A DNA stretch of 64,000 nucleotides from Spirochaetia bacterium (GTDB lineage Bacteria; Spirochaetota; Leptospiria; Turneriellales; JAOUFE01). Where the stretch lies: contig JAOUFY010000005.1 of the NCBI GenBank assembly GCA_029857955.1, forward strand, positions 1 through 64,000, given 5' to 3'. The position numbers and the translations under genes were made by a program. A model generated the notes under the pieces. The model worked only from the letters and a program-made list of their open reading frames with translations. It was not told the origin of the DNA and made no database searches. Below, one piece after another: positions 1 through 64,000 of this stretch; the stretch's first letter is position 1, and each line of letters begins with the position of its first letter.

Positions 1-2
1 GA

Positions 3-98
3 TGCAAATACTTCGAAGGTCGCTGGGCTGAATTCTGGGACAATATGAAATACCGAACTTTTCTAAATGGGGAAAATGCCTTTGACTTAGTCGTATGA
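3..98 (+). CDS. C-terminal end of an unidentified protein (cut by window edge)
   Basis: Frame 3 is open from the first base to TGA at 96-98 and gives about 31 residues ending in a stretch rich in aromatic residues (Trp, Phe, Tyr), which looks more like a real protein end than random translation. The start lies outside the window. It is followed directly by the R1 palindromic repeat. No family could be recognised, and a short chance reading frame cannot be excluded. Confidence 0.3.
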   Translation, partial: CKYFEGRWAEFWDNMKYRTFLNGENAFDLVV

Positions 99-124
99 TT
101 TACTAAAAAGTAGCCGCTCCCTCC

Positions 125-270
125 TGATTGCTCACCCAAATTTTTAGATGGTCTTCATTTAACCGCAAGGACGGAAGTCCACCCTCGGTAACGCACAAAG
201 CTTGGAGCTTTGTATGCGCTCGCCTTGCTGATTCAGATCATCTAAAAATGTCAGTTATGCGCAAACGTTA
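125..270. repeat. R1 palindromic repeat, copy 1
   Basis: A 130-base core (141-270) matches 5441-5570 without gaps and with about eight mismatches by eye. It is bounded by 14-base inverted arms (TTTTTAGATGGTCT at 141-154 and its near complement at 235-248). It holds an internal perfect hairpin, ACAAAGCT/AGCTTTGT (195-202 and 206-213), and ends in GCGCAAACGTTA. Similarity continues weakly to about 125. No open frame is conserved between copies. It is a dispersed non-coding element, perhaps a MITE or a structured RNA. The rest of 271-447 shows only a small hairpin near 305-320 and no gene. Confidence 0.8.
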
Positions 271-447
271 GCCGAAAAAAGTGTGGTTAGTCGTCAAACT
301 CGCCCATCCTTGGGCTCGCAAGAAAAACATTTTATATAGTCTTCTGAAGAGATAATGACCCTCTCCTATGTTATTTGAGTTTTTCATTGTCCGTGAATAA
401 ATATAGAATTGTTAGATTATGCTAAATACTTTACTTGCAAAATGGTA

Positions 448-1101
448 TTATCTTCTCTCCGCGCGTTTCTTTATCTCCATAAGCATTTTGCGCTCCATGA
501 TAAAATGAGCGGGTTCGAGCAAACGCATAAAAATTTTACTGATCCAGACCGGTTCGAACTTCGCGACACGGGATCTTACGACCAATCTACTCTTGTGTTC
601 CCCTGTTTTTTCTAACATAAAAACCCAGGTACCGCCTACCATGGTTTCCCTGGCAGCATACCCCTTTGTTCCTTCTGGCGCGAAAAATGTTCCCGCAAGC
701 ACCAACAGCTGTTCTGGCTTAATTTCTATAACGTTTATTCCGCCTGATTTCGAAAAGGGAATTAAATCACCCCTTTTTAATTTTTGTAATTCAGGAACAA
801 TTTTATCTGCATTTTGAATATCCAAACCAAACATGCTTTCAAGCCAGTCATAGCTGTAAAATCCTCCACGTCCCTGACCTATTTGTACAAGCCAAGGCCA
901 GACTTTTTCGGAGCTTGTCTGAATTTCTATACTACGTGTTGATGTCATGGCAGAGTCTGGCAGAAGCTCATCCCCCGGCATAGTTGAAATGATTTCATCG
1001 GGAGTTGCACCCCAATGGAGCAAAGACTGCCTGCATACACTTAAGCAAATTGCGACAACAGCCAGAAAAACAAAAGTCGCGAGGGCACATTTTTTAAACA
1101 T
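448..1101 (-). CDS. SRPBCC-family (START-like) membrane-anchored protein
   Basis: A 217-residue protein with an N-terminal hydrophobic segment (about residues 5-22). It then shows the pattern typical of one SRPBCC group: WGATPDE near 30, PGDELLP near 43, and VWPWLVQIGQGRGGFYSYDW around 67-86. SRPBCC domains form a deep hydrophobic pocket for lipids or other apolar ligands; the ligand here is unknown. The open frame extends to 1134, but ATG at 1101 is preferred because GAGGAG lies at the right distance and the overlap with the upstream oxidoreductase falls to 8 bases, which suggests translational coupling. It is last in a four-gene leftward cluster facing a TetR gene. A role in modifying or binding a lipid or isoprenoid with its neighbour is inference. 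Confidence 0.75.
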   Translation of the reverse strand: MFKKCALATFVFLAVVAICLSVCRQSLLHWGATPDEIISTMPGDELLPDSAMTSTRSIEIQTSSEKVWPWLVQIGQGRGGFYSYDWLESMFGLDIQNADKIVPELQKLKRGDLIPFSKSGGINVIEIKPEQLLVLAGTFFAPEGTKGYAARETMVGGTWVFMLEKTGEHKSRLVVRSRVAKFEPVWISKIFMRLLEPAHFIMERKMLMEIKKRAERR

Positions 1102-2581
1102 TAGCGTTTCTCCTCTTCCTTTCTTTTTTAACAATCCTATTAATTAAAATTTTACCTTGCGGCATACACATTGAAACGCCCCCGCCGGGGGTTATCCATT
1201 GACCCGTCATGTAAAAATTTTGCAGGCCGGGCAATTCTTTGGGCAAGGTTTTTCCAAACGCAAAGGCTTTAGTGGTAGGCACCCACCCCTCGTAAGAACC
1301 CTGCCAATTGCCAGTATAGTTTTCCCAGGTAACCGGAGTGGCAACGTCGGTAGTTTCAATATCATTTTTAAACCCTGGAAATTTTTCATTTAATATTTTT
1401 ATATATTGATCCAACAATGCTTCTTTTTCGGTATGATAGGCCTCATTATCATTGTCATATAAATTTTTCCAATAAAAGTAGTCAGTTTCAAATTGGGTTT
1501 GAATGACGCTTTTTCCTTTGGGAGCAAAATCAAGGTCGTGGCAAAAATGAAAAAAACCAGCCCAGTGTATTTCTTTTCCGCCCACCACAATTGGTACATT
1601 TAACTTAAAATCTGTGATCTCGGCCATTTTTGAAAAATCACGATTTACGCCTATACTCAGCGACATGATCGGCGGCCACAGCGAAGGATTTTTATACGAC
1701 GTTTGAATTTGATCAGTGAGATATTTTCCGTCAAGCATATCATACAACGTACTACGGCCATCGGCTGCCGATATTACGATGTCAGCGGTTATTATCCTGC
1801 CGTTTTCCAGTTCTATGCCTTTTGCAACTCCATTTTCTACGATAATTTTTTTTACCCTGCACTTATAGTTCATTTTGCCGCCAAGCTCAATGTATTTACT
1901 TTCAATGGCTTTTGCAAATTTCAGGGAACCACCAAGAGGAAAGCCACCTTCTTTTTTATGCATAAAACTAATCGGCATAACACACATTAGGGCTGGTAAT
2001 CCTCTTACGGGAAACAGCCGAAAAAGGATTTCCCTCAGTTGCGGATTGGCAAATAGTTTTTTAAAATAGTCTTCTATGGTGATGGATTTCAGCTTAAAAA
2101 AGGATAGCATAAAAGGAAGCATTTTAAGGAAATCGACAAATCCAAAATCACCAAAATCCCGATCCATGGGAGGGTTAAAATTGATATATTTTCTTATAAT
2201 TTTAAGGTATCTTTTTATACCCTTCTTTTCGTTAGGAAAAAGGCGCAATAATTCAGCCTCAAATTTATTGACGTCGGTATACGATGTAAAAGTTTTATCG
2301 CCCAGCGTAATTTCTCTAAAGCGTTCTGTGTAAAAAAAATCAATATTATCTGCGACTCCCAATTCTTTAAAAATCGGGTACAAACTGGTACCCTTGTTTG
2401 ATCCAAGCACCCAGTGCAGGGTATGGTCAAACAAATAGTCACCACGCTTCCAGGAGGTGCAAACCCCGCCGGGTATATTATGCATCTCAAAAATTTCAGA
2501 TTCAAAGTTGTTCATCTGGGCGTAGCACGCGGTTGACAATCCCGCTATGCCGCCGCCGATAATAATAATTTTCTTTTTCAT
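1094..2581 (-). CDS. CrtI/CrtISO-like FAD-dependent oxidoreductase
   Basis: A 495-residue protein that begins with a dinucleotide-binding fold (GGGIAG at about 9-14) followed by the IPGGVCTSW segment. It ends with the second FAD-contact region typical of phytoene desaturase and carotenoid isomerase relatives (FYMTGQWITPGGG, about 455-467). Length is normal for the family, which includes CrtI desaturases, carotenoid cis-trans isomerases and retinol saturases. Substrate cannot be read from sequence. No phytoene synthase or other carotenoid gene is in the window, so a carotenoid role is not assured. A good ribosome site (AAGGAAAG) precedes ATG 2581. The gene overlaps the SRPBCC gene by 8 bases. 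Confidence 0.85.
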   Translation of the reverse strand: MKKKIIIIGGGIAGLSTACYAQMNNFESEIFEMHNIPGGVCTSWKRGDYLFDHTLHWVLGSNKGTSLYPIFKELGVADNIDFFYTERFREITLGDKTFTSYTDVNKFEAELLRLFPNEKKGIKRYLKIIRKYINFNPPMDRDFGDFGFVDFLKMLPFMLSFFKLKSITIEDYFKKLFANPQLREILFRLFPVRGLPALMCVMPISFMHKKEGGFPLGGSLKFAKAIESKYIELGGKMNYKCRVKKIIVENGVAKGIELENGRIITADIVISAADGRSTLYDMLDGKYLTDQIQTSYKNPSLWPPIMSLSIGVNRDFSKMAEITDFKLNVPIVVGGKEIHWAGFFHFCHDLDFAPKGKSVIQTQFETDYFYWKNLYDNDNEAYHTEKEALLDQYIKILNEKFPGFKNDIETTDVATPVTWENYTGNWQGSYEGWVPTTKAFAFGKTLPKELPGLQNFYMTGQWITPGGGVSMCMPQGKILINRIVKKERKRRNANV

Positions 2582-2606
2582 GTGCTTTCCTTTTTAATTT
2601 TATGAA

Positions 2607-2655
2607 GGGGCTTAGCGCGCCCCTAATGCAGGTACACGGTACCTGCCAACCCCCC
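2607..2655 (+). repeat. R4 two-hairpin element, copy 1
   Basis: Hairpin 1 is GGGGC (2607-2611) paired with GCCCC (2619-2623). Hairpin 2 is GCAGGTAC (2628-2635) with GTACCTGC (2639-2646) around a 3-base loop. A CAACCCCCC tail follows. The same order (G4 stem, second stem, ACCCC) recurs at 16866, 39601 (reverse), 48497 and 54560 (reverse). A further hairpin follows at about 2672-2714 (CCACGGG/CCCGTGG enclosing CTTGCC/GGCAAG). Lying between two co-directional genes, it could act as an attenuator or mRNA-stability structure, but its dispersal suggests a mobile or selfish repeat. Confidence 0.75.
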
Positions 2656-2731
2656 GCAATATATTCTCATAGCCACGGGCCATTGGCTTGCCGAAGGCAA
2701 GAAACCCGTGGTTATAAGAATTGACCTTTGT

Positions 2732-3517
2732 TCAATTTTCTTTGTAATTCACCAACCGTATTGTCTGGATTTTCTTGTTCTCCCCCAGACCTTCGTATTT
2801 TAAAAACCGACGATCATTTGCGCTATACCAGTAGTAATATTTATGCGGCCAGAATGCGGCTGTAATTTTACTGCTTAAGCCCATTTCATATTTTATAGCA
2901 TTTAGTTTTTTACCGCCAATGGTCAATTCTTCTTCGCACACCTGCTTTAAGTACATACCAACCTTTCGATCAAGTTTACTTTGAAGAAGGGTAAACGTCA
3001 TGGTCTCATTTTTTTTGGGAAAAATTTGGCTAAAAAGATAAAACAAAGATCCATTATTATCGTAGATACTTTCTTTCAGGGGATACTCGTTATTTACATT
3101 TCCGGAAATATTTATTTTTTCATGGACATAATCATATACTACTTCGAGAAATTTTTTACCCTCGCCATTTACGTATTCAACTTTTTGAAATTCGGTTTTG
3201 TTTTTAAACTGAACAACATTTTTTTCCTTTTTATGATCTATGACAATAACCTCTACATGATCATTGTTAGTTGAGACAATCATGCTCTGGCGGCCATTTC
3301 CATCGCCCGTGTCAATTTCCATATCGTAGTTTTGGGTTATGGCAAACACGGGTTGCCCGATTAATAGAATTAGAACCATAAAGGGAAAGAGCACGTGACG
3401 TAAACAAACTTCATCCGCTTGATTACTACGACTGACGATAGCATTATGAACCGCGGTCATATCTTTGCGCCTTTGCGGTTTCATATCCGCAATTTTCAAT
3501 AAATCCTTTAATATCAT
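2732..3517 (-). CDS. Secreted or membrane-anchored protein of unknown function
   Basis: A 261-residue protein with one hydrophobic segment at about 43-60 (ending in PVFA, a plausible signal-peptidase site). The remainder is beta-rich, polar and lacks a recognised motif; its shape recalls periplasmic LolA-like or DUF3108-like proteins, but no signature is clear. The start at 3517 is supported by a strong AAGGAAGG site and lies one base after the stop of the upstream gene. Residues about 12-26 are encoded by a palindromic repeat related to R5 (3448-3482), so the long polar stretch before the signal segment may be an in-frame insertion. It belongs to the TetR-facing cluster. Confidence 0.6.
   Translation of the reverse strand: MILKDLLKIADMKPQRRKDMTAVHNAIVSRSNQADEVCLRHVLFPFMVLILLIGQPVFAITQNYDMEIDTGDGNGRQSMIVSTNNDHVEVIVIDHKKEKNVVQFKNKTEFQKVEYVNGEGKKFLEVVYDYVHEKINISGNVNNEYPLKESIYDNNGSLFYLFSQIFPKKNETMTFTLLQSKLDRKVGMYLKQVCEEELTIGGKKLNAIKYEMGLSSKITAAFWPHKYYYWYSANDRRFLKYEGLGENKKIQTIRLVNYKEN
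3448..3482. repeat. R5-type half-element inside a coding region
   Basis: GAACCGC (3448-3454) and GCGGTTTC (3475-3482) form an imperfect stem around CTTTGCGCCTTTG. The sequence matches the sub-terminal repeat of the R5 element at 60153-60299 (ACCGCAAAGGCGCAAAG and its inverse). Here it lies within the 5' part of the secreted-protein gene and is translated in frame. Confidence 0.6.
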
Positions 3518-3518
3518 T

Positions 3519-4274
3519 TTATCCTTCCTTTTCTTTAGTGAATTTCAAATTTTTTTCGCCTGAAAGATTATACGTTAACAAAAATAGATGAAATGAAACA
3601 AAGGATAATCCCATACTTTTTACCATCTGCGAGATGATAAAGGCAGCGCTTAGCAACTCAGGATAATAGTATATCGCAAGTGTTTTAATGGGAACCGCAG
3701 CAATAACCGACCAGAGAATCAGTTTTGCCCCTGTTTTTCCGGGGCTATTTTCATTCAAACGAACAGCGTTATGGTTAAAAAGTTTTATGAGAACAACACT
3801 TACAAAAATCGCCGCAAGGGCAGTTAAAATGGCAGAGATCCCTTTTAGCATAGATGCAAATTGAAGGTGCTGAATGTTCTCGGAAGCAGCGAAATTTTCG
3901 AGCTCGCCAAGAAAGTTTAATCCTGAAGCTATTTTAGGAATGCGTGTCAGCGCTTCAGCAACCAAAGCCCAGATCACCCATTTTACGGTAGGTACCTCCT
4001 TGATCTTGGAATTTTTCAGGAAATTGCCCAAGGCTGAAAATCCAATGGCGCCTAAAAAAATAGAAAATACTAACCCAGGTTCAACAAAAAAATTGTTGAA
4101 CCTGTACATAAACAATATTGTACCAGGTATTTCAGAAATCGGTTTTCCTTGTAAGATGTCAATATCCAGCAAGTCAGCAAACCCATGCACTGCCGGAGAC
4201 AATAATCCAAAAAGTGCGATGAATTCAAATCCAATGGCGCCCCAGTAAATTTTTTTTATGATATTTTTATCCAT
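3519..4274 (-). CDS. Integral membrane protein of unknown function
   Basis: A 251-residue protein with about six hydrophobic segments and basic loops. It has no cysteine cluster or catalytic motif that I recognise. ATG 4274 has a strong GGGAGGT ribosome site. It is the first gene of the leftward cluster and lies directly beside the doubled operator-like sequence shared with the divergent TetR gene, so it is probably under TetR control. It ends one base before the next gene starts. The function cannot be named; it could be a transporter-like or membrane-enzyme partner of the CrtI-like and SRPBCC proteins. Confidence 0.65.
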   Translation of the reverse strand: MDKNIIKKIYWGAIGFEFIALFGLLSPAVHGFADLLDIDILQGKPISEIPGTILFMYRFNNFFVEPGLVFSIFLGAIGFSALGNFLKNSKIKEVPTVKWVIWALVAEALTRIPKIASGLNFLGELENFAASENIQHLQFASMLKGISAILTALAAIFVSVVLIKLFNHNAVRLNENSPGKTGAKLILWSVIAAVPIKTLAIYYYPELLSAAFIISQMVKSMGLSFVSFHLFLLTYNLSGEKNLKFTKEKEG

Positions 4275-4292
4275 TTTTACCTCCCAATAAAG

Positions 4293-4348
4293 TGACCATA
4301 GGTCATATAATAAACCGATAAAATCTTGATAGAACCATGGGTCATATT
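4293..4348. promoter_or_regulatory. Doubled operator-like sites between TetR gene and its divergent cluster
   Basis: Two near-identical motifs, TGACCATAGGTCATAT (4293-4308) and GAACCATGGGTCATAT (4332-4347), start 39 bases apart. The first contains the inverted repeat TGACC-ATA-GGTCA, the second a weaker version. Placement between divergent genes, one of them a TetR repressor, makes them the likely binding sites; this is inferred, not shown. Confidence 0.6.
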
Positions 4349-4440
4349 CGAGGATGTTATGTTAACTAATGGTATAAAGTCAAATTTTTTTATTTACCGG
4401 TCAGATCAAATCTTCCAGTTGAAGATATTGAGGAAAACCA

Positions 4441-5112
4441 TTGCCAGAGCCAGAAAAAATAGAACCCACTAAAAAAAGCCGCAAAGAGCGGGAACACGAT
4501 AGAAAAAGGGGAGAAATTCTCGATGCTGCTGAAAAACTTTTTTTTTCGCAAGGTTATGAAAAGACCACTATTAACGACATTGCCTCAGCTGCTGAATTTG
4601 CAAAAGGTACAATTTATTTGTACTTCTCGGCAAAAGCTGAGATATATCTGGCGATTATTAACCGTTCATTGGATATTGCTCATGGCATGCTGGCAAAAAC
4701 ACTTGATCCGAAAGCCAGTGGCGGACAGCAATTAAGGGCCGGTTATCGTGGTTTTATTGATTTCTTGAATCAATACCCTGATTATTTTAAAATGTGGTTA
4801 TATGGCTCAAGATACGTCGATGAAAAACTTTACTTGGAGCACCCCCTCGGTAATGAATGTCGTCAAAAAGAAATGGGGTTAATGATGTTAAATATGAATG
4901 CTATTATGAAAGGGATAACCGACGGCTCGATTCAAAGCGAAGCTCCACCGCCGTTAATTGCGATGACCTTCCTGGTCTTTAATCGTGGTCTTCATCAGTT
5001 TCTTCTGGAAAATGGAGAAAAGGTAATTGCTATGTACGGGGTAAATCGTGATGATCTTATACAACAGATGGAAGATGTCTTATGTAAAGGTTTGGGGATA
5101 CATATTCAATAA
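4441..5112 (+). CDS. TetR-family transcriptional regulator
   Basis: A 223-residue protein with an N-terminal TetR DNA-binding domain: a basic lead-in, ILDAAEKLFFSQGYEKTTI, then the recognition-helix region FAKGTIYLYFSAKAEIY near 57-71. The C-terminal ligand domain is variable, as usual. The start is TTG at 4441, chosen because TTGAGGAAAACC precedes it at proper spacing. It is transcribed away from the four-gene membrane, CrtI and SRPBCC cluster, so it most likely represses that cluster and itself, responding to a hydrophobic effector. The effector is unknown. Confidence 0.9.
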   Translation: MPEPEKIEPTKKSRKEREHDRKRGEILDAAEKLFFSQGYEKTTINDIASAAEFAKGTIYLYFSAKAEIYLAIINRSLDIAHGMLAKTLDPKASGGQQLRAGYRGFIDFLNQYPDYFKMWLYGSRYVDEKLYLEHPLGNECRQKEMGLMMLNMNAIMKGITDGSIQSEAPPPLIAMTFLVFNRGLHQFLLENGEKVIAMYGVNRDDLIQQMEDVLCKGLGIHIQ

Positions 5113-5195
5113 TAATACCTGATATATTTTATAAAATAATTAAAAAGAACCAATTCGGCATCGTCTCATTGGTGTTTGAATTAAATTAACACTTT

Positions 5196-5320
5196 CATCA
5201 ACTAACGTGGGTGTAGAAAAAGTGGTTTCAAAGGTGAAAAAAGCTCTTGTAACTTCATGTAACCTCGTGTAACTTTAACTGAAAATTTCAAAATGGACTT
5301 ATTCTACAGCCTCAACAGCG
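5196..5320. mobile_element. R2 MITE-like element, copy 1
   Basis: A 125-base element nearly identical to 6769-6893. Its ends are imperfect inverted repeats: GGGTGTAGAAAAAG on the left and GGCTGTAGAATAAG read inward from the right. The end pattern resembles those of IS1182/IS4-like elements, which is a resemblance only. The centre has three tandem decamers, TGTAACTTCA, TGTAACCTCG and TGTAACTTTA (5248-5277), one per helical turn. It has no reading frame for a transposase and would have to be moved in trans. Confidence 0.75.
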
Positions 5321-5424
5321 AATATCTGCTGCGCGAGGCATACGCCTTGCTCGGGTCTCGCAATTCTATCTTTTAATTTAAAAGATTTTCAGAAAAGATA
5401 TTTTATCCTCTGTTGTATTTTTAG

Positions 5425-5570
5425 TGATTGTTCGACCACATTTTTAGATGGTCTCCGTTTAACCGCAAGGACGGAAGTCCACCTTCGGTAACGCACAAAG
5501 CTTGGAGCTTTGTATGTGCTCGCCTTGCTGATTCAGACCATCTAAAAACGTCTGTTGTGCGCAAACGTTA
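5425..5570. repeat. R1 palindromic repeat, copy 2
   Basis: Same 130-base core as 141-270 with no gaps. Here the terminal arms (5441-5454 and 5535-5548) are exact complements. Several differences from copy 1 restore pairing, for example the right-arm change that makes AGACCA complementary to TGGTCT. The element ends in GCGCAAACGTTA at 5570, seven bases before the Fic stop codon. Confidence 0.8.
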
Positions 5571-5577
5571 TCGGCAA

Positions 5578-6669
5578 TTATGACTGAATTATTCTCATTA
5601 GCTCACTATAGATATATGTTTTATTTCTTTTTTTCCCCGGTATTTCACTCAAAACTCCAGCTTCGCAAAATTTTTCGATTAAATTATAAATAGTCTGTGG
5701 ACTTGCATCAATTAAATCCTTTACTGAATTATAATTTATCACCGGCTTTGATTGCAATATGTCCAATAGTTCTATGGCAAAAGTCGAGCTTAATTTATTA
5801 ATGACTATTTTCATTTTTTCATAAAGCACCCCCATTTCATAAACCTTGTTTTTTGTTTGAATCGCTTGTGACTCCAGGGCTTTTAAAAAATACTTTATCC
5901 AACCGACCCAATCAGAATTATTTGAAACATTATTCAGGTGTGAATAATATTCCGCTCTATTTTTTTCAAAAAAAGAACTTATGTATAAAATCGGATAGGG
6001 CAATAGTTTCTTTTCATATAGAATTAATGGAATAAGCAATCTTCCAATTCTTCCATTGCCATCTAAAAAAGGGTGAATTGCTTCAAATTGATAATGCACA
6101 ATACTGGTTTGTACCAATTCATCTTGCTCCTCTTCCGAATGTATATATTTTTCAAAATTACTGAAAAGTGAGGGTATCTTGGATGCAATTGGAGGAATGT
6201 ATGAAGCTTCCTCAGTCGGACTTCCAATCTTACCTATATGAACTTGAGTTTTTCTAAACTCTCCCCTTTGTTTATTTTCTCCTCTTACAGAGTCCATTAG
6301 TATATAGTGAAGTCGTTTGATAAAATTCTCACTAATTGGTTTTGTTCGTAATTCGGCTACAGCTACCTCAACAGCTTTTCTGTAGTTAATTATTTCTTGA
6401 ATATCTTTTTCTTTTTCTGTTTTTTCAGAATATATATTTTGCGCTTCATAAATATAAACATCTTCTACAGTAGCAATTGTTCCCTCTATTTTTGAACTTA
6501 ATACGGCTTCATTTGTTAGCAAAGGGGCAATCAGCAGATCAGGATTTTTGACATTAACAAGTAATCCGGATAACTCACCAATGGCTGTTCTCGCAGCCCC
6601 AATACCTCTGATAAGTTTCGTGTAGTCTATTGTGACAGGGAGCATTGGTAAATTAAATGGCTTTTGCAT
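5578..6669 (-). CDS. Fic-domain protein with self-inhibitory motif and C-terminal winged helix
   Basis: A 363-residue protein. The catalytic Fic motif is HPFLDGNGRIGR at 199-210, complete with the His, acidic residue and both Arg, so AMPylation or a related nucleotidyl transfer to a target protein hydroxyl is expected. The N-terminal inhibitory motif (S/T)xxxE(G/N) is present as S58...E62-G63, which marks a class II, intramolecularly inhibited Fic protein. The last ~80 residues look like a winged helix-turn-helix (PQTIYNLIEKFCEAGVLSEI), so it may also bind DNA and regulate itself. It is a single gene with GAAGGTG before ATG 6669. It is enclosed by repeats on both sides (R2/R1 and R2/R1 remnant), which suggests an acquired or mobile locus. 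No antitoxin gene is adjacent. Confidence 0.92.
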   Translation of the reverse strand: MQKPFNLPMLPVTIDYTKLIRGIGAARTAIGELSGLLVNVKNPDLLIAPLLTNEAVLSSKIEGTIATVEDVYIYEAQNIYSEKTEKEKDIQEIINYRKAVEVAVAELRTKPISENFIKRLHYILMDSVRGENKQRGEFRKTQVHIGKIGSPTEEASYIPPIASKIPSLFSNFEKYIHSEEEQDELVQTSIVHYQFEAIHPFLDGNGRIGRLLIPLILYEKKLLPYPILYISSFFEKNRAEYYSHLNNVSNNSDWVGWIKYFLKALESQAIQTKNKVYEMGVLYEKMKIVINKLSSTFAIELLDILQSKPVINYNSVKDLIDASPQTIYNLIEKFCEAGVLSEIPGKKRNKTYIYSELMRIIQS

Positions 6670-6700
6670 TAAATAACACCTTCAGGACGCTTTAATTAAT

Positions 6701-6757
6701 ATTCTAATATTGTAAACTAAATTAGAATATTGACTTTACTGTTCTAATGGATTAGAG
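6701..6757. promoter_or_regulatory. Repeated TTCTAAT/ATTAGAA sites upstream of the Fic gene
   Basis: ATTCTAAT (6701-6708) and ATTAGAAT (6721-6728) form one inverted pair; TTCTAAT (6742-6748) and ATTAGAG (6751-6757) form a second. Four half-sites within 57 bases just upstream of ATG 6669 look like a protein-binding array. Autoregulation by the winged-helix tail of the Fic protein is a reasonable guess. Confidence 0.5.
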
Positions 6758-6768
6758 TAAGGCCGTCA

Positions 6769-6893
6769 CATCAACTAACGAGGGTGTAGAATAGTAGTTT
6801 CAAAGGTGAAAAAAAGCTCTTTTAACTTCATGTAACCTCGTGTAACTTTAACTGAAAATTTCAAAATGGACTTATTCTACAGCCTCAACAGCG
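6769..6893. mobile_element. R2 MITE-like element, copy 2
   Basis: Matches 5196-5320 along its whole 125 bases with a handful of substitutions and two single-base indels that cancel. It is in the same orientation as copy 1. Inverted ends and the three tandem decamers (6821-6850) are retained. Together the two copies bracket R1 copy 2 and the Fic gene. Confidence 0.75.
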
Positions 6894-6934
6894 GGCAAAA
6901 ACTAGAATTCGCAAAAATTATAGAGGTTATTTTG

Positions 6935-6992
6935 AGCTCGCCTTGCTGACTCAGAGTCTCTGAAAAACTTCATTTACCACAAACTTAGAACG
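6935..6992. repeat. R1 remnant (3' half)
   Basis: GCTCGCCTTGCTGACTCAGA (6936-6955) matches the R1 3' half with one change. Weaker similarity (CTGAAAAACTTC...CACAAACTTAG) continues to 6992 where full copies have CTAAAAA...CGCAAACGTTA. The 5' half of the repeat is absent. It follows R2 copy 2 by about 40 bases, so R1 and R2 lie next to each other twice. Confidence 0.55.
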
Positions 6993-7103
6993 AAAATGAT
7001 TTTCGTGTTTTGCAGCGCAATCGTGATTTTAAAAATTGCAGCCGTAAGCGCTTTAAAAGAAGATGCTATATAAATGTAAAACTGTTTAATGTCAAAGGAT
7101 ATA

Positions 7104-7601
7104 ATGATGAAAAAAGTAATTTTAATATCGACCATTCTGGTTTTTTCTGCGATAAACTGTAAAGAAAAGTCCGCTGATTCTAATTCATACATGGGTCAGA
7201 TGGCCAATGATCCAAAACTGTCTGAAAATAACATTACAAAACTGGTCAGGGTGGATGATCTTCATGTAGCATTTGATTTTATGTCGATGCCCTACCATAT
7301 GCAGATGATGAAGCTTATGCATGCGGATATGAAGCATGTTGAAGGGGCTACTCATGGCTTAATGATTACAGTGATGGACTACCATACAAAAAAAATTATT
7401 AAAGAGGCTCAGGTTTTGCTAAGCATTACAGATCCAACGGGTAAAGTATCTCAATATGAATCTGAAATTATAAGCGGAGCAGGTATGCACCATTATGCTG
7501 CTCATTTAACAGCCTCTCAACAGGGTAAGTATTTGATCATTGCTAATATAAAATATCGCGGCAAAACGTATATCGCTAAAACAGAGTTTTCAAATCAGTG
7601 A
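7104..7601 (+). CDS. Met/His-rich predicted lipoprotein
   Basis: About 165 residues. The start ATG at 7104 follows AAAGGATATA; the frame is open from 7089. A type II signal peptide ends in FSAINC, so the mature protein would be lipid-anchored at the Cys. The following ~70 residues are strikingly rich in Met and His (MSMPYHMQMMKLMHADMKH), a composition seen in periplasmic copper-binding proteins. The C-terminal part looks like one Ig-like beta domain, similar in outline to YtkA-like proteins. Copper handling is inference; no family was firmly recognised. The next gene on the same strand is 110 bases away. Confidence 0.7.
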   Translation: MMKKVILISTILVFSAINCKEKSADSNSYMGQMANDPKLSENNITKLVRVDDLHVAFDFMSMPYHMQMMKLMHADMKHVEGATHGLMITVMDYHTKKIIKEAQVLLSITDPTGKVSQYESEIISGAGMHHYAAHLTASQQGKYLIIANIKYRGKTYIAKTEFSNQ

Positions 7602-7711
7602 TGTATTTATGTTGAATCCGCCCATGTAAAGAAAGCTCTATATAAAAAGCGGTTGTCGCTTGGCTAAGCGAATTTTCAATAACCATCCTTGATAAATCCG
7701 GATAAATTAAA

Positions 7712-8155
7712 ATGTTAAAAAAAGAATTACGATTTCGTCCTGTTATTTTATTGTTGATTGTTTTAGCCGTGCCCAATATAATATTTTTTCTGGTCAAAGC
7801 CATGTCTCATTACTACGTTTCAGATGATTTTCTAAATTCAGCTCTTATTTTAAAAAGAGAAGGAATTAAAGTAGTTTTTAATATTGCTGAACTGGAAAAA
7901 TTTAATCAAAAAGATAATTTAAAAAATATTGAAGATGAATTAACGCAAATTTTAAAACGAAGTAAATCCGGCGAATTTCAATCGAAATCGTGTAATGAAA
8001 CTGAATGTATATATACCCTTTATGGTACAGAGGCCGATAGAATGCACCAGCTTATTAAGCCTGTATTAAGAAAGTACCCTGAAAAGAGCGGGTATATTTA
8101 CAAGATTTACGATTTAAAAAATTATAAAGATCAAGTAAAAGGCGATCTATATTAG
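7712..8155 (+). CDS. Small membrane-anchored protein of unknown function
   Basis: 147 residues: a positively charged N-terminus, one transmembrane helix (about 9-28), then a ~115-residue soluble domain with two Cys (SCNETEC) that could form a disulfide if it is periplasmic. No family was recognised. The ribosome site before ATG 7712 is weak. It lies in a same-strand run between the Met-rich lipoprotein and the HlyIII protein; whether they form one transcript is unclear. Confidence 0.55.
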   Translation: MLKKELRFRPVILLLIVLAVPNIIFFLVKAMSHYYVSDDFLNSALILKREGIKVVFNIAELEKFNQKDNLKNIEDELTQILKRSKSGEFQSKSCNETECIYTLYGTEADRMHQLIKPVLRKYPEKSGYIYKIYDLKNYKDQVKGDLY

Positions 8156-8212
8156 TCAGCCTTACGGCAACTAAAGTAAAAACGTCCATATTTTAAATTT
8201 TGGAGAGTGCAG

Positions 8213-8935
8213 ATGAAGGGCTCAAAAATAACAACCTATATTGCGGATAAGGAATTTTTTAATAAAATACGCTCACAGTCAAAATTAGCTTATGTAGGTC
8301 AAACAAGGTCAGAAGAAATTTTCAATACTCTGACACATGCTCTGGCCAGTTTATTAAGTGTCGCTGGTTTTATCGTTTTAATTTCTTTTACTGCATCTGG
8401 CGGCGATTTAACCCGTATATTGACATGCGGTCTTTATGGAATTTCATTGATATTTTTATATGTGGCATCTATGTTGTATCACGGTTCGTCAAATTATAAA
8501 CGCAAAAAATTTTTTCATATGCTCGATCACTCTGCTATTTTTATTTTAATTGCCGGAACCAACACGCCGATTTTATTGACATATCTGCCAGAACATTGGG
8601 GATGGGAAATTTTCTGGGCAGCCTGGGTATTGGCGGCTACCGGCGTTTTTCTTGAAATTTTTATGGCAGGAAAAATTCCAAAATATATATCGATATCTCT
8701 GTATTCGCTTATGGGTTGGATGATATTATTGGCGGCAAAACCTATGTTTGAAATATTACCCGGCGGGCTGCTAAACTGGTTGTTTTTAGGCGGAATTACG
8801 TATATGATTGGGATTATTTTTTATGTACGTAAAACCTTGTTTTTTAATCATGTCATTTGGCACTTGGTCGTTATGCTGGGCAGCGCTTTTCATTACATTG
8901 GGATTTTATCTTATGTAGCCATGAAAGTAGATTGA
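8213..8935 (+). CDS. HlyIII/PAQR-family membrane protein
   Basis: About 240 residues with seven predicted transmembrane segments. It carries the family marks: EEIFNTLTHA near the N-terminus, SMLYHG, MLDHSAIF, and the C-terminal HVIWHLVVMLGSAFHY with the conserved His pair. These residues bind a metal (zinc) in PAQR proteins and are linked to hydrolase activity in eukaryotic members. The bacterial role (membrane lipid homeostasis, once called hemolysin III) is poorly known. ATG 8213 with GGAG upstream is preferred over the in-frame GTG at 8207. Confidence 0.88.
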   Translation: MKGSKITTYIADKEFFNKIRSQSKLAYVGQTRSEEIFNTLTHALASLLSVAGFIVLISFTASGGDLTRILTCGLYGISLIFLYVASMLYHGSSNYKRKKFFHMLDHSAIFILIAGTNTPILLTYLPEHWGWEIFWAAWVLAATGVFLEIFMAGKIPKYISISLYSLMGWMILLAAKPMFEILPGGLLNWLFLGGITYMIGIIFYVRKTLFFNHVIWHLVVMLGSAFHYIGILSYVAMKVD

Positions 8936-9013
8936 TGCATTTGGCATTTCGGTATTTTACAGGGTTGATCAGACCTGAACCTGACTTTGGTCAAATTATT
9001 TATTAAAAATCTT

Positions 9014-10255
9014 ATGAACGAAGAAATTAAACCGCTAAGTTTTAGCGACATTACCTCTGAAATACGACAAACGCTGGAAAAAAACAATGTTCCTGACGAT
9101 CAGGTTGAAATCACCTATGAGCGGGAAGAATTTTTTTTAAGAATTTATCCAGCGGATATTGATGAAAAAACCATTCATGAAGTTTTTATTTTAGCTAAAA
9201 AACATATCGAGAACTGGCGTATTCATACATACGATAAAAATTATGTTTCTGTTCAGGCGTTAAACTCAAGTATATTTCAGACAGAAAAAATGCTCGAAAA
9301 TATCAAAATCAGGGTAAGCGCGCTTTCTGGCGATAGATTGATTGAAATTACAAAAAAGGGTTTCATAACTCCCGCAGAGTTAAATTTAATCATCAGCTGC
9401 ATAAAGCAGTTTTGTATTATAAAGTATTCGCGCCCCATAGATCAGCTTGCTGCTCTTGGCTGTACGGTGTATTCTCCAGAATCGGAAAAAATTTCTATGC
9501 AGGACTTTGGAGGTTACGAATCTGTAAAAAAGCTCATTCTTGAAACGGTAATTATGCCGGTAAAAAATCCCGAAGTTTATGATAAAATTGTAGCATCTAC
9601 ACGAAAAGTATTTGAAAGCAATCGCCCAAAGGCTGTACTGTTTTCAGGACCTCCCGGAGTAGGTAAAACAACCATGGCTCGAATACTTGCCAGAGAAACG
9701 GGATACCATCTGGTATATCTGCCCCTTGAAAGCATCATGTCGGCCTACTATGGAGAGTCGTCTAAAAGGCTGGCTTTAATTTTTGATGTGGCAGCTAAAG
9801 ATGATAAAGAAAAAATAATACTTTTTATTGATGAGATTGATTCACTTGCGCCAAGCCGTAATGAAAAACTATTTGAGGCCACCAGAAGAATGCTTTCAGT
9901 CTTGCTTCGAAAAATTGACGGTATTGAAAGTAAAAAAAACTACATAACCATCGGAGCTACCAACAGAAAAGAAGACATCGATGAAGCTCTCATGTCGCGT
10001 TTTGATACGGTCATTGAATTTCCACTTCCCAATACAGTTGATATCGTGTGTTTACTTGAAAACTGGGCAAAACACCTGACAAAAGAACAACGAACTCAAA
10101 TTGCAGCAAAGCTTCCTGGTTTGTCGCCGAGAACCATAAAAGATATTTGTAACCGAGCTGAAAGAACCCAGGCCAGAATAAACATAAGTAAAAACAATTC
10201 AGAGTTGCCGACAGTCGAAGTTTATCTGGAAACGGCTAATTCGTATTTAAAATAA
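9014..10255 (+). CDS. AAA-family ATPase with an unrecognised N-terminal domain
   Basis: About 413 residues; the open frame begins at TTG 8987, ATG 9014 is chosen, and neither has a clear ribosome site. The C-terminal ~230 residues form a classical AAA module: Walker A GPPGVGKT (221-228 of the long form), Walker B LFIDEID (279-285), sensor 1 GATN (323-326) and the Arg of SRFD near 338. The second half resembles the FtsH/p97/proteasomal ATPase class, but there is no protease domain and no membrane segment. The first ~170 residues match nothing I recognise and may be a substrate-recognition domain. An M48 protease gene lies convergently downstream; a functional link is speculative. Confidence 0.8.
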   Translation: MNEEIKPLSFSDITSEIRQTLEKNNVPDDQVEITYEREEFFLRIYPADIDEKTIHEVFILAKKHIENWRIHTYDKNYVSVQALNSSIFQTEKMLENIKIRVSALSGDRLIEITKKGFITPAELNLIISCIKQFCIIKYSRPIDQLAALGCTVYSPESEKISMQDFGGYESVKKLILETVIMPVKNPEVYDKIVASTRKVFESNRPKAVLFSGPPGVGKTTMARILARETGYHLVYLPLESIMSAYYGESSKRLALIFDVAAKDDKEKIILFIDEIDSLAPSRNEKLFEATRRMLSVLLRKIDGIESKKNYITIGATNRKEDIDEALMSRFDTVIEFPLPNTVDIVCLLENWAKHLTKEQRTQIAAKLPGLSPRTIKDICNRAERTQARINISKNNSELPTVEVYLETANSYLK

Positions 10256-10282
10256 TTATAAAGTGAAATAACACACACATTT

Positions 10283-11392
10283 TTAGTTGCAAATATCCTT
10301 TAGATTTTTCCATTCAATTTGATTTATTAATTTTACAGGTTTATATTTATTGTTTTTTAAAGCAGTTTCAATCGTTTCAATTCTTTTTTTATTCATGGGA
10401 TGCGTGCTCAGCCATTCTAAAAATTCTTTTCCTTCTTTTTTGTCGTTTTTCTCTTGACTGCTTGCAGGAATTGAGTTTCTTTTAAAAAAATCGATCATTC
10501 CTTTCAATGAAGCTTTTTGATGTATCAGTCTGGCGATAGCGATTTGATCGGCTTCTTCTTCAAACCCGCGAGAGTATTTCATAAAAATAACAACGTTGAT
10601 GATTTCAGAAATTTTCTCCAGGGTTTCGATCCCCTCCATGGTTCCGCCGACAACCAGGGCCGAGACGAACATTGCGCCCATAGATCGACTTAGCTGCTGC
10701 ATGGAATGACGTTTATCTTCATGTGCGACTTCATGAGCAAGTACCGCATAAACCTCTTCAGGGGTTTGAGCCTGCTTTAACAATCCGTTAAATAAAAGAA
10801 TTCTTCCTCCGGGAAAAGCAAGCGCATTTACAACTTCATTGTCGATGATTAAAATTTCAATGTTTTGGTCATTTGTTAATTTAGATTTTAAAACATTTAA
10901 TGCTTTTAAACCTCTTTTATTTTCACAAACTTTATTGTTGTTTTTTATAAAACCAAATGATTTATCTCCAATTCTTTTGTCGTATGAAACAGGTATTATT
11001 TTATAGGCTTGTGAAAATGAAAAAAAAATAAGATATGAGGCAAGTGGAACTACAATTAATGAAATAACGATTAACTTCGTACCCTGCATTTTATGAATGT
11101 ATTGTGAAAAATTTTTAAAAACACCAAGATTGTTAGTGTGTTTTTTTTCAAGAGCAAGGATAGTTTTTTTATTTTTTAAAATTAATTTTTTGGAAGTGTG
11201 TAAATGATCTTCAATAATTACAGAGCATGTACCGGATATATTCTCAAGCTTCGAGATGTCCTTGTATAATATCCGGATTGTGCTTCCGTTATTTGAAACA
11301 AATTTTAAAAAATTTTTAGAAAATAAAATTTTCCCCTTTTGGGCAACTGGAGTAAGTCCGTCGTAATATTCTACTTCATCCAAAGAATTCAC
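10283..11392 (-). CDS. M48-family membrane metalloprotease
   Basis: 369 residues. An N-terminal ~95-residue beta-rich domain is followed by one transmembrane helix (about 107-126) and an M48 catalytic domain with HEVAH at 220-224 and the third zinc-ligand region EEEAD at 278-282. The catalytic domain is expected on the periplasmic side, as in the BepA/LoiP/YcaL group that handles misfolded outer-membrane proteins. The start appears to be GTG at 11392, within the 3' end of the DUF898 gene (17-base overlap), so the two are coupled. Substrate unknown. Confidence 0.88.
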   Translation of the reverse strand: MNSLDEVEYYDGLTPVAQKGKILFSKNFLKFVSNNGSTIRILYKDISKLENISGTCSVIIEDHLHTSKKLILKNKKTILALEKKHTNNLGVFKNFSQYIHKMQGTKLIVISLIVVPLASYLIFFSFSQAYKIIPVSYDKRIGDKSFGFIKNNNKVCENKRGLKALNVLKSKLTNDQNIEILIIDNEVVNALAFPGGRILLFNGLLKQAQTPEEVYAVLAHEVAHEDKRHSMQQLSRSMGAMFVSALVVGGTMEGIETLEKISEIINVVIFMKYSRGFEEEADQIAIARLIHQKASLKGMIDFFKRNSIPASSQEKNDKKEGKEFLEWLSTHPMNKKRIETIETALKNNKYKPVKLINQIEWKNLKDICN

Positions 11393-12353
11393 CGATGGTA
11401 TCTAAAAAATCTCCAGCTTCGCTGATTCCTTCTGCAAGAGCGTCTGCTGAAGAGTCGGGTACTGCCTGTATCTTAAGTAAATCTACTTCACCAGTAAATG
11501 ATATCGTCTCAAGAAGATATTTTTTCTTTATGATGATGGCCCAGGCAAATCCAAAACCAAGAGTAAATACAGTGATGAAAAAACTTAAAAAAGTAACTTT
11601 TAAAAGACCGGTGCCAGACATATCGCTTTTAAACATGTTTCCTTGAAAAAAGGTATGTTGCCAGTAATATCTCTCAAGATCAGCTTTGTAATGGAAAGCA
11701 TAGAAGCCAAATGTGAAAGGAATTAAAAGCATGGCCAATAGCGTTTTATAAAAAACATCTTTTCCTGCTCCATCAAAGAAAAATTCCTGGTTTCCGATTG
11801 TGGATTTATCAATGAGATACTTATCCAGTTTTACTCGAAACCATGAGGAGTAAATACCGAGCGTTATAATTGAAAAAAAGAAGCCTTTAAAAATAATTTT
11901 ATATAAATCTTTTACATTGCCGTTAAATCGAAAGTGAACAGCATTCCAGGATGATCGGGCAAGTTGAAATTTTCGGCTGCCATAAACTATAAACGGTAAA
12001 ATCGATATAAAGATAACGTAAATTAAAAGAGGCGGAAAAGTCGCCGCAAAAGTTTTGTTTACGTTGAACATTTCAAATAATTTAGGCAGGCCATACAAAA
12101 TAAGCGCAAAGGGTATACCGATCATCACCAGTCCCTTGATAAATCCAATGAGCTTTTCTTTTCCTGTCGCGTGATATTCAAACCTGCTGTCCTGAAATGA
12201 AGTATGATTGTAAAAATATTTTTTAGTTTTTACTTTTGCCCAGAAATAGTATACGCCAAGAGTAAAGATGCTTAGCAATAAATTTGATAAATACAATTTA
12301 AATAATGGCCATCCCTCTCCGTCAAATTTAATTCGAGTTGTTTGATTTTCCAT
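11376..12353 (-). CDS. DUF898 (YjgN-like) membrane protein
   Basis: 325 residues, with repeated transmembrane segments and two recurring motifs: YYFWAKVKTKKYFYNHT in the first unit and a related RVKLDKYLIDKS in the second, the internal duplication typical of DUF898. Its function is not established. The family is often encoded next to an M48 protease carrying an N-terminal beta domain, as here. ATG 12353 is preceded by GAGGTCATCA. The 3' end overlaps the protease gene by 17 bases. Confidence 0.85.
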   Translation of the reverse strand: MENQTTRIKFDGEGWPLFKLYLSNLLLSIFTLGVYYFWAKVKTKKYFYNHTSFQDSRFEYHATGKEKLIGFIKGLVMIGIPFALILYGLPKLFEMFNVNKTFAATFPPLLIYVIFISILPFIVYGSRKFQLARSSWNAVHFRFNGNVKDLYKIIFKGFFFSIITLGIYSSWFRVKLDKYLIDKSTIGNQEFFFDGAGKDVFYKTLLAMLLIPFTFGFYAFHYKADLERYYWQHTFFQGNMFKSDMSGTGLLKVTFLSFFITVFTLGFGFAWAIIIKKKYLLETISFTGEVDLLKIQAVPDSSADALAEGISEAGDFLDTIGEFFG

Positions 12354-12524
12354 TGATGACCTCTTTTATTTAATTTTGTAAACAGCAATTTATATGCTTT
12401 AATCCGGTTGTCAATAAAAAATCATTTTAAACCTGTATCATACCATTCTGCTGAATCATTTATTTTAGCCCGTGTTCTCTGTATTTTTTTCTTGAGTATT
12501 CTACTGTGATCTTGTCATGAACTT

Positions 12525-13412
12525 TTACAATCCCCAGTCGCGGGGATATCTAAATTCACGATCGATGGTTTTTTCAGAGACTTTAATGATCAGGGGCATT
12601 TTGCGTTTATACTGAGATACCATAACTTTATTAAAGATAGATTTAATTTTTTCGCTATCAATGCCGGATTCTTTGGCGACTTTTTCAATCCTTTCTTTAC
12701 TCCATCCCAGATCAATCCAGTGGTATAAAATTCGGTCAATTAAATCATAGCTAAGGTTAAGCTCGCCTTCGTCCGTCTGGCCTTCCCATAGATCGGCGCT
12801 AGGGGGTTTGTCGATGATTTCTGAAGGTATCTCAAGATGGCGTGACATTTCACGAACCTGAAATTTATACAAATCTCCGATCGGGTTAACCGCGCTTGCC
12901 ATATCGCCCCATAGCGTGCTGTAACCGAGAAGTATTTCACTTTTATTGCTGGTGCCCGCGACAAGGCTTTGAAATAAAACCGATTGATCATAGAGAACGG
13001 TCATTCGAAGTCTGGCAAGAACATTTCCTTTGCGAAGCTGAATGATTTTTTCATTTAATTTTAATATGTTACTTTCGCTCGATGACATGTCGGCAAAATA
13101 CGCATCGGCCATCGGCGTTAAATCTTTTTCAATTAAAGAAACACCGCAGGCTTTTGCTGCCAATTGCGCATGTTCTCTTGAAATCGAAGAGCTAAGTTTG
13201 TAGGGCATATACAAGGCCGTTATGTTTTGACTGCCAAGGGCGCGATTAGCTATATAAAGCGTTAGCGCAGAGTCGATGCCCCCGCTTAGACCAAGTACAA
13301 TTTTTTTTACACCGGTTTTTTCAACTTCAATTTTAAATGCCTTTTGAATGATATCAACGGCAACTTTGCAGTTTGTTTTGGGAAGCGGTAAATTTATTTC
13401 TGGTTTATTCAT
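12525..13412 (-). CDS. nadE: NAD+ synthetase (ATP-pyrophosphatase subunit or domain)
   Basis: 295 residues with the PP-loop SGGIDS at 43-48 and the family pattern around GTSNKSEILLGYSTLWGD. It converts nicotinate adenine dinucleotide to NAD+ using ATP and ammonia or glutamine-derived ammonia. In many bacteria the glutamine-using form is one long protein with an N-terminal nitrilase-type amidase; here that part is the separate upstream gene, overlapping this one by 8 bases. It probably receives ammonia from that partner, but it could work with free ammonia. Confidence 0.92.
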   Translation of the reverse strand: MNKPEINLPLPKTNCKVAVDIIQKAFKIEVEKTGVKKIVLGLSGGIDSALTLYIANRALGSQNITALYMPYKLSSSISREHAQLAAKACGVSLIEKDLTPMADAYFADMSSSESNILKLNEKIIQLRKGNVLARLRMTVLYDQSVLFQSLVAGTSNKSEILLGYSTLWGDMASAVNPIGDLYKFQVREMSRHLEIPSEIIDKPPSADLWEGQTDEGELNLSYDLIDRILYHWIDLGWSKERIEKVAKESGIDSEKIKSIFNKVMVSQYKRKMPLIIKVSEKTIDREFRYPRDWGL

Positions 13413-14265
13413 TTTTAAAACGAATGTTGCTGGATTTTAAAAAAAGACGATGATTTAACTCAAAATTTTCATCATGAAACGGACCGCCCCGTTGATAGGC
13501 CGCTTCAAGATCTTGCAGATTTACGTCAAAGAAAAAAACCTCATCATTTTGAGATTCACAGCTTGACATGTTGGGAGATACAAACATGCTTTTGCCGTCA
13601 AAGTATACGCCGTCTTCGGCTCCGCCTCTGTTTTGATAATAACAAAAAATGCCAAAACTTTCAGCATAAATTTCCAAACGTTTTTTCCAGGCCTGATATG
13701 ACGAAGTTGACGAACCTTCCGCATTTATACCGCGCGCCGGCGAACAAGACGGCACAAACAAATGTTTTACTCCAGATTCATACAGGGCATAGGCAAGAGC
13801 CGGATGAAAGGCATCTTCGCAGATCAGCACTCCGGTTTTGCCAAGTTTACCTTCATAAACGGTAATGTCATTTCCTGCCGTAAAGTAGCGGCCTTCGTCA
13901 AAAAAACCATAGGTCGGCAGGTAAATTTTTTTATGTGTGTGAATGATTTTTCCGTCAGCGATAACAATATGTGCATTGTAGATCATGCCGTTTTCTTTCA
14001 GGGCAAGGCCAAGGTGAATTTCCGACTTTTCACTTTGCAGTAAAATGGTTTCAGGAATTTCATCCGGCACGGAGATCGCTGTTGAAAATGTAAGGTTTTC
14101 AAGAAGATAACCCGTAACGCTCAATTCAGGAAAAAAAATTACATCGACGTTATTATCGCTCTGACACTTTTCTATGATTTTGGAGATCTTTGTAAAATTT
14201 TCAATTGTATTTCCAAGGATCGGTACAAATGGAACAAACGCAATTCGGATTATTTTTTCAGCCAT
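13405..14265 (-). CDS. Carbon-nitrogen hydrolase, probable glutaminase partner of NadE
   Basis: 286 residues from ATG 14265 (the frame extends to a TTG at 14298 with no better ribosome site). The nitrilase Glu-Lys-Cys triad is visible: E in FFPELSVTGY (about 47), K in KIYLPTYGFFDEGRYF (about 113) and C in GVLICEDAF (about 149). The KxYLPxYGxFDExRYF and ICED patterns are those of the amidase domain of glutamine-dependent NAD synthetases rather than of general nitrilases. Its 8-base overlap with nadE supports a two-subunit enzyme. There is no sign that the split is a sequencing frameshift: each ORF has its own plausible start and end. Confidence 0.85.
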   Translation of the reverse strand: MAEKIIRIAFVPFVPILGNTIENFTKISKIIEKCQSDNNVDVIFFPELSVTGYLLENLTFSTAISVPDEIPETILLQSEKSEIHLGLALKENGMIYNAHIVIADGKIIHTHKKIYLPTYGFFDEGRYFTAGNDITVYEGKLGKTGVLICEDAFHPALAYALYESGVKHLFVPSCSPARGINAEGSSTSSYQAWKKRLEIYAESFGIFCYYQNRGGAEDGVYFDGKSMFVSPNMSSCESQNDEVFFFDVNLQDLEAAYQRGGPFHDENFELNHRLFLKSSNIRFKNE

Positions 14266-14491
14266 AACAATATCTTTCACGACATTTGTCTTGATCAACC
14301 TGCGTTGTCAATTAAAGCACGAAGAGAAAGCCAAAACAAAGAAAGGCAAGGACAGCTGGGGGGCAAATTCATATACTTGTAAAAAAGAAATTGACGTTGG
14401 ATTCTCTCTTAAAAACTTATGTTAGAACAGGTTTAATCAAATGACGTTTTAAGCCTCCCGTAAGCTTGACCGTATATTTTCGAGGTAAATT

Positions 14492-16441
14492 ATGAAATCA
14501 TCACACATCATCATTGGAATACTGTCCATAGTCGGCGCATATGCCATGGCCATTGTTACACAAATTTATCAGCCGGCAGAAAAAGTCAATGCCCTATGGC
14601 TGGTTGTGGCCGCAGCCAGTTTTTATGTCATTGCATATCGTATTTATGGAAAATTCATCGTTGCCAAAGTATTAACCCTGGATGCCCGCATTGTTACTCC
14701 GGCGATGAGGTTAAAAGACGGCAGAGATTTTCATCCTACAAACAAATGGGTTTTATTCGGACATCATTTTGCAGCCATAGCCGGCGCGGGTCCTTTAATC
14801 GGGCCGATTTTAGCGGCACAGTTTGGTTATTTGCCGGGGTTTTTGTGGATTTTAATTGGTTCCATATTTGGCGGCGCGGTTCATGATATTGTGATTTTAG
14901 CAGCGTCCGTACGCAGAAACGGACGTTCGCTGGCTCAAATTGCCAAAGACGAAGTAGGGCCGGTGGCAGGACTTACCGCAGCCATTGCAATTTTGTTTAT
15001 CATCATTGTCGCTCTGGCAGGTCTCGGTCTGGCCGTGGTTAATTCATTGTATCACAGTCCCTGGGGAGCTTTTACCATTGGTTCAACGATTCCCATCGCG
15101 CTATTGATGGGCGTGTATTTGTTTAAATTTCGTCCTGGAAAAGTCGGCGAAGTCAGCGTCATTGGAGTTGTTTTATTAATTGCAGCTGTATATTTTGGAG
15201 GGTTGATTCCTGATTCATCGCTGGCTTCGATTTTTGATCTTGAAAAAAATACCCTTGTGATTGTTATTGCCGTTTATGGATTCATAGCTTCGGTTTTACC
15301 TGTCTGGCTTTTACTTGCGCCGAGAGATTATCTTTCAACGTACATGAAGGTCGGTACTGTGGTTATGCTGGCTGTGGGCGTGATTTTTCTTGCTCCGAAC
15401 CTTGAAATGCCGGCGATCACTAAATTTGTTCATGGCGGCGGTCCAATCATTCCCGGAACGGTGTTTCCTTTTATGTTCATTACAATAGCCTGCGGAGCCA
15501 TTTCAGGTTTTCATTCTCTGGTTTCATCGGGTACAACGCCAAAGATGATTGAGAGCGAAAGTGAAATTCAAATGATTGGTTTTGGCGCGATGTTGGCCGA
15601 AGGATTTGTTGCCGTTATTGCCGTAATTGCCGCGTCTATTTTAATTCCGGGAGATTATTTTGCCATCAATACAAAACTTTCTTTTGAGCAGCTTGCATTG
15701 CTTGGTTTTCCGGTAAGTCATATTCAGGAACTTTCGGCTACGGTCGGAGTAAATGTAGCCGGTCGCCCGGGCGGCGCGGTTTCACTTGCTGTGGGTATGG
15801 CTTCGATTTTTTCATCGTTGCCTGGTATGTCAAAACTAATGCCGTATTGGTATAACTTTGCATTGATGTTTGAAGCCTTATTTATTTTAACAACGGTAGA
15901 TGCAGGTACCCGTGTTGCCCGGTTTATTTTACAGGAACTGGGTTCTTACTTTTACAAACCCCTGGCGAAAACCGACTGGATGCCGGGGATTATATTTTCC
16001 AGCACAGCGGTTGTTGCTTCCTGGGCATTTTTAATTTCTTCCGGCAGCGTATCTACCATCTGGCCGATGTTTGGCGTGGCAAATCAACTGCTGGCGGTCA
16101 TTGCTTTTTGCATTGGAACAACGATACTTATTAAAACAGATAAAATGAAGTATGTCTGGGTTACCCTTTTGCCCATGATTTTTATGACAGTCACAACGTT
16201 GTCGGCTTCATATGAATTGTTTTTTATTTTTCTTGAAAAAGCATCGGCTGCCGCTATATCAGCAAATGCTCAAGATGCCCTGACATATAAAATAGATGCA
16301 GGACTTGTGGTCTTGATGGCGGCTTTAGTGTTCGTTGCTGTAGGCGATTCCATTTACAAATGGATTGGTTACAGCAACGGTAAACGTGAAATCATCACCA
16401 GCGAAGTTGTAGAGTGGGCAAGAGACCTTGAAGTGCATTGA
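14492..16441 (+). CDS. cstA: Carbon starvation protein A (CstA/BtsT-family transporter)
   Basis: 649 residues with many transmembrane helices. Conserved segments include the GPLIGPILAAQFGYLPG region near the N-terminus, LAPRDYLSTYMKVG, and the FGVANQLLAVIAF motif near the C-terminus. CstA and BtsT take up peptides or pyruvate at carbon limitation; which substrate applies here cannot be read off. ATG 14492 follows GAGGTAAATT. A small converging gene starts its 3' end at the very next base. The upstream 200 bases (14266-14491) show no clear regulator site. Confidence 0.95.
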   Translation: MKSSHIIIGILSIVGAYAMAIVTQIYQPAEKVNALWLVVAAASFYVIAYRIYGKFIVAKVLTLDARIVTPAMRLKDGRDFHPTNKWVLFGHHFAAIAGAGPLIGPILAAQFGYLPGFLWILIGSIFGGAVHDIVILAASVRRNGRSLAQIAKDEVGPVAGLTAAIAILFIIIVALAGLGLAVVNSLYHSPWGAFTIGSTIPIALLMGVYLFKFRPGKVGEVSVIGVVLLIAAVYFGGLIPDSSLASIFDLEKNTLVIVIAVYGFIASVLPVWLLLAPRDYLSTYMKVGTVVMLAVGVIFLAPNLEMPAITKFVHGGGPIIPGTVFPFMFITIACGAISGFHSLVSSGTTPKMIESESEIQMIGFGAMLAEGFVAVIAVIAASILIPGDYFAINTKLSFEQLALLGFPVSHIQELSATVGVNVAGRPGGAVSLAVGMASIFSSLPGMSKLMPYWYNFALMFEALFILTTVDAGTRVARFILQELGSYFYKPLAKTDWMPGIIFSSTAVVASWAFLISSGSVSTIWPMFGVANQLLAVIAFCIGTTILIKTDKMKYVWVTLLPMIFMTVTTLSASYELFFIFLEKASAAAISANAQDALTYKIDAGLVVLMAALVFVAVGDSIYKWIGYSNGKREIITSEVVEWARDLEVH

Positions 16442-16789
16442 TTAATTTTTTGAATTTTTTAAAGCTTTATAACTTTCTTGAAAAAGCAATTCAAGTTCGT
16501 CGATCACGCTTTTTTTATCGCGTCCCTTGAGTAAATGAGCAGATAAAAGCTCCGAGGTTTGATTTAATATGCCCATTGGCTCTATCATCGGATAAGTTTT
16601 TTTTAATCTTTTAATTGCGGCGATGACAGATTCTTCATCAGGTCGATCGATGTTTTGCGGCTCCTTGGCAACCTCAGCATTTTCAGAGTTTTTTTCATAT
16701 AAATAGCCGGCAAAATTTACAACAGCTTTTTGATCGTCTTCATTTAAAGAGTTAAAAATTTTCAGAAGTTGTTTTTCGCGTGATTTCAT
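16442..16789 (-). CDS. Small helical protein of unknown function
   Basis: 115 residues, predicted mostly helical and charged, with no signal or membrane segment. The N-terminal part (KIFNSLNEDDQKAVVNFAGY) resembles short proteins found beside carbon-starvation genes in other bacteria, but I cannot name a family. Its stop codon abuts the cstA stop in a tail-to-tail arrangement. No clear ribosome site precedes ATG 16789. It might act as a small cytoplasmic regulator, which is speculation. Confidence 0.55.
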   Translation of the reverse strand: MKSREKQLLKIFNSLNEDDQKAVVNFAGYLYEKNSENAEVAKEPQNIDRPDEESVIAAIKRLKKTYPMIEPMGILNQTSELLSAHLLKGRDKKSVIDELELLFQESYKALKNSKN

Positions 16790-16865
16790 TTTCGTACGAC
16801 CATGTTGCGGACACTATCATTCTTGATTTATAAAGGTAAACAAAGAATTATTTTTAAATTTTAAA

Positions 16866-17001
16866 GGGGCATAGCACGCCCCACGCTTCAACCGCAGGGT
16901 ATTTTCGGCGGGCTTATCTAAAAAATACGGATATTACGTTTTCAGGTTTCTTGTACTTTTTTAGACAACCCCTGCAAACCATCTACGGTTTACGCTACCC
17001 C
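16866..17001 (+). repeat. R4 two-hairpin element, copy 2 (extended)
   Basis: Hairpin 1 is GGGGC (16866-16870) with GCCCC (16878-16882). The second stem is long: TCTAAAAAATAC (16917-16928) faces GTACTTTTTTAGA (16953-16965). The CAACCCC tail ends at 16972. A further hairpin, AAACC/GGTTT (16976-16991), again ends in ACCCC at 17001. The order matches the other R4 copies but the second stem is a different sequence. Confidence 0.6.
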
Positions 17002-17082
17002 ACGCGTATATTCCTTTGGCAGACTCAATTTTAGCCTTAATTTCGAAAAAAATGAGGGTGGCAATTTTGTGAAATATTGTAC

Positions 17083-17131
17083 TTAGAGAGCACCCCAAAA
17101 CCCATCCATGGATTTTGCGACGCGCTCTTAA
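17083..17131. mobile_element. R3 inverted-repeat element, short copy
   Basis: 49 bases from TTAGAGAGCACCCCAAAA to the roughly inverted GACGCGCTCTTAA. The left end matches the start of the 156-base R3 copy after rlpA (TTAGAGAGC, then CCCAAAACCCAT). It looks like an internally deleted version. It lies about 80 bases before the rlpA start. Confidence 0.65.
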
Positions 17132-17209
17132 ATAAAATACGATGGTTTTTTTTATTTAAAGTTTTTGTTAAAATAAAACACTTGAATTTTCTGTTAAAAA
17201 ACCGACGAT

Positions 17210-18181
17210 ATGAATATGAAAGGTATATTTAAATTTTTTTCAATTGCAGCTATTTTAATTATATATTCCTGCGGCAGTTTTCAAACAAAAAGTAATAATT
17301 CACTTGCGAAAAAAACCGGTGACAGCAATGATGAGTTTTTTGACGATGAAACTCCTTCTTTCTTCTCAGGTAAGCCGAAAAAAACAGACAAGGCCGGCGA
17401 GATAAAAAAAACTGATAATATGGGTAAAGAAGCGAAATTTGAAAAAACGGAACTTTCTTCCGGTAATGCCAAGTCCAGTGAATTTAAAGAAGCTGATACC
17501 ATAACAGATGTTGCCCGCGGATACGCTTCGTGGTACGGTAAAGAGTTGCAAAACAAACCAACGGCAAGCGGAGACTTGTTTGACATGAATAAATTTACTG
17601 CTGCACATAGAACTTTCCCCATGGGTTCTCTTGTACTGGTACGAAATCTGGAAAACGGCAAAAAAAAACTGGTACGTATCAATGACCGAGGTCCATATGT
17701 AGACGGAAGGGTCATTGATGTAAGTTACGCTGTAGCGCGCGATCTGGGGTTTGCCGAAAAAGGAGTTGCGCGGGTTGAAGTCGAGCTTATTGAGAAAAGT
17801 GAAAATAATTTTATTGCAAAGTCCGAAAATGATAACGCTGAGGTTAAAGAAGATCCATCAAATGAATCCGTAAACGAAAGTGATGATGTAGCTGGAGAAG
17901 ATGTCGAAAAGCTCTCAGATAAAGACGGCTATACTTTTCACGATGGAATTCGTCCTCAAAATTATACGGTTCGTACCGGGGCGTTTAAAGTTTCACAAAA
18001 TGCTGAAAAGTACAAAGAACATCTGGAAGATAAATATAACGTAAACGCTTTTATTGGTAAAAAAGGAAAGTGGAATTTTGTCTGGATAGGGGATTTTGAA
18101 AATAAAGATAAAGCCGAGAAATTTTACCATAAATTAAAAACTGATGGTCTGGATGTGATTACCCCTAAAAAAGTCCCTTAG
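17210..18181 (+). CDS. rlpA: RlpA-like lipoprotein (septal/peptidoglycan lytic transglycosylase family)
   Basis: 323 residues. A lipoprotein signal ends in YSC (Cys about 21), followed by a low-complexity Lys/Glu linker. The RlpA double-psi beta-barrel follows at about 100-195 (ASWYGKELQNKPTASGD, then INDRGPYVDGRVIDVS with the conserved Asp). An acidic linker leads to a C-terminal SPOR domain (about 250-320), which binds denuded septal glycan. RlpA cleaves such glycans at cell separation. Start ATG 17210 or 17216 cannot be separated. R3 elements flank the gene, and the TAG stop lies inside the left end of the downstream copy. Confidence 0.92.
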   Translation: MNMKGIFKFFSIAAILIIYSCGSFQTKSNNSLAKKTGDSNDEFFDDETPSFFSGKPKKTDKAGEIKKTDNMGKEAKFEKTELSSGNAKSSEFKEADTITDVARGYASWYGKELQNKPTASGDLFDMNKFTAAHRTFPMGSLVLVRNLENGKKKLVRINDRGPYVDGRVIDVSYAVARDLGFAEKGVARVEVELIEKSENNFIAKSENDNAEVKEDPSNESVNESDDVAGEDVEKLSDKDGYTFHDGIRPQNYTVRTGAFKVSQNAEKYKEHLEDKYNVNAFIGKKGKWNFVWIGDFENKDKAEKFYHKLKTDGLDVITPKKVP

Positions 18182-18333
18182 AGAGCGTCCCAAAACCCAT
18201 GTATGAATTTTGAGGCGCACGCTTTTTGCGAACAAAGTCCGCAAAAAGCTACATTTTTGTGCGCTTAGCTCATAAAATGCCGGTACATCCCTGTACCGCA
18301 AGAGCGCGCCCAAGTTTTGGGACGCGCTCTTAA
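18178..18333. mobile_element. R3 inverted-repeat element, full copy
   Basis: 156 bases with ends TTAGAGAGCGTCCCAAAAC on the left and, read inward from the right, TTAAGAGCGCGTCCCAAAAC. Inside are two more hairpins: GCTTTTTGCG/CGCAAAAAGC (about 18220-18249) and CGGTAC/GTACCG (about 18281-18298). There is no open frame. It has the form of a MITE. The first four bases include the rlpA stop codon. In RNA the ends could form a strong terminator-like stem between rlpA and purM. Confidence 0.75.
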
Positions 18334-18431
18334 TAAAAAGGCAGGAACAAAACCCCTGCTAATTATTTTGGTTCAACCTGAAGTCAGACGATGAGGGTCA
18401 GGTTTTAGATTGTTTGTTATAAGGGGAAGAA

Positions 18432-19463
18432 GTGGATTATAAAAAAGCCGGCGTAGATACTATCAAAGCACAAAGCTATATAAAAACTCTAAAAGAAAAC
18501 ATTACAGCAACTCATAAAAAATCAGCTTACGGCAGCGTCATGGATAATTTTGGCGGCTTTGCCGGAATTTTTAATACTTCACCGGATTTAAAAGACTGTC
18601 ATCTGGTTGCTTCGACCGACGGCGTTGGAACTAAAATAGAACTTGCCAGACGTTTTAAATATTACGATGGACTTGGAAGCGATCTTTTGGCCATGTGCAT
18701 CAATGACTTATATTGCGTTGGCGCAACACCGCTTTTTTTTCTCGACTACATTGCCTGCGGCAAACTTGACGATAGCTGGTATTTTCCTGTGATGAAAAGC
18801 ATTGCATCAGCCTGCGAAAAAGTGTCAATCGCATTGCTTGGCGGCGAAACAGCTGAACATCCCGGCGTTATGGAAGACGATCATATAGATATGGCCGGTT
18901 TTATTGTCGGCGCTGTTCATCCTGATCGTGTTTTACCTGCCCTAGATAAAATTGTGCCCGGCGATATCCTCTACGGGTTTTCATCTTCTGGTCTTCACAG
19001 TAACGGATTTTCTCTCGTTCGCAAAGTTCTGGAACAAATTCAAAATGATGATAAATCTTTATACGAAAAAATCACCGGCGACATAAACTGGGTTAAAGAA
19101 AAGTTGTTGGTTCCAACAAAGATTTATGATTTTATGCCGAAACTGCAAAAAGAAGCAACGATAAAAGCTCTGGCTCATATTACCGGCGGCGGTATTTATG
19201 AAAATCTGCCCAGAGTGCTGCCAGAAAATACAGCGGCAGTAATTGATAAACCAAATGTTTTTCAACATGAAATTTTTGATATAATAGGTAAATATGTAAA
19301 ACCTCAAGATATGTACCACGCTTTTAACATGGGTATCGGCATGATCGCCGTTGCGGATGAAGGTCAGAGATCGATCATGGAAAATTATGGCGCAAGGATC
19401 ATTGGCCGTCTTGAAAAAACCAGTTTGGAAAAACACGTTATTATTTCAGGTATTGATACATAG
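18432..19463 (+). CDS. purM: Phosphoribosylformylglycinamidine cyclo-ligase (AIR synthetase)
   Basis: 343 residues, normal for PurM. The hallmark segments are present: YGSVMDNFGGFAGIF, STDGVGTKIELARRF, MCINDLYCVGATPLFFLDYI, LLGGETAEHPGVM and FSSSGLHSNGFSLVRKV. It catalyses the ATP-dependent ring closure of FGAM to AIR in purine synthesis, in the cytoplasm. The start is GTG 18432, supported by AAGGGGAAG. Its 3' end overlaps the converging lipoprotein gene by 23 bases. Not in a purine operon here. Confidence 0.97.
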   Translation: MDYKKAGVDTIKAQSYIKTLKENITATHKKSAYGSVMDNFGGFAGIFNTSPDLKDCHLVASTDGVGTKIELARRFKYYDGLGSDLLAMCINDLYCVGATPLFFLDYIACGKLDDSWYFPVMKSIASACEKVSIALLGGETAEHPGVMEDDHIDMAGFIVGAVHPDRVLPALDKIVPGDILYGFSSSGLHSNGFSLVRKVLEQIQNDDKSLYEKITGDINWVKEKLLVPTKIYDFMPKLQKEATIKALAHITGGGIYENLPRVLPENTAAVIDKPNVFQHEIFDIIGKYVKPQDMYHAFNMGIGMIAVADEGQRSIMENYGARIIGRLEKTSLEKHVIISGIDT

Positions 19464-19836
19464 CCCCGGATAAAACGTATAATTTTACCTGAAATTTTGA
19501 AGGCGTATCGCCTTCGTGATGCGATACGCTCCAGTTGTCATTTGCCCTGTAGATTGTGTTTAGTATAATTCCGTCAGCGCCCAGTTTGGCTGCTTTTTTC
19601 GCCATTAAATTTAAAATCATTTCTCTTTTATAAGCTGAATTATACTTAATCGAAAGTTCGCCAATAATGAGGTGTTTTTTTTCGGGTTTAGAGTACGAAA
19701 CAACGATGTCTTCAACTTTGGTTATTTTGGTTTCATGAGAAACGTTGTACATACGTTCATCTACGCTCATGCACGAATGTAAAATTGTCAGAGCAAAAAG
19801 AATAATTAGAATTTTTTTACAAGATTTCGTGAACAT
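19441..19836 (-). CDS. Predicted small lipoprotein of unknown function
   Basis: 131 residues. The signal peptide ends in ILHSC (Cys about 22), a lipobox, so membrane anchoring is expected. The mature part contains MAKKAAKLGADGIILN, a pattern shared with several small periplasmic families with a ferredoxin-like fold (YbjQ-like heavy-metal-binding or DUF4156-like), but the match is too weak to name one. It converges on purM with a 23-base overlap of coding ends. Confidence 0.65.
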   Translation of the reverse strand: MFTKSCKKILIILFALTILHSCMSVDERMYNVSHETKITKVEDIVVSYSKPEKKHLIIGELSIKYNSAYKREMILNLMAKKAAKLGADGIILNTIYRANDNWSVSHHEGDTPSKFQVKLYVLSGAMYQYLK

Positions 19837-19957
19837 TTAATTACATCAACTTTTGTATTTGAAGTTGACACGGACACCTTTTTTAGGCTAAACCTGTGAA
19901 ATTTGTATATTTAAATTATAGATAAATTAAAAAACATTTATTGATGGATGGAGAAAA

Positions 19958-20713
19958 ATGAAAAAAATATTATTATACATTGCAAGGTTCATGATAACAC
20001 AATATTTTCTGTTTATTGCTGTAAATGTATACGCACAATCTGCTCATGAAATCATTCAAAGAGTAGATTCAAATCAGGAATTTAACAGCCAGAAATTTGC
20101 CATGCAGATGACCATTGAAAAAGGCAGTCAAAAACTTGTGAAGACCCTTGCCGGCTATGGAAAAAACCGCGGAGAATATTCTTTTATGGAATTTACCAAT
20201 ACGGAAGACAGGGGCGTTAAATATCTTAAAATTAAAGATGAGCTATGGATTTATTTTCCTGATGCCGACGACATTATGAAAATTTCAGGTCACATGCTTC
20301 GTCAGGGAATGATGGGCAGCGATATTTCATACGAAGACATGATGCGCCGTGAAGAGCTGGATAAAACCTATGAGGTTAAATTAACCGGTTCGGAAAAAGT
20401 CCACGGTGTAGATTGTTTTGTAATTGAAATGAACGCTAAAATTAAAGATGCCCTTTATGCGCGTCAGATTATTTATGTAGACAAAAATACATATGTTCCT
20501 TTAAAAATTGAGATGTATGCAAAAGGCGATCGAATGTTGAAAACTATGGAGGAATTTAACATCGTGAAGTCCGGCAATCGTTATTATGCCAAAAAAATTG
20601 TCATTAAAGATTTACGTAAGAAAAACTCAAGTACTACGGTTGAAATTCAGGAATTGCAGTTTAACATCAATGTTCCAGACTCTGTTTTTACCCGTAGAAG
20701 TTTGAGAAAATAA
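19958..20713 (+). CDS. LolA-like outer membrane lipoprotein-sorting protein
   Basis: 251 residues with an N-terminal signal peptide ending in VYAQS. The mature region has the LolA-like half-barrel pattern of the extended lipoprotein-sorting family: repeated strands, the IKDELWIYFPDADDIMKISG core and the MDIQ-type C-terminal end (here EFNIV...DLRKKNSSTTVEIQ). Such proteins carry lipids or lipoproteins across the periplasm. GGAG precedes ATG 19958. It is the first gene of a run with a predicted barrel, an ABC ATPase and two FtsX-like permeases, which suggests one export path from inner to outer membrane. Confidence 0.85.
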   Translation: MKKILLYIARFMITQYFLFIAVNVYAQSAHEIIQRVDSNQEFNSQKFAMQMTIEKGSQKLVKTLAGYGKNRGEYSFMEFTNTEDRGVKYLKIKDELWIYFPDADDIMKISGHMLRQGMMGSDISYEDMMRREELDKTYEVKLTGSEKVHGVDCFVIEMNAKIKDALYARQIIYVDKNTYVPLKIEMYAKGDRMLKTMEEFNIVKSGNRYYAKKIVIKDLRKKNSSTTVEIQELQFNINVPDSVFTRRSLRK

Positions 20714-20770
20714 TATTGTTTTTACGGTTACGTTCTTCATTGCGAAATTGCTAAAAACAACGAGCTTGAT

Positions 20771-21919
20771 ATGTTTAAAAAATTATACCATCAAATTTTC
20801 CTGATTTTAGTCACATTCATTTTAACTATATTTTATGTAGAACCTGGTTTTGCTCAAGCCAATACGGAACCAGACGTAGAATTTAAGGCTGATCCATCAG
20901 CAAAAAAACCGGCTGAAGTTAAAATTTCAGGTCTTCTGCGAGAAGATGCATATTACATTCGTATGCCTGAGCCAGATGTGGTATCTGATCGAAAAGATCT
21001 TTTTGCCAATGTTCTTGAAACTCGTTTAATACTTGATCGTTCACGCGAAGACTGGAGTTTTTATGCCGACGGAAGGCTATATCTTTATGGAGGAGAAACT
21101 CAAAAAGCATACGGTACAACCAGACTTTCACTTATGCGGGTCATGATGAGATATTTTTCTCCGATTGGCGATTTTACCATCGGCAAGACATATGTTAATT
21201 TTGGAAATTCTGGTCTTTTTAATCCTTTTGAAATTGACAAGAAAATTCAAATGACAGATTTACAATATGCCCGTGAAGGTCTTTATGCTGCTGAATATTA
21301 TCTGCCCTGGCAGGATTTAAGCGGCGTAAAGATATACACTGGATTTAACGACGCTTTTGACTATAATCCCATGTTGGGGATTTCACCTTCATATCATTTA
21401 GGTAAATTTGATATTGGCGGAATTTACAATCATTCTGACATCGATAAAAATATTACCGGTTTTTATTTTAAAGGCGATGCCATTTTGGGTATTCAAGGTT
21501 CATGGGGAGCACATTTAAACGATAAATTAAAATATTCATATTCTGAAATTTCAGGCGGTATCGACTATAGTTTTTTTGAAGGAAAAATCGTCACGACACT
21601 GTTGTTTTACTACAATGAAAATGGGGCAGATGAATATAAAAAATACAAGGTATCGCCTGACTCATTTTTGTTGGCAAAGTATTATGGTTTTTTATCTGTT
21701 TCATGGTTGATTGATGAATTTTGGAGCGTTCAGTTGAATGCATTTATGAACTTGATTGATAACAGCGCAGTTATCATGCCGGTTGCAAGCTTTATCATCA
21801 CCAGCGGATTAAGCGTTACCTTACAGGTAAACATGGTAACAGCTAAAAAAGAGGCGGAATTTTCTCGCGATAAATCAGGCGATTTCAGCGCACTAATGCG
21901 GGTAGAAGGAAGATTTTAA
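20771..21919 (+). CDS. Predicted outer-membrane beta-barrel protein
   Basis: 382 residues with a signal peptide ending in GFAQA. The mature part is rich in alternating aromatic and polar strands with Tyr/Phe/Gly and ends in Phe (VEGRF), all features of outer-membrane barrels. No precise family was recognised. It is cotranscribed with the LolA-like gene upstream (57-base gap) and the ABC transporter genes downstream (54-base gap), so it may be the outer-membrane partner or product of that system. Comparable operons (LolA-like, barrel, MacB-like ABC) occur in other Gram-negatives. Confidence 0.75.
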   Translation: MFKKLYHQIFLILVTFILTIFYVEPGFAQANTEPDVEFKADPSAKKPAEVKISGLLREDAYYIRMPEPDVVSDRKDLFANVLETRLILDRSREDWSFYADGRLYLYGGETQKAYGTTRLSLMRVMMRYFSPIGDFTIGKTYVNFGNSGLFNPFEIDKKIQMTDLQYAREGLYAAEYYLPWQDLSGVKIYTGFNDAFDYNPMLGISPSYHLGKFDIGGIYNHSDIDKNITGFYFKGDAILGIQGSWGAHLNDKLKYSYSEISGGIDYSFFEGKIVTTLLFYYNENGADEYKKYKVSPDSFLLAKYYGFLSVSWLIDEFWSVQLNAFMNLIDNSAVIMPVASFIITSGLSVTLQVNMVTAKKEAEFSRDKSGDFSALMRVEGRF

Positions 21920-21973
21920 AGAAATTAATTTTGTCATATAAACACAGGGATTTAACAAATTAAGGAGTTAAAA

Positions 21974-22657
21974 ATGCTATTGGAAGTAAAAAGTTTAAAT
22001 AAAACATATCATACAGGAATTGTTGAATTTACAGCGTTAAAAAACATAAATCTTTCTGTGGAAAAAGGAGAGTTTACGGCATTTGCTGGTCCGTCAGGTT
22101 CGGGTAAAACAACTCTTTTAAACTGCATTGGCTGTCTTGACCGAGGAGAATCGGGGAGTATTTTGTTAGACGGCGTTGATCTTATGACAAAAAAAACAGT
22201 AGAATTGGCCCATGTTCGAAAAGAAAACTTTGGTTTTATTTTTCAAACCTATAACTTGTTTCCGGTATTAACAATTGCAGAAAATGTTGAAATGCCTTTG
22301 AAACTTTTGCAGAAAGAATCCCAGGAAGAAATCAATGAAAAAGTCATGAAGATGCTTTCAAAAGTTGGTTTAAGTGGTTATGAGAACCGACGGCCACTTG
22401 AACTTTCCGGAGGTCAACAACAAAGGGTTGCGGTTGCGCGTGCACTCATTAAAAAACCAAAATTAATTCTTGCCGATGAACCGACTGCAAATCTTGACTC
22501 TAAAACCGGCGAGTCCGTGGTAGAACTCATGAAAGAACTTAATGTAAATGAGGGTGTGACATTTCTTTTTTCAACACATGATTCTATGGTGATGAAGCGC
22601 GCATCAAAACTCTATGAGATTCACGACGGGCAGATAAAAGCAAGCCGAAAGAAATAG
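21974..22657 (+). CDS. ABC transporter ATPase, LolD/MacB type
   Basis: 227 residues. Walker A is GPSGSGKTT near 36-44, the Q-loop is FIFQTYNLFP, the signature is LSGGQQQRVAVARAL, and Walker B is LILADEPT followed by the H-loop FSTHD. The sequence places it in the MacB/LolD subfamily, which powers mechanotransmission or lipoprotein release rather than classical transport. AAGGAG precedes ATG 21974. Its partners are the two permeases directly downstream. Confidence 0.95.
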   Translation: MLLEVKSLNKTYHTGIVEFTALKNINLSVEKGEFTAFAGPSGSGKTTLLNCIGCLDRGESGSILLDGVDLMTKKTVELAHVRKENFGFIFQTYNLFPVLTIAENVEMPLKLLQKESQEEINEKVMKMLSKVGLSGYENRRPLELSGGQQQRVAVARALIKKPKLILADEPTANLDSKTGESVVELMKELNVNEGVTFLFSTHDSMVMKRASKLYEIHDGQIKASRKK

Positions 22658-22666
22658 GGGGATGGT

Positions 22667-23887
22667 ATGAAATATATATTACAGTTGGCGTTGAAAAATA
22701 TTTTAAGATCAAAGCGAAGAACCATATTGACGTTTATGATGCTGACGTTCGGGGTAACCGTTTATATGATCATGTCGAGCTTATATGCCGGAATCGACGA
22801 AGTTTCGTTTGATAACCTCGTTCAATTTGAAACCGGTCATGTAAAGATGCGGCATGTAAATTTCGACGAGGATCGACCTTTTAGTACTGACAATTTAATG
22901 ACTCAAAAAAAAGAAATATATGAAAAAATAAAAAAGCACAATTTTGTAAAAGGGGTTACCGACAGAATAAACCTGCTTGCAGAAATGGACAACGGCATCG
23001 ACTCTATGCCGGTTGTGATCGTAGGTTATGACCAAAGTACAGATAAAGACGTTTTTGAGCTGGCAAAATTCATCAGCAAGGGTAAAATGGAAAAAGATGG
23101 CGCCATCATTGGAGTTGATCTGGCAAAAGATATGGGGCTTGATATTGGCGATATCGCTAACCTGACTTTTCGAGATGTCAATGGAATGTATACAGCTCTG
23201 GATATTCCCGTTACCGCTCTTTTGTATTCGGGAGATCCAATGGCAAATAAAATGAAGATATTTATGAATATAGAAATTGTTCAAAAAAATATGGATACAG
23301 ATGCCTTTTCAGAAATTGCCGTTAAAACAGACAATATGTATAATGCAAACAAATATGCTGAAATTTTGCAAAAAGAAATATCCGAAGCCGATGTTAAAAG
23401 CTGGAAAACCCTTTCGTATGAATTTGCCAATGTGGTGAGCACCAAAAAAAAAGCCGGAAATTTTATTTTATTTGTGATTTTAATTATTGCTATGGTTGGC
23501 ATCATCAATACAATATTAATTTCAATATATGAAAAGAGACGTGAAATCGGAACTTTAAAAGCAATGGGAATGCTCGATAAAGAAGTGAGGAATTTATTTG
23601 TTGCAGAAGGTTTTATAATTGGATTTACAGGAAGCCTTTTTGGCCTTGTTTTTGGTACCATCGCGAATTTGTATTTCATTTACCACGGTCTCGATTTTAC
23701 CTCTATGATGGATCAAATGGGAAATATGGGAGCATCCATGGTCGGCGTCATGAAATCGGTCTGGGTTATTAAAGATTATTTTGTGATAACTTTTCTGGCT
23801 ACCGCCGCAAGTATATTTGCCAGTTACTATCCTGCAAAAAAAGTCATGGATATGCAGCCTGTAGATTGTCTAAGGACAGTTCAGTGA
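22667..23887 (+). CDS. FtsX-like ABC permease (LolC/E or MacB type), first
   Basis: 406 residues with the standard arrangement: one N-terminal transmembrane helix after a basic lead-in (ALKNILRSKRRTILTFMMLT), a large periplasmic domain (about 50-265), then three helices containing the FtsX motif (EKRREIGTLKAMGMLDKEV). GGGGGATGGT precedes the ATG, 9 bases after the ATPase gene. With the next gene it would make a heterodimeric permease driven by the upstream ATPase. Confidence 0.92.
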   Translation: MKYILQLALKNILRSKRRTILTFMMLTFGVTVYMIMSSLYAGIDEVSFDNLVQFETGHVKMRHVNFDEDRPFSTDNLMTQKKEIYEKIKKHNFVKGVTDRINLLAEMDNGIDSMPVVIVGYDQSTDKDVFELAKFISKGKMEKDGAIIGVDLAKDMGLDIGDIANLTFRDVNGMYTALDIPVTALLYSGDPMANKMKIFMNIEIVQKNMDTDAFSEIAVKTDNMYNANKYAEILQKEISEADVKSWKTLSYEFANVVSTKKKAGNFILFVILIIAMVGIINTILISIYEKRREIGTLKAMGMLDKEVRNLFVAEGFIIGFTGSLFGLVFGTIANLYFIYHGLDFTSMMDQMGNMGASMVGVMKSVWVIKDYFVITFLATAASIFASYYPAKKVMDMQPVDCLRTVQ

Positions 23888-23932
23888 TTCAATATTTTAG
23901 GGTTCATTATAACAGGACTCAGGGGGATTACA

Positions 23933-25135
23933 ATGTTTTTAAAATTTGCATTTAGAAATTTACTTAGAAATAAAAAACGAACGTTTACCAGCGCCTTGTC
24001 TGTATTTGCAGCAGCCATGCTGGTCGGATTTGGGTATGGATGGGTCAACGGCGTAATAAGTCTTTACTCGGAAGGTTTTATAAAATACCAGACGGGCAAT
24101 GTTCGTGTAGTGACGCAAGGGTATGAAAGCCGCGAGAAATTTATGCCTGTTGATGAAGTGATCACAAATGCCGATGAAATTGCAGCAAAGATACGAAAAA
24201 TTAACGGGGTCAGTTCCGTTGAAGAACGGATTCGTTTTGGTATCTTGATGGGAAAAGACGATAACACCGTTTCTGCCGTAGGCATGGGACTTGACGTTAA
24301 AAATAATTCGTTTGAATTTGCAGACAAGATGATCGAAGGCGGTATACAAGAACATGGAATTTATCTTGGCGTAAGACTTGCCGAGAGTCTTCGATTAAAA
24401 GTAGGTGAAGAAATATTGATTGCGTCGAAAACATCACAGGGCGGGCTAAACGGAATCAAGGTAAAAGTCGCTGGAATTTTTAAAATGAAGATGGCATCAT
24501 TTGACAAGCATTTTTTCTTTTTAAATCTGGCCGACGCTAAAAAACTTTTAAAAATCCAAAATGGTTCGACTGAAATTTATGCTTTTACCAAAAACGTGGA
24601 AGATTCCCAAAAGCTTGGCGAGCAAATTAAATCAGTTGCTGGCGAGGGATTGTCGGTTAAAACCTATAGCGAACAAATGGGAGGTCTTGATGAAATTTTA
24701 AAAATGATGAAGTCGATATTCTTGTTTATTGAAATTGCCATTCTTGCTCTGGCATGTTTTGTGATCATCAATACAATGGTCATGGCAATTTTTGAACGAA
24801 TGCGTGAAATTGGTACGCTGAAAGCGCTTGGTTTTACAGAGAGAGATCTTTTTGTTATTTTCACGGGAGAAGGCGCGATGATAGGAATTCTTGGCGGAAT
24901 TCCCGGTGCGCTGATTGGTTTTATTGGAATTTACATATGGAGCAAAACTGGAGTAAATCTTGAGGGGATGTTAAAAGATGTTGAGTTGCCCATTGAATAT
25001 GTCATTCACCCGATGCTGTCGATCATTGATATTTTTGGTGTACTTGCATTGGCAACAATTGTGCCGATCATTTCATCAATGATTCCTGCCAGATACATAC
25101 GGCGTTATTTGCCGTCTCAAGCCCTGCGCATGTAA
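23933..25135 (+). CDS. FtsX-like ABC permease (LolC/E or MacB type), second
   Basis: 400 residues with the same topology as its neighbour (basic start FRNLLRNKKRTFTSALSVFA, periplasmic domain, FtsX motif FERMREIGTLKALGFTERD, two more helices). It is clearly a paralogue of the preceding gene. GGGGGATTACA precedes ATG 23933. It is the last gene of the operon; a hairpin at 25157-25181 follows. The substrate may be a lipoprotein, lipid or other amphiphile handed to the LolA-like protein. Confidence 0.92.
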   Translation: MFLKFAFRNLLRNKKRTFTSALSVFAAAMLVGFGYGWVNGVISLYSEGFIKYQTGNVRVVTQGYESREKFMPVDEVITNADEIAAKIRKINGVSSVEERIRFGILMGKDDNTVSAVGMGLDVKNNSFEFADKMIEGGIQEHGIYLGVRLAESLRLKVGEEILIASKTSQGGLNGIKVKVAGIFKMKMASFDKHFFFLNLADAKKLLKIQNGSTEIYAFTKNVEDSQKLGEQIKSVAGEGLSVKTYSEQMGGLDEILKMMKSIFLFIEIAILALACFVIINTMVMAIFERMREIGTLKALGFTERDLFVIFTGEGAMIGILGGIPGALIGFIGIYIWSKTGVNLEGMLKDVELPIEYVIHPMLSIIDIFGVLALATIVPIISSMIPARYIRRYLPSQALRM

Positions 25136-25156
25136 ATTAAACTCAGTAAGGATATA

Positions 25157-25181
25157 ATAAACTACTTATGATATAGTTTAT
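25157..25181. terminator. AT-rich hairpin between converging genes
   Basis: ATAAACTA (25157-25164) pairs perfectly with TAGTTTAT (25174-25181) around a nine-base loop. It lies between the permease stop and the SDR stop, a position where a bidirectional terminator is expected. The stem is AT-only and there is no clear U-run, so strength is uncertain. Confidence 0.4.
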
Positions 25182-25270
25182 AAGTCTGTGAGTAGGAATC
25201 TAAAAATTTAATTTTAACTCCAAAAGTACGAAAGAGGACATAAAAATTGAAGAAAAAATTTAAAAATATT

Positions 25271-26191
25271 TTATTTTAATTTCGCAGCAATTTCTTCGGA
25301 TTTTTTCCAGAGCTTTTGGGCCAGATCGACATCATCTGCATCGTCGCGTGATTTTGCGATGTTACAGTCGGCAAGGTATTTACCTGAAACATTATTTAAT
25401 TCAGGGTGAACCGCTGCGTAGCAGGTTGTAGCCGCGCCTTGGGCGACTGATTTAAACCCCAGGGGCGCGATAAGACTAAATGCAAAATTTGCTACGGGGT
25501 TCATATGTCTACCGATATTTGTGGATATAACGCCAGGATGCACTGCATTGGCTGTTTTACTGGTGCGCTCTAAGCTGCGTGAAAGTTCTTTTACAAATAG
25601 CAGGTTTGCCATTTTTGATTGTCCATAGGCTTTCCAGGGGCTGTAACTTTTCTTGCCGTCAAGATTATCAAAGTCAATACCCGATTCTGGCGCCATGACA
25701 TGTGCACCGCTGCTTAAAACCACAATGCGACCGTCATCAGCAAGAAGTTTGAGAAGACCGTTTACGAGAATAAAATGACCTATGTGGTTTGTAAAAAACT
25801 GAAGTTCATATCCGTGTGACTGTTGAAGTTTTGCCAGGGCCATGATTCCTGCATTGCAGATGATAACATCAATTTTTTTTGTTTCTTTTTTCACTGAGCT
25901 GATACATTCCCTGACGCTTTTTGGGTCGGAAAGCTCACAGGCAAAACCAATAGAGTCATGACCGATTTCATTGCATACTTGATCTGCGTTTTCTTTTGTT
26001 CTTGCAGTAGCAAATATTCGAGCGCCTCTCATGGCCAAAACTCTGGCAGTTTCTTTGCCAAGTCCTGAGTTACAGCCGGTAATCAATATGGTTTTTCCGT
26101 CGAGAGATATACCTGAAGTTACCTGTTCTGCTGTTGTGGCATATCCAAAACCATTTTTACCCTTTGATTTAAAAAAACTGTATAATGACAT
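25271..26191 (-). CDS. Short-chain dehydrogenase/reductase (retinol-dehydrogenase-like)
   Basis: 306 residues with an SDR Rossmann fold: cofactor motif TGCNSGLGKE near 35-44, ART at the end of the second strand (NADP preference likely), CNAG after strand 4, catalytic Ser in VLSSGAHV and YGQSK as the YxxxK pair. The overall pattern is close to the WWOX/retinol dehydrogenase/protochlorophyllide reductase-like SDRs acting on apolar alcohols or ketones. The substrate is unknown. AAAGGAG lies upstream of ATG 26191. It is a single gene converging on the ABC operon. Confidence 0.9.
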   Translation of the reverse strand: MSLYSFFKSKGKNGFGYATTAEQVTSGISLDGKTILITGCNSGLGKETARVLAMRGARIFATARTKENADQVCNEIGHDSIGFACELSDPKSVRECISSVKKETKKIDVIICNAGIMALAKLQQSHGYELQFFTNHIGHFILVNGLLKLLADDGRIVVLSSGAHVMAPESGIDFDNLDGKKSYSPWKAYGQSKMANLLFVKELSRSLERTSKTANAVHPGVISTNIGRHMNPVANFAFSLIAPLGFKSVAQGAATTCYAAVHPELNNVSGKYLADCNIAKSRDDADDVDLAQKLWKKSEEIAAKLK

Positions 26192-26587
26192 AATGACTTT
26201 CTCTCCTTTCTATTTTATTTTTTAAATATATCATATAAAAGCAATGTTGGCTAAATCATTTCGTTATTTAAGAGATTGTGCTGCTAAGATAAAAAATAGA
26301 AAAATCATAAAAATATACTTATTATAATAACCTGTTAAATATAGCAGATGATTGCAATGGTTAAACGAAACTGCGGCAAGGGTTAAAACGCAATAATTTT
26401 ACAGAAATTTCAAGAATATTAATTTTTTATAGGCAAAGTAAAGCCGGTTTAACATATTGTAGTGTAAGAATATACTAATATACTAAAATACTAATATACA
26501 GATACATTATTGAATTATATTTAAATCAATATAATGCATTAAATTTAATGGGGGATTTTATGGAAAATTTAAAAAGGAGTCTGGCAA
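26192..26587. other. Divergent promoter region of the SDR and cbb3 oxidase genes
   Basis: 396 bases, strongly AT-rich, with no substantial coding frame. It contains an 8-base tandem repeat (26471-26502) and a 12-codon reading frame that overlaps the ccoN start. No good FNR box was found; TTGAATTATATTTAAATCAA (26511-26530) has the right ends but the wrong spacing. Confidence 0.6.
26471..26502. repeat. Octamer tandem repeat upstream of ccoN
   Basis: Two identical TATACTAA units are followed by AATACTAA and TATACAGA, so about 3.5 units in phase. It lies about 60-90 bases before the leader frame and 85-115 before ccoN. Short tandem repeats in this position can change copy number by slippage and alter promoter spacing; they can also be serial binding sites. 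Confidence 0.6.
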
Positions 26588-26598
26588 ATGACAAATGA
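26560..26598 (+). CDS. Possible 12-residue leader peptide overlapping ccoN
   Basis: ATG at 26560 follows a good GGGGGA site and is read for 12 codons (starting MENLKRS) to a TGA at 26596-26598, eight bases inside ccoN in another frame. The frame also contains AAAAAGGAG, the ribosome site of ccoN. Translation of the leader would therefore deliver ribosomes to ccoN or block its site. It may be accidental; nothing but position and ribosome site supports it. Confidence 0.35.
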
Positions 26599-28015
26599 AC
26601 AAGATTTAGAAAATCCAAAATATCATTTCAATGTGGTGAAATGGTTTTCGATCAGCGCTGTCATTTACTTGATAGTCGGCGCTCTTGTGGGAGTGTTTAT
26701 CGCGGCAGAGCTGGCCTATCCATTGCTAAATAGCCTTGGAATGCCATATACCGGTTTCGGACGTTTACGGCCATTGCATACCAATGCAGTGATTTTTGCA
26801 TTTGGCGGCAGTACGCTTATGGCGACAGCTTTCTATATCGTACAACGTACGTGCCATGTTCCGCTCTGGAGTAATAAACTGGCATGGTTTACATTCTGGG
26901 GATGGACAGCAATCATCGTTGCGGCAGTGATTTCATTTCCGATGGGCTGGACTCAGGGAAAAGAATACGCAGAATTAGAGTGGCCGGTAGATATTGCTAT
27001 TGCCGTTGTATGGCTGTCGTATTTTTTTAATTTTGTAATGACGCTTGCCAATCGAAAAACATCACATATTTATGTGGCGAACTGGTTTTTTTTGGGAATG
27101 ATGGTTATGATTACCCTTCTTCATGTGGTAAACTCTCTGGCCATTCCCATATCCTGGCATAAATCATATTCGATTTTTAGCGGAGTTCATGATGCCATGA
27201 TTCAATGGTGGTGGGGGCACAATGCCGTCGGCTTTTTTTTAACAGCCGGTTTTCTTGGCATTATGTACTATTTTGTTCCTAAGCAGGCAAATCTTCCTGT
27301 TTATTCATATCGATTGTCAGTGATCCATTTTTGGTCATTGATGTTTGGCTATGTTTGGCTGGGGGCTCATCATCTTCAATACACAGCTTTACCTAACTGG
27401 GCAGGTTCTCTTGGAGCAGCGGTTTCCATTGCCATGATCATTCCTTCCTGGGGAGGAGCAGTTAACGGTCTAATGACTCTATCTGGAGCCTGGCATAAAT
27501 TGCGAGATGACTATGTCTTGCGTTTTTTAATTGTTTCGCTGGCATTTTATGCGATGTCAACATTTGAAGGACCAATTATGTCTGTTAAAAATGTAAACGC
27601 ATTGTCGCATTATACCGACTGGACAATCGGTCATGTACATTCCGGAGCTCTGGGATGGGTGGCGATGGTTTCTATCGGCGCAATTTATCATATGGTTACA
27701 CGTTTATGGGACCGTGAAATTTACTCTGTAAAACTGGTAAATACTCATTTCTGGCTTCATACAATTGGAATCATTTTGTATATTGCGGCTATGTGGGTAT
27801 CTGGTATCATGCAGGGTCTAATGTGGCGCGCAACAGATGAATATGGTAACCTGGTTTACACATTCATCGAATCGGTTGCTGCAATGCACCCCTATTATAC
27901 AATACGTATGATTGGCGGTTTATTTGTACTGGCAGGTGCGAGTGTTATGATTTATAACATCATCATGACGATTCGCCACGGCAAGACATTGGCTCCGGCA
28001 ATGAAAAAGGCTTAA
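26588..28015 (+). CDS. ccoN: cbb3-type cytochrome c oxidase subunit I
   Basis: 475 residues, 12 transmembrane helices. The catalytic haem-copper subunit. Expected ligands are visible: H64 (PLHTNAVIF, low-spin haem b), H211 in WWWGHN (CuB), Y255 at the cbb3-specific helix VII Tyr position, H261-H262 (CuB), and H349 and H351 in IGHVHSG (haem b3 and haem b). cbb3 oxidases have high oxygen affinity and reduce O2 in the cytoplasmic membrane while pumping protons. The gene starts the ccoNOQP operon and is preceded by AAAAAGGAG. Confidence 0.98.
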
Positions 28016-28025
28016 GAGGTAGAAT

Positions 28026-28688
28026 ATGAATATTAAGGAAAAATTTTCAAATCTTCAGGAAAAACTTGAGAAAAATGTATGGGGCTTTATACCTATGCTT
28101 GCCCTGGTTCTTTCTATTGGTGGAATTGTAGAGATAGTACCCTTGTTTTATATCGACTCTACAATTGAAAAACTAACTAAAGAAGAAGACAGCATCAGGC
28201 CATATACCGCTCTTGAACTTGAAGGAAGAGATGTTTATATTCGCGAAGGATGTTATTTGTGTCATTCACAAATGATTCGTCCATTTCGTGATGAAAAAGA
28301 ACGTTATGGTCATTACTCTCTGGCTGCCGAATCCAAGTTTGATCATCCGTTTCAATGGGGTTCTAAACGTACTGGTCCGGATCTTGCCCGAGTCGGCGGC
28401 AAATACTCAGATGACTGGCACCGTCGCCATTTGATTGATCCTCAATCTGTTGTGCCGGAATCGGTCATGCCAAAGTATGCCTTTCTGGAAAAATCAATAA
28501 TAGATGATACGATGACCGTCAAGAAGATGAAGGGATTGTCTCATGTAGGAGTTCCCTATACTGAAGACGATTTTAATGGCGCTGTGGAAGAAGTTAAGGG
28601 TAAATCTGAATTAGATGCTCTTGTTGCTTACTTACAGGTTCTAGGTACCATGGTAAAATTTGAAGAAGGGAAGGATTATCGTGAATAA
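28026..28688 (+). CDS. ccoO: cbb3-type oxidase subunit II (monohaem cytochrome c)
   Basis: 220 residues, one N-terminal transmembrane helix (about 19-42) and a periplasmic cytochrome c domain. The haem site is C76-YL-C79-H80 in [18 protein letters not shown], the family signature. VMPKYAF supplies the likely axial Met. It transfers electrons to CcoN. It begins ten bases after ccoN, and its end overlaps ccoQ by 8 bases. Confidence 0.97.
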
Positions 28689-28887
28689 AATCAGTCAGCA
28701 TTTTCATACCGATTGGGACAAATTGACCGGTTTTGACTGGACAGGGATTGTTATGGTACTTGTTATAAGCGCGCTGATGCTCACTGCATATTTATGGGTA
28801 TGGCTGCCGTCAAATAAAAACAAGTTTGAACAATATCGCGATTTTGTCTTAAAAGATGGTATGAAGGAGAAAAAAAAGCATGGATAA
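28681..28887 (+). CDS. ccoQ: cbb3-type oxidase small subunit CcoQ
   Basis: 68 residues from GTG 28681, which follows AAGGGAAGGATTATC inside the end of ccoO; the open frame begins earlier at 28660 but without that support. It has one transmembrane helix (about 19-38) followed by a charged tail, which is the FixQ/CcoQ layout. CcoQ stabilises the oxidase. The gene overlaps ccoO and ccoP by 8 bases each. Confidence 0.85.
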
Positions 28888-29755
28888 CAATATGAAACCA
28901 GATGATAAAGAAAAATACGGTTCGGATACAGGACATGAATGGGATGGTATCCGGGAATTGAAGAATCCGCCTCCACGCTGGTGGATGATTAGTTTACACG
29001 CCAGTTGGATATTTGTAGTGGTTTACCTCTTCTTGTATCCTTCAATTCCCTTATTACATGGTTCTACAAAAGGTCTTTTAGGATGGACCATGATCAAGGA
29101 ATACAAAGAGGCTTTAACCGAAAACGATAAAATTAAAGCTCCCTTTTTATCAAAGATATCAGGAATGAGCGCCAGAGAAATTCTGGCCGACGCAGGTATG
29201 CGCAACTTTGCAGAGCAATCTACAAAAACTACCTTCGGAGATTCCTGCAGTGCATGTCATGGCGGCGGCGGTCAGGGGAAAAAAGGTGTCTACCCAAATC
29301 TTACTGATGATGAATGGATTTACGGCGGTGATATCGATACAATTATCGAAACCATCACTTATGGAAGACAACCTGCAATGCCTGCTCACAAAGACATTCT
29401 CGATGATGCGAGTGTAAACAAGTTAGCTGATTTTGTCATTGCTCTTTCACAGGGTAGCGCTACACCAGAAGGATGGAACCTTTTTAAAAGATCAAATTGC
29501 GTGGCCTGTCATGGAAATGATGCCCGCGGCGGTAATTTTAATAAAAATGGTTCAGGCGCAGCGAATCTAACAGATAAAATCTGGAGATTTGGCGGCAACC
29601 GTGATGAAGTTTTACAAACTATTCGTTTTGGAGTAAATCAGGACTTTCCAGAATCAAGAAAAGCGGTAATGCCCGCGTGGGGAGAACGACTGAGCGCTGA
29701 TCAAATTAAAATGCTTGCTGTAAAAGTATACAGCCTTGGCGGCGGACAAAAGTAA
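28880..29755 (+). CDS. ccoP: cbb3-type oxidase subunit III (dihaem cytochrome c)
   Basis: 291 residues with an N-terminal transmembrane helix (about 36-56) and two cytochrome c domains. The haem sites are C123-SA-C126-H127 and C207-VA-C210-H211. Candidate axial Met residues lie in QPAMPAH (about 167) and KAVMPAWGE near the C-terminus. It accepts electrons from soluble donors and passes them to CcoO. It closes the structural operon. Confidence 0.97.
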   Translation: MDNNMKPDDKEKYGSDTGHEWDGIRELKNPPPRWWMISLHASWIFVVVYLFLYPSIPLLHGSTKGLLGWTMIKEYKEALTENDKIKAPFLSKISGMSAREILADAGMRNFAEQSTKTTFGDSCSACHGGGGQGKKGVYPNLTDDEWIYGGDIDTIIETITYGRQPAMPAHKDILDDASVNKLADFVIALSQGSATPEGWNLFKRSNCVACHGNDARGGNFNKNGSGAANLTDKIWRFGGNRDEVLQTIRFGVNQDFPESRKAVMPAWGERLSADQIKMLAVKVYSLGGGQK

Positions 29756-29794
29756 TACCATTCATTTATGGTATTTTAAATGATAGTCATGGAA

Positions 29795-29851
29795 GCTCAG
29801 AGATGAAAAATCAGGAATTTATTTAAAAATAAATTATTTGAATCTCTGAGC
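29795..29851. promoter_or_regulatory. Nested hairpin between ccoP and ccoG
   Basis: Outer arms GCTCAGAGAT (29795-29804) and ATCTCTGAGC (29842-29851) are perfect complements. Inside is a second palindrome, AATTTATT/AATAAATT, at 29816-29835. A smaller stem, TACCAT/ATGGTA, lies just before, near 29757-29773. The structure could separate expression or stability of the abundant oxidase message from the assembly genes that follow. Confidence 0.55.
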
Positions 29852-29900
29852 ATCTGTGGCGGATCAATGATGCGCGTAACATTACGAACAGGAAAACATT

Positions 29901-31337
29901 ATGAGCAAACCAGTTGAGGAAGATCAAAATTTTGAAGAAGAGCTTCTCAATAGCGATCTTTATACCGAAGAGGGCCATTGGCATGTAAATGCAGGCGGAA
30001 ATACCATCCATGCATCGCGTATACCCGGATTTTTTCGGAATTTAAGATGGTATGCCCAGAGCATTTACTTTTTTTTCTTCATTGGTCCGTATTTGCAATG
30101 GAATGGTCAACGGTCTATTTACTTTGACATTCCCCATCGCCAGTTTCATTTATTTGGAATTACCGTATGGCCGCAGGATATCTGGATGCTCGCTGTATTG
30201 CTCATCATGCTTGCCATTTCTCTCGTTGCCGTAACAGCCATTGCCGGCCGTGTTTTTTGCGGATATTTCTGCTTTCACATGGTATGGGTAGATTGGTTTA
30301 CCCTCGTAGAAAAATATCTGGAAGGAACTCCCAGTAAAAGGAGAAAATTGGATGCCGAATCGTGGGGACTTCGAAAAATCACATTGAGATTGATAAAATA
30401 TGTTATCTGGTTATCGATTGGACTTTTTACTGCTTTTACCATTACAGCATATTTTATGGATACGAAAGAGCTTTTAAACGGATATCTTCATCTCAATGCT
30501 CCGCCTGCCGCATGGGGTTCGCTTCTTATAAACACCATTGGAGTTTTTGTCTTTACCGGTTTTATGCGTGAGCAGGTATGTTTCTGGCTTTGTCCATATG
30601 CTCGAATCCAGAGCGTTATGATCGATAGAGATACAGTATGGCCCACTTATGATGCAAAACGAGGGGAGCCTCGAACCAAATATGCCAGGGGACCAAAAGA
30701 CAGCAAGGCAGGGGATTGTATCAATTGTAATTTATGTTTTAACGTTTGTCCTACAGGCGTTGACATTCGAAATGGAATGCAGGAGGGGTGCATTACCTGC
30801 GGTATGTGCATCGATGCTTGTGACACGGTAATGGGAAAAATTAAAAGACCAAAAGGTTTAATAAGGTATGTATCTCGAAATGAGTTGAGCGGGAAGATTG
30901 TACCAGGAATATATAAACGCCCCAGAGTAATTATTTATACAACCATCATTTTACTTGCGCTGTCCGGAATTGTATACGGATTAAATCACATTGCTCCTTT
31001 GGAATTTACAATTCTTCATGATAGAATGCCTGTGTATACAGAAATGAGCGACGGCAGCATTCAAAATAAGTATACTATTAAAATATTAAACAAAACACCG
31101 AAGGATCTGTTGGTCAGTCTCAATGCTGAAGGTGTTGATGGCTTAAAGGTAATCAGTGAACAGGGTGAGGCATTTGTTTTACCCGCCGGTAAGATGATTC
31201 CTTTTCATGTGTTTTTACGGGTAAATCAGGACGTTTTTAAAACCAGTAATTTACCTGTTAAATTTAGAGTTAAAGGTTTGGAAAACAAAGAAATAGATAT
31301 CAGCTATAAATCAATGCTGATTGGACCGAAGTCCTGA
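29901..31337 (+). CDS. ccoG: CcoG/RdxA-type membrane ferredoxin for cbb3 assembly
   Basis: 478 residues with about five transmembrane helices. A ferredoxin region carries two cysteine groups, CINCNLCFNVCP and CITCGMCIDAC (two [4Fe-4S] clusters), and an Ig-like FixG C-terminal domain follows. CcoG is a Cu(II) reductase that readies copper for cbb3 maturation. AGGAAAAC precedes ATG 29901. It begins the ccoGHIS maturation group. Confidence 0.96.
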   Translation: MSKPVEEDQNFEEELLNSDLYTEEGHWHVNAGGNTIHASRIPGFFRNLRWYAQSIYFFFFIGPYLQWNGQRSIYFDIPHRQFHLFGITVWPQDIWMLAVLLIMLAISLVAVTAIAGRVFCGYFCFHMVWVDWFTLVEKYLEGTPSKRRKLDAESWGLRKITLRLIKYVIWLSIGLFTAFTITAYFMDTKELLNGYLHLNAPPAAWGSLLINTIGVFVFTGFMREQVCFWLCPYARIQSVMIDRDTVWPTYDAKRGEPRTKYARGPKDSKAGDCINCNLCFNVCPTGVDIRNGMQEGCITCGMCIDACDTVMGKIKRPKGLIRYVSRNELSGKIVPGIYKRPRVIIYTTIILLALSGIVYGLNHIAPLEFTILHDRMPVYTEMSDGSIQNKYTIKILNKTPKDLLVSLNAEGVDGLKVISEQGEAFVLPAGKMIPFHVFLRVNQDVFKTSNLPVKFRVKGLENKEIDISYKSMLIGPKS

Positions 31338-31357
31338 AAAATAAAAAGAGGTTTTAA

Positions 31358-31864
31358 ATGAATACAAAATTAGAGTTAAAAAAAGATTTAAAAAGTCCTT
31401 GGCTGCTGGGTATTTTGGGGACGGTTTTAATTGCTGTTATTGCAAATATCGTTTTGATTTTTATGTCTTTTAACCATCCTCATTCTCTGGTATCAAAAGA
31501 TTATTATGAAAAAGGGAAAGAATATTTTCATACACAGGCTGATCAAAAAAAAGCAGTTAAACTTTTAGGTTACAAGTTAAATTTAGTGGTTCCAGAAAAA
31601 CCGAAAGTCAATGTGGAAGAAATCATTCATCTGAAGGTTTTAGACCAAAAAGGTAATATCGTTCAAAGTGGAGAGGCTACATTGTTTGTATATCGTGTTG
31701 ATGATACGTCGAAGGATTTCAAGATAAATTTGCATCAAGATTCCCATGGAGAGTTTGTGTCCAGAATAAAATTTCCATTTCCTGGTACATGGGATTTAAT
31801 TGCACAGTTAACCTTCGCAGGAGAAAAGCTTGATGTGGCAGAGCGCATCTTTGTTGAAAAATAA
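31358..31864 (+). CDS. ccoH: FixH/CcoH-family membrane protein
   Basis: 168 residues: one transmembrane helix near the N-terminus, then the [15 protein letters not shown] segment typical of FixH and a periplasmic beta domain. It is needed for stable assembly of the cbb3 complex. AGAGG lies before ATG 31358. The following ATPase gene starts inside its last codons. Confidence 0.92.
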
Positions 31865-34337
31865 CATCATTGTTTCAGAAGAGCCATCGATCGCAAAGGA
31901 ACAGGAGTGTTTTCATTGCGGTCTACCTGTCACAGATTCTTCAAGATTTGAAGAAACGATTCAGGGCATAAACCATGCTTTCTGCTGCGCTGGGTGTCGA
32001 GCCGTTTGTCTTTCCATTTATGAATCGGGACTGGAAAGCTATTATGACAAGATTAAAAACAATTCTCAAGAGCGAGCCAGACCGGCTGAAAAACCGAAAT
32101 ACATAGAACAATATGATTTAGAAGATATACAACAGGATTTTGTACGTCAAATTTCTGAAAATAATAAGGAAGCTGACTTTATCGTCGAAGGCATGCACTG
32201 TGCGAGTTGTTCGTGGCTGATTGAAAAAGTTTTAAATGAAACTCCAGGCGTAGAATTGGCTGAAGTAAATTTAAGTCAGCAGCGCTTGCGGCTTCGTTGG
32301 AACCAAAGTTCATCGCCGCTATCATCTCTAATAAGTAATTTAAGTTCATTTGGCTATGCCGCCTTGCCATACAATCCAGAAACAGCCGAAGGGCATATTC
32401 AAAGATTTAATCGCAAGCTATTGTATAAAATGGCCTTTGCAGGATTTGGCGCCATGAACATCATGTGGATATCGATTTCTTTGTATGCAGGCGCTTTTAC
32501 CGGTATTGATGAATCTTTAAAAGGTTTTTTTCAAAAAATTAGTTTTGCCATAGCGACGCCTGTATTGCTGTATTCCGGCTGGAGCATAACATCAGCAGCG
32601 ATTCGAGGCCTGCTGAAACGTAAATTGACAATGGATCTTCCCATAGCCATTGGAGCGTGGGTTACCTATGGTTATTCCGTTTGGAGGGCATTTTTTAGTC
32701 CGGGCGAAGTTTATTTTGATACCGTAGTTACTTTTTTATTTGTAATTTTAATTGGCCGTTACCTGGAAGCTATGGCAAAAAGAAGGGCATCTTCGGCTGG
32801 TTTTCGTCTTATGGAGCTTCAGCCAAGAAGCGCTTCGTTGCTGACAGAATCCGGCGAAGAGCGGGTATCGATTAAACGCCTTAAAAACGGCGACAATGTT
32901 CTGGTCCGCTCTGGCGATAAAATTCCGGTGGACGGAGTTATTATTGAGGGTGAGTCGCATGTTGATGAATCGATGTTAACCGGCGAATCAAAACCAGTTT
33001 CAAAAATAACCGGCGACAAGGTAGATGCCGGAACCATTAATTTAAACGGAACTTTAACACTAAAAACTACGGTTGCGGGTCAGGGAACCATGCTGTCGCG
33101 AATCATCCACCTGGTTGAAACAGCGCAAAGTTCAAAAGCCGATATACAACAGTTTGCCGATCGAATTGTTCCCTGGTTTGTCAGCGCAACGATCTCTCTG
33201 GCTTTGGTGACTTTTTTTTACTGGAAACAGACAGGTTTTGATACCGCGCTTCTTGCGGCAACCTCTGTATTGATCATTACCTGCCCCTGTGCCTTGGGAA
33301 TGGCCACCCCCATGTCGATTGTTGTTGCTGCGGGACTTGGCGCTAAACTTGGATTTCTGGTTCGAGATGGAAGAGCCTTGGAACGTCTATCTTCAATAAC
33401 ACATGTGGTTTTTGACAAAACAGGTACTCTTACGACAGGTGAAATTTCTGTTTTAAAAATTTTTAATTATGCTGATATTGAAATGTTAAAGATTGCAGCG
33501 TCGCTTGAGCAATATTCCCAACATCCGATAGCTCAAGCTATCGTAAAAAAGTATTTAGAGAATGGATCGTCGCTATTGACCTGCAAAGATGCCAAAACTT
33601 TTGGAGGTCTCGGAGTCAGCGGATTTGTCGAAGACCGTTTGGTTTTATTAGGTAATCGACGTTTTCTGGAAGAAAACAAAATTTTGATTCCTTCAGAAGC
33701 AGATCAAATTCAGTCTGCCATTGAAAAAAATTTTGCAACCGCTGTTTTTATGGCCTGTGATAATGCCTTTGCCGGAATATTTCATGTTCAAGACAAGGTG
33801 AGGGAAGATGCCGTAAACCTTCTCGATATTTTGCGAAAAGAAGGTTTAATGATCAGCGTATTAACCGGCGACAACGAAGGCGCAGCTTTAGCTTTACAGA
33901 GCAAGCTTGGCAAATTGCGTATAATGGCCAACATGCTTCCTGAAGATAAGTCTCGTGAAATTTCGGAGTTACAGGCCAGGGGCGAAAAAGTTTTAATGAT
34001 TGGCGATGGAATAAACGATGCGCCGGCGCTATCTCTGGCAGATGTTGGAATTGCCATGGGGTCAGGGACGGATGTTTCTATGCAGAGTTCGGATGTTGTT
34101 TTAATTGGCGATGAATTATCGAAAATTGCACTGGCGATTCAACTGGGTAAAACAACCATTAAAACGATATATCAAAATATTGTAATTTCATTGATCTACA
34201 ATATATTTCTTGTACCGGTTGCCATGATGGCCCTGGTTACGCCGGTTTTTGCGGCAATTGCGATGCCGGTGAGCTCATTGGTGGTTATCACCAATGCAGT
34301 GTTTATCCGAAATCGTATGAAAAAGTATGTAAAGTGA
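31833..34337 (+). CDS. ccoI: CcoI/FixI copper-transporting P1B-type ATPase
   Basis: About 834 residues. An N-terminal Cys-rich segment (CFHCGLPV and FCCAGCRAV) precedes a heavy-metal domain with GMHCASC, transmembrane helices, and the intramembrane metal motif CPC in [12 protein letters not shown]. The phosphorylation site is DKTGTLTTG and the hinge is [10 protein letters not shown]. This is the P1B ATPase class that delivers copper for cbb3 assembly (slow export type). ATG 31833 follows AGGAGA at a wide spacing and overlaps ccoH by 32 bases; an in-frame TTG at 31830 is the alternative. CcoH-to-CcoI coupling is likely. Confidence 0.96.
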
Positions 34338-34400
34338 AGATGTATAAAAATTCGTATAACTATGAATATTTAAATATAGATTAATGTAAAGGAAAATAAA

Positions 34401-34601
34401 ATGGATGTAATTTATGGTTTAATTCCTGCGATGATCTTACTGGGGCTTGTGAGTGTTTTTGTTTTTTTCTGGGCAGTAAAAAATGGTCAATATGAAGACA
34501 TGGAAGGCCCGGCTCATCGAATTTTAAACGACGACGACATGGTTTCTGATACGAAAAGTTCCATAAAAAAAAACAATTCAAAAAAGGATAAAAATCATTG
34601 A
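34401..34601 (+). CDS. ccoS: CcoS/FixS cbb3 assembly protein
   Basis: 66 residues: one transmembrane helix (about 5-26) followed by WAVKNGQYEDMEGPAHRIL, the CcoS signature. It is required for cofactor insertion into CcoN. AAGGAAAATAAA precedes the ATG. Its stop overlaps the start of the next gene by four bases. Confidence 0.95.
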   Translation: MDVIYGLIPAMILLGLVSVFVFFWAVKNGQYEDMEGPAHRILNDDDMVSDTKSSIKKNNSKKDKNH

Positions 34602-35359
34602 ACGAAAATATTTTTACCCCGCTTATTGCCGCTTTGGCTTTTGGATTTCTCGGAAGTCTTCATTGTGTTGGAATGTGCGGGCCCATTGCCGGAGCTCTTT
34701 CGATGAATCGACAAAAGTTCTGGAGGTCAGGCTTGCTGATTTATCAAACAGGAAGAATCTTCACTTATGCGGCGCTTGGCTTTATTCTCGGTTTAATAGG
34801 TTCCACAATGGAGGAAATTGGCGGTAAAAATTTTCAAAGGGTAATGGCTGTTTTTGCCGGAATTTTCATGGCGGGTTTTGGTTTAAATCTTTTAGGTATT
34901 ATTCCTGATCCCCTTCGCCGATTGACCAGCCCTGTTATATCGATTTTACAAATAGGAAAACGCGCACAAAATTTAATGCAAAACCCTGCATTTTCAGGGT
35001 GGTTTTCCATTGGCCTGGTGAATGGATTATTGCCATGTGGACTTGTTTATGCCGCGCTTGCCGTAGCTCTTTCTTCAGGAAGTTTAATCAACAGCGTATT
35101 AACGATGGTGTTGTTTGGCATTGGTACTATACCGGCAATGACTCTTGTCCCAGGATTGATGCGTATGATGAGTACGAGTATCCGAGGTAATTTTTTGCGC
35201 GTCGTCGGTTTACTGATGATACTTTATGGCGTTTATACGGGCTTTAGAGGCAGCCATTGGATGTCTCTAAAGCATAATCATGCTCATGACCATACGCAGG
35301 CTCAACCGCCAAATCCGGAAAAAGAATTTTGTTCTGTTAATGCAAAGCCATTATTTTGA
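34598..35359 (+). CDS. Sulfite exporter TauE/SafE-like (DsbD_2/UreH-type) membrane protein
   Basis: 253 residues, about six transmembrane helices. The N-terminal HCVGMCGPIAGALSM segment is the mark of the family often encoded beside ccoS, and the matching half-motif NGLLPCGLVYAAL occurs midway. The paired Cys-Pro/Gly-Cys segments suggest metal or thiol transfer, and a His-rich tail (HNHAHDHTQ) could bind metal. The start is TTG 34598, in a four-base overlap with ccoS, with AAGGAT upstream. A copper or redox role in cbb3 maturation is inferred from context. Confidence 0.9.
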   Translation: MNENIFTPLIAALAFGFLGSLHCVGMCGPIAGALSMNRQKFWRSGLLIYQTGRIFTYAALGFILGLIGSTMEEIGGKNFQRVMAVFAGIFMAGFGLNLLGIIPDPLRRLTSPVISILQIGKRAQNLMQNPAFSGWFSIGLVNGLLPCGLVYAALAVALSSGSLINSVLTMVLFGIGTIPAMTLVPGLMRMMSTSIRGNFLRVVGLLMILYGVYTGFRGSHWMSLKHNHAHDHTQAQPPNPEKEFCSVNAKPLF

Positions 35360-35437
35360 TAATCAATAATTTTAAGCTTTGTCGAACCATTGGATATTTT
35401 TCATGAAAACGTTTATTCGTTATAAAGTTTTAACTCG

Positions 35438-35701
35438 TTAAGAAGTTTTGTTGTTTTCATTTAAAAAGATTTCATCATCAAAAAAATTACACAACTTGAT
35501 AGACAAACCATTACAAATTTTTTCAAGAGTATCAATTTTAATTGCCGGAGGTTTTTTGCTTTCCAGCAATTGAATATGCTTGTAGTCTATACCAGATAGC
35601 GCAGCCAGTCGTTCCTGGGTAATACCTTTTTCTATCCGTAGTTGTTTTATTCTTTTGCTGATATTAAAAATTATTTTACTTTTTGTTGACACCGTGTACA
35701 T
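35438..35701 (-). CDS. XRE-family DNA-binding protein
   Basis: 87 residues with a central Cro/CI helix-turn-helix (IKQLRIEKGITQERLAAL, then GIDYKHIQLLE). It is a small single-domain regulator. The start region sits on the palindrome ACCGT-GTACAT-ACGGT, so it probably represses itself. It is divergent from an 87-residue unknown protein, and the two may form a regulatory pair; no toxin signature is visible in the partner. Confidence 0.88.
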   Translation of the reverse strand: MYTVSTKSKIIFNISKRIKQLRIEKGITQERLAALSGIDYKHIQLLESKKPPAIKIDTLEKICNGLSIKLCNFFDDEIFLNENNKTS

Positions 35702-35732
35702 ACGGTATTAAAATATACGCAGGGTGAACACC
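35691..35732. promoter_or_regulatory. Palindromes over the XRE start and divergent promoter
   Basis: ACCGTGTACATACGGT (35691-35706) is an inverted repeat with a six-base centre that covers the XRE start codon. GGTG-AA-CACC (35723-35732) is a second palindrome. A half-site ACGGTGTTT follows near 35741. The spacing suits serial binding of the XRE protein, which would control both divergent genes. Confidence 0.55.
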
Positions 35733-35777
35733 TTGAGTTTACGGTGTTTGCAAAAATAATTAAAATAACACATAGAT

Positions 35778-36041
35778 ATGAATTTTTTAACAGAAGAAGA
35801 CAGGATCATCGATAAAATTCAAAATAAAAAGACTTTTCAAACAGAATCCTGGCAAAGATTATATTATATTTTTGAAGTTCTTAAAAATGCCGGTTTTCAT
35901 ATGCGCGGGGATTTTGCCGTAAATAATTCCAAAAGTATTGGATGGCAATATTATCTTGTAAACAAAAATAACGATTTGGCCCATGTATTGGCAACAGAAT
36001 TTATTGGAGAATACATTCAAGTGGAATTTAGAAAATTATAA
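35778..36041 (+). CDS. Small protein of unknown function
   Basis: 87 residues, no signal or membrane segment, mixed helix and strand, with several aromatic residues (WQRLYYIFEVL, WQYYLV). No family recognised and no clear ribosome site. It lies divergent to the XRE gene across the palindromes, so it may be under XRE control. It is about 100 bases before a secreted unknown on the same strand. Confidence 0.5.
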   Translation: MNFLTEEDRIIDKIQNKKTFQTESWQRLYYIFEVLKNAGFHMRGDFAVNNSKSIGWQYYLVNKNNDLAHVLATEFIGEYIQVEFRKL

Positions 36042-36139
36042 ATGAATAAACTTTTTTATATACATATAAAAAGGTAAAAATTATTGCCAGTACTGTTGAT
36101 TTTTATAATTTAGATAACATAAATATTTATGGAGGGTAC

Positions 36140-36685
36140 ATGACCAAAAAAATAAGTTTATATGCAATGGTTGCTGTTATTGTTTCAGCGGTTGTTGTAT
36201 TTCAAGCAAATGCGATTGAAAAAAACAAGGGTAAATCCAGAATTAGCGCTCAACTTGAACAGTTGATGATGGAACATCAAAAATTCGTTCAGGCGTCATA
36301 CGACGGCCAGATGAAAGGAAAGGTAAATGCTTTATATACTCCGGCGTCTATGGCTTTTGAAAAAGATTTTTTTCAATACACAAACTTTCTACATGATGCA
36401 AACATCCAGAATTTTCTACATAATGTAGAAGCTGACATCAATAGAAGCGGTAAAACAGGCTACACAATGATGTCTTATACCAGCATATCGCTTGTAAACG
36501 GACAGTCGCGAAGCATCCAGTACACGTACCAGAGCAATGGCAAAGATATCACTCTTGTCAAACAAACCAATAACAATGGGAATATGTTGAGATCAGTGTA
36601 TTATTATGACATAGATTCCCAGTCACTAAAAGCGGATGATTTCAGGGAAAACAACATCATCCATGAAAAGGTTTACAAAATCTAG
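36140..36685 (+). CDS. Secreted protein of unknown function
   Basis: 181 residues with a signal peptide ending in ANAIE. The mature part is helical at first (QLEQLMMEHQKFVQASYDGQ) and then beta-rich with many Ser/Thr/Asn residues. No family recognised. ATGGAGGGTAC gives a strong ribosome site before the ATG. An R6 inverted-repeat element follows, then mltG. Confidence 0.65.
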   Translation: MTKKISLYAMVAVIVSAVVVFQANAIEKNKGKSRISAQLEQLMMEHQKFVQASYDGQMKGKVNALYTPASMAFEKDFFQYTNFLHDANIQNFLHNVEADINRSGKTGYTMMSYTSISLVNGQSRSIQYTYQSNGKDITLVKQTNNNGNMLRSVYYYDIDSQSLKADDFRENNIIHEKVYKI

Positions 36686-36693
36686 CTAAATAT

Positions 36694-36757
36694 GGCTGTC
36701 TGAAAATCGGTAACCTAAGTGGTTACAAAATGTATTTGAATGGCTTTTCAGGCAGCC
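36694..36757. mobile_element. R6 inverted-repeat element before mltG
   Basis: GGCTGTCTGAAAA (36694-36706) and TTTTCAGGCAGCC (36745-36757) are inverted with one mismatch. An inner hairpin GTAACC/GGTTAC lies at 36710-36726. The 64-base element ends 13 bases before the mltG start. Its ends resemble those of R2 and R5 (GGCTGT...AAAA), so it is probably another MITE-type remnant. In RNA it could act as a terminator for the secreted-protein gene. Confidence 0.65.
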
Positions 36758-36770
36758 CCACAACCATCAT

Positions 36771-37772
36771 ATGAAAAATAATTTTTTAAAACCACTAAAT
36801 GTGGTTATAGCCATTGTATTTATCTTTTTTCTTTCGGTCTATGTTTTTTACTCATCGTCAGGTTCATCACAGGAAGTTAGTATTGAAATACCTTCCGGCG
36901 CCGGATTTAATACCGTTGCCAAAGTATTAAAAGAAAAAGGCGCCATTGGCGATAGCAGGTTGTTTAAATTATACGCTTTAAGTCGAGGTGATTTAAATAA
37001 TATAAAGCCTGGGGAATATCTTTTTAAAGAAGGCACTTCAAAGAAAGCAATTCTTGATGCAATAACAAAAGGCGATGTTTTATTGTACAAAATAACCATT
37101 CCAGAAGGAACCAACATTTATCAAATTGCCGATATTCTTTCACAGGAATTAAAAGTAGATAAACAGGAGTTTTTAAAAAAAGCAAAAGATCACGACTTGA
37201 TGAAGCAATGGCAAATTGAAGGCGATAGCGTCGAAGGGTATCTGTATCCTGAAACATATTATTTTGCAAGAGGTTCTAAATCACAGCAAATTCTTGACAA
37301 GATGCTAATAACGTTTAATGAAGAATACGATAAAAATAAGGTTGAAATTGAAACAAAAGGCAAAAAACTTGGATTAACCAGGCATCAGATAATTACCTTT
37401 GCTTCTATCATTGAAAAAGAAACAGGTCTTGCCGGCGAACGTGAATTGATTTCTGCTGTTTTTCACAATCGTATAAAGCGTGGTATGAAATTTCAATCAG
37501 ACCCAACCACCATCTATGGCATTTTTGAACGTTATCATGGTAATTTAACTAAAAAAGACCTACTCGAAAATACTCCCTACAATACATATCGAATCAAAGG
37601 GTTACCTCCCGGACCTATTGCAAGCCCGGGTATGGAATCGATCAAAGCTGTTGTAAATCCATCGGATGTAAATTATCTGTATTTTGTCGCCAAACATGAC
37701 AAGAGTCATGTTTTCTCAAATAATCTGGTTGAGCATAATGCAAATGTTAATAAATACCAGATACAGAGATAA
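36771..37772 (+). CDS. mltG: Endolytic murein transglycosylase
   Basis: 333 residues: one N-terminal transmembrane helix (about 8-27), a LysM-like part (IPEGTNIYQIADIL) and the YceG/MltG catalytic domain with the essential Glu in ASIIEKETG (about 220) and NRIKRGMKFQSDPTTIYG. MltG cuts nascent peptidoglycan and ends glycan strands. The start is certain from the family, but no ribosome site is seen; the R6 element occupies the place. It is not beside fabG, pabC or tmk-type partners. Confidence 0.95.
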   Translation: MKNNFLKPLNVVIAIVFIFFLSVYVFYSSSGSSQEVSIEIPSGAGFNTVAKVLKEKGAIGDSRLFKLYALSRGDLNNIKPGEYLFKEGTSKKAILDAITKGDVLLYKITIPEGTNIYQIADILSQELKVDKQEFLKKAKDHDLMKQWQIEGDSVEGYLYPETYYFARGSKSQQILDKMLITFNEEYDKNKVEIETKGKKLGLTRHQIITFASIIEKETGLAGERELISAVFHNRIKRGMKFQSDPTTIYGIFERYHGNLTKKDLLENTPYNTYRIKGLPPGPIASPGMESIKAVVNPSDVNYLYFVAKHDKSHVFSNNLVEHNANVNKYQIQR

Positions 37773-37795
37773 TGAAAAATAACTTGTACTTTAAT

Positions 37796-39253
37796 TTATT
37801 TACGTTGAAAATATATGTCCAGAAGTTCTTTTTTTTTCTCGCCGATCGGCAGGTAAACCTGTAAATCTTGATCGTAATACGTTGGGTAAACTATTGTATT
37901 TTTATACTCTCCTTTAAAAAAAATATGAACAAGAATCATGCCTTGACGTGTTCCTTCCCAGCGGATTTGATCAAAAAATAAATTACCCAGACCATAAAAA
38001 ATAATTCCTGTTTTATATTTTTCAATGATTTGCGGCTGATGGGCCTGAGTTCCAACAACAATGTCAGCGCCAAAGTCGATTGCTTTTTGAAAAATATCTT
38101 TTTGGTCAGGGTTTTTCATGGGGAGATAGCAATCGTCATTTGAGCCAGGCTTATAAGAATCGCACTCGGCAAATTGAAAGTCGACAATGACGGTATTTGC
38201 AGTTTTTTTGGCAACTGCAATGTCTTCTTTCATTTTTTGAATATCAAAAGGGTTTGCTCCCGGCGAATTTTCTTTTGCAAGGGGCAAGTCGTATTGATAA
38301 AATACATTGGCTTCGTTGTACCCAATAATTGCTATTTTTTTATTTGCTGTATTTGCTGATTTGTCAAGAATTTCTGTATACAAGATTTTACTAGAGTCGG
38401 CAAGGTTTTTCCCTCCACCAAAATATTTAATATTATTTTTTTCATACAATTCTATTGTAGAAAGTGCATTTATAAAACCATAGTCGATGTTATGATTTCC
38501 TGTAAGTTCGATGATATCGAATCCGCAGGTTTGTAAAATGGAAAAATATTCAACAGGAGAACAAAACGTCATGGTTTTAGGAGCAGCGTTGCATTGTTCT
38601 GAAAAAGATACTTCGTTGCTGGTATGTGTCAAATGGAACTGTTTTAGAAAAGGAGCAATTTTTTCGGTTATATACAAGGGGTTTTTTTCTTCTGTGATTT
38701 TTTTAATTAAACCTCGCGTTAAGGCCGTAACCCCCGTCTGGGCAAATGTAAAAATCTGATTTAATTCGTCGTTTTCGTTACTTTTGGTTGCGTCAATATT
38801 TTCTGGGTATAATGTTAGCAGATAGTTTTTATTCTCTTCATAAAAATAAATATCATTAACAGAGATAACTCGCACCTCAGGCCTTAACTCAGACAGTCGT
38901 ATTAAGCCAATGACATCAGGGCTTTTTTCTGCCATAGATATTACATTTGAGTATTTACTTGATTTTTGCCCATGAAATTCAGATTGATCCAGTATTTCAC
39001 TTGCTTTGTTCGACACAATGATTTTATACTTTGATAAATCTTTAAATGTGGAAGCGCTTAGATTATCTATTTTACTTTTAAAGTTAACAACAGGAATCAG
39101 AATGATTCTATTTTCCACTTTCGATGAATTGTTTTTTGAAAACTTCCATGTTATAAATTCCTCTTTTGCAAGAAGTATATTTTTTTCAGGTATTTTGAGG
39201 TACACACTTATAATAACCAGGCAGAAAATAAAAATGGAGAATTTCTGTTTCAT
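37796..39253 (-). CDS. CapA-family metallophosphatase-like protein
   Basis: 485 residues with an N-terminal signal anchor (about 6-20). The C-terminal half has CapA/PgsA features: LTGNHNIDYG, FGGGKN, GTQAHQPQ and YGLGNLFFDQ. The first ~180 residues are a less clear extension. CapA proteins take part in surface polyglutamate or capsule anchoring in some bacteria, while many orphan members have unknown roles. No capsule genes are nearby, so a poly-glutamate function should not be assumed. It converges on mltG. Confidence 0.82.
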   Translation of the reverse strand: MKQKFSIFIFCLVIISVYLKIPEKNILLAKEEFITWKFSKNNSSKVENRIILIPVVNFKSKIDNLSASTFKDLSKYKIIVSNKASEILDQSEFHGQKSSKYSNVISMAEKSPDVIGLIRLSELRPEVRVISVNDIYFYEENKNYLLTLYPENIDATKSNENDELNQIFTFAQTGVTALTRGLIKKITEEKNPLYITEKIAPFLKQFHLTHTSNEVSFSEQCNAAPKTMTFCSPVEYFSILQTCGFDIIELTGNHNIDYGFINALSTIELYEKNNIKYFGGGKNLADSSKILYTEILDKSANTANKKIAIIGYNEANVFYQYDLPLAKENSPGANPFDIQKMKEDIAVAKKTANTVIVDFQFAECDSYKPGSNDDCYLPMKNPDQKDIFQKAIDFGADIVVGTQAHQPQIIEKYKTGIIFYGLGNLFFDQIRWEGTRQGMILVHIFFKGEYKNTIVYPTYYDQDLQVYLPIGEKKKELLDIYFQRK

Positions 39254-39347
39254 TGTTTTATTATAAATAATGTAAATGACAGTGATATTTAAATAAAATG
39301 ATTTATTTTATTGCTACCGATTTAGTAAACATTGCACTTTACTATCT

Positions 39348-39527
39348 TCAGGCCATGGTATAAAAGCAGCGCTTTGGTGAAATAACAACCCCATCTTTTT
39401 GCAGCTTACTGATGATTTTACCAACTTCTTTTGAGTCCATACCAATTTTGGCTGCAAGTTCACCCGACTTAACTGGTTCTTTTGATTTTTTCATGGCTTC
39501 CAATACTTTTTTTTCTTCTGCGGTCAT
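39348..39527 (-). CDS. Mini winged-helix DNA-binding protein
   Basis: 59 residues from ATG 39527, chosen because GAGGAG lies seven bases upstream; the frame could extend two codons to a TTG. The whole protein is one winged helix: KKVLEAMKKSKEPVKSGEL, then GMDSKEVGKIISKLQKDG and a short C-terminal wing ending in RCFYT. Similar stand-alone ~60-residue regulators occur in archaea and various anaerobes, without a known target. It is a single gene. Confidence 0.75.
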   Translation of the reverse strand: MTAEEKKVLEAMKKSKEPVKSGELAAKIGMDSKEVGKIISKLQKDGVVISPKRCFYTMA

Positions 39528-39600
39528 AAGCAACTCCTCAACTAAAATATTAAAAACAGGTCTCGCTGCGGAATTGGTGCTGTAAAGTATAAAAGTGTTA

Positions 39601-39646
39601 GGGGTAAGCAGGTACCGTGTAGCTGCTTAAGGGGCAGGCTTGCCCC
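39601..39646 (-). repeat. R4 two-hairpin element, copy 3 (reverse)
   Basis: Read on the minus strand: GGGGCA-AGCC-TGCCCC, then AAGCAG...CTGCTT containing ACACGGTACC, then ACCCC. Position by position it follows copy 1, including the shared ACACGGTACCTGC. It lies between the mini-regulator and cutA, which are on the same strand. Confidence 0.75.
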
Positions 39647-39664
39647 TGCAATGATGATTTGATT

Positions 39665-39979
39665 TTATATAATGGAGTCTTTCATCCATGACAGATAATC
39701 TTCATGCATATCATGGATTTGAATGAGCGAAATTTCTGGAACCTGGTATGAATGGTTTTTTTTAATGGTATTTTTCAAGGACGGCCATTTTTCTGCAAAT
39801 GTTTTTATAAACAATTTATACTCTTCATCATTTACAATCTTGTCCTGCCACATGTATATGGATTGAATCGGGCCAATTATATTTACACAGGCCGCCAGTT
39901 TTTCATTAACTAAAATGTTGGCGATTTTGTTTGCTTCTTCTTTTGAATTTACAGTAGTCGTGACTAAAACCGGCTGCAT
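39665..39979 (-). CDS. cutA: CutA1-like divalent-cation tolerance protein
   Basis: 104 residues, the family length. Recognisable segments: VTTTVNSKEEANKIANILVNEK near the start, LAACVNIIGPIQSIYMWQ with the conserved Cys and Trp, and the KTFAEKWPSLKNTIKKNHSY stretch. CutA1 forms a trimer with a ferredoxin-like fold; the link to copper tolerance is old and its true role is unsettled. The ATG directly follows the stop of the upstream secreted-protein gene. Confidence 0.93.
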   Translation of the reverse strand: MQPVLVTTTVNSKEEANKIANILVNEKLAACVNIIGPIQSIYMWQDKIVNDEEYKLFIKTFAEKWPSLKNTIKKNHSYQVPEISLIQIHDMHEDYLSWMKDSII

Positions 39980-40402
39980 TTATTTTTGAGAGGCGGTTGA
40001 ATCAGTACATTCTTTTTCATAGGAACGAATAATTTTAGAGCCTGGTTCTAACAATACTTTCGAACTGCTTGGGTACTGTAAGTAATTTGTCGGGTTACTG
40101 CTAAACAGATAATATCCTACAAATTTTTCGTATTGAATATAAACGAGGCTTGGGTTTATATCTGAAACTTCGTATCCTTCTTTTCCAACCTGGGCTTTTT
40201 CATAACCGCAAAGGTTAAATTGTTGCAAAAGAGTCATTTTTAAAGCCCGGTTTACGTTTTCTTCGAGGGTTTTATTTTTTTCTTCGTCGGATAGTTTGGT
40301 TTTGTCTATTTTGTCATTTATATCAAGAAATTTATCTTTAATAGGTCCTGCATATATAAAACCGGATATTAAAAAAAGAAACGTTAAAAAAATATTTTTC
40401 AT
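39980..40402 (-). CDS. Secreted protein of unknown function
   Basis: 140 residues with a short signal peptide (about 1-18, ending in YAGP). The mature part starts with a charged helix and holds two Cys. No family recognised. GGTGAGGTAAC precedes ATG 40402. It joins cutA with no gap, so they share a transcript. Confidence 0.6.
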   Translation of the reverse strand: MKNIFLTFLFLISGFIYAGPIKDKFLDINDKIDKTKLSDEEKNKTLEENVNRALKMTLLQQFNLCGYEKAQVGKEGYEVSDINPSLVYIQYEKFVGYYLFSSNPTNYLQYPSSSKVLLEPGSKIIRSYEKECTDSTASQK

Positions 40403-40497
40403 GTTACCTCACCTTTGTATTACATTTTCGGTTATCTTTACTTCAATCTATATTTTTGACGTAAAATATTTATTCATAAAACAACGAATGTTAAAAA

Positions 40498-41373
40498 TTA
40501 ATAACCATTGCTATGCAAAATAAAAACAACAATAGATGCAAACAGGCAATATATGCCAAAGTAATGCCATTTTCCATGTTCAAGCCAGTTTGAAAGCCAG
40601 CGAAGCGCGATCCATCCTGAAATAAAGCTCAAACACATTCCAATTAGTCCTGGAGTAAAAAGGGCGTTCAATGTAGAAATATCAAATGATTCTGCTTTTT
40701 CTGCCTTTAGCAATCGCAGTACTTCTCGCAAAATAACAGGCGGCGTTAATACAACGGCAAGAGCAAAGCTAAATTCCTCAGCTCGGGCTTTGATCACCCC
40801 AAGGGTAAGTCCTGTAGATATGGTGGCTCCTGAACGTGAAAAGCCGCGAAAGGGTAGACAGATACCTTGAACAATACCTATCCACATTGATTCTTTTGCT
40901 CCTATCTCTTTACTTGTATTTTTAGCTGTTTTGGCATTTCTTTGAGAAAAAAAGTGAGCAAAAATAATAAATAAACCAACAGACAAAAGAGCCGCTGATA
41001 TTAGGAAAAGATTCCCAAAAAGGTGTTCAATTTCAGCATCGGGAATGTGTTTTAGAAAAAATTTTTCAATGATGTACTTCAAAGAAAGGCCAACGGTTCC
41101 GGTAAAAAAAGTAGCGATGGTGACCATTTTTACGGCATTCCAAAAGGCTGGCCATGAACTAAAAAAGCTTTTTATCCATGATTTCCAGAAGAATATAATT
41201 ACAGCAAACATGGTTCCGGTATGGAGTAAGACCAGCAGAAGAGTCATCTGCGGACTGGTTGGATCAAGACCCATTAATTTGGACGCAACGATAACATGAG
41301 CCGAGCTGGAAACTGGTAAAAGCTCGGCTGCGCCTTGAATGAAAGCTAAAATTAATATTTGTATTATTGACAT
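40498..41373 (-). CDS. uppP: Undecaprenyl-diphosphatase
   Basis: 291 residues with eight or so transmembrane helices. The two BacA/UppP motifs are clear: QGAAELLPVSSSAHV (E..PVSSSAH) near the N-terminus, and GICLPFRGFSRSGATISTG in the middle. The enzyme removes a phosphate from undecaprenyl diphosphate so the lipid carrier can be reused in wall synthesis. It is somewhat longer than the common ~270 residues, with a more charged central loop. AAGGAT precedes the ATG. Confidence 0.95.
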   Translation of the reverse strand: MSIIQILILAFIQGAAELLPVSSSAHVIVASKLMGLDPTSPQMTLLLVLLHTGTMFAVIIFFWKSWIKSFFSSWPAFWNAVKMVTIATFFTGTVGLSLKYIIEKFFLKHIPDAEIEHLFGNLFLISAALLSVGLFIIFAHFFSQRNAKTAKNTSKEIGAKESMWIGIVQGICLPFRGFSRSGATISTGLTLGVIKARAEEFSFALAVVLTPPVILREVLRLLKAEKAESFDISTLNALFTPGLIGMCLSFISGWIALRWLSNWLEHGKWHYFGIYCLFASIVVFILHSNGY

Positions 41374-41471
41374 TTAAAATCCTTTTCAACTTTCACCAGC
41401 ACAAGAGCAATCATTTCGTCAATACATAAATCTGTGATTATATACGACATCCTTGGGGTGCGCCTCCCGCA

Positions 41472-42413
41472 TCATTTAATTATTTTTACATTAATGTAGT
41501 CTTCAGGCATCGCGGGCTGATCGTTTTTTTCCAATTCGTTTGTTTTTTGTAAAATATTCATTTTTTCTTCTTCATTTAACCAGTTGATTTTATCAAGCAG
41601 CTTCTTTATTTCATTCCATTTTTTTTGTTCAACCATGTATGAAATATATTTACTTAACATATCGCGTGTGTATTTTTTATGAATTAAATCATCTTCAAAG
41701 CCAGTTATGGTTTCTGTTAAAGGAGATGAGATTTTACTTCGCCTTGTTTGATCATAGTTTTTTTTTGAAGTAAATAACCAGTCTGCATATGCTTTTTCAT
41801 AAAGTAATGAATACTGGTTCTTGTCAGGAAGTTCATTTTTCCATTGTAAAAAATTTTTAAAAACACGGCTGGGTTGTTCTTTGGTTTTATAAATCTTATA
41901 ATATGCATATCTTTTTAATTCTGGATAAATTAAATCACTGGAAAATTTCTCAAGCGCTTTGTTTAATTTTCTTGTTTCAAGAATATCAATGAAGTTTTTA
42001 ATTATTTCCTGGTCGCTTGATTCCTGCCATGTAATAAACAGAGGTTTATAGTCAGAGTGATCAAGGTAAATATAGAGTAACATCAGGTTTAATAAATAAA
42101 ATGGATGGTTGTAATTTTGGATAAGTGATGCTTGAGCCTGTTTGTATTGTCTTTTCTCAATTAATTGTAAAAAATCTTCATTTATTTTTAATCGTTCACT
42201 TTTAATTTGTTCGTCTGTTTTAATTTGATAAAGATAAAGAAAATCGCTTTCACGTAAAAAATAATTGTACGGTAATTCAATTTCACGAATTCCTGAAGAA
42301 ATGGTTTGAGCATTTAATGCAATTGAAAAACACAGAGGAAATAAAACTATAATTACAATTCGAGATGAGAGCCTTAATGAATTCCACAGAACAGTTTTAA
42401 TTATTTTATTCAT
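41472..42413 (-). CDS. Secreted helical protein of unknown function
   Basis: 313 residues. A signal peptide (about 17-35, ending in LNAQT) is followed by a mostly helical chain of Lys/Glu/Tyr-rich segments, which could be TPR-like but lacks a firm motif. ATG 42413 overlaps the end of rarA by eight bases (ATGAATAA), so expression is coupled to rarA, although no shared function is evident. Confidence 0.6.
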   Translation of the reverse strand: MNKIIKTVLWNSLRLSSRIVIIVLFPLCFSIALNAQTISSGIREIELPYNYFLRESDFLYLYQIKTDEQIKSERLKINEDFLQLIEKRQYKQAQASLIQNYNHPFYLLNLMLLYIYLDHSDYKPLFITWQESSDQEIIKNFIDILETRKLNKALEKFSSDLIYPELKRYAYYKIYKTKEQPSRVFKNFLQWKNELPDKNQYSLLYEKAYADWLFTSKKNYDQTRRSKISSPLTETITGFEDDLIHKKYTRDMLSKYISYMVEQKKWNEIKKLLDKINWLNEEEKMNILQKTNELEKNDQPAMPEDYINVKIIK

Positions 42414-43713
42414 ATTTATAATGACCTTGCCAGAGATTTTTTAAATGATTTTTAATTTCTACTTCGCGCATATTTTTACCTGGCGTATAAAAAACAGTTG
42501 ATTTAATTTCATCGGGGAGATAGTCTTGTTCACTGAAGTTGTTTTCATAGTCGTGTGAATATTTATACTCTTTTCCATAATTCAGGTTTTTTAATAATCC
42601 GGTTACAGGATTTCGCAGGTGCAAGGGAACCTGAAGGTTGCCCGTTTGTTTTACAATTTCCTGTGCAGAGTTTATTGCCATATAGGTTGAATTGGATTTA
42701 GCCGATACGGCAAGATACACTGCAGTTTGCGATAAAATAATGCGAGACTCCGGCCATCCAATTTTATGGACAGCATCAAAGCAAGACATGGCAATCAGCA
42801 ATGCGTTTGGATTTGCAAGACCAATATCTTCGGAGGCAAGAATGACCATGCGGCGCGCAATAAATTCTGGTTTCTCGCCGGATTCTATCATTCTCGCCAG
42901 CCAGTAGACAGCGCCGTTTGGGTCGCTACCCCGCATGGATTTTATAAATGCGGAAATGATGTTGTAATGCTCTTCACCATTTTTGTCGTATCGAATGAAT
43001 TTTTGTTGCAGGCTTTCTTCGACAACATCGTTTGTAATCAACAGTTTTTTTGTTTTAGTGGATTCAGATGATATGCCGGATTTTTTTTCTAAAAAGTTAA
43101 TGACAATTTCAAGATTATTTAATAGTTTTCGCGCATCGCCGTCAGCAAATTCTATGAGTGCCTTTGTTTCATGTAGTTCGATTTCTTTTTGTTTTAATAT
43201 GGAATCTTGATTTATTGCACGCAAAATTAATTTTTCAAGTTCTTCGGAAGATATTGGTTTTAAAAGATAAACCTGACATCTGGATAAAAGCGGCGAGATC
43301 ACTTCAAAAGAAGGATTTTCTGTAGTGGCGCCAATTAAAACAACAGAGCCGTTCTCAACTTCAGATAGAAGGGAATCTTGCTGTGCTTTTGAAAAACGAT
43401 GTATTTCGTCAATGAACAAAATGGGGTTACTTTCTGAAAATAAATTTGTTTTAGAGATTTTTTCAAAAATATCACGAATGTCTTTTACACCTGAATTTAT
43501 TGCGCTCAAGGTAAAAATTGTACGGTTTAGTTCTCTTGCCAGAATGTGGGATAACGAGGTTTTTCCTGAACCAGGAGGCCCCCATAAAATAATACTTGGC
43601 AATTGCCCCGATTTTACAAGATTAAATAAAATACTGTTTTCAGCGATGAGGTGACTTTGTCCGATCATATCGTTAAATGAGGCTGGTCGCATTCTTTCGG
43701 CCAAAGGTTTCAT
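42406..43713 (-). CDS. rarA: Replication-associated recombination protein A (AAA ATPase)
   Basis: 435 residues. It starts with LAERMRPASFNDMIGQSHL, then Walker A GPPGSGKTS, FIDEIHRFSKAQQDSLL (Walker B), sensor ATTENPSFEVISPLLSRC, and the C-terminal MgsA region (MRGSDPNGAVYWLARM, RRMVILASEDIGLANP). RarA/MgsA acts at stalled replication forks together with SSB. No ribosome site is obvious before the ATG. The 291-base gap on its 5' side (43714-44004) shows no gene. Confidence 0.96.
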   Translation of the reverse strand: MKPLAERMRPASFNDMIGQSHLIAENSILFNLVKSGQLPSIILWGPPGSGKTSLSHILARELNRTIFTLSAINSGVKDIRDIFEKISKTNLFSESNPILFIDEIHRFSKAQQDSLLSEVENGSVVLIGATTENPSFEVISPLLSRCQVYLLKPISSEELEKLILRAINQDSILKQKEIELHETKALIEFADGDARKLLNNLEIVINFLEKKSGISSESTKTKKLLITNDVVEESLQQKFIRYDKNGEEHYNIISAFIKSMRGSDPNGAVYWLARMIESGEKPEFIARRMVILASEDIGLANPNALLIAMSCFDAVHKIGWPESRIILSQTAVYLAVSAKSNSTYMAINSAQEIVKQTGNLQVPLHLRNPVTGLLKNLNYGKEYKYSHDYENNFSEQDYLPDEIKSTVFYTPGKNMREVEIKNHLKNLWQGHYKYE

Positions 43714-44004
43714 GATTTGCTATTTTTTTTGCTCTATGTTTGCGGACAAGTACAAAAAACTGACTTTACGATTGATGCGATGGGCCGCTAATGCAATGTC
43801 TGTTTCATTTTTTTCAATTCAAGCGTGAAGCGGTTGACGCATCACTTTTGAATTTTTGTGCAACAAGAAAATTTGCTAAATATTAAACAACGGTTTGTAT
43901 TGTTATTGGCTGCATTTTGTGAGATTATTTAGTTAGACTCAAAATAAACAGACTTGCCAAGTAGCGTTTCCGCTTGAATTTGTTTCGCGCACTTTTAAAT
44001 GTTT

Positions 44005-44910
44005 CTATTTTTTCAATATTTTCTTATTCTTGTTTTTTGCATTTAGTTCAAAATAATCCAATACATTTACAATCGACTTGTTATAAACATATGCAATTAA
44101 ATATGAAAAAACTGCGGCAAAAATAGCTAACATCTCCCTATAAAACGGAGGAGCTGTTATGGAAATTCTCGCAATTACTGTTGCAAGAGCAAAACCGGAA
44201 TTTCTAAATAAAGATAAAAAAAGCTGACTGTATTGCATTGAGATCAATACAATTAAAATATCTGCAAAAATAAAAATCGTAAAAAAAACATGCAATGCCG
44301 GTTCGAGATTATGATTTAAAAAGATTTCTTTTGCTTTCCAGGTGCCTACAATAAAAAAAGCAATGATCAATGCAACTGCTACCGTTTTTTTCTCTGCAAT
44401 AAAGCGATCGCGTTGAACTGGATCTACCAATAAAGGCTTGTTTTTTAGCTGGTAAAAAAAATATACAATAATAAAAATAATTAAGCTGCTTAAACTTCCT
44501 GAAAGAATTTCTAAAATCGGAGCTATGGATTCGGGATCCATCGTTACACTGACGGGTTCTCCTAAAAAACTTAATTTTTTAAATGCAAAACGAATTAAAA
44601 TTAAAGATAAAATTTGGAGTTGTTTTCTTTGAGCGTTACTGATGGATCTGGGTAAATATAAAATCAAGTCAAACACTTCTTTTATCAATAATAGGTTAAA
44701 GGCAAAATCGATGGCGTGTAAATGGTTCGTTGTAAGATGAACATCGTCGGGTAATAACTCCATGCGTCCTAGTTGAATCAATGCCAAAACCACTAAAGAC
44801 ATAAAGATCATGGCAGATGACACTTTTCTCTGTATTTCGGGGTTTTCCCATTTATCTCTAATAACGTTAAAAATGATTACATTTTTTTCTAATATAAATT
44901 GCATGATCAT
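44005..44910 (-). CDS. Integral membrane protein of unknown function
   Basis: 301 residues with about seven hydrophobic segments. It begins with a short soluble lead (EKNVIIFNVIRDKWENPEIQ). No transporter or enzyme motif was recognised; the regular spacing of the helices and a short basic tail are all that can be noted. It is a single gene, divergent from guaA. Confidence 0.6.
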   Translation of the reverse strand: MIMQFILEKNVIIFNVIRDKWENPEIQRKVSSAMIFMSLVVLALIQLGRMELLPDDVHLTTNHLHAIDFAFNLLLIKEVFDLILYLPRSISNAQRKQLQILSLILIRFAFKKLSFLGEPVSVTMDPESIAPILEILSGSLSSLIIFIIVYFFYQLKNKPLLVDPVQRDRFIAEKKTVAVALIIAFFIVGTWKAKEIFLNHNLEPALHVFFTIFIFADILIVLISMQYSQLFLSLFRNSGFALATVIARISITAPPFYREMLAIFAAVFSYLIAYVYNKSIVNVLDYFELNAKNKNKKILKK

Positions 44911-45210
44911 ATACAGCCTTTATTTGAATTCATAGCATAATGGCAAGTAATTGTGTTAAGTTGTAAAGCTTAATGAAATATCGAAATATAAAAAAGGCGA
45001 GATGGTAAATAAATTTAATTATATGAAATGAAAAAATATTCTTGTGTTCTATTAACTTTGGTAAGCCCAGCTTTCAAGTTTGTAGTTTTATCTTTGCATG
45101 TTATGTTTAAAAACTATAAAAATAATTTTAATGATGTTTAAAAAAATCAAAAAAATGTTTGAACTTTTGTATACATCATAAAAAAATAATAGACAAGGTC
45201 AGTCGACCAA
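44911..45210. other. Divergent intergenic region before guaA
   Basis: 300 AT-rich bases without a coding frame. No purine riboswitch core, palindromic operator or member of the repeat families was seen. The promoter of guaA must lie here but was not assigned. Confidence 0.5.
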
Positions 45211-46785
45211 ATGGCGGTAGAAGTAATGGAAAATGCAATACTTATTTTGGATTTTGGTTCTCAATATACCCAGCTGATTGCCAGACGAATTCGTGAACTT
45301 GGATTTTATGCGGAGATACATCCTTATTTTACTCCGGTCGGTGATATTAAACAAAGGATACCGGGAGGAATTATTTTGTCAGGAAGTCCAGCCTCTGTAT
45401 ATGACAAAGATGCGCCCATGCCCGATTCTGAAATTTTTAAAATGGGCATTCCTGTTATGGGTATTTGCTACGGTCTTTGTGTCTTAACTCATTTTTATGG
45501 CGGTAAAGTCGAGGCTTCAACCCATAGAGAATATGGAAAATCTTCTCTGACGTTAAAAAAGTCTGTGGGTATTCTGGATTCTATTTCAAATAATTCTCAG
45601 GTTTGGATGAGTCACGGTGATAAAATAACCAAACTCCCTTCGGGATTTGAAGCTATCGGTCAAACGGCCAATTCGCCATTTGCCGTGATTTATAATAAAG
45701 AAAAAAAATTTTACGGAGTTCAGTTTCATCCGGAAGTGGGGCACAGTAAATACGGTAAAGATATATTAAAAAACTTCTCAGAAAAAGTCTGCGGGTTAAA
45801 GAAAACCTGGACAATGAAAAATTTTGCCAAAAAACAAATAAAAGACATTCGGGCAATTGTAGGCGATCAAAAGGTCATACTTGGGCTTTCCGGCGGGGTA
45901 GATTCAATGGTTACGGCCAGATTAATTCACGATGCCATTGGCGACCAGCTTACATGCGTGTATGTAGATCATGGTTTTATGCGTTTAAATGAAACAGAAG
46001 CCGTGGTTAAACGATTTGGCGAGGCATTTCAGATTCCATTAAAAGTTATCAAGGCTGAAAATATATTTTTAAATGCGCTAAAAGGCATCACTGATCCAGA
46101 ACAAAAGCGAAAAATCATCGGACGATTATTTCTGGAAGAATTTAAAAAAGTAGCCTTAGAGAAAGATAAGAAAGGTAAAACCACTCATTATGAATTTTTA
46201 GCCCAGGGGACCTTGTATACCGATGTCATTGAATCTGTATCTGTAAAAGGCCCATCACAGACGATAAAATCTCACCACAATAGAGTTCAGGAAATCATGG
46301 ATATGATTCAGGCCGGTCGCATAATTGAACCGCTTAAAGAGTTATTTAAAGATGAAGTGAGAAAACTGGGGTTAGCTCTAAAAATGCCCAGAGACTTGTT
46401 GTTTCGTCACCCTTTTCCAGGTCCTGGTCTGGCCATTCGTATTTTAACCGATGTTACGAAAAGTCGCCTTGATTTGCTTCGAAAAGCCGATTCTATTTTA
46501 TTGGAAGAATTAAAGTCTCAAAAACTGTATTCAAAAGTATGGCAAGCTTTTGCTGTTTTTTTACCGGTTCAATCTGTCGGAGTTATGGGAGATAAGCGAA
46601 CCTATGAAAATGTAATTGCTCTTAGGATGGTTGAAAGTCAAGATGGAATGACGGCTGATTTTGCAAGGGTGCCTCATGATTTTCTGGGCTTTGTTTCAAA
46701 TAGAATTATCAATGAAGTTGCAGGAATTAATCGAGTGGTGTATGACATCTCAACAAAACCGCCGGCGACCATAGAATGGGAATAA
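45211..46785 (+). CDS. guaA: GMP synthase (glutamine-hydrolysing)
   Basis: 524 residues, full length. The class I amidotransferase domain shows ILILDFGSQYTQLIARR, nucleophile Cys (about 86) in GICYGLC, and the His/Glu pair of QFHPE (173 and 175). The ATP-pyrophosphatase domain has LSGGVDS (226-232), followed by the dimerisation domain ending in TIEWE. It makes GMP from XMP. The motif GxCxGxQ is altered here: the residue normally Gln is Cys. ATG 45229 is an alternative start nearer the conserved N-terminus. It overlaps the frame of the next gene slightly. Confidence 0.97.
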   Translation: MAVEVMENAILILDFGSQYTQLIARRIRELGFYAEIHPYFTPVGDIKQRIPGGIILSGSPASVYDKDAPMPDSEIFKMGIPVMGICYGLCVLTHFYGGKVEASTHREYGKSSLTLKKSVGILDSISNNSQVWMSHGDKITKLPSGFEAIGQTANSPFAVIYNKEKKFYGVQFHPEVGHSKYGKDILKNFSEKVCGLKKTWTMKNFAKKQIKDIRAIVGDQKVILGLSGGVDSMVTARLIHDAIGDQLTCVYVDHGFMRLNETEAVVKRFGEAFQIPLKVIKAENIFLNALKGITDPEQKRKIIGRLFLEEFKKVALEKDKKGKTTHYEFLAQGTLYTDVIESVSVKGPSQTIKSHHNRVQEIMDMIQAGRIIEPLKELFKDEVRKLGLALKMPRDLLFRHPFPGPGLAIRILTDVTKSRLDLLRKADSILLEELKSQKLYSKVWQAFAVFLPVQSVGVMGDKRTYENVIALRMVESQDGMTADFARVPHDFLGFVSNRIINEVAGINRVVYDISTKPPATIEWE

Positions 46786-46787
46786 AC

Positions 46788-47261
46788 ATGATTAAACATT
46801 TTAAACATACCGCAATGATGATCATGCTCGTGATGAACATGGATTCAGCATGGGCGCAAGCAAAAACAAAAATATGGACCATTTCTTTTGAAAATATAAA
46901 AAAAGAAAATAAGCAGATCTATTGCGAGGTTGCGGAATCTGAAGAAGAAAAACGCAGGGGACTGATGTTTCGAGATAAGCTCCCCAATGACGAATGTATG
47001 ATTTTTTTATACGATACTCCCATTATGCTTTCATTCTGGATGAAAAATACATACATACCGCTGAGCATTGCCTTTCTAAACGAGAATCTTCAAATCATGG
47101 AAATTTTTGATATGAAGGCATTTGATGAAAATATAATCTCGTCGACTACTCCGGGGATGTATGCTATTGAAGTTAACCGCGGCTGGTTTAAAAAAAATAT
47201 GGTTTATCAGGGCAGTAAAATAAAAATTACAAAACTAGATTTGCGAAAAAAACAAGAATGA
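46788..47261 (+). CDS. DUF192-family secreted protein
   Basis: About 157 residues. ATG 46788 is chosen, two bases after the guaA stop; the frame extends to 46776. A signal peptide ends in AWAQA. The mature region carries the DUF192 pattern: EVAESEEEKRRGLMFRD, MIFLYDTPIMLSFWMKNT and IPLSIAFLNE. The function is unknown; members are small barrel proteins, often secreted. Probably cotranscribed with guaA. Confidence 0.88.
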   Translation: MIKHFKHTAMMIMLVMNMDSAWAQAKTKIWTISFENIKKENKQIYCEVAESEEEKRRGLMFRDKLPNDECMIFLYDTPIMLSFWMKNTYIPLSIAFLNENLQIMEIFDMKAFDENIISSTTPGMYAIEVNRGWFKKNMVYQGSKIKITKLDLRKKQE

Positions 47262-47320
47262 AACAATTCTTGAAATAATTTAACAAAACTCGCTCATTAA
47301 TATTTTCCTTAATATACGAA

Positions 47321-48484
47321 ATGGATGCATCGTCCCTAATTAAACCCAAGATATTAAGTTCAGAATCTTATCAGGCTCTGCTGGTTGGTCAATACGGCTC
47401 TCGAGATTATTTATTTCGAGATGTTCAAGAAGAGTCTCTTCATGAATTGTTTTTGCTTAGCGATACAGCCAGAGTTCAGCATGTTTCCGACATTATGGTG
47501 CATGTTCCAAAGCCGGACCCGGCGTATTTTTTACATACGGGAACACTGGATATCATTGCCGATAAAATTCGAGACGACGCGATCAACCTGGTAATTATAG
47601 ATGTTAATTTAAAGCCTACACAGTTAAAAAATCTGGAAGAGTATTTAAAGGTGAGGGTATTGGGCAGGGTCGAGTTGATTCTCGATATTTTTGCCATGCG
47701 GGCTAAAACAAAAGAAGCAGCTTTACAGGTTGAACTCGCACAGTTAACGTATATTTTACCAAGATTAAAGGGTCTTGGCGGGGTGCTTTCCCGTCTTGGC
47801 GGAGGAATTGGAACGCGCGGGCCTGGTGAGACCATGCTTGAGGCCGACCGAAGACACATACGACGACGCATTTTAACTTTAAAAAAGGAACTTGAGTCTG
47901 TATCAAAACACCGTGAAAATACCAGAAAAAACAGGACACCTCTTTCATTTGCCATTGTAGGGTATACAAATGCAGGCAAAACCAGTTTATTAAATATCCT
48001 GAGTTCATCATCAAAAAATCTGTTGGCAGAAGACCGATTGTTTGCAACTCTTGATTCTTACACCAGAAAAGTGTACCTTGGAGAATATGAATATAAACCG
48101 CTTTACGCTACGGCAACCGATACAGTGGGCTTTATACGAAACTTGCCGTTAAATCTTGCCGCTGCATTTAAATCGACGTTGGAGGAAATTGCTCATGTTG
48201 ATTCCATCGTGCTTGTCGCCGACGCGTCATCTGTTCGGGTTTTTGAAGAAATTGAAGTGGTTAAATCAGAGATTAAAAAGCTTGGCATAGATGAAAATTC
48301 CATAATGATATTTTTCAATAAGGATGATATAATTCTAAAAATTAATAAAAAAGACATTCAGCAAAAATATCCCGATGCAATCTGGGGAAACACCATGTCA
48401 AAAGACGGCGTGAAAAATTTGCGCAACAAGATGTATGAAATGGCTGTGGTTGTCAGTCTTCAAAAAACTGGCAAGTCCTTATAA
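47321..48484 (+). CDS. hflX: Ribosome-associated GTPase HflX
   Basis: 387 residues. The N-terminal HflX domain ends in the glycine-rich GGGIGTRGPGETMLE linker and a coiled-coil (RRRILTLKKELESVSKHREN). The GTPase domain follows: G1 GYTNAGKTSL, G3 DTVGFIRNLP, switch region LFATLD and G4 FNKDD. HflX splits stalled or hibernating ribosomes. No ribosome site is clear before ATG 47321. It ends before an R4 element, which may terminate it. Confidence 0.95.
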   Translation: MDASSLIKPKILSSESYQALLVGQYGSRDYLFRDVQEESLHELFLLSDTARVQHVSDIMVHVPKPDPAYFLHTGTLDIIADKIRDDAINLVIIDVNLKPTQLKNLEEYLKVRVLGRVELILDIFAMRAKTKEAALQVELAQLTYILPRLKGLGGVLSRLGGGIGTRGPGETMLEADRRHIRRRILTLKKELESVSKHRENTRKNRTPLSFAIVGYTNAGKTSLLNILSSSSKNLLAEDRLFATLDSYTRKVYLGEYEYKPLYATATDTVGFIRNLPLNLAAAFKSTLEEIAHVDSIVLVADASSVRVFEEIEVVKSEIKKLGIDENSIMIFFNKDDIILKINKKDIQQKYPDAIWGNTMSKDGVKNLRNKMYEMAVVVSLQKTGKSL

Positions 48485-48496
48485 TAATTACTTGAA

Positions 48497-48543
48497 GGGG
48501 AAAAGCCTTTCCCCTGATGCAGAACAAGATTCTGCATCACCCC
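48497..48543 (+). repeat. R4 two-hairpin element, copy 4
   Basis: Hairpin 1 is GGGGAAA-AGCC-TTTCCCC (48497-48514). Hairpin 2 is GATGCAGAA (48516-48524) with TTCTGCATC (48530-48538). The ACCCC tail ends at 48543. The order matches copies 1 and 3 but almost every stem base differs, with both sides of each stem changed together. It sits between the converging hflX and dnaB genes. Confidence 0.75.
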
Positions 48544-48588
48544 AAACGTAAATTTGTGAATCATAACCTGTCGGTTGATCAGTTTCAA

Positions 48589-49944
48589 TTAAAAGGCAGG
48601 AGTCGGTTCAGATTCGTGGGTTTCAAGATCCATGAATAGATTTTTTTCTTTTAAAAACATCAATTTAACCGAGCCGGTGGGGCCGGCTCGGTGTTTGGCT
48701 ATGATGACCTCTGCCTGACCTTTAAGTTCTTCAGGAAGATCAAAGTTAAACATATCTTCTCTATGGATAAACATTACAGTGTCAGCGTCTTGTTCAATGG
48801 CGCCAGATTCCCTGAGGTCTGAAAGCTGTGGACGAGGATCTTTCCCTCGTTGCTCTATGGATCGATTCATCTGACTGCAGGCCAGTACCGGCACGTTTAG
48901 TTCTTTAGCAATGATTTTTAACGAACGCGAAATGCTGGCAACTTCAAGTTGACGACTTTCATTACCTCGTGTTTTATCGGTCATAAGTTGAAGATAATCT
49001 ACAACCACCAGTGAAATGGATTTATTATACGATTTTAACTGTCCTGATAACCTGCGGCATCGCTGACGAAATTCCCAGGAGGTAAGGTCGGGGCTGTCAT
49101 CGATGTAAATGTCGGATGCCTGTAACCTTTGAACAGAGTTGATGATTTTTTCTTTTTCTTTTTCGTTAATGTAACCTTTTTGTATTTTTGCCGAATCGAG
49201 GTAGGCGTCGGCGCATACAAGTCTAAGCAAGAGTTCAAGTCTTGTCATTTCTAATGAAAAAAACAGGATTGGTTTATTTAATTTCATTGCAACATTTTGC
49301 GCGATATTTAAGGCAAAAGTTGTTTTCCCCGCACCGGGACGCGCTGCAAGTACAATGAGCTGCCCTGGTTTAAAACCGCTGGTCAATTGATCCAGCTTTG
49401 AAAATCCTGAAGCAAGGCCGGTAATACCGCCTTTGGATGCTTTTAAATTCTCTAAAAACTCCAGAAATTCATTTTTAACATCTCGAATATGCCGGACATT
49501 GTAAACCGTATGCCGATCAGAAATTGAAACCATCGACTTCTCGGTTCTTGATAAAATATCATTTAATTCGTGTTGCGGATTTTGAACTAAAGATTCAATT
49601 TCTTTGACTTCAGTTAATAATCGGCGTCTTAAAGAAAGTTCTCGAACACGTTGGGCATATGTCGGTGCAGCAATGGGACTGCTTAAGCTTGCCATTTGTA
49701 AAATAGCGCTCCGGTTGCCGGCCTTTTCCAAAAGGTTTAAATTTTTTAATTGTGAAATAACCATCATAGTGTCAGGCACTTTTTGATGATCGAACAGGTC
49801 AAAAATAGCTTTGTATATTATGCGATGAGGTTCAAAATAAAAATCATCGGTATTGACAATTTGACTGACGTCATTAAAAACATCAGGACTCTGAAGTATA
49901 GATCCCAGTACTACTTGTTCTGATTCTGCATCAAACAGGGACAT
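48589..49944 (-). CDS. dnaB: Replicative DNA helicase
   Basis: 451 residues: the N-terminal DnaB collar domain (FDAESEQVVLGSIL), a linker helix, then the RecA-like motor with Walker A RPGAGKTTFALN, LFFSLEMTRLELLLRLV, and the Walker B/H3 segment VVVDYLQLM. It unwinds DNA at the replication fork as a hexamer. No intein or insertion. It is last in the rpsF-ssb-rpsR-rplI-dnaB order, eight bases after rplI, the arrangement found in many bacteria. Confidence 0.97.
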   Translation of the reverse strand: MSLFDAESEQVVLGSILQSPDVFNDVSQIVNTDDFYFEPHRIIYKAIFDLFDHQKVPDTMMVISQLKNLNLLEKAGNRSAILQMASLSSPIAAPTYAQRVRELSLRRRLLTEVKEIESLVQNPQHELNDILSRTEKSMVSISDRHTVYNVRHIRDVKNEFLEFLENLKASKGGITGLASGFSKLDQLTSGFKPGQLIVLAARPGAGKTTFALNIAQNVAMKLNKPILFFSLEMTRLELLLRLVCADAYLDSAKIQKGYINEKEKEKIINSVQRLQASDIYIDDSPDLTSWEFRQRCRRLSGQLKSYNKSISLVVVDYLQLMTDKTRGNESRQLEVASISRSLKIIAKELNVPVLACSQMNRSIEQRGKDPRPQLSDLRESGAIEQDADTVMFIHREDMFNFDLPEELKGQAEVIIAKHRAGPTGSVKLMFLKEKNLFMDLETHESEPTPAF

Positions 49945-49952
49945 TCACTATT

Positions 49953-50507
49953 TTATTCAGCAATATTCTCTGATTTTGCATCGGCTGTTTCAGCGCTTTC
50001 GGCTGCAGGAGCTTCTGCAATTACTTCTTCTTTTTTAACTTTTTTGGGCGGTTCTATACTGCCGTTTTCATCTTGAACAAATACTTTAATGACTGGGTTT
50101 ACGTTTTCATGTAATTTAAGTGTGATGTTATAAATCCCCAGAGTTTTTATTGGTTCTTCAACATGAATCTGTCTTTTATCAACGATATGACCGGCTTTTT
50201 CAAGCTCTCTTTGAATGTGTAAATTAGTGACGCTTCCGAACATTTTTCCGTCTTCGCCAATCTTGACTGTGATACGTACTTCAACATTATTTATTTTACT
50301 TGAAAATTCTTTCGCAAGTTTTTCTCTTTTCGCAAGTTTTTGTTTTCTAACCTGCTCAAGAAACACCATTTCTTTTTTTGACTTGGCATCTGCTACAATT
50401 ACAAAGCCCTGTGGCAATAAGTAGTTTCTGGCATAACCCTTTTTAACTTCTTTAATGTCGCCGATAAATCCAAGGGCTGGTACGTCTTTTTTTAATATTA
50501 CTTTCAT
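49953..50507 (-). CDS. rplI: 50S ribosomal protein L9
   Basis: 184 residues. It begins with the L9 signature (MKVILKKDVPALG, then KKGYARNYLLPQG), followed by the long connecting helix and the C-terminal domain. The chain is extended beyond the usual ~150 residues by a Lys/Glu/Ala-rich tail of about 35 residues, probably disordered. It lies between the DUF2232-like gene and dnaB. Confidence 0.97.
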   Translation of the reverse strand: MKVILKKDVPALGFIGDIKEVKKGYARNYLLPQGFVIVADAKSKKEMVFLEQVRKQKLAKREKLAKEFSSKINNVEVRITVKIGEDGKMFGSVTNLHIQRELEKAGHIVDKRQIHVEEPIKTLGIYNITLKLHENVNPVIKVFVQDENGSIEPPKKVKKEEVIAEAPAAESAETADAKSENIAE

Positions 50508-50610
50508 AATTTGTTCCGATGTATTTTTTATTATTTTAATTTTAGTGAATCATAAAAAAGTTTAAGCTAATTTGATTTAAGATTAAACCTTCCATTCAGA
50601 TATCGCAATA

Positions 50611-51645
50611 TCATACCTCATCAGAAAACAAATTGGGGTGTAAAGCCTTTTTTCTAAAGTCAAACCAGAAATCCATAAGCCCGATTAATATGAAGAATGA
50701 TAAAATAATTATAGATAAAATCTGAAATGTGGCTGCAAACAAGAGCATTCCAATTACGATTCCAGCGCTAGGCAAGAGGCGAACCTGAAGAAAAAGCCAA
50801 AATATACTGATTCCTTGAAAGATATATAATGTAGAAAAAATATAAAAAATATTTTTTGCAATAAAGAGATTTATATTATCATGCCACAATTGCAGAGAAA
50901 TCAAAAAATACAATCCAGCTGCAATGTATATCCAGACGCTGTAAAATGGCATTTGAAAAAAACCAAGATTTCCAATTACCGGTAATCGTATTTTTCTGTA
51001 GGTTAATATTTGTTGAATTATTCCCAGCAATAGCAAGAAAAATATCATATTAAAAATAAATATATTTAATGCTCCCAGTTGAGTCAAATCTGTATACCAT
51101 TCGTCGAAGGTACCCGGTGAAACTACAAGTACCTGGTATGCTTCTTCAAAAAGCTTTTTAATCAAGTCAGGATTGTTTAAATGTATAGCGATTATTGCTG
51201 AAAAATCTATGAAAAACAGCGTGAAAAATGAAAATAAAAAGAAAATTGTATTTGGCAGAAGGATTGATTTGTTGTTGTATTCGTAAGTAAGGCTGATCTT
51301 TTGTATCAAATGAATGTATTCAATTTGGCGTTTTTCATTTGATTCGATGTCAAAAATTTTTTTACGAACTTTATTGCGTTCAGGCAGTTCTTCTACAATT
51401 TTATCTTTAAACCAGGCTTCTTTCGTCAATGAGTAGCATATAATAGATGTTGCAACAATGATTGTTGCAGCCCCGCCGGGGGTCCAATACATTACTTGAA
51501 ACGGCATAGGGATATAATATCCTGGAACCAGGAATAAAATTGTTAAAACAGTTAATGCTAACAGGTTGATTCTTGGTTTAAAAAGAAATGCAATTACAAT
51601 AGCCCACAACAGGTCAAATGGAAAACCCGTCAAGGAATATATCAT
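50611..51645 (-). CDS. DUF2232-like (YybS-type) integral membrane protein
   Basis: 344 residues with about eight transmembrane helices and a soluble stretch near 80-110. Sequence similarity alone is not decisive, but a polytopic protein between rpsR and rplI is the usual place for DUF2232/YybS members in several phyla. Its function is not known. The start lies three bases after the rpsR stop, so the genes are coupled. Confidence 0.65.
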   Translation of the reverse strand: MIYSLTGFPFDLLWAIVIAFLFKPRINLLALTVLTILFLVPGYYIPMPFQVMYWTPGGAATIIVATSIICYSLTKEAWFKDKIVEELPERNKVRKKIFDIESNEKRQIEYIHLIQKISLTYEYNNKSILLPNTIFFLFSFFTLFFIDFSAIIAIHLNNPDLIKKLFEEAYQVLVVSPGTFDEWYTDLTQLGALNIFIFNMIFFLLLLGIIQQILTYRKIRLPVIGNLGFFQMPFYSVWIYIAAGLYFLISLQLWHDNINLFIAKNIFYIFSTLYIFQGISIFWLFLQVRLLPSAGIVIGMLLFAATFQILSIIILSFFILIGLMDFWFDFRKKALHPNLFSDEV

Positions 51646-51648
51646 TAT

Positions 51649-51936
51649 TTATCTTGCAGAATAAGGCATAAAACCGACTGATCTTGCTCTTTTAATAGCG
51701 CCGGCTACGACTCGTTGATGTTTTGCGCAACTTCCAGAAAGTCGTCTTGGTAATATCTTTCCTTTATTGGAAACATATTTTACAAGAACATCGGTTTTTT
51801 TATAGTCAAGCGTGCTTGCTTTTTCAGAGCAAAGTTTACAAATTCTTTTTCTAAACTTAGTGTTTCTTGAGCCACCTCTTTTGTCATCATCAGATGATGA
51901 TGATCTGTATTGGTTGCGGTCCATATTTTCGTCCAT
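51649..51936 (-). CDS. rpsR: 30S ribosomal protein S18
   Basis: 95 residues. A charged, Ser-rich N-terminal stretch is followed by the S18 core RKRICKLCSEKASTLDYKK, then LVKYVSNKGKILPRRLSG and CAKHQRVVAGAIKRARSVGF. The CxxC plus Cys/His pattern fits the zinc-binding form. AGGAGAAACAA precedes ATG 51936. Confidence 0.97.
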   Translation of the reverse strand: MDENMDRNQYRSSSSDDDKRGGSRNTKFRKRICKLCSEKASTLDYKKTDVLVKYVSNKGKILPRRLSGSCAKHQRVVAGAIKRARSVGFMPYSAR

Positions 51937-51950
51937 TTGTTTCTCCTGTA

Positions 51951-52397
51951 TTAAAAAGGTATATCGTCATTAAAAGGTTCTGAGAAGTTTTCAGCATAAC
52001 TTTCAGGTTTCTCAGAGGATTCCATGTTCTGTGTTACGGCTGGCATCGGGTTTTCATTGGCATTTTTTGCATCGAGAAATTGAAAATTTTCTACAAATAC
52101 TTCTACTTTGCTTTGTCTTTTGCCTTCGGTGTTTTCCCATGATGAAAAACGCAAAGAACCATCTATACCAACTCTTCGTCCTTTCTGAGAATATTTACTT
52201 ATGATTTCAGCCAGTTTTCCCCATGCTACGCAGTCAAAGAATCCAACTTCCTCTTTATTTTCACCGTCTTTTTGAAAGATGGTTCGATTCGAGGCTAGAG
52301 TAAATCTGCACAAATAACTTCCGCTGTTTGTGGATTTTAATTCCGGATCACGGGTAAGGCGTCCTACTAAAATTACTCTGTTGATATCGTTAGCCAA
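51951..52397 (-). CDS. ssb: Single-stranded DNA-binding protein
   Basis: 148 residues: an OB fold (INRVILVGRLTRDPELK, then RTIFQKDG and FFDCVAWGKLAEII), a flexible Asn/Glu-rich linker and the conserved acidic tip ending DDIPF that recruits replication and repair proteins, RarA among them in other bacteria. The start codon is TTG 52397, with a GGGA site and two bases after the rpsF stop. Standard position between rpsF and rpsR. Confidence 0.97.
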   Translation of the reverse strand: MANDINRVILVGRLTRDPELKSTNSGSYLCRFTLASNRTIFQKDGENKEEVGFFDCVAWGKLAEIISKYSQKGRRVGIDGSLRFSSWENTEGKRQSKVEVFVENFQFLDAKNANENPMPAVTQNMESSEKPESYAENFSEPFNDDIPF

Positions 52398-52399
52398 GA

Positions 52400-52693
52400 T
52401 TATCCCACTTTTACAATCATCGATTTTAAAATATTTGCGTTTACGCTTAAGTCAGTTCGTAACTGTTGAATGTTTTCTTTGGGTGCATTTAATAACCAGC
52501 AATTAAAATTACCACGTTTGTGGTGATTTTTTTCATGAAATAATGGCTTATTGCCCAGCAGGTCAATTTTTGAAACTTCAACATTTCGTCTGTTTAGATT
52601 GTTTTTAATTTCTTCGCGTTGAGCTTCAAGTGTAGCTGCGTCTTTTTCTATCAGTACAAAAGTCATTTCATATTGCTCAGCTGTTTTCGTCAT
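52400..52693 (-). CDS. rpsF: 30S ribosomal protein S6
   Basis: 97 residues from ATG 52693, chosen because GGAGGAATA lies directly upstream; the frame is open to 52732 but without support. The S6 pattern is clear: YEMTFVLIEKDAATLEAQRE, KPLFHEKNHHKRGNFNCWLL. The loop around residues 50-60 has extra His/Lys. It heads the ribosomal and replication block. Confidence 0.95.
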   Translation of the reverse strand: MTKTAEQYEMTFVLIEKDAATLEAQREEIKNNLNRRNVEVSKIDLLGNKPLFHEKNHHKRGNFNCWLLNAPKENIQQLRTDLSVNANILKSMIVKVG

Positions 52694-52852
52694 TATTCCT
52701 CCATGAACCTTTGTTTTCACGTTAAATATCATCTGAATTTAACAAGGTTGCTAATAATCAGACAGTTTTCATGTGTTCGACAGATTGACAACTATTTTTC
52801 AAAACAGTTGTCAATAAATGATTTATTATTTAATGAACATCAATTTTAAAAG

Positions 52853-53650
52853 TTAAGAAAATATTTGTTTGTAAATCCATATCGATCCGGTAAAAATATA
52901 AAATACCCCTACAATTACAATCGCTACTGAAAATATTATTTTCAATAATTTTTCAGGTAAATGTTTTGACATGATAGCTCCAATTTGAGCTCCAAGAATA
53001 ACGCCGCTTCCAGTGAAAATGAGAATTTGCCAGACGATCAGTCCGGCCTGAAGATTTAAAATTGTAATGATCCAGTCACCCATGGCTTCTGCCCAGATGG
53101 CTGTGGCGTTTGAACGAATGGTTTTTATATTTAAACCGCGTTCGAGTAATGGCTGGGCGGATTCGCAAATTCCTGTACCTGTGGTTGCCGAAAAAAAACC
53201 GCCTAACAGAGGTACCCACATGTAAGGATAAATGTCTTCAACCGGTATATTTTCGCGACTTCCGTATCTACCCTGGGCTACACTGGTTAGCTGGACTACA
53301 GCAATTACGATAATTACAATACCCAGCAACAATCTAAGCAAGTTTGCATTTATAATAACTAAAACATGTGAGCCAAGTACAACCCCGGGAATCGTAAGCA
53401 TGACCAGTACAAGACCAATTTCTTTTTCTACTTTATTTTGTATAAAATACCGGATTGCTCCCGATGTCATTCCGACTGTTTCTGTCGCTACGCCGGTTGC
53501 AACAGAGCTTCCGATGGGTATGTGTAATATTAAATAATAAATGGGTTGAAACAATACGCCTCCGGAAAATCCGGAAGCATTTGCCATAACGGCTACCACG
53601 AGGGCAACGGGGAATAAATACCAGTATGTAAACCAGGGAATTGTTTCCAA
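52853..53650 (-). CDS. TSUP (TauE/SafE-family) anion permease
   Basis: 265 residues, eight predicted transmembrane helices and the two-fold TSUP pattern: the N-terminal ASGFSGGVLFQPIYY and the second-half GGFFSATTGTGICE. Members move sulfite, organosulfonates or similar anions. The start is TTG 53650, which directly follows the TAA of the HAMP gene, with the GAGGTAG ribosome site lying inside that gene's last codons, so it is tightly coupled to it. The substrate is unknown. Confidence 0.88.
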   Translation of the reverse strand: METIPWFTYWYLFPVALVVAVMANASGFSGGVLFQPIYYLILHIPIGSSVATGVATETVGMTSGAIRYFIQNKVEKEIGLVLVMLTIPGVVLGSHVLVIINANLLRLLLGIVIIVIAVVQLTSVAQGRYGSRENIPVEDIYPYMWVPLLGGFFSATTGTGICESAQPLLERGLNIKTIRSNATAIWAEAMGDWIITILNLQAGLIVWQILIFTGSGVILGAQIGAIMSKHLPEKLLKIIFSVAIVIVGVFYIFTGSIWIYKQIFS

Positions 53651-54418
53651 TTAAACTACCTCGCTATGATGGTTTGTACTAACTTGATACACTTTATACA
53701 TGTCAATTAACATGGATAATGCCGATAAGTCTTCTTTAAGGAGTTTCAGTCGACTCTGAATGTCATTTGAAGTACTTTGGAGTTTTTTTATTTGAGATAT
53801 TCCAATTTTTTTATTGTCAAGCGCCATGGCTACGATATCATCATGAAGAGCTGATTGAAGAGTCTCTTCCATGTCTCCGACGATTCTCATGAACCTATTC
53901 ATTTCAAAACGAATTTCAACGACCAGTTCCTGTAAATTGGCATTCATGTCATTGATTAGTTTTGCCAATTGTCCGATTTCATCTTCTCGATGGATTTGAA
54001 GAGTGTAGGTTAAGTCGCCATCTGCTACTTTTTTGGCGCCTTCAACAAGCGAATCTATTGGTGTTGCAATGTCTTTTGAAAAAAGCGAAAAAGCAATACC
54101 AATGGTAACAACAATTACAAGGAAAAGTAACAACATGCGAACGCGTAGTTCGTTTAATGGTTGAAATGCTTCATTCATATTTAATTTTGAGGGATCAAAA
54201 GATTCAGGTATATCAATTTGTTGTTTTAATGCTTTAATGTAGCTCTTCGATATTTTTTGTCTAAATTGTCCTTCGCTTACTTCCAGGATCACTTCAAGTG
54301 AAATGGAGATTGAAGCAAATGAAATAAGAATAAAATAAATCATCAATTTCTTTTTTATTCTGGATTCATTTATGCCAAGCAAGCTCTTGGTTTTACTTAG
54401 AATAGTTCCTATAGACAT
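53651..54418 (-). CDS. HAMP-domain membrane protein without output domain
   Basis: 255 residues: transmembrane helix 1 (about 26-46), a ~50-residue periplasmic loop, transmembrane helix 2 (about 94-113), a HAMP domain (PIDSLVEGAKKVADGDLTYTL, then DEIGQLAKLINDMNANLQ) and a C-terminal coiled-coil of ~90 residues. There is no kinase, cyclase or chemotaxis signalling module. It ends where a TSUP permease gene begins. It may be the sensor or gating partner of that transporter; this is inferred from the gene pair. Confidence 0.8.
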   Translation of the reverse strand: MSIGTILSKTKSLLGINESRIKKKLMIYFILISFASISISLEVILEVSEGQFRQKISKSYIKALKQQIDIPESFDPSKLNMNEAFQPLNELRVRMLLLFLVIVVTIGIAFSLFSKDIATPIDSLVEGAKKVADGDLTYTLQIHREDEIGQLAKLINDMNANLQELVVEIRFEMNRFMRIVGDMEETLQSALHDDIVAMALDNKKIGISQIKKLQSTSNDIQSRLKLLKEDLSALSMLIDMYKVYQVSTNHHSEVV

Positions 54419-54559
54419 TACTTTTTACAAAGAATGAAATAAAGTTATCCATGCAAGCTGTTTTTTAAAATAATACAGAGTTCTTTACCTTTAGAGAACG
54501 ACTACTTTACCCCAAAGCAGCCGCTTTCTAATTTTACAGGATATAGCGTAATTATGTAT

Positions 54560-54634
54560 GGGGTGATGCAGTAGAGGCTTAGGATTACTTTAACGGACAA
54601 TGCCTCTACGAAATCAGGGGAAAAACTTTTCCCC
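54560..54634 (-). repeat. R4 two-hairpin element, copy 5 (reverse)
   Basis: On the minus strand: GGGGAAAA-GT-TTTTCCCC (54634-54617), TGAT, then a larger second stem with GTAGAGGC and GCCTCTAC (54609-54602 and 54578-54571), and TGCATCACCCC ending at 54560. It shares GGGGAAAAG, CCCCTGAT and TGCATCACCCC with copy 4, but the second stem is longer and different. It sits where the Lol permease frame is open upstream of its real start. Confidence 0.7.
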
Positions 54635-54689
54635 TTCTGATGAAAATAATCTTGTCCACGACTGTCGTAAAAGAAGGTTGGCGGAATAC

Positions 54690-56021
54690 ATGTTAAATTT
54701 TTATACTTTTTTAATGAGACGATATCTGGGTGGACGAGGAAATCAGATATTCAGCATGAATGCCTGGTTGTCATTTTTGGGGGTGTTTATCGGTACCTCA
54801 TTACTTGTCATTGTTTTATCCGTGTTTAATGGGTTTCAGCAACAAATTAAAAGCAGTATTTTCAAGTTTGATCCGCATATCACCATTGAGTCGACAAAGA
54901 AACCCGGTAAGGTAGAAGATTGGCGAAACTGGATAATAAAAATAAATACAAAACTGGGAAATGGCGCAGAATCTGTTTCGGGGATGATTCAAAGTCCAGC
55001 CCTTATTCGTAAAGATGAACAATTGGATCATGTTTTAATTCGCGGCATGGAATTTCCTGAAGATGCGAAAGTTAAAGACAAATATACTTTTCCAAAGGAA
55101 TTTCCCAAGGTTGTCGAACCGGCAAATCTGAAAAATTTCCCCAAAGGAGACTATTGTCTTATTGGTCACGAGCTTGCAGGGATACTTGACATCCATGTCG
55201 GCGACCTGATTCAATTGATTGTTCCTAAAGGGCAGTTTACTGCAAGAGTCGGCGTTGAACCAGGAATGAAGACATTTACTGTATCCGGTTTTTTCTCTTC
55301 AGGTAATTATCAGTACGATTCCAAGGTTATATTGATTTCGCTTCCGGCGGCACAAAGTTTATATGGCGCGGGAGATAGCGTTCAGCAAATTGCAATAAAA
55401 TTAAAAGATTTTGACGCAGTTAAAAAATCTTTAATTCTTTTATATGAAGTTTTGCCGTATGATTATTCAATACGTTCTATTGAAGAAGAACACCGCAATT
55501 TATTTGCGGCATTGAAATGGGAAAAAGTAATCATGACCATCATTGTATTCCTGTTTATCATTGCGGCTCTTGTAGGTGTAATTGTCAGTACGGCAAATGT
55601 TATACGTTCAAAAAAGAAAGATATTGGCATATTAAAGTCGATCGGCGTATCTGACCAGGAAATTTTAATTGTTTTTACTCTCATTGGTTTTATTTCCGGT
55701 CTTATCGGAACCATATTAGGAGTATCATTTGGTATTTTTCTTTCCATGAAGCTTGAGCTTATCATTAATGGTTTTGAGTACGTTATAAACGGAGTCGGAC
55801 AATTTTATTGTGATAATTTAATGTCGTGTTTCTGGTCGAGAGTTGAGTTAATGCCAAAGGATGTTTATTACTTTGACCATATGCCGGTATCCATTGATGC
55901 GCGGTTTTTACATCCGCTTTCAATACTGGCAATTTTTCTTTCGGGTATGGCGGCGCTGGTTCCTGCATGGTCGGCGGGTAAATTACAGCCAATTGATATT
56001 ATAAGAGCGTCAGATACATGA
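54690..56021 (+). CDS. Lol-type (LolC/E-family) ABC permease
   Basis: 443 residues from ATG 54690, selected for GGCGGA upstream and because homology begins at MLNFYTFLMRRYLGGRGNQI; the frame is open from 54600 but that part is an R4 repeat. The N-terminal helix is followed by a large periplasmic domain and three helices with the FtsX-like motif (RSKKKDIGILKSIGVSDQEI). It is characteristic of lipoprotein-releasing permeases. The ATPase gene overlaps its end by four bases. Only one permease gene is here, so it may act as a homodimer. Confidence 0.93.
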   Translation: MLNFYTFLMRRYLGGRGNQIFSMNAWLSFLGVFIGTSLLVIVLSVFNGFQQQIKSSIFKFDPHITIESTKKPGKVEDWRNWIIKINTKLGNGAESVSGMIQSPALIRKDEQLDHVLIRGMEFPEDAKVKDKYTFPKEFPKVVEPANLKNFPKGDYCLIGHELAGILDIHVGDLIQLIVPKGQFTARVGVEPGMKTFTVSGFFSSGNYQYDSKVILISLPAAQSLYGAGDSVQQIAIKLKDFDAVKKSLILLYEVLPYDYSIRSIEEEHRNLFAALKWEKVIMTIIVFLFIIAALVGVIVSTANVIRSKKKDIGILKSIGVSDQEILIVFTLIGFISGLIGTILGVSFGIFLSMKLELIINGFEYVINGVGQFYCDNLMSCFWSRVELMPKDVYYFDHMPVSIDARFLHPLSILAIFLSGMAALVPAWSAGKLQPIDIIRASDT

Positions 56022-56704
56022 GTGTAGTACTAAAAACAGAAAATCTTACAAAAAGTTATCGTGACGGGGAAATCACTGTCGATGTCATTCATAACATTAA
56101 TCTTGAATTGCAAAAAGGAGATTTTGTATCGATTCAGGGCGCAAGCGGCGCCGGAAAAAGTACGTTATTGAGTATTTTAGGGGCAATTTTATTGCCTGAC
56201 AGCGGTACCGTTACTGTAAATGGTAAATCACTGACTCAGTATAAAAATGAAGGCCGGCTGCATGAATATAGAAAACAACACATTGGTTTTATTTTTCAAA
56301 ACCATTATTTGCTGCCTGATTTTACCGCTGTTGAAAATGTTATGATGTCTTTATTGATTCGGGGAGAAAAAAGAAATTCAGCGCGTGAAAAGTCGATTGA
56401 AGTTCTGGAAAAGGTTGGTTTAAAAGAAAGAATAAATCATTATCCTTCACAGTTATCCGGAGGAGAAAGTCAGCGAGTCGCCGTAGCCAGAGCGGTTGTA
56501 CACAAGCCGGATATTGTTTTAGCCGATGAACCCACTGGAAATCTCGACAGTAACAATACCCAGAAATTTATCCGAATATTACAGGATCTTCAAAAAACAA
56601 ATCAATTAACAGTTCTGGTTGTCACTCATGAGGCAGAGCTTGCTGCTGTAGCAGGCCGAAAGTATTTCATGAAAGACGGTAAACTGCTTGATGCTCCTCA
56701 TTGA
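56018..56704 (+). CDS. lolD: Lipoprotein-releasing ATPase LolD
   Basis: 228 residues with Walker A GASGAGKST, Q-loop FIFQNHYLLP, signature LSGGESQRVAVARA, Walker B IVLADEPTGN and H-loop VVTHE. The LolD subtype is supported by close coupling (ATGA overlap) to a Lol permease. It would energise the release of lipoproteins from the inner membrane. The window has a second, separate MacB/Lol-type ATPase at 21974. Confidence 0.94.
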   Translation: MSVVLKTENLTKSYRDGEITVDVIHNINLELQKGDFVSIQGASGAGKSTLLSILGAILLPDSGTVTVNGKSLTQYKNEGRLHEYRKQHIGFIFQNHYLLPDFTAVENVMMSLLIRGEKRNSAREKSIEVLEKVGLKERINHYPSQLSGGESQRVAVARAVVHKPDIVLADEPTGNLDSNNTQKFIRILQDLQKTNQLTVLVVTHEAELAAVAGRKYFMKDGKLLDAPH

Positions 56705-56815
56705 TCTGGGAGCGTCTACTTTCTCCAAATGCTGCCTTCCAATTAATTGACTAAACTGAAGGTTTCGATTTTAAACTTTACAGGCAATAGAAAGGAATTG
56801 CTTTGTCAGTTGATT

Positions 56816-57937
56816 ATGAATATAAATGAACACAATACGCTGCCATTAAAAAAACGAATTCTTCGCATTGCGATGGTTTATCTCATTGGATTTACTTTGT
56901 TTTTTATCGTATCTTTAATTATAATAACTCTTAATGTAAGAACTCGTCAAAAAGTCAACATTCCCCCTTTGGTTGGAAAAATGTACCTGGAAGAGCATAA
57001 TAATTTAATGACTTTCGGGTTGCATATAGAACTTCAAAAGGCAAATCTGGTGGAATATCCATATGGATATATATTGGCTCAAAGTATAGCCTCTGGGGAA
57101 GTCGTTACCGAAGGTACCAAACTGGTTCTTTTAATCAATGACAGTAAAAGTATTGTTCCGGTTCCGAATATCGTGGGTTCTTCAGAATCAATTGCGCAGA
57201 AAATACTGGAAAATATTCCTGTAGGTAAAGCTTCATTTTCATTATCCATTGGTACAATCACGCGAATTCCAAGTGATAAACCGGCGGGAGAAGTTCTGGC
57301 GCAATTTCCGCCTCCAACGGCTCCGGTTATTCCTGACAGTCCCGTATCCATACTTGTTTCCGAAGGTCCTGAAAAACTTAAAACAGGATATTTGTTTCCG
57401 GATGTGCGAAATGTACACATTGAAATTGTAAAAAAAATGTCCTATGATAATCATATTCCCATTAAAGTGATACCAGTTCAAACCTATGATTTTAAAAAAA
57501 GCGGTCTCATTGACGCAATAGACTTTGGCCGTAAAGGCGCTTTTATTTTTAATGTCAATAATGACGGCAATGCAGAATTACCGTTTTGGACGATCCATGT
57601 AAAAAAATATGATAACCAAACTGGAAAAAAATATCCGAATGAGTTGATCTGGATAAATGTTGAAGATTTTAAATTTAAGGGTAAGGCAGGAACTGTTTTT
57701 GAAAAAATCACTGATAACGCCACTGTATATAAAAATCCAGGTTATGCTGTTTTAGATAAGCAATGGCCCGTATTTTATCAAAGTAATTTAACACTGGAAG
57801 CATGGGAAGGTTATAAAGAAAAAGACAAGGTCATTGTGACCAACAAAATCGACGACACACGGCAAAATCAAAATCGTTCAGAACACAGTATTGTTAACCC
57901 TGATTTTAGTAAAAAAATTCATGGGGTAAAAATATGA
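56816..57937 (+). CDS. Membrane-anchored PASTA-repeat protein
   Basis: About 373 residues from ATG 56816; the frame is open back to a TTG at 56747 and the true start is uncertain. One transmembrane helix (VYLIGFTLFFIVSLIIIT) is followed by two to three PASTA-like repeats (VNIPPLVGKMYLEEHNNLM, VPNIVGSSESIAQKIL) and a C-terminal region of unknown type. PASTA domains bind peptidoglycan or muropeptides. There is no kinase domain, unlike PknB/Stk. It overlaps rpe by four bases. Confidence 0.82.
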   Translation: MNINEHNTLPLKKRILRIAMVYLIGFTLFFIVSLIIITLNVRTRQKVNIPPLVGKMYLEEHNNLMTFGLHIELQKANLVEYPYGYILAQSIASGEVVTEGTKLVLLINDSKSIVPVPNIVGSSESIAQKILENIPVGKASFSLSIGTITRIPSDKPAGEVLAQFPPPTAPVIPDSPVSILVSEGPEKLKTGYLFPDVRNVHIEIVKKMSYDNHIPIKVIPVQTYDFKKSGLIDAIDFGRKGAFIFNVNNDGNAELPFWTIHVKKYDNQTGKKYPNELIWINVEDFKFKGKAGTVFEKITDNATVYKNPGYAVLDKQWPVFYQSNLTLEAWEGYKEKDKVIVTNKIDDTRQNQNRSEHSIVNPDFSKKIHGVKI

Positions 57938-58596
57938 AAATAGCTCCGTCTCTTTTAGCCGCACCGCTAACGAAATTATCCGATACTTTAAAAGCCCTGA
58001 AAAAAGACGAAACCGATTTTTTACATCTGGATGTCATGGACGGTCATTTTGTTCCTCAACTTTCATATGGCGAAGCAATTTGCGAGGCCATCAGCAAAGA
58101 AACAGAGGTGCCGCTGGATGTTCATCTTATGGTTTCCAGGCCTGAAGCGGAAGCGCCAAAGTATTTTAACATGAAACCAGGATACATTACTTTTCATTAT
58201 GAAACGACAAGTTTCCCCATTCGATTGGCGCAAAGTATTCGAGAAAAGGGTATTAAAGCCGGTTTAGCGGTTAATCCCGTTACTCCCATTGAAGCAATCA
58301 CTGATTTAATTCCATATTTCGATATGTTTTTAATCATGAGCATCGAGCCTGGTTTTTACGGTCAAAGTTTTCTTGAAAATTCATATGATCGAATCAGCCG
58401 ATTTTCAAAATTAAGAAATGAATACAGTTTAAAAACCGGCAACGAAGTTTTAATTGAAGTCGACGGGGGAGTGACCGATAAAAATATACGTCAATTAAAA
58501 GATGTCGGCGTTAATATTTGTGTCGCTGGATCATTTGTTTTTAAAAGCGGCAACCCCGGCGAGAAAATCCGTGAATTAAAAATGAAATGTCAATAG
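57934..58596 (+). CDS. rpe: Ribulose-phosphate 3-epimerase
   Basis: 220 residues of a TIM barrel. The Rpe patterns are IAPSLLAAPL, DFLHLDVMDGHFVPQLSYG, DVHLMVSRPE, SIEPGFYGQSF and EVDGGVTDKNI, with the two His and two Asp metal and catalytic ligands present. It interconverts ribulose 5-phosphate and xylulose 5-phosphate in the pentose phosphate pathway. It overlaps the PASTA gene by four bases and mqnD by ten. Confidence 0.97.
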   Translation: MKIAPSLLAAPLTKLSDTLKALKKDETDFLHLDVMDGHFVPQLSYGEAICEAISKETEVPLDVHLMVSRPEAEAPKYFNMKPGYITFHYETTSFPIRLAQSIREKGIKAGLAVNPVTPIEAITDLIPYFDMFLIMSIEPGFYGQSFLENSYDRISRFSKLRNEYSLKTGNEVLIEVDGGVTDKNIRQLKDVGVNICVAGSFVFKSGNPGEKIRELKMKCQ

Positions 58597-59423
58597 TCGA
58601 AACCTTAAAAATTGCGATAAGCCCCTGCCCAAACGATACCTTTGCTTTTTACTATTTTTTAAACGACCCAAATCAAAACTATGACGTTTCCTTCTTGGAT
58701 ATTGAAGAATTAAATCTCGGAATGTTGGAGTTTAAATGGGACATTGTAAAAGCGTCTTTTTCAGTTGGCCTGCAGCAAACCGGATATGAACTTTTGTCGT
58801 CCGGTTCAGCAATTGGAATGGGGGTTGGCCCCATTGTGGTGTATTCAAAGGAAGATATTATTAAAAAAAACAACTGGGTAGTGGGATTACCCGGTAAAAA
58901 CACAACTGCCAATTTTTTATGGAATTTTTATATAAATAGCCATCCAAACGATGTACCTAAACGTCAAAAAATTGAAAAAAAATATATGAACTTTGCTCAC
59001 ATCATGGATAAAACCACTGCCGGAGAACTTGATGCTGGCGTTTTAATTCACGAAGGCCGTTTTGTGTACCAAAACCATAACTTAAAATTGTTCGTTGATT
59101 TAGGCGAGTTCTGGCAAAATAAAACCGGTTTACCGATACCACTAGGCGGAATTTTTATTAAAAAAAATCTGCCCGCTCAGATGAAACAACAAATAAAAAC
59201 AAAATTAAAAGAAAGCGTTGAAAACGCATTAATACAAAAAAAACAAAACAGCGAAATGTACCAAACAACGATCATTCCCTATATAAAAAAGTATTCTCAG
59301 GAAAATTCTCAAAAAGTCATTGAGCAGCATATTGAAACCTACGTTACAAGAGATACCGTTTTATTGGGCGACGATGCAATCAAGGCAATAACGTATTTTG
59401 AAAAAATATTGAAAAAAAGTTAA
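58587..59423 (+). CDS. mqnD: 1,4-dihydroxy-6-naphthoate synthase (menaquinone, futalosine pathway)
   Basis: 278 residues with the MqnD start LKIAISPCPNDTFAFYYFL and the periplasmic-binding-protein-like fold of the MqnA/MqnD family. The TTAG and GxxIPLGG regions are also seen (KTTAGELDAGVLIHEGRF, LPIPLGGIF). It converts cyclic dehypoxanthinyl futalosine to 1,4-dihydroxy-6-naphthoate. The other futalosine genes are outside the window. The start overlaps rpe by ten bases. This points to menaquinone as the quinone of the cell. Confidence 0.93.
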   Translation: MSIVETLKIAISPCPNDTFAFYYFLNDPNQNYDVSFLDIEELNLGMLEFKWDIVKASFSVGLQQTGYELLSSGSAIGMGVGPIVVYSKEDIIKKNNWVVGLPGKNTTANFLWNFYINSHPNDVPKRQKIEKKYMNFAHIMDKTTAGELDAGVLIHEGRFVYQNHNLKLFVDLGEFWQNKTGLPIPLGGIFIKKNLPAQMKQQIKTKLKESVENALIQKKQNSEMYQTTIIPYIKKYSQENSQKVIEQHIETYVTRDTVLLGDDAIKAITYFEKILKKS

Positions 59424-59485
59424 AGTATTTGTTTTTGACGTTAAACAGAATACCGCAGAAAAAATAGTAATCACAAGGACAAAAA

Positions 59486-60082
59486 ATGAACAAAGAGTTT
59501 AGCACAAATATAAATGAAATCCGTCAAAAGTTAAAGCAGGTGATCATTCAACGATCATACAAAGAAAACCACGAAGAAATGTTTACTCTTGCTTCCGGGA
59601 AAAAAAGCCCGTATTATTTTGATTTAAAGCAAACGCTACTTCACCCCGAGTACTTAAAACTTGCTGCGCTTGGCCTCTATAATCTTATGACAAAACAATT
59701 TGAAAAAATGCCATCTGCCATTGGCGGATTAACCATGGGAGCCGATCCTCTGGTGTATTCCATTTGCAATTTGTCGCTTGAATCCGGCTCAATTATTTAT
59801 CCATTTGTGGTTAGAAAACAGGTGAAAGATCACGGCAGTAAAAAACGCATCGAGGGTTTAGTCGGCGAAGTGCCAAAAGAGGCCAAAGTCGTTTTAATTG
59901 ATGATGTGATCACAACCGGTAATTCAACGATAGAGGCATTACGCGCCATTGAAGAGGCGGGCTATAAACCCACGTCTGCTTTTTGCATTGTAGATCGTAT
60001 GGAAGGCGGAAAAGAAAATCTTAAAAAAGCGGGCGTTGATCTTTATTCATTGCTCGATTTAAATGATTTTAGCAGTAAGTAA
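59486..60082 (+). CDS. pyrE: Orotate phosphoribosyltransferase
   Basis: 198 residues. The PRPP-binding motif VVLIDDVITTGNSTIEAL is at about 132-149, and the family start FTLASGKKSPYYFDLKQTLL and the flexible-loop VRKQVKDHG region are present. It joins orotate and PRPP in pyrimidine synthesis. AAGGAC precedes ATG 59486. An R5 element follows the gene. Confidence 0.95.
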   Translation: MNKEFSTNINEIRQKLKQVIIQRSYKENHEEMFTLASGKKSPYYFDLKQTLLHPEYLKLAALGLYNLMTKQFEKMPSAIGGLTMGADPLVYSICNLSLESGSIIYPFVVRKQVKDHGSKKRIEGLVGEVPKEAKVVLIDDVITTGNSTIEALRAIEEAGYKPTSAFCIVDRMEGGKENLKKAGVDLYSLLDLNDFSSK

Positions 60083-60152
60083 AAATTTTTAATTATTTTG
60101 GTTAGACCAGTTTTTTTCAAACGGTAGACCAATGCCCTCGCAGCAGTATAGT

Positions 60153-60299
60153 ATCGGGGCTGTCCAGAAAGTCTCACCGCAAAGGCGCAAAGTAAAGAAA
60201 TAAAGGGATTTTTCTTATCATTTTCTTTAATTACTTTGCGAGCCTGTGCGTTCTTTGCGTCTTCGCGGTTCAAATTTTAACTTATTCGACAACCCCGAT
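60153..60299. mobile_element. R5 MITE-like element between pyrE and pnp
   Basis: 147 bases with inverted ends: ATCGGGGCTGTCCAGAAAGT on the left and, read inward from the right, ATCGGGGTTGTCGAATAAGT. Sub-terminal inverted repeats are ACCGCAAAGGCGCAAAG and AACCGCGAAGACGCAAAG. The central part is AT-rich and has no coding frame. A half-element is embedded in the gene at 2732-3517. The terminal pattern resembles IS1182-type ends, a resemblance only. Confidence 0.75.
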
Positions 60300-60310
60300 G
60301 CAAGAAAAAC

Positions 60311-62413
60311 CTAGACGTCTCTAATGGAGAGGCTGGTTTTACCTGTTTTCGCGTCATAGCCAATAACACGAACCTTGACAATGTCGCCTTCTTTTAAAAC
60401 ATCGTTTACGTTTTCAACTCTCTTGTCGGATATTTTAGAAATATGACATAGACCGTCTTTACCCGGCATGATTTCAATAAAGGCGCCAAATTCTGCAATT
60501 TTTTTAACAGGACCTTCGTAGACCGCATTCATTTCTGGTTCACGGAATTGATCTTCAATTAATTTTTTCGCATTTTGTGCTGCCACGCTGTCGCTTGATG
60601 CGATGGTAACAATGCCTTCTGCGTCAATAAGGATTTCAGCTCCCGTTTTTTCGGTCAGCATTTTAATGTTTTTACCGCCAGGGCCGATTAATTCGCCTAT
60701 TTTATCTTTATGAATTTTTAAAGTTAAAAGTCGGGGAGCATTTGGCGAAAGTTCAGTTCGTGCTTGCTTAAGGGTTGCATTCATCTTTTCTAAAATATGA
60801 AGCCGTCCTTTTTTTGCCTGCTCAAGAGCTTTTCTCATGATTTCAGTTCCAATTCCCTGAATTTTTAAGTCAAGCTGAAATGCAGTAACGCCATTTTCTG
60901 TTCCGGCAACCTTAAAGTCCATGTCGCCGAAGTGATCTTCAAGACCGGCAATATCAGATAAAATAGCGTGTTTATCGCCTTTGGTGATTAAACCCATTGC
61001 AATACCGGCTACGGGAGCTTTTACGGGAATTCCCGCATCCATCATGGCAAGCGAGCCGGAGCATATTGTCGCCATTGAAGAAGAGCCGTTTGATTCTAAA
61101 ATTTCTGATACAACGCGTATCACATAAGGAAAGTTTTCTTGAGCGGGTAATACTGCTTTTAAGGCGTTTTCAGCAAGTTTACCGTGGCCGATTTCACGAC
61201 GACCCGGACCGGAAAATCTTTTCACTTCACCTACACTAAAAGGTGGGAAGTTATAATGAAGATAGAAACTACGTTTGCTTTCCCCTTCAATGTCATCTAT
61301 GATTTGCGCAGAACTGGAAGTGCCCAGAGTTACCACGCCTAAAGACTGGGTTTCTCCGCGTGTAAAAACAGATGAACCATGAGTGCTCGGCAATACGCCT
61401 GTTTCTATGGTGATGTCCCTGATTTCATCAAGCTTTCTGCCGTCAGCTCGAATAGCTTTATCAAATATCTGGTCGCGAACGATATCGACTTCAAGTTCAG
61501 CGATCACTTCAGAAGCTTTTTTCAGGGAGTGTTTGATGATATCTTTATCAATAGATTCCGATTCCCATTTTGTCTGGAGTTTTTCAAGTGTGATGGTTTT
61601 TACTTGATCGATGTTTTCCTGGCGAACATGTTTCTGGGTATTTTTATTGGCTTCTGACATTTCTTTAAAAGCAAGTTCATGTACTATTTTTTTTAGTTCG
61701 GAAACATCTTCAGGTACAGTGTCAGGCATTTTTTCTTTGCCGATTTTATCTTTTAACTTTATCTGAATTTCACATAATTTTTTAATTTCTTCATGGCCGA
61801 TTTTTATCGCTTCAATGATGATATCTTCTGAAACTTCATTTGCATGACCTTCGATCATGGTAACTGCATTTTTAGTTCCGGCAAGCATTAAATTAAATTC
61901 ACTTTTTTCAAGCTCGTCATTTGTCGGGAACAATATAAAGTTTCCGTTTACACGACCAACCTGGACTCCTGCGACAGGGCCATGAAACGGGGCTTCAGAA
62001 ATCATCAGCGAGGCGCTGGCTGCTGTGATAGAATGAATTTGAGCGGGATAAATACAATCTGTGCTTAAGAGTGTAACAAATACCTGAATTTCATTTACAA
62101 AACCTTCAGGGAATAATGGTCGAAGAGGTCGGTCGGTTAAGCGTGAAGTCAGTGTTTCTTTTTCGCTTGGGCGCGCTTCTCGTTTAAAAAAACCGCCGGG
62201 AATTCTGCCCGATGCATAAAATTTTTCGCGGTATTCTACGGTCATGGGGAAAAAATCCATGCCATCTTTTGCTTCCGGAGCAACGGTCGTGTTGCTCATG
62301 ATAACCATGTTGTTCCAGCGCACAACAACAGAGCCGCCGGCCTGTTTTGCCCATTTTCCTGTTTCTAGTATGTATTTATGACCTCTTATGTCAATTTCTT
62401 CATAAGTAAACAT
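60311..62413 (-). CDS. pnp: Polynucleotide phosphorylase
   Basis: 700 residues, full length. Two RNase PH-like domains (VVVRWNNMVIMSNTTVAP and RADGRKLDEIRDITIETG; FPPFSVGEVKRFSGPGRREI), a helical domain between them, then KH (IGELIGPGGKNIKMLTEKTG) and S1 (YEGPVKKIAEFGAFIEIMPG) domains. It degrades RNA 3' to 5' using phosphate. AAGGGGTTTCT precedes the start. It follows rpsO on the minus strand, the common order. Confidence 0.97.
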   Translation of the reverse strand: MFTYEEIDIRGHKYILETGKWAKQAGGSVVVRWNNMVIMSNTTVAPEAKDGMDFFPMTVEYREKFYASGRIPGGFFKREARPSEKETLTSRLTDRPLRPLFPEGFVNEIQVFVTLLSTDCIYPAQIHSITAASASLMISEAPFHGPVAGVQVGRVNGNFILFPTNDELEKSEFNLMLAGTKNAVTMIEGHANEVSEDIIIEAIKIGHEEIKKLCEIQIKLKDKIGKEKMPDTVPEDVSELKKIVHELAFKEMSEANKNTQKHVRQENIDQVKTITLEKLQTKWESESIDKDIIKHSLKKASEVIAELEVDIVRDQIFDKAIRADGRKLDEIRDITIETGVLPSTHGSSVFTRGETQSLGVVTLGTSSSAQIIDDIEGESKRSFYLHYNFPPFSVGEVKRFSGPGRREIGHGKLAENALKAVLPAQENFPYVIRVVSEILESNGSSSMATICSGSLAMMDAGIPVKAPVAGIAMGLITKGDKHAILSDIAGLEDHFGDMDFKVAGTENGVTAFQLDLKIQGIGTEIMRKALEQAKKGRLHILEKMNATLKQARTELSPNAPRLLTLKIHKDKIGELIGPGGKNIKMLTEKTGAEILIDAEGIVTIASSDSVAAQNAKKLIEDQFREPEMNAVYEGPVKKIAEFGAFIEIMPGKDGLCHISKISDKRVENVNDVLKEGDIVKVRVIGYDAKTGKTSLSIRDV

Positions 62414-62485
62414 AGAAACCCCTTGCTGGAACTTTAATAAATTTTAACGATGAATGAACAGAAATTAAAACTGTTCTTGAAAGAA

Positions 62486-62749
62486 TCATTTTCTAATAGA
62501 CAGGGCTGATAGTAAACCCTGGTATTCATTAAAATTGGTTTTTTTAAGATAATCGAGGTGTCTTCTTCGTTTACCTACCATTTTTAATAAACCAAGTCTG
62601 GAGTGGTGGTCTTTTTTGTGCGTGTTAAAGTGAGTTGTTAGTGTGTTTATTTTTTCTGTTAAAATTGCAACCTGTACCTTGCTGGAACCGGTGTCTTTTT
62701 CGTGTACTGCAAATTTTTTAATAACCGCTGTTTTATTTTCTTTACTCAT
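62486..62749 (-). CDS. rpsO: 30S ribosomal protein S15
   Basis: 87 residues from ATG 62749 (62752 is equally possible; the frame is open to 62800 but the extra residues are not part of S15). The S15 pattern is HEKDTGSSKVQVAILTEKIN, then FNTHKKDHHSRLGLLKMVGKRRRHLDYLKK. It binds 16S rRNA and often regulates its own message and pnp downstream. Confidence 0.95.
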   Translation of the reverse strand: MSKENKTAVIKKFAVHEKDTGSSKVQVAILTEKINTLTTHFNTHKKDHHSRLGLLKMVGKRRRHLDYLKKTNFNEYQGLLSALSIRK

Positions 62750-62989
62750 CATATGATATTCATTTCCATCATTCATTATTTTAAGGTCAAAAATATACAT
62801 AAAGTGATGATGACAACTACTTTTTACAGTGTTTTTCTGCCGATAATGTATTTATACAGTAGCATGGTTGTCTGGTGTAATATTATTGCAAAAAAGGTTC
62901 AAACGTTTCGCGTACATGGTAAAATATAAATAATTTTATCGTTGCCAGGATGGCAATTAACATTGCAATGTTATTTAAAGGTGCAGGAT

Positions 62990-64000
62990 ATGAATTTTAA
63001 AAATATAAAAATTGGAAACAGATTAACAATTGGTTTTGGTTCTATCATTGCATTATTATCAATCACGATTTTTGCAGCAGTGGTTTTTTTAAACCAGTTA
63101 AGATCAAATGTTGAACAAACCGCCAACGAGAGTCTCCCTTTTAGTTTGCTTGCCAATAAAATGCTTTTAAATGTAGTGCAGGTGCAGCAATTTTTAACAG
63201 ATGTTTCGGCAACTCACGATGAAGCAGGTTTAAACGAGGCTAAAAAAAATGCGGATGAGTTTGCTGACGGAATTAAAAAATTTCAAGAGATGTTTAGAAA
63301 AGAAAATAACAAAGAATCTTTGGAAAAAATAAATGATCTTGAATGGGCGTTTAATGAATTTTATGAGACAGGTAAACGAATGGCCCATACCTACGTTAAA
63401 TCAGGTATTGCGGCAGGAAACGTCGTAATGGAAGAATTTGATGGCGATTCGATGGTACTTGGCGAAAAAATTCGTGAACTTAGAAATTCGCAGACAGATG
63501 AAATTATAGCAAATTCTGGTCATAACGTAGAGCTTGTTAAAAAAATACTTTATTCATTGATATTTAGCGCGATTGCTTTGCTGGTTGTCAGTATTGTAAT
63601 TTCTTTTTCTATAACAAGAAGTATTGTGAAGCCAATATTAAAAGTGTTAAACATTACCAACAAAATCAGTGAGGGTGATTTAACCGAAAAAATTATTGTA
63701 GACTCAACAGACGAAACAGGGCAGATGCTTCTGGGGATGCAAAAAATGAGTGCTAAACTCAATAGCATCATGCGTGAGGTTATTAAATCAATTGAAGTCT
63801 TAACAACGAATTCAAACGATCTCAGCATGACCGCTCAAACGTTGAGTCAGGAAGCTGTAGAACAATCTGCTAATCTTGAAGAAGTTACCGCATCCATTGA
63901 AGAAATTACTTCATCGATTCATCACACTACGGATGATGCAAATACCACTAAAAATATGGCGGTGAAAACTTCTGAGCAAGCTACTGTCGGCGGTAATGCA
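62990..64000 (+). CDS. Methyl-accepting chemotaxis protein (3' end outside window)
   Basis: 337 codons are open from ATG 62990 to the edge. Transmembrane helix 1 is at about 14-35 (IGFGSIIALLSITIFAAVVF). A ~150-residue ligand domain of the four-helix type follows, then helix 2 (about 183-205), HAMP (SIVKPILKVLNITNKISEGD) and the beginning of the signalling region, with Gln/Glu-rich repeats around SQEAVEQSANLEEVTASIEE. GGTGCAGGAT lies before the ATG. The presence of a chemoreceptor implies a motile cell. Confidence 0.92.
   Translation, partial: MNFKNIKIGNRLTIGFGSIIALLSITIFAAVVFLNQLRSNVEQTANESLPFSLLANKMLLNVVQVQQFLTDVSATHDEAGLNEAKKNADEFADGIKKFQEMFRKENNKESLEKINDLEWAFNEFYETGKRMAHTYVKSGIAAGNVVMEEFDGDSMVLGEKIRELRNSQTDEIIANSGHNVELVKKILYSLIFSAIALLVVSIVISFSITRSIVKPILKVLNITNKISEGDLTEKIIVDSTDETGQMLLGMQKMSAKLNSIMREVIKSIEVLTTNSNDLSMTAQTLSQEAVEQSANLEEVTASIEEITSSIHHTTDDANTTKNMAVKTSEQATVGGNA

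What the first reader, a model, noticed from the sequence alone, without database searches (positions are those of the whole stretch)
52853..54418. HAMP-only membrane protein fused by operon to a TSUP permease
The HAMP protein has two membrane helices and a coiled-coil but no signalling output, and its stop codon is directly followed by the TTG start of the permease, with the ribosome site inside its coding end. This tight pairing suggests a sensor that gates a transporter directly, a little-described arrangement.
Basis: partly seen in the sequence, partly recalled or inferred. Interest (0 to 1): 0.55.

Follow-up and report, generated by a model that had tools for sequence, protein, structure and literature searches.

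The report
Permease paired with HAMP relay protein
In many spirochaete genomes a membrane permease is always made together with a small relay protein that carries a signalling switch but no detector or output domain, and in about half of them a third gene supplies a chemotaxis output, which suggests a transporter wired into cell signalling.

Summary
In detail: a 255-aa HAMP-only membrane protein (53651-54418, -) whose TAA stop abuts the TTG start of a TauE/SafE (TSUP) permease (52853-53650, -). The pairing is conserved. Among 392 Spirochaetota genomes, the permease subfamily occurs in 24 (21 genera, 7 families) and the HAMP gene lies directly upstream in 24 of 24; 66 other TSUP genes examined have no HAMP neighbour. 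The same genome holds a second, paralogous pair. In 12 of the 24, a third gene follows: a seven-helix chemoreceptor (MCP) without a HAMP domain of its own. The window's genome shows no such gene. The most conserved part of the HAMP protein is its first membrane helix (78% identity, against 25% in a control set of MCPs), and HAMP-linked permeases carry a loop motif absent from HAMP-less relatives. I read this as a permease with a dedicated HAMP subunit coupled through the membrane, probably a transport-coupled sensor. 'A sensor gates the transporter' remains possible but is not favoured: the HAMP protein has no sensing domain. No interface could be predicted. No description was found in the open-access papers searched.

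The parts
53651..54418 (-). HAMP-only two-helix membrane protein, 255 aa
   Evidence: ORF; PF00672 E 5.2e-13 at residues 113-163; model
52853..53650 (-). TSUP (TauE/SafE) permease, 265 aa, TTG start
   Evidence: ORF; PF01925 E 1.4e-31
53659..53662 (-). GAGG ribosome-binding site of the permease inside the HAMP coding end
   Evidence: read from sequence; same site in sister genome G001
54275..54364 (-). HAMP protein TM1 (residues 19-48), most conserved region; Glu42 and Glu46
   Evidence: 77.6% mean pairwise identity in 24 sequences; E46 in 24/24 A and 10/10 B, E42 in 22/24 A and 10/10 B
53930..54082 (-). HAMP domain (residues 113-163)
53675..53929 (-). C-terminal helical hairpin (residues 164-248), DHp-like shape, no conserved His
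53210..53245 (-). TSUP residues 136-147, central-linker motif PxEDIYxxMWxP found only in HAMP-linked permeases
   Evidence: 7 of the 19 HAMP-linked-only conserved residues; 69 of 20000 permutations reach this clustering

Best explanation
The two genes encode a membrane complex: a TSUP permease with a dedicated HAMP transducer subunit. The permease moves or binds a small organic or sulfur-containing anion. Its conformational state is read by the HAMP protein's two membrane helices (TM1 with Glu42/Glu46) and by a cytoplasmic linker loop of the permease, and it switches the HAMP dimer. In about half of the lineages the switch is passed to a seven-helix MCP, encoded next, that has no HAMP of its own, so transport is coupled to chemotaxis-type signalling. 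In the window's lineage that third gene is not seen; the HAMP hairpin would act on another partner or back on the permease. Shown: the conserved unit, its specificity, the region-wise constraint, and the third gene. Inferred: physical complex, direction of signalling, substrate, and output in this genome.
For: HAMP-TSUP adjacency in 24 of 24 genomes with TSUP-A, gaps -4 to +65 nt over 33 aligned pairs. A second paralogous pair in the same genome, with A and B groups sister in both trees. 0 of 60 other TSUP loci have a HAMP, MCP or 7TM gene within about 1.5 kb. In sister genome G001 the pair is kept while the surrounding genes differ. TM1 77.6%, TM2 62%, HAMP 67%, periplasmic 23%, hairpin 33% identity; control MCPs show the reverse order (TM1 25%, HAMP 36%, rest of MCP 51%). 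Linker motif only in HAMP-linked permeases. The 7TM-MCP lies directly after TSUP in all 14 genomes where its N-terminal part was found, 12 A and 2 C; no HAMP found in it. Two group C loci lie among CheA/CheW/CheY-type genes. Best PDB sequence matches of the HAMP protein are the sensory rhodopsin II transducer, a HAMP protein driven by a membrane partner.
Against: The read-through fused chain gave pTM 0.53, so no interface is supported. 12 of 24 genomes, the window's included, show no 7TM-MCP. 3 of 10 group B HAMP proteins have no TSUP beside them. Relatives of the permease elsewhere do without HAMP. The linker motif and TM1 conservation come from one clade and could be shared ancestry. Core permease residues are kept (49 invariant), so it may be only a transporter.
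Confidence: 0.45

Rival explanations
1. HAMP protein as regulatory subunit: it senses something (membrane state, cytoplasmic signal at its hairpin) and opens or closes the permease.
For: Half of the pairs, the window included, lack an adjacent 7TM-MCP; permease core residues are kept as in HAMP-less relatives; translational coupling of the two genes.
Against: No sensing domain in the HAMP protein (about 44 aa periplasmic, 23% identity); the hairpin where a cytoplasmic signal would bind is weakly conserved (33%); does not explain the 7TM-MCP found only in this operon.
Confidence: 0.28
2. The HAMP protein is an assembly or stability partner of the permease with no signalling role; the HAMP fold is only a dimerisation handle.
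For: Strict adjacency with tight spacing; strongly conserved membrane helices; no output domain.
Against: HAMP core itself well conserved (67%); third-gene MCP and Che gene neighbours in groups A and C.
Confidence: 0.15
3. The two proteins are independent and merely share an operon; adjacency is inherited from one ancestor and kept by co-expression.
For: All group A pairs form one clade; some group B HAMP proteins stand without TSUP.
Against: In G001 the pair persists while the neighbouring genes differ from the window's; pairs A, B and C each keep the same order; HAMP-linked-only residues in the permease.
Confidence: 0.12

Closest known systems
Sensory rhodopsin II - HtrII transducer complex
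   Same: A two-helix HAMP protein whose input comes from another membrane protein through helix contacts; best PDB sequence hits of the HAMP protein.
   Different: HtrII carries its MCP output on the same chain; here it is absent or on a separate 7TM protein, and the partner is a permease, not a rhodopsin. Details of HtrII beyond the hit are recalled and from abstracts in a search listing.
TSUP (TauE/SafE) permeases such as KbuT of Neisseria meningitidis
   Same: Same Pfam family PF01925. Passages read in PMC12671195 say that few members are characterised, that sulfur compounds and other organic acids are thought to be carried, and that KbuT is linked to alpha-ketobutyrate use.
   Different: No HAMP partner is mentioned in the passages seen.
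Transporter-coupled sensors (DcuS with DcuB/DctA, UhpC-UhpB; recalled, no call)
   Same: A transporter or its relative supplies the input to a membrane signalling protein.
   Different: Those partners carry a histidine kinase; here there is no kinase or other output on the HAMP protein.
5TMR (S-component fold) receptors fused to MCP domains, PMC11109136 (section 9 and passages read)
   Same: A multi-helix membrane domain joined directly to an MCP output, including cases in Treponema.
   Different: Our third-gene protein has seven predicted helices and no Pfam hit over a cut-off for the membrane part; it comes with a separate HAMP protein and permease.

Membership tests
TSUP / TauE-SafE permease (PF01925) | Whole-length match over the curated cut-off | tested here: met
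   110.5 bits against cut-off 32.6, residues 12-250 to profile 1-236
TSUP / TauE-SafE permease (PF01925) | Transport activity and substrate | not testable with these tools
   49 residues shared with HAMP-less relatives are kept, but no substrate evidence
HAMP domain protein (PF00672) | HAMP domain over the curated cut-off after a membrane helix | tested here: met
   49.5 bits against cut-off 25, residues 113-163; helix 86-132 in the model
Sensor histidine kinase | HisKA/DHp with phospho-accepting His and HATPase domain | tested here: not met
   No HisKA or HATPase match; hairpin resembles DHp but no conserved His in 24 sequences
Chemoreceptor (MCP) | MCPsignal domain PF00015 on the HAMP protein | tested here: not met
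   No PF00015 match in the HAMP protein; it is on the separate third gene in 12 of 24 genomes
Sensory rhodopsin-transducer type complex | Physical contact of partner helices with the HAMP protein's helices | tested here: inconclusive
   Read-through chain pTM 0.53; TM1 hyperconserved
Transporter-coupled sensor (transceptor) | Transporter state changes a signalling output | not testable with these tools
   Only gene neighbourhood evidence

The most novel reading that the evidence does not exclude
A split, permease-driven chemoreceptor: a TSUP permease is the ligand-binding unit, the HAMP relay is a separate two-helix protein, and the CheA-facing output is a third, HAMP-less seven-helix MCP whose membrane part folds like a GPCR. 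The relay acts in trans between proteins, and in lineages like the window's it has been rewired to another partner.
Probability: 0.25. Interest if true: 0.85.

Novelty: new variant of a known kind. Interest (0 to 1): 0.6.

Why it matters
HAMP domains are normally read as relays between an input and an output on one chain. A conserved, stand-alone HAMP protein that travels with a permease, and in many genomes with an MCP that lacks HAMP, would be a natural system in which input, relay and output are separate proteins. It would make two questions testable: whether HAMP can work in trans, and whether TSUP permeases, whose substrates are mostly unknown, also act as sensors.

Tried and rejected
Fused-chain fold: reading the in-frame TAA as Gln gives one HAMP-TSUP chain. 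pTM 0.53, so it says nothing about an interface. The alignment was flawed: the C-terminal 31-50 residues of the HAMP rows were laid over the first TSUP columns (seen, which ran in the same turn as the submission), and rows were unpaired.

Hidden kinase or phosphotransfer domain on the HAMP protein: rejected for lack of a conserved His. The weak Pfam match to a clostridial toxin translocation domain (E 0.0075, under its cut-off) was set aside as a long-helix match.

A 7TM-MCP elsewhere in the window's genome: not found. In one search every listed match that includes the 7TM part is directly downstream of a HAMP-TSUP pair; the listing is cut off at E about 1e-27 and only 3 candidates per genome were scored, and the genome is about 94% complete, so absence is not proven.

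Presence outside Spirochaetota: relatives of the permease in Pseudomonadota (7 of 319 genomes at E <= 1e-25; all 7 neighbourhoods read as L066 and L163-L168) and on two phage contigs have no HAMP neighbour. No plasmid match to the HAMP protein. Other phyla were not searched in the genome search.

Literature: search listings (PMC open-access set) gave no paper on a HAMP-TSUP pair. The TSUP review by Shlykov et al. 2012 is not held, so it was not read; its reference entry was seen. Most subscription papers are not in the library.

Limits of the control: 113 rows over the TauE cut-off (my hand count), 11 of them in A/B/C pairs; of the other 102, the 60 fetched are mostly the higher-scoring ones, 6 more were read earlier, 36 were not examined; some of the 60 are cut by contig ends. 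Groups A, B and C were first found through the HAMP match, so the 11-of-11 side of that comparison is selected; the 24-of-24 count starts from the TSUP instead.

Full report
What is there. On the minus strand the window encodes a 255-aa protein (53651-54418) with one recognised domain, HAMP (PF00672, E 5.2e-13), and directly after its TAA stop a 265-aa TSUP permease (PF01925, E 1.4e-31; 52853-53650) that starts at TTG. The GAGG site for the permease lies in the last HAMP codons. In the sister genome G001 the same GAGG serves an ATG that overlaps the HAMP stop, so the start is well placed. The HAMP protein has no discrete sensor (about 44 aa between its helices) and no output; after HAMP comes a helical hairpin with the shape of a DHp hairpin (HAMP-EnvZ structure 4cti: Z 9.5, rmsd 2.9 over 114 residues) but without a conserved histidine.

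A paralogous pair. The same genome has a second HAMP-TSUP pair on contig C76, while its two other full-length TSUP genes have no HAMP neighbour. In 61 related genomes the strongest matches to the HAMP protein are short HAMP-only proteins next to a TSUP gene, and the long matches are kinase- or MCP-sized. I call the window's type group A, the C76 type group B, and a third, distant type in two genomes group C.

Survey. In 392 Spirochaetota genomes (167 genera), group A TSUP was found at E <= 1e-100 in 24 genomes and group A HAMP at E <= 1e-60 in 25. In 24 of 24 the two matches are adjacent on one strand with HAMP first. The 25th HAMP gene (G210) ends 48 nt before the end of its contig. By the tables the 24 genomes fall in 21 genera and 7 families. 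Fisher's test for co-occurrence gives 2e-37, though inheritance of the operon as a block means the genomes are not independent. An independent scan of named genomes with the TSUP alignment found 23 loci: 22 in Spirochaetota MAGs, all 22 with the HAMP gene upstream, and one in a Proteobacteria MAG without it. Intergenic distances run from -4 to +65 nt over 33 pairs, median 5. The control: 60 other TSUP loci in the 61 related genomes gave no HAMP, MCP or 7TM hit within about 1.5 kb, while all 6 positive-control loci did; 6 more TSUP loci read earlier also lacked HAMP.

History. Group A and B permeases are sister in the TSUP tree, and group A and B HAMP proteins are sister in theirs, as expected if the pair was duplicated as a unit; the TSUP tree has long outgroup branches and moderate support at that node (93/85). 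Tandem A+B pairs occur in G167 and in L051/G184. In G001 the A pair is kept but its neighbours (CstA, a QueG-like protein) are not those of the window (FtsX-like protein and the rpsF-ssb side). Against strict pairing, 3 of 10 group B HAMP proteins have no TSUP beside them; two of those are followed by a CIA30-domain protein, and G001 keeps a B-type TSUP on another contig.

The third gene. In 12 of the 24 genomes a protein of about 560-573 aa (two of the twelve cut by contig ends) follows the permease directly. It has seven predicted helices, then a coiled coil with an MCP tip (PF00015), and no HAMP. In one search all 14 genomes with a match to the seven-helix part have it directly after a HAMP-TSUP pair (12 A, 2 C). 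In the two group C loci the protein lacks the MCP tip and lies among genes for CheW/HATPase (CheA-like) and response-regulator proteins. Where the 7TM-MCP is missing, some operons have a 560-625 aa coiled-coil protein with weak or no MCP match (L052, L061). The window's genome and its sister show none of these next to the pair. The predicted seven-helix domain resembles GPCRs (Z 16.6, rmsd 3.8 over 218 residues), but the model is weak (mean pLDDT 73, pTM 0.41) and helical bundles score high by default.

Where the constraint lies. Among 24 group A HAMP proteins mean pairwise identity is 78% in TM1, 62% in TM2, 67% in HAMP, 33% in the hairpin and 23% in the periplasmic part; the permeases average 69%. 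Glu46 at the outer end of TM1 is present in 24 of 24 A and 10 of 10 B sequences, Glu42 in 22 of 24 and 10 of 10; neither is kept in the two C sequences. In six ordinary MCPs the order is reversed: TM1 25%, HAMP 36%, rest of the MCP 51%. The permease side shows 49 residues shared by all eight HAMP-less relatives and by at least 95% of the HAMP-linked ones, so the transport core is kept, and 19 conserved only in HAMP-linked ones; 7 of the 19 fall in residues 136-147 (PxEDIYxxMWxP), the linker between the two halves (69 of 20000 permutations as clustered). A K/R-bearing stretch just before it suggests a cytoplasmic side (inference by the positive-inside rule). This fits contact between permease and HAMP protein in the membrane and at the linker, but the HAMP-linked permeases form one clade, so shared ancestry is an alternative.

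Mechanism. The anatomy asks for an outside input to a HAMP protein without sensor, and the nearest analogue by sequence is the sensory rhodopsin II transducer, which takes its input from a membrane partner. I therefore favour the permease as input, HAMP as relay, and the adjacent MCP, where present, as output. The reverse direction (HAMP gates permease) is the main rival and may hold in lineages, like the window's, where no output gene is adjacent. The attempt to see an interface by folding the read-through chain failed (pTM 0.53). The TSUP half resembles BacA (5oon: Z 13.6, 235 residues, rmsd 3.9); no PDB chain matched it by sequence.

Novelty. Nine open-access paper searches returned no description of a HAMP-TSUP pair; the standard TSUP review is not in the library. 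I file it as a new variant of transporter-coupled membrane signalling, with a bolder reading given separately.

Noticed in passing
L155:3477-4256 and L156:3995-4774: Relatives of the permease (46-47% identity) on two IMG/VR contigs, inserted between phage-like genes (a clamp-loader-like AAA+ protein follows directly; gene names recalled from sequence). A permease carried by phage, without HAMP.
   Followed up: partly
L046:6784-8469: Seven-helix MCP whose membrane domain has no Pfam match and whose predicted fold resembles GPCRs (Z 16.6, weak model).
   Followed up: partly
L036:2716-3738 and L037:5357-6388: Group C version of the seven-helix protein with the MCP signalling tip missing, lying among CheA/CheW/CheY-type genes.
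   Followed up: partly
L087:2210-3556 and L088:3001-4352: Group B HAMP-only proteins followed not by TSUP but by a 187-aa CIA30-domain protein: a possible second kind of partner.
   Followed up: no
L052:5536-7413, L056:8500-10158, L060:8615-10480, L061:6905-8587: 550-625 aa coiled-coil proteins, next to the permease or the 7TM-MCP; Pfam gave no or sub-threshold MCP match for the three scanned.
   Followed up: partly
L051:5147-8260 and L079:3482-6616: Group A and group B HAMP-TSUP pairs in tandem.
   Followed up: yes
L045, L046, L048, L050, L051, L058, L079 downstream of the module: An aspartate/ornithine carbamoyltransferase-type gene (identified by Pfam in L046; similar starts by eye in the others) and a further enzyme gene recur after the module; substrate link unknown.
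   Followed up: no
window 52853-53650 (model residues 262-512): The TSUP model resembles undecaprenyl-pyrophosphate phosphatase BacA (Z 13.6 over 235 residues).
   Followed up: no
window 62942-64000 (continues beyond the window): Start of an ordinary MCP (516-520 aa) about 8.5 kb from the pair on the same contig.
   Followed up: no
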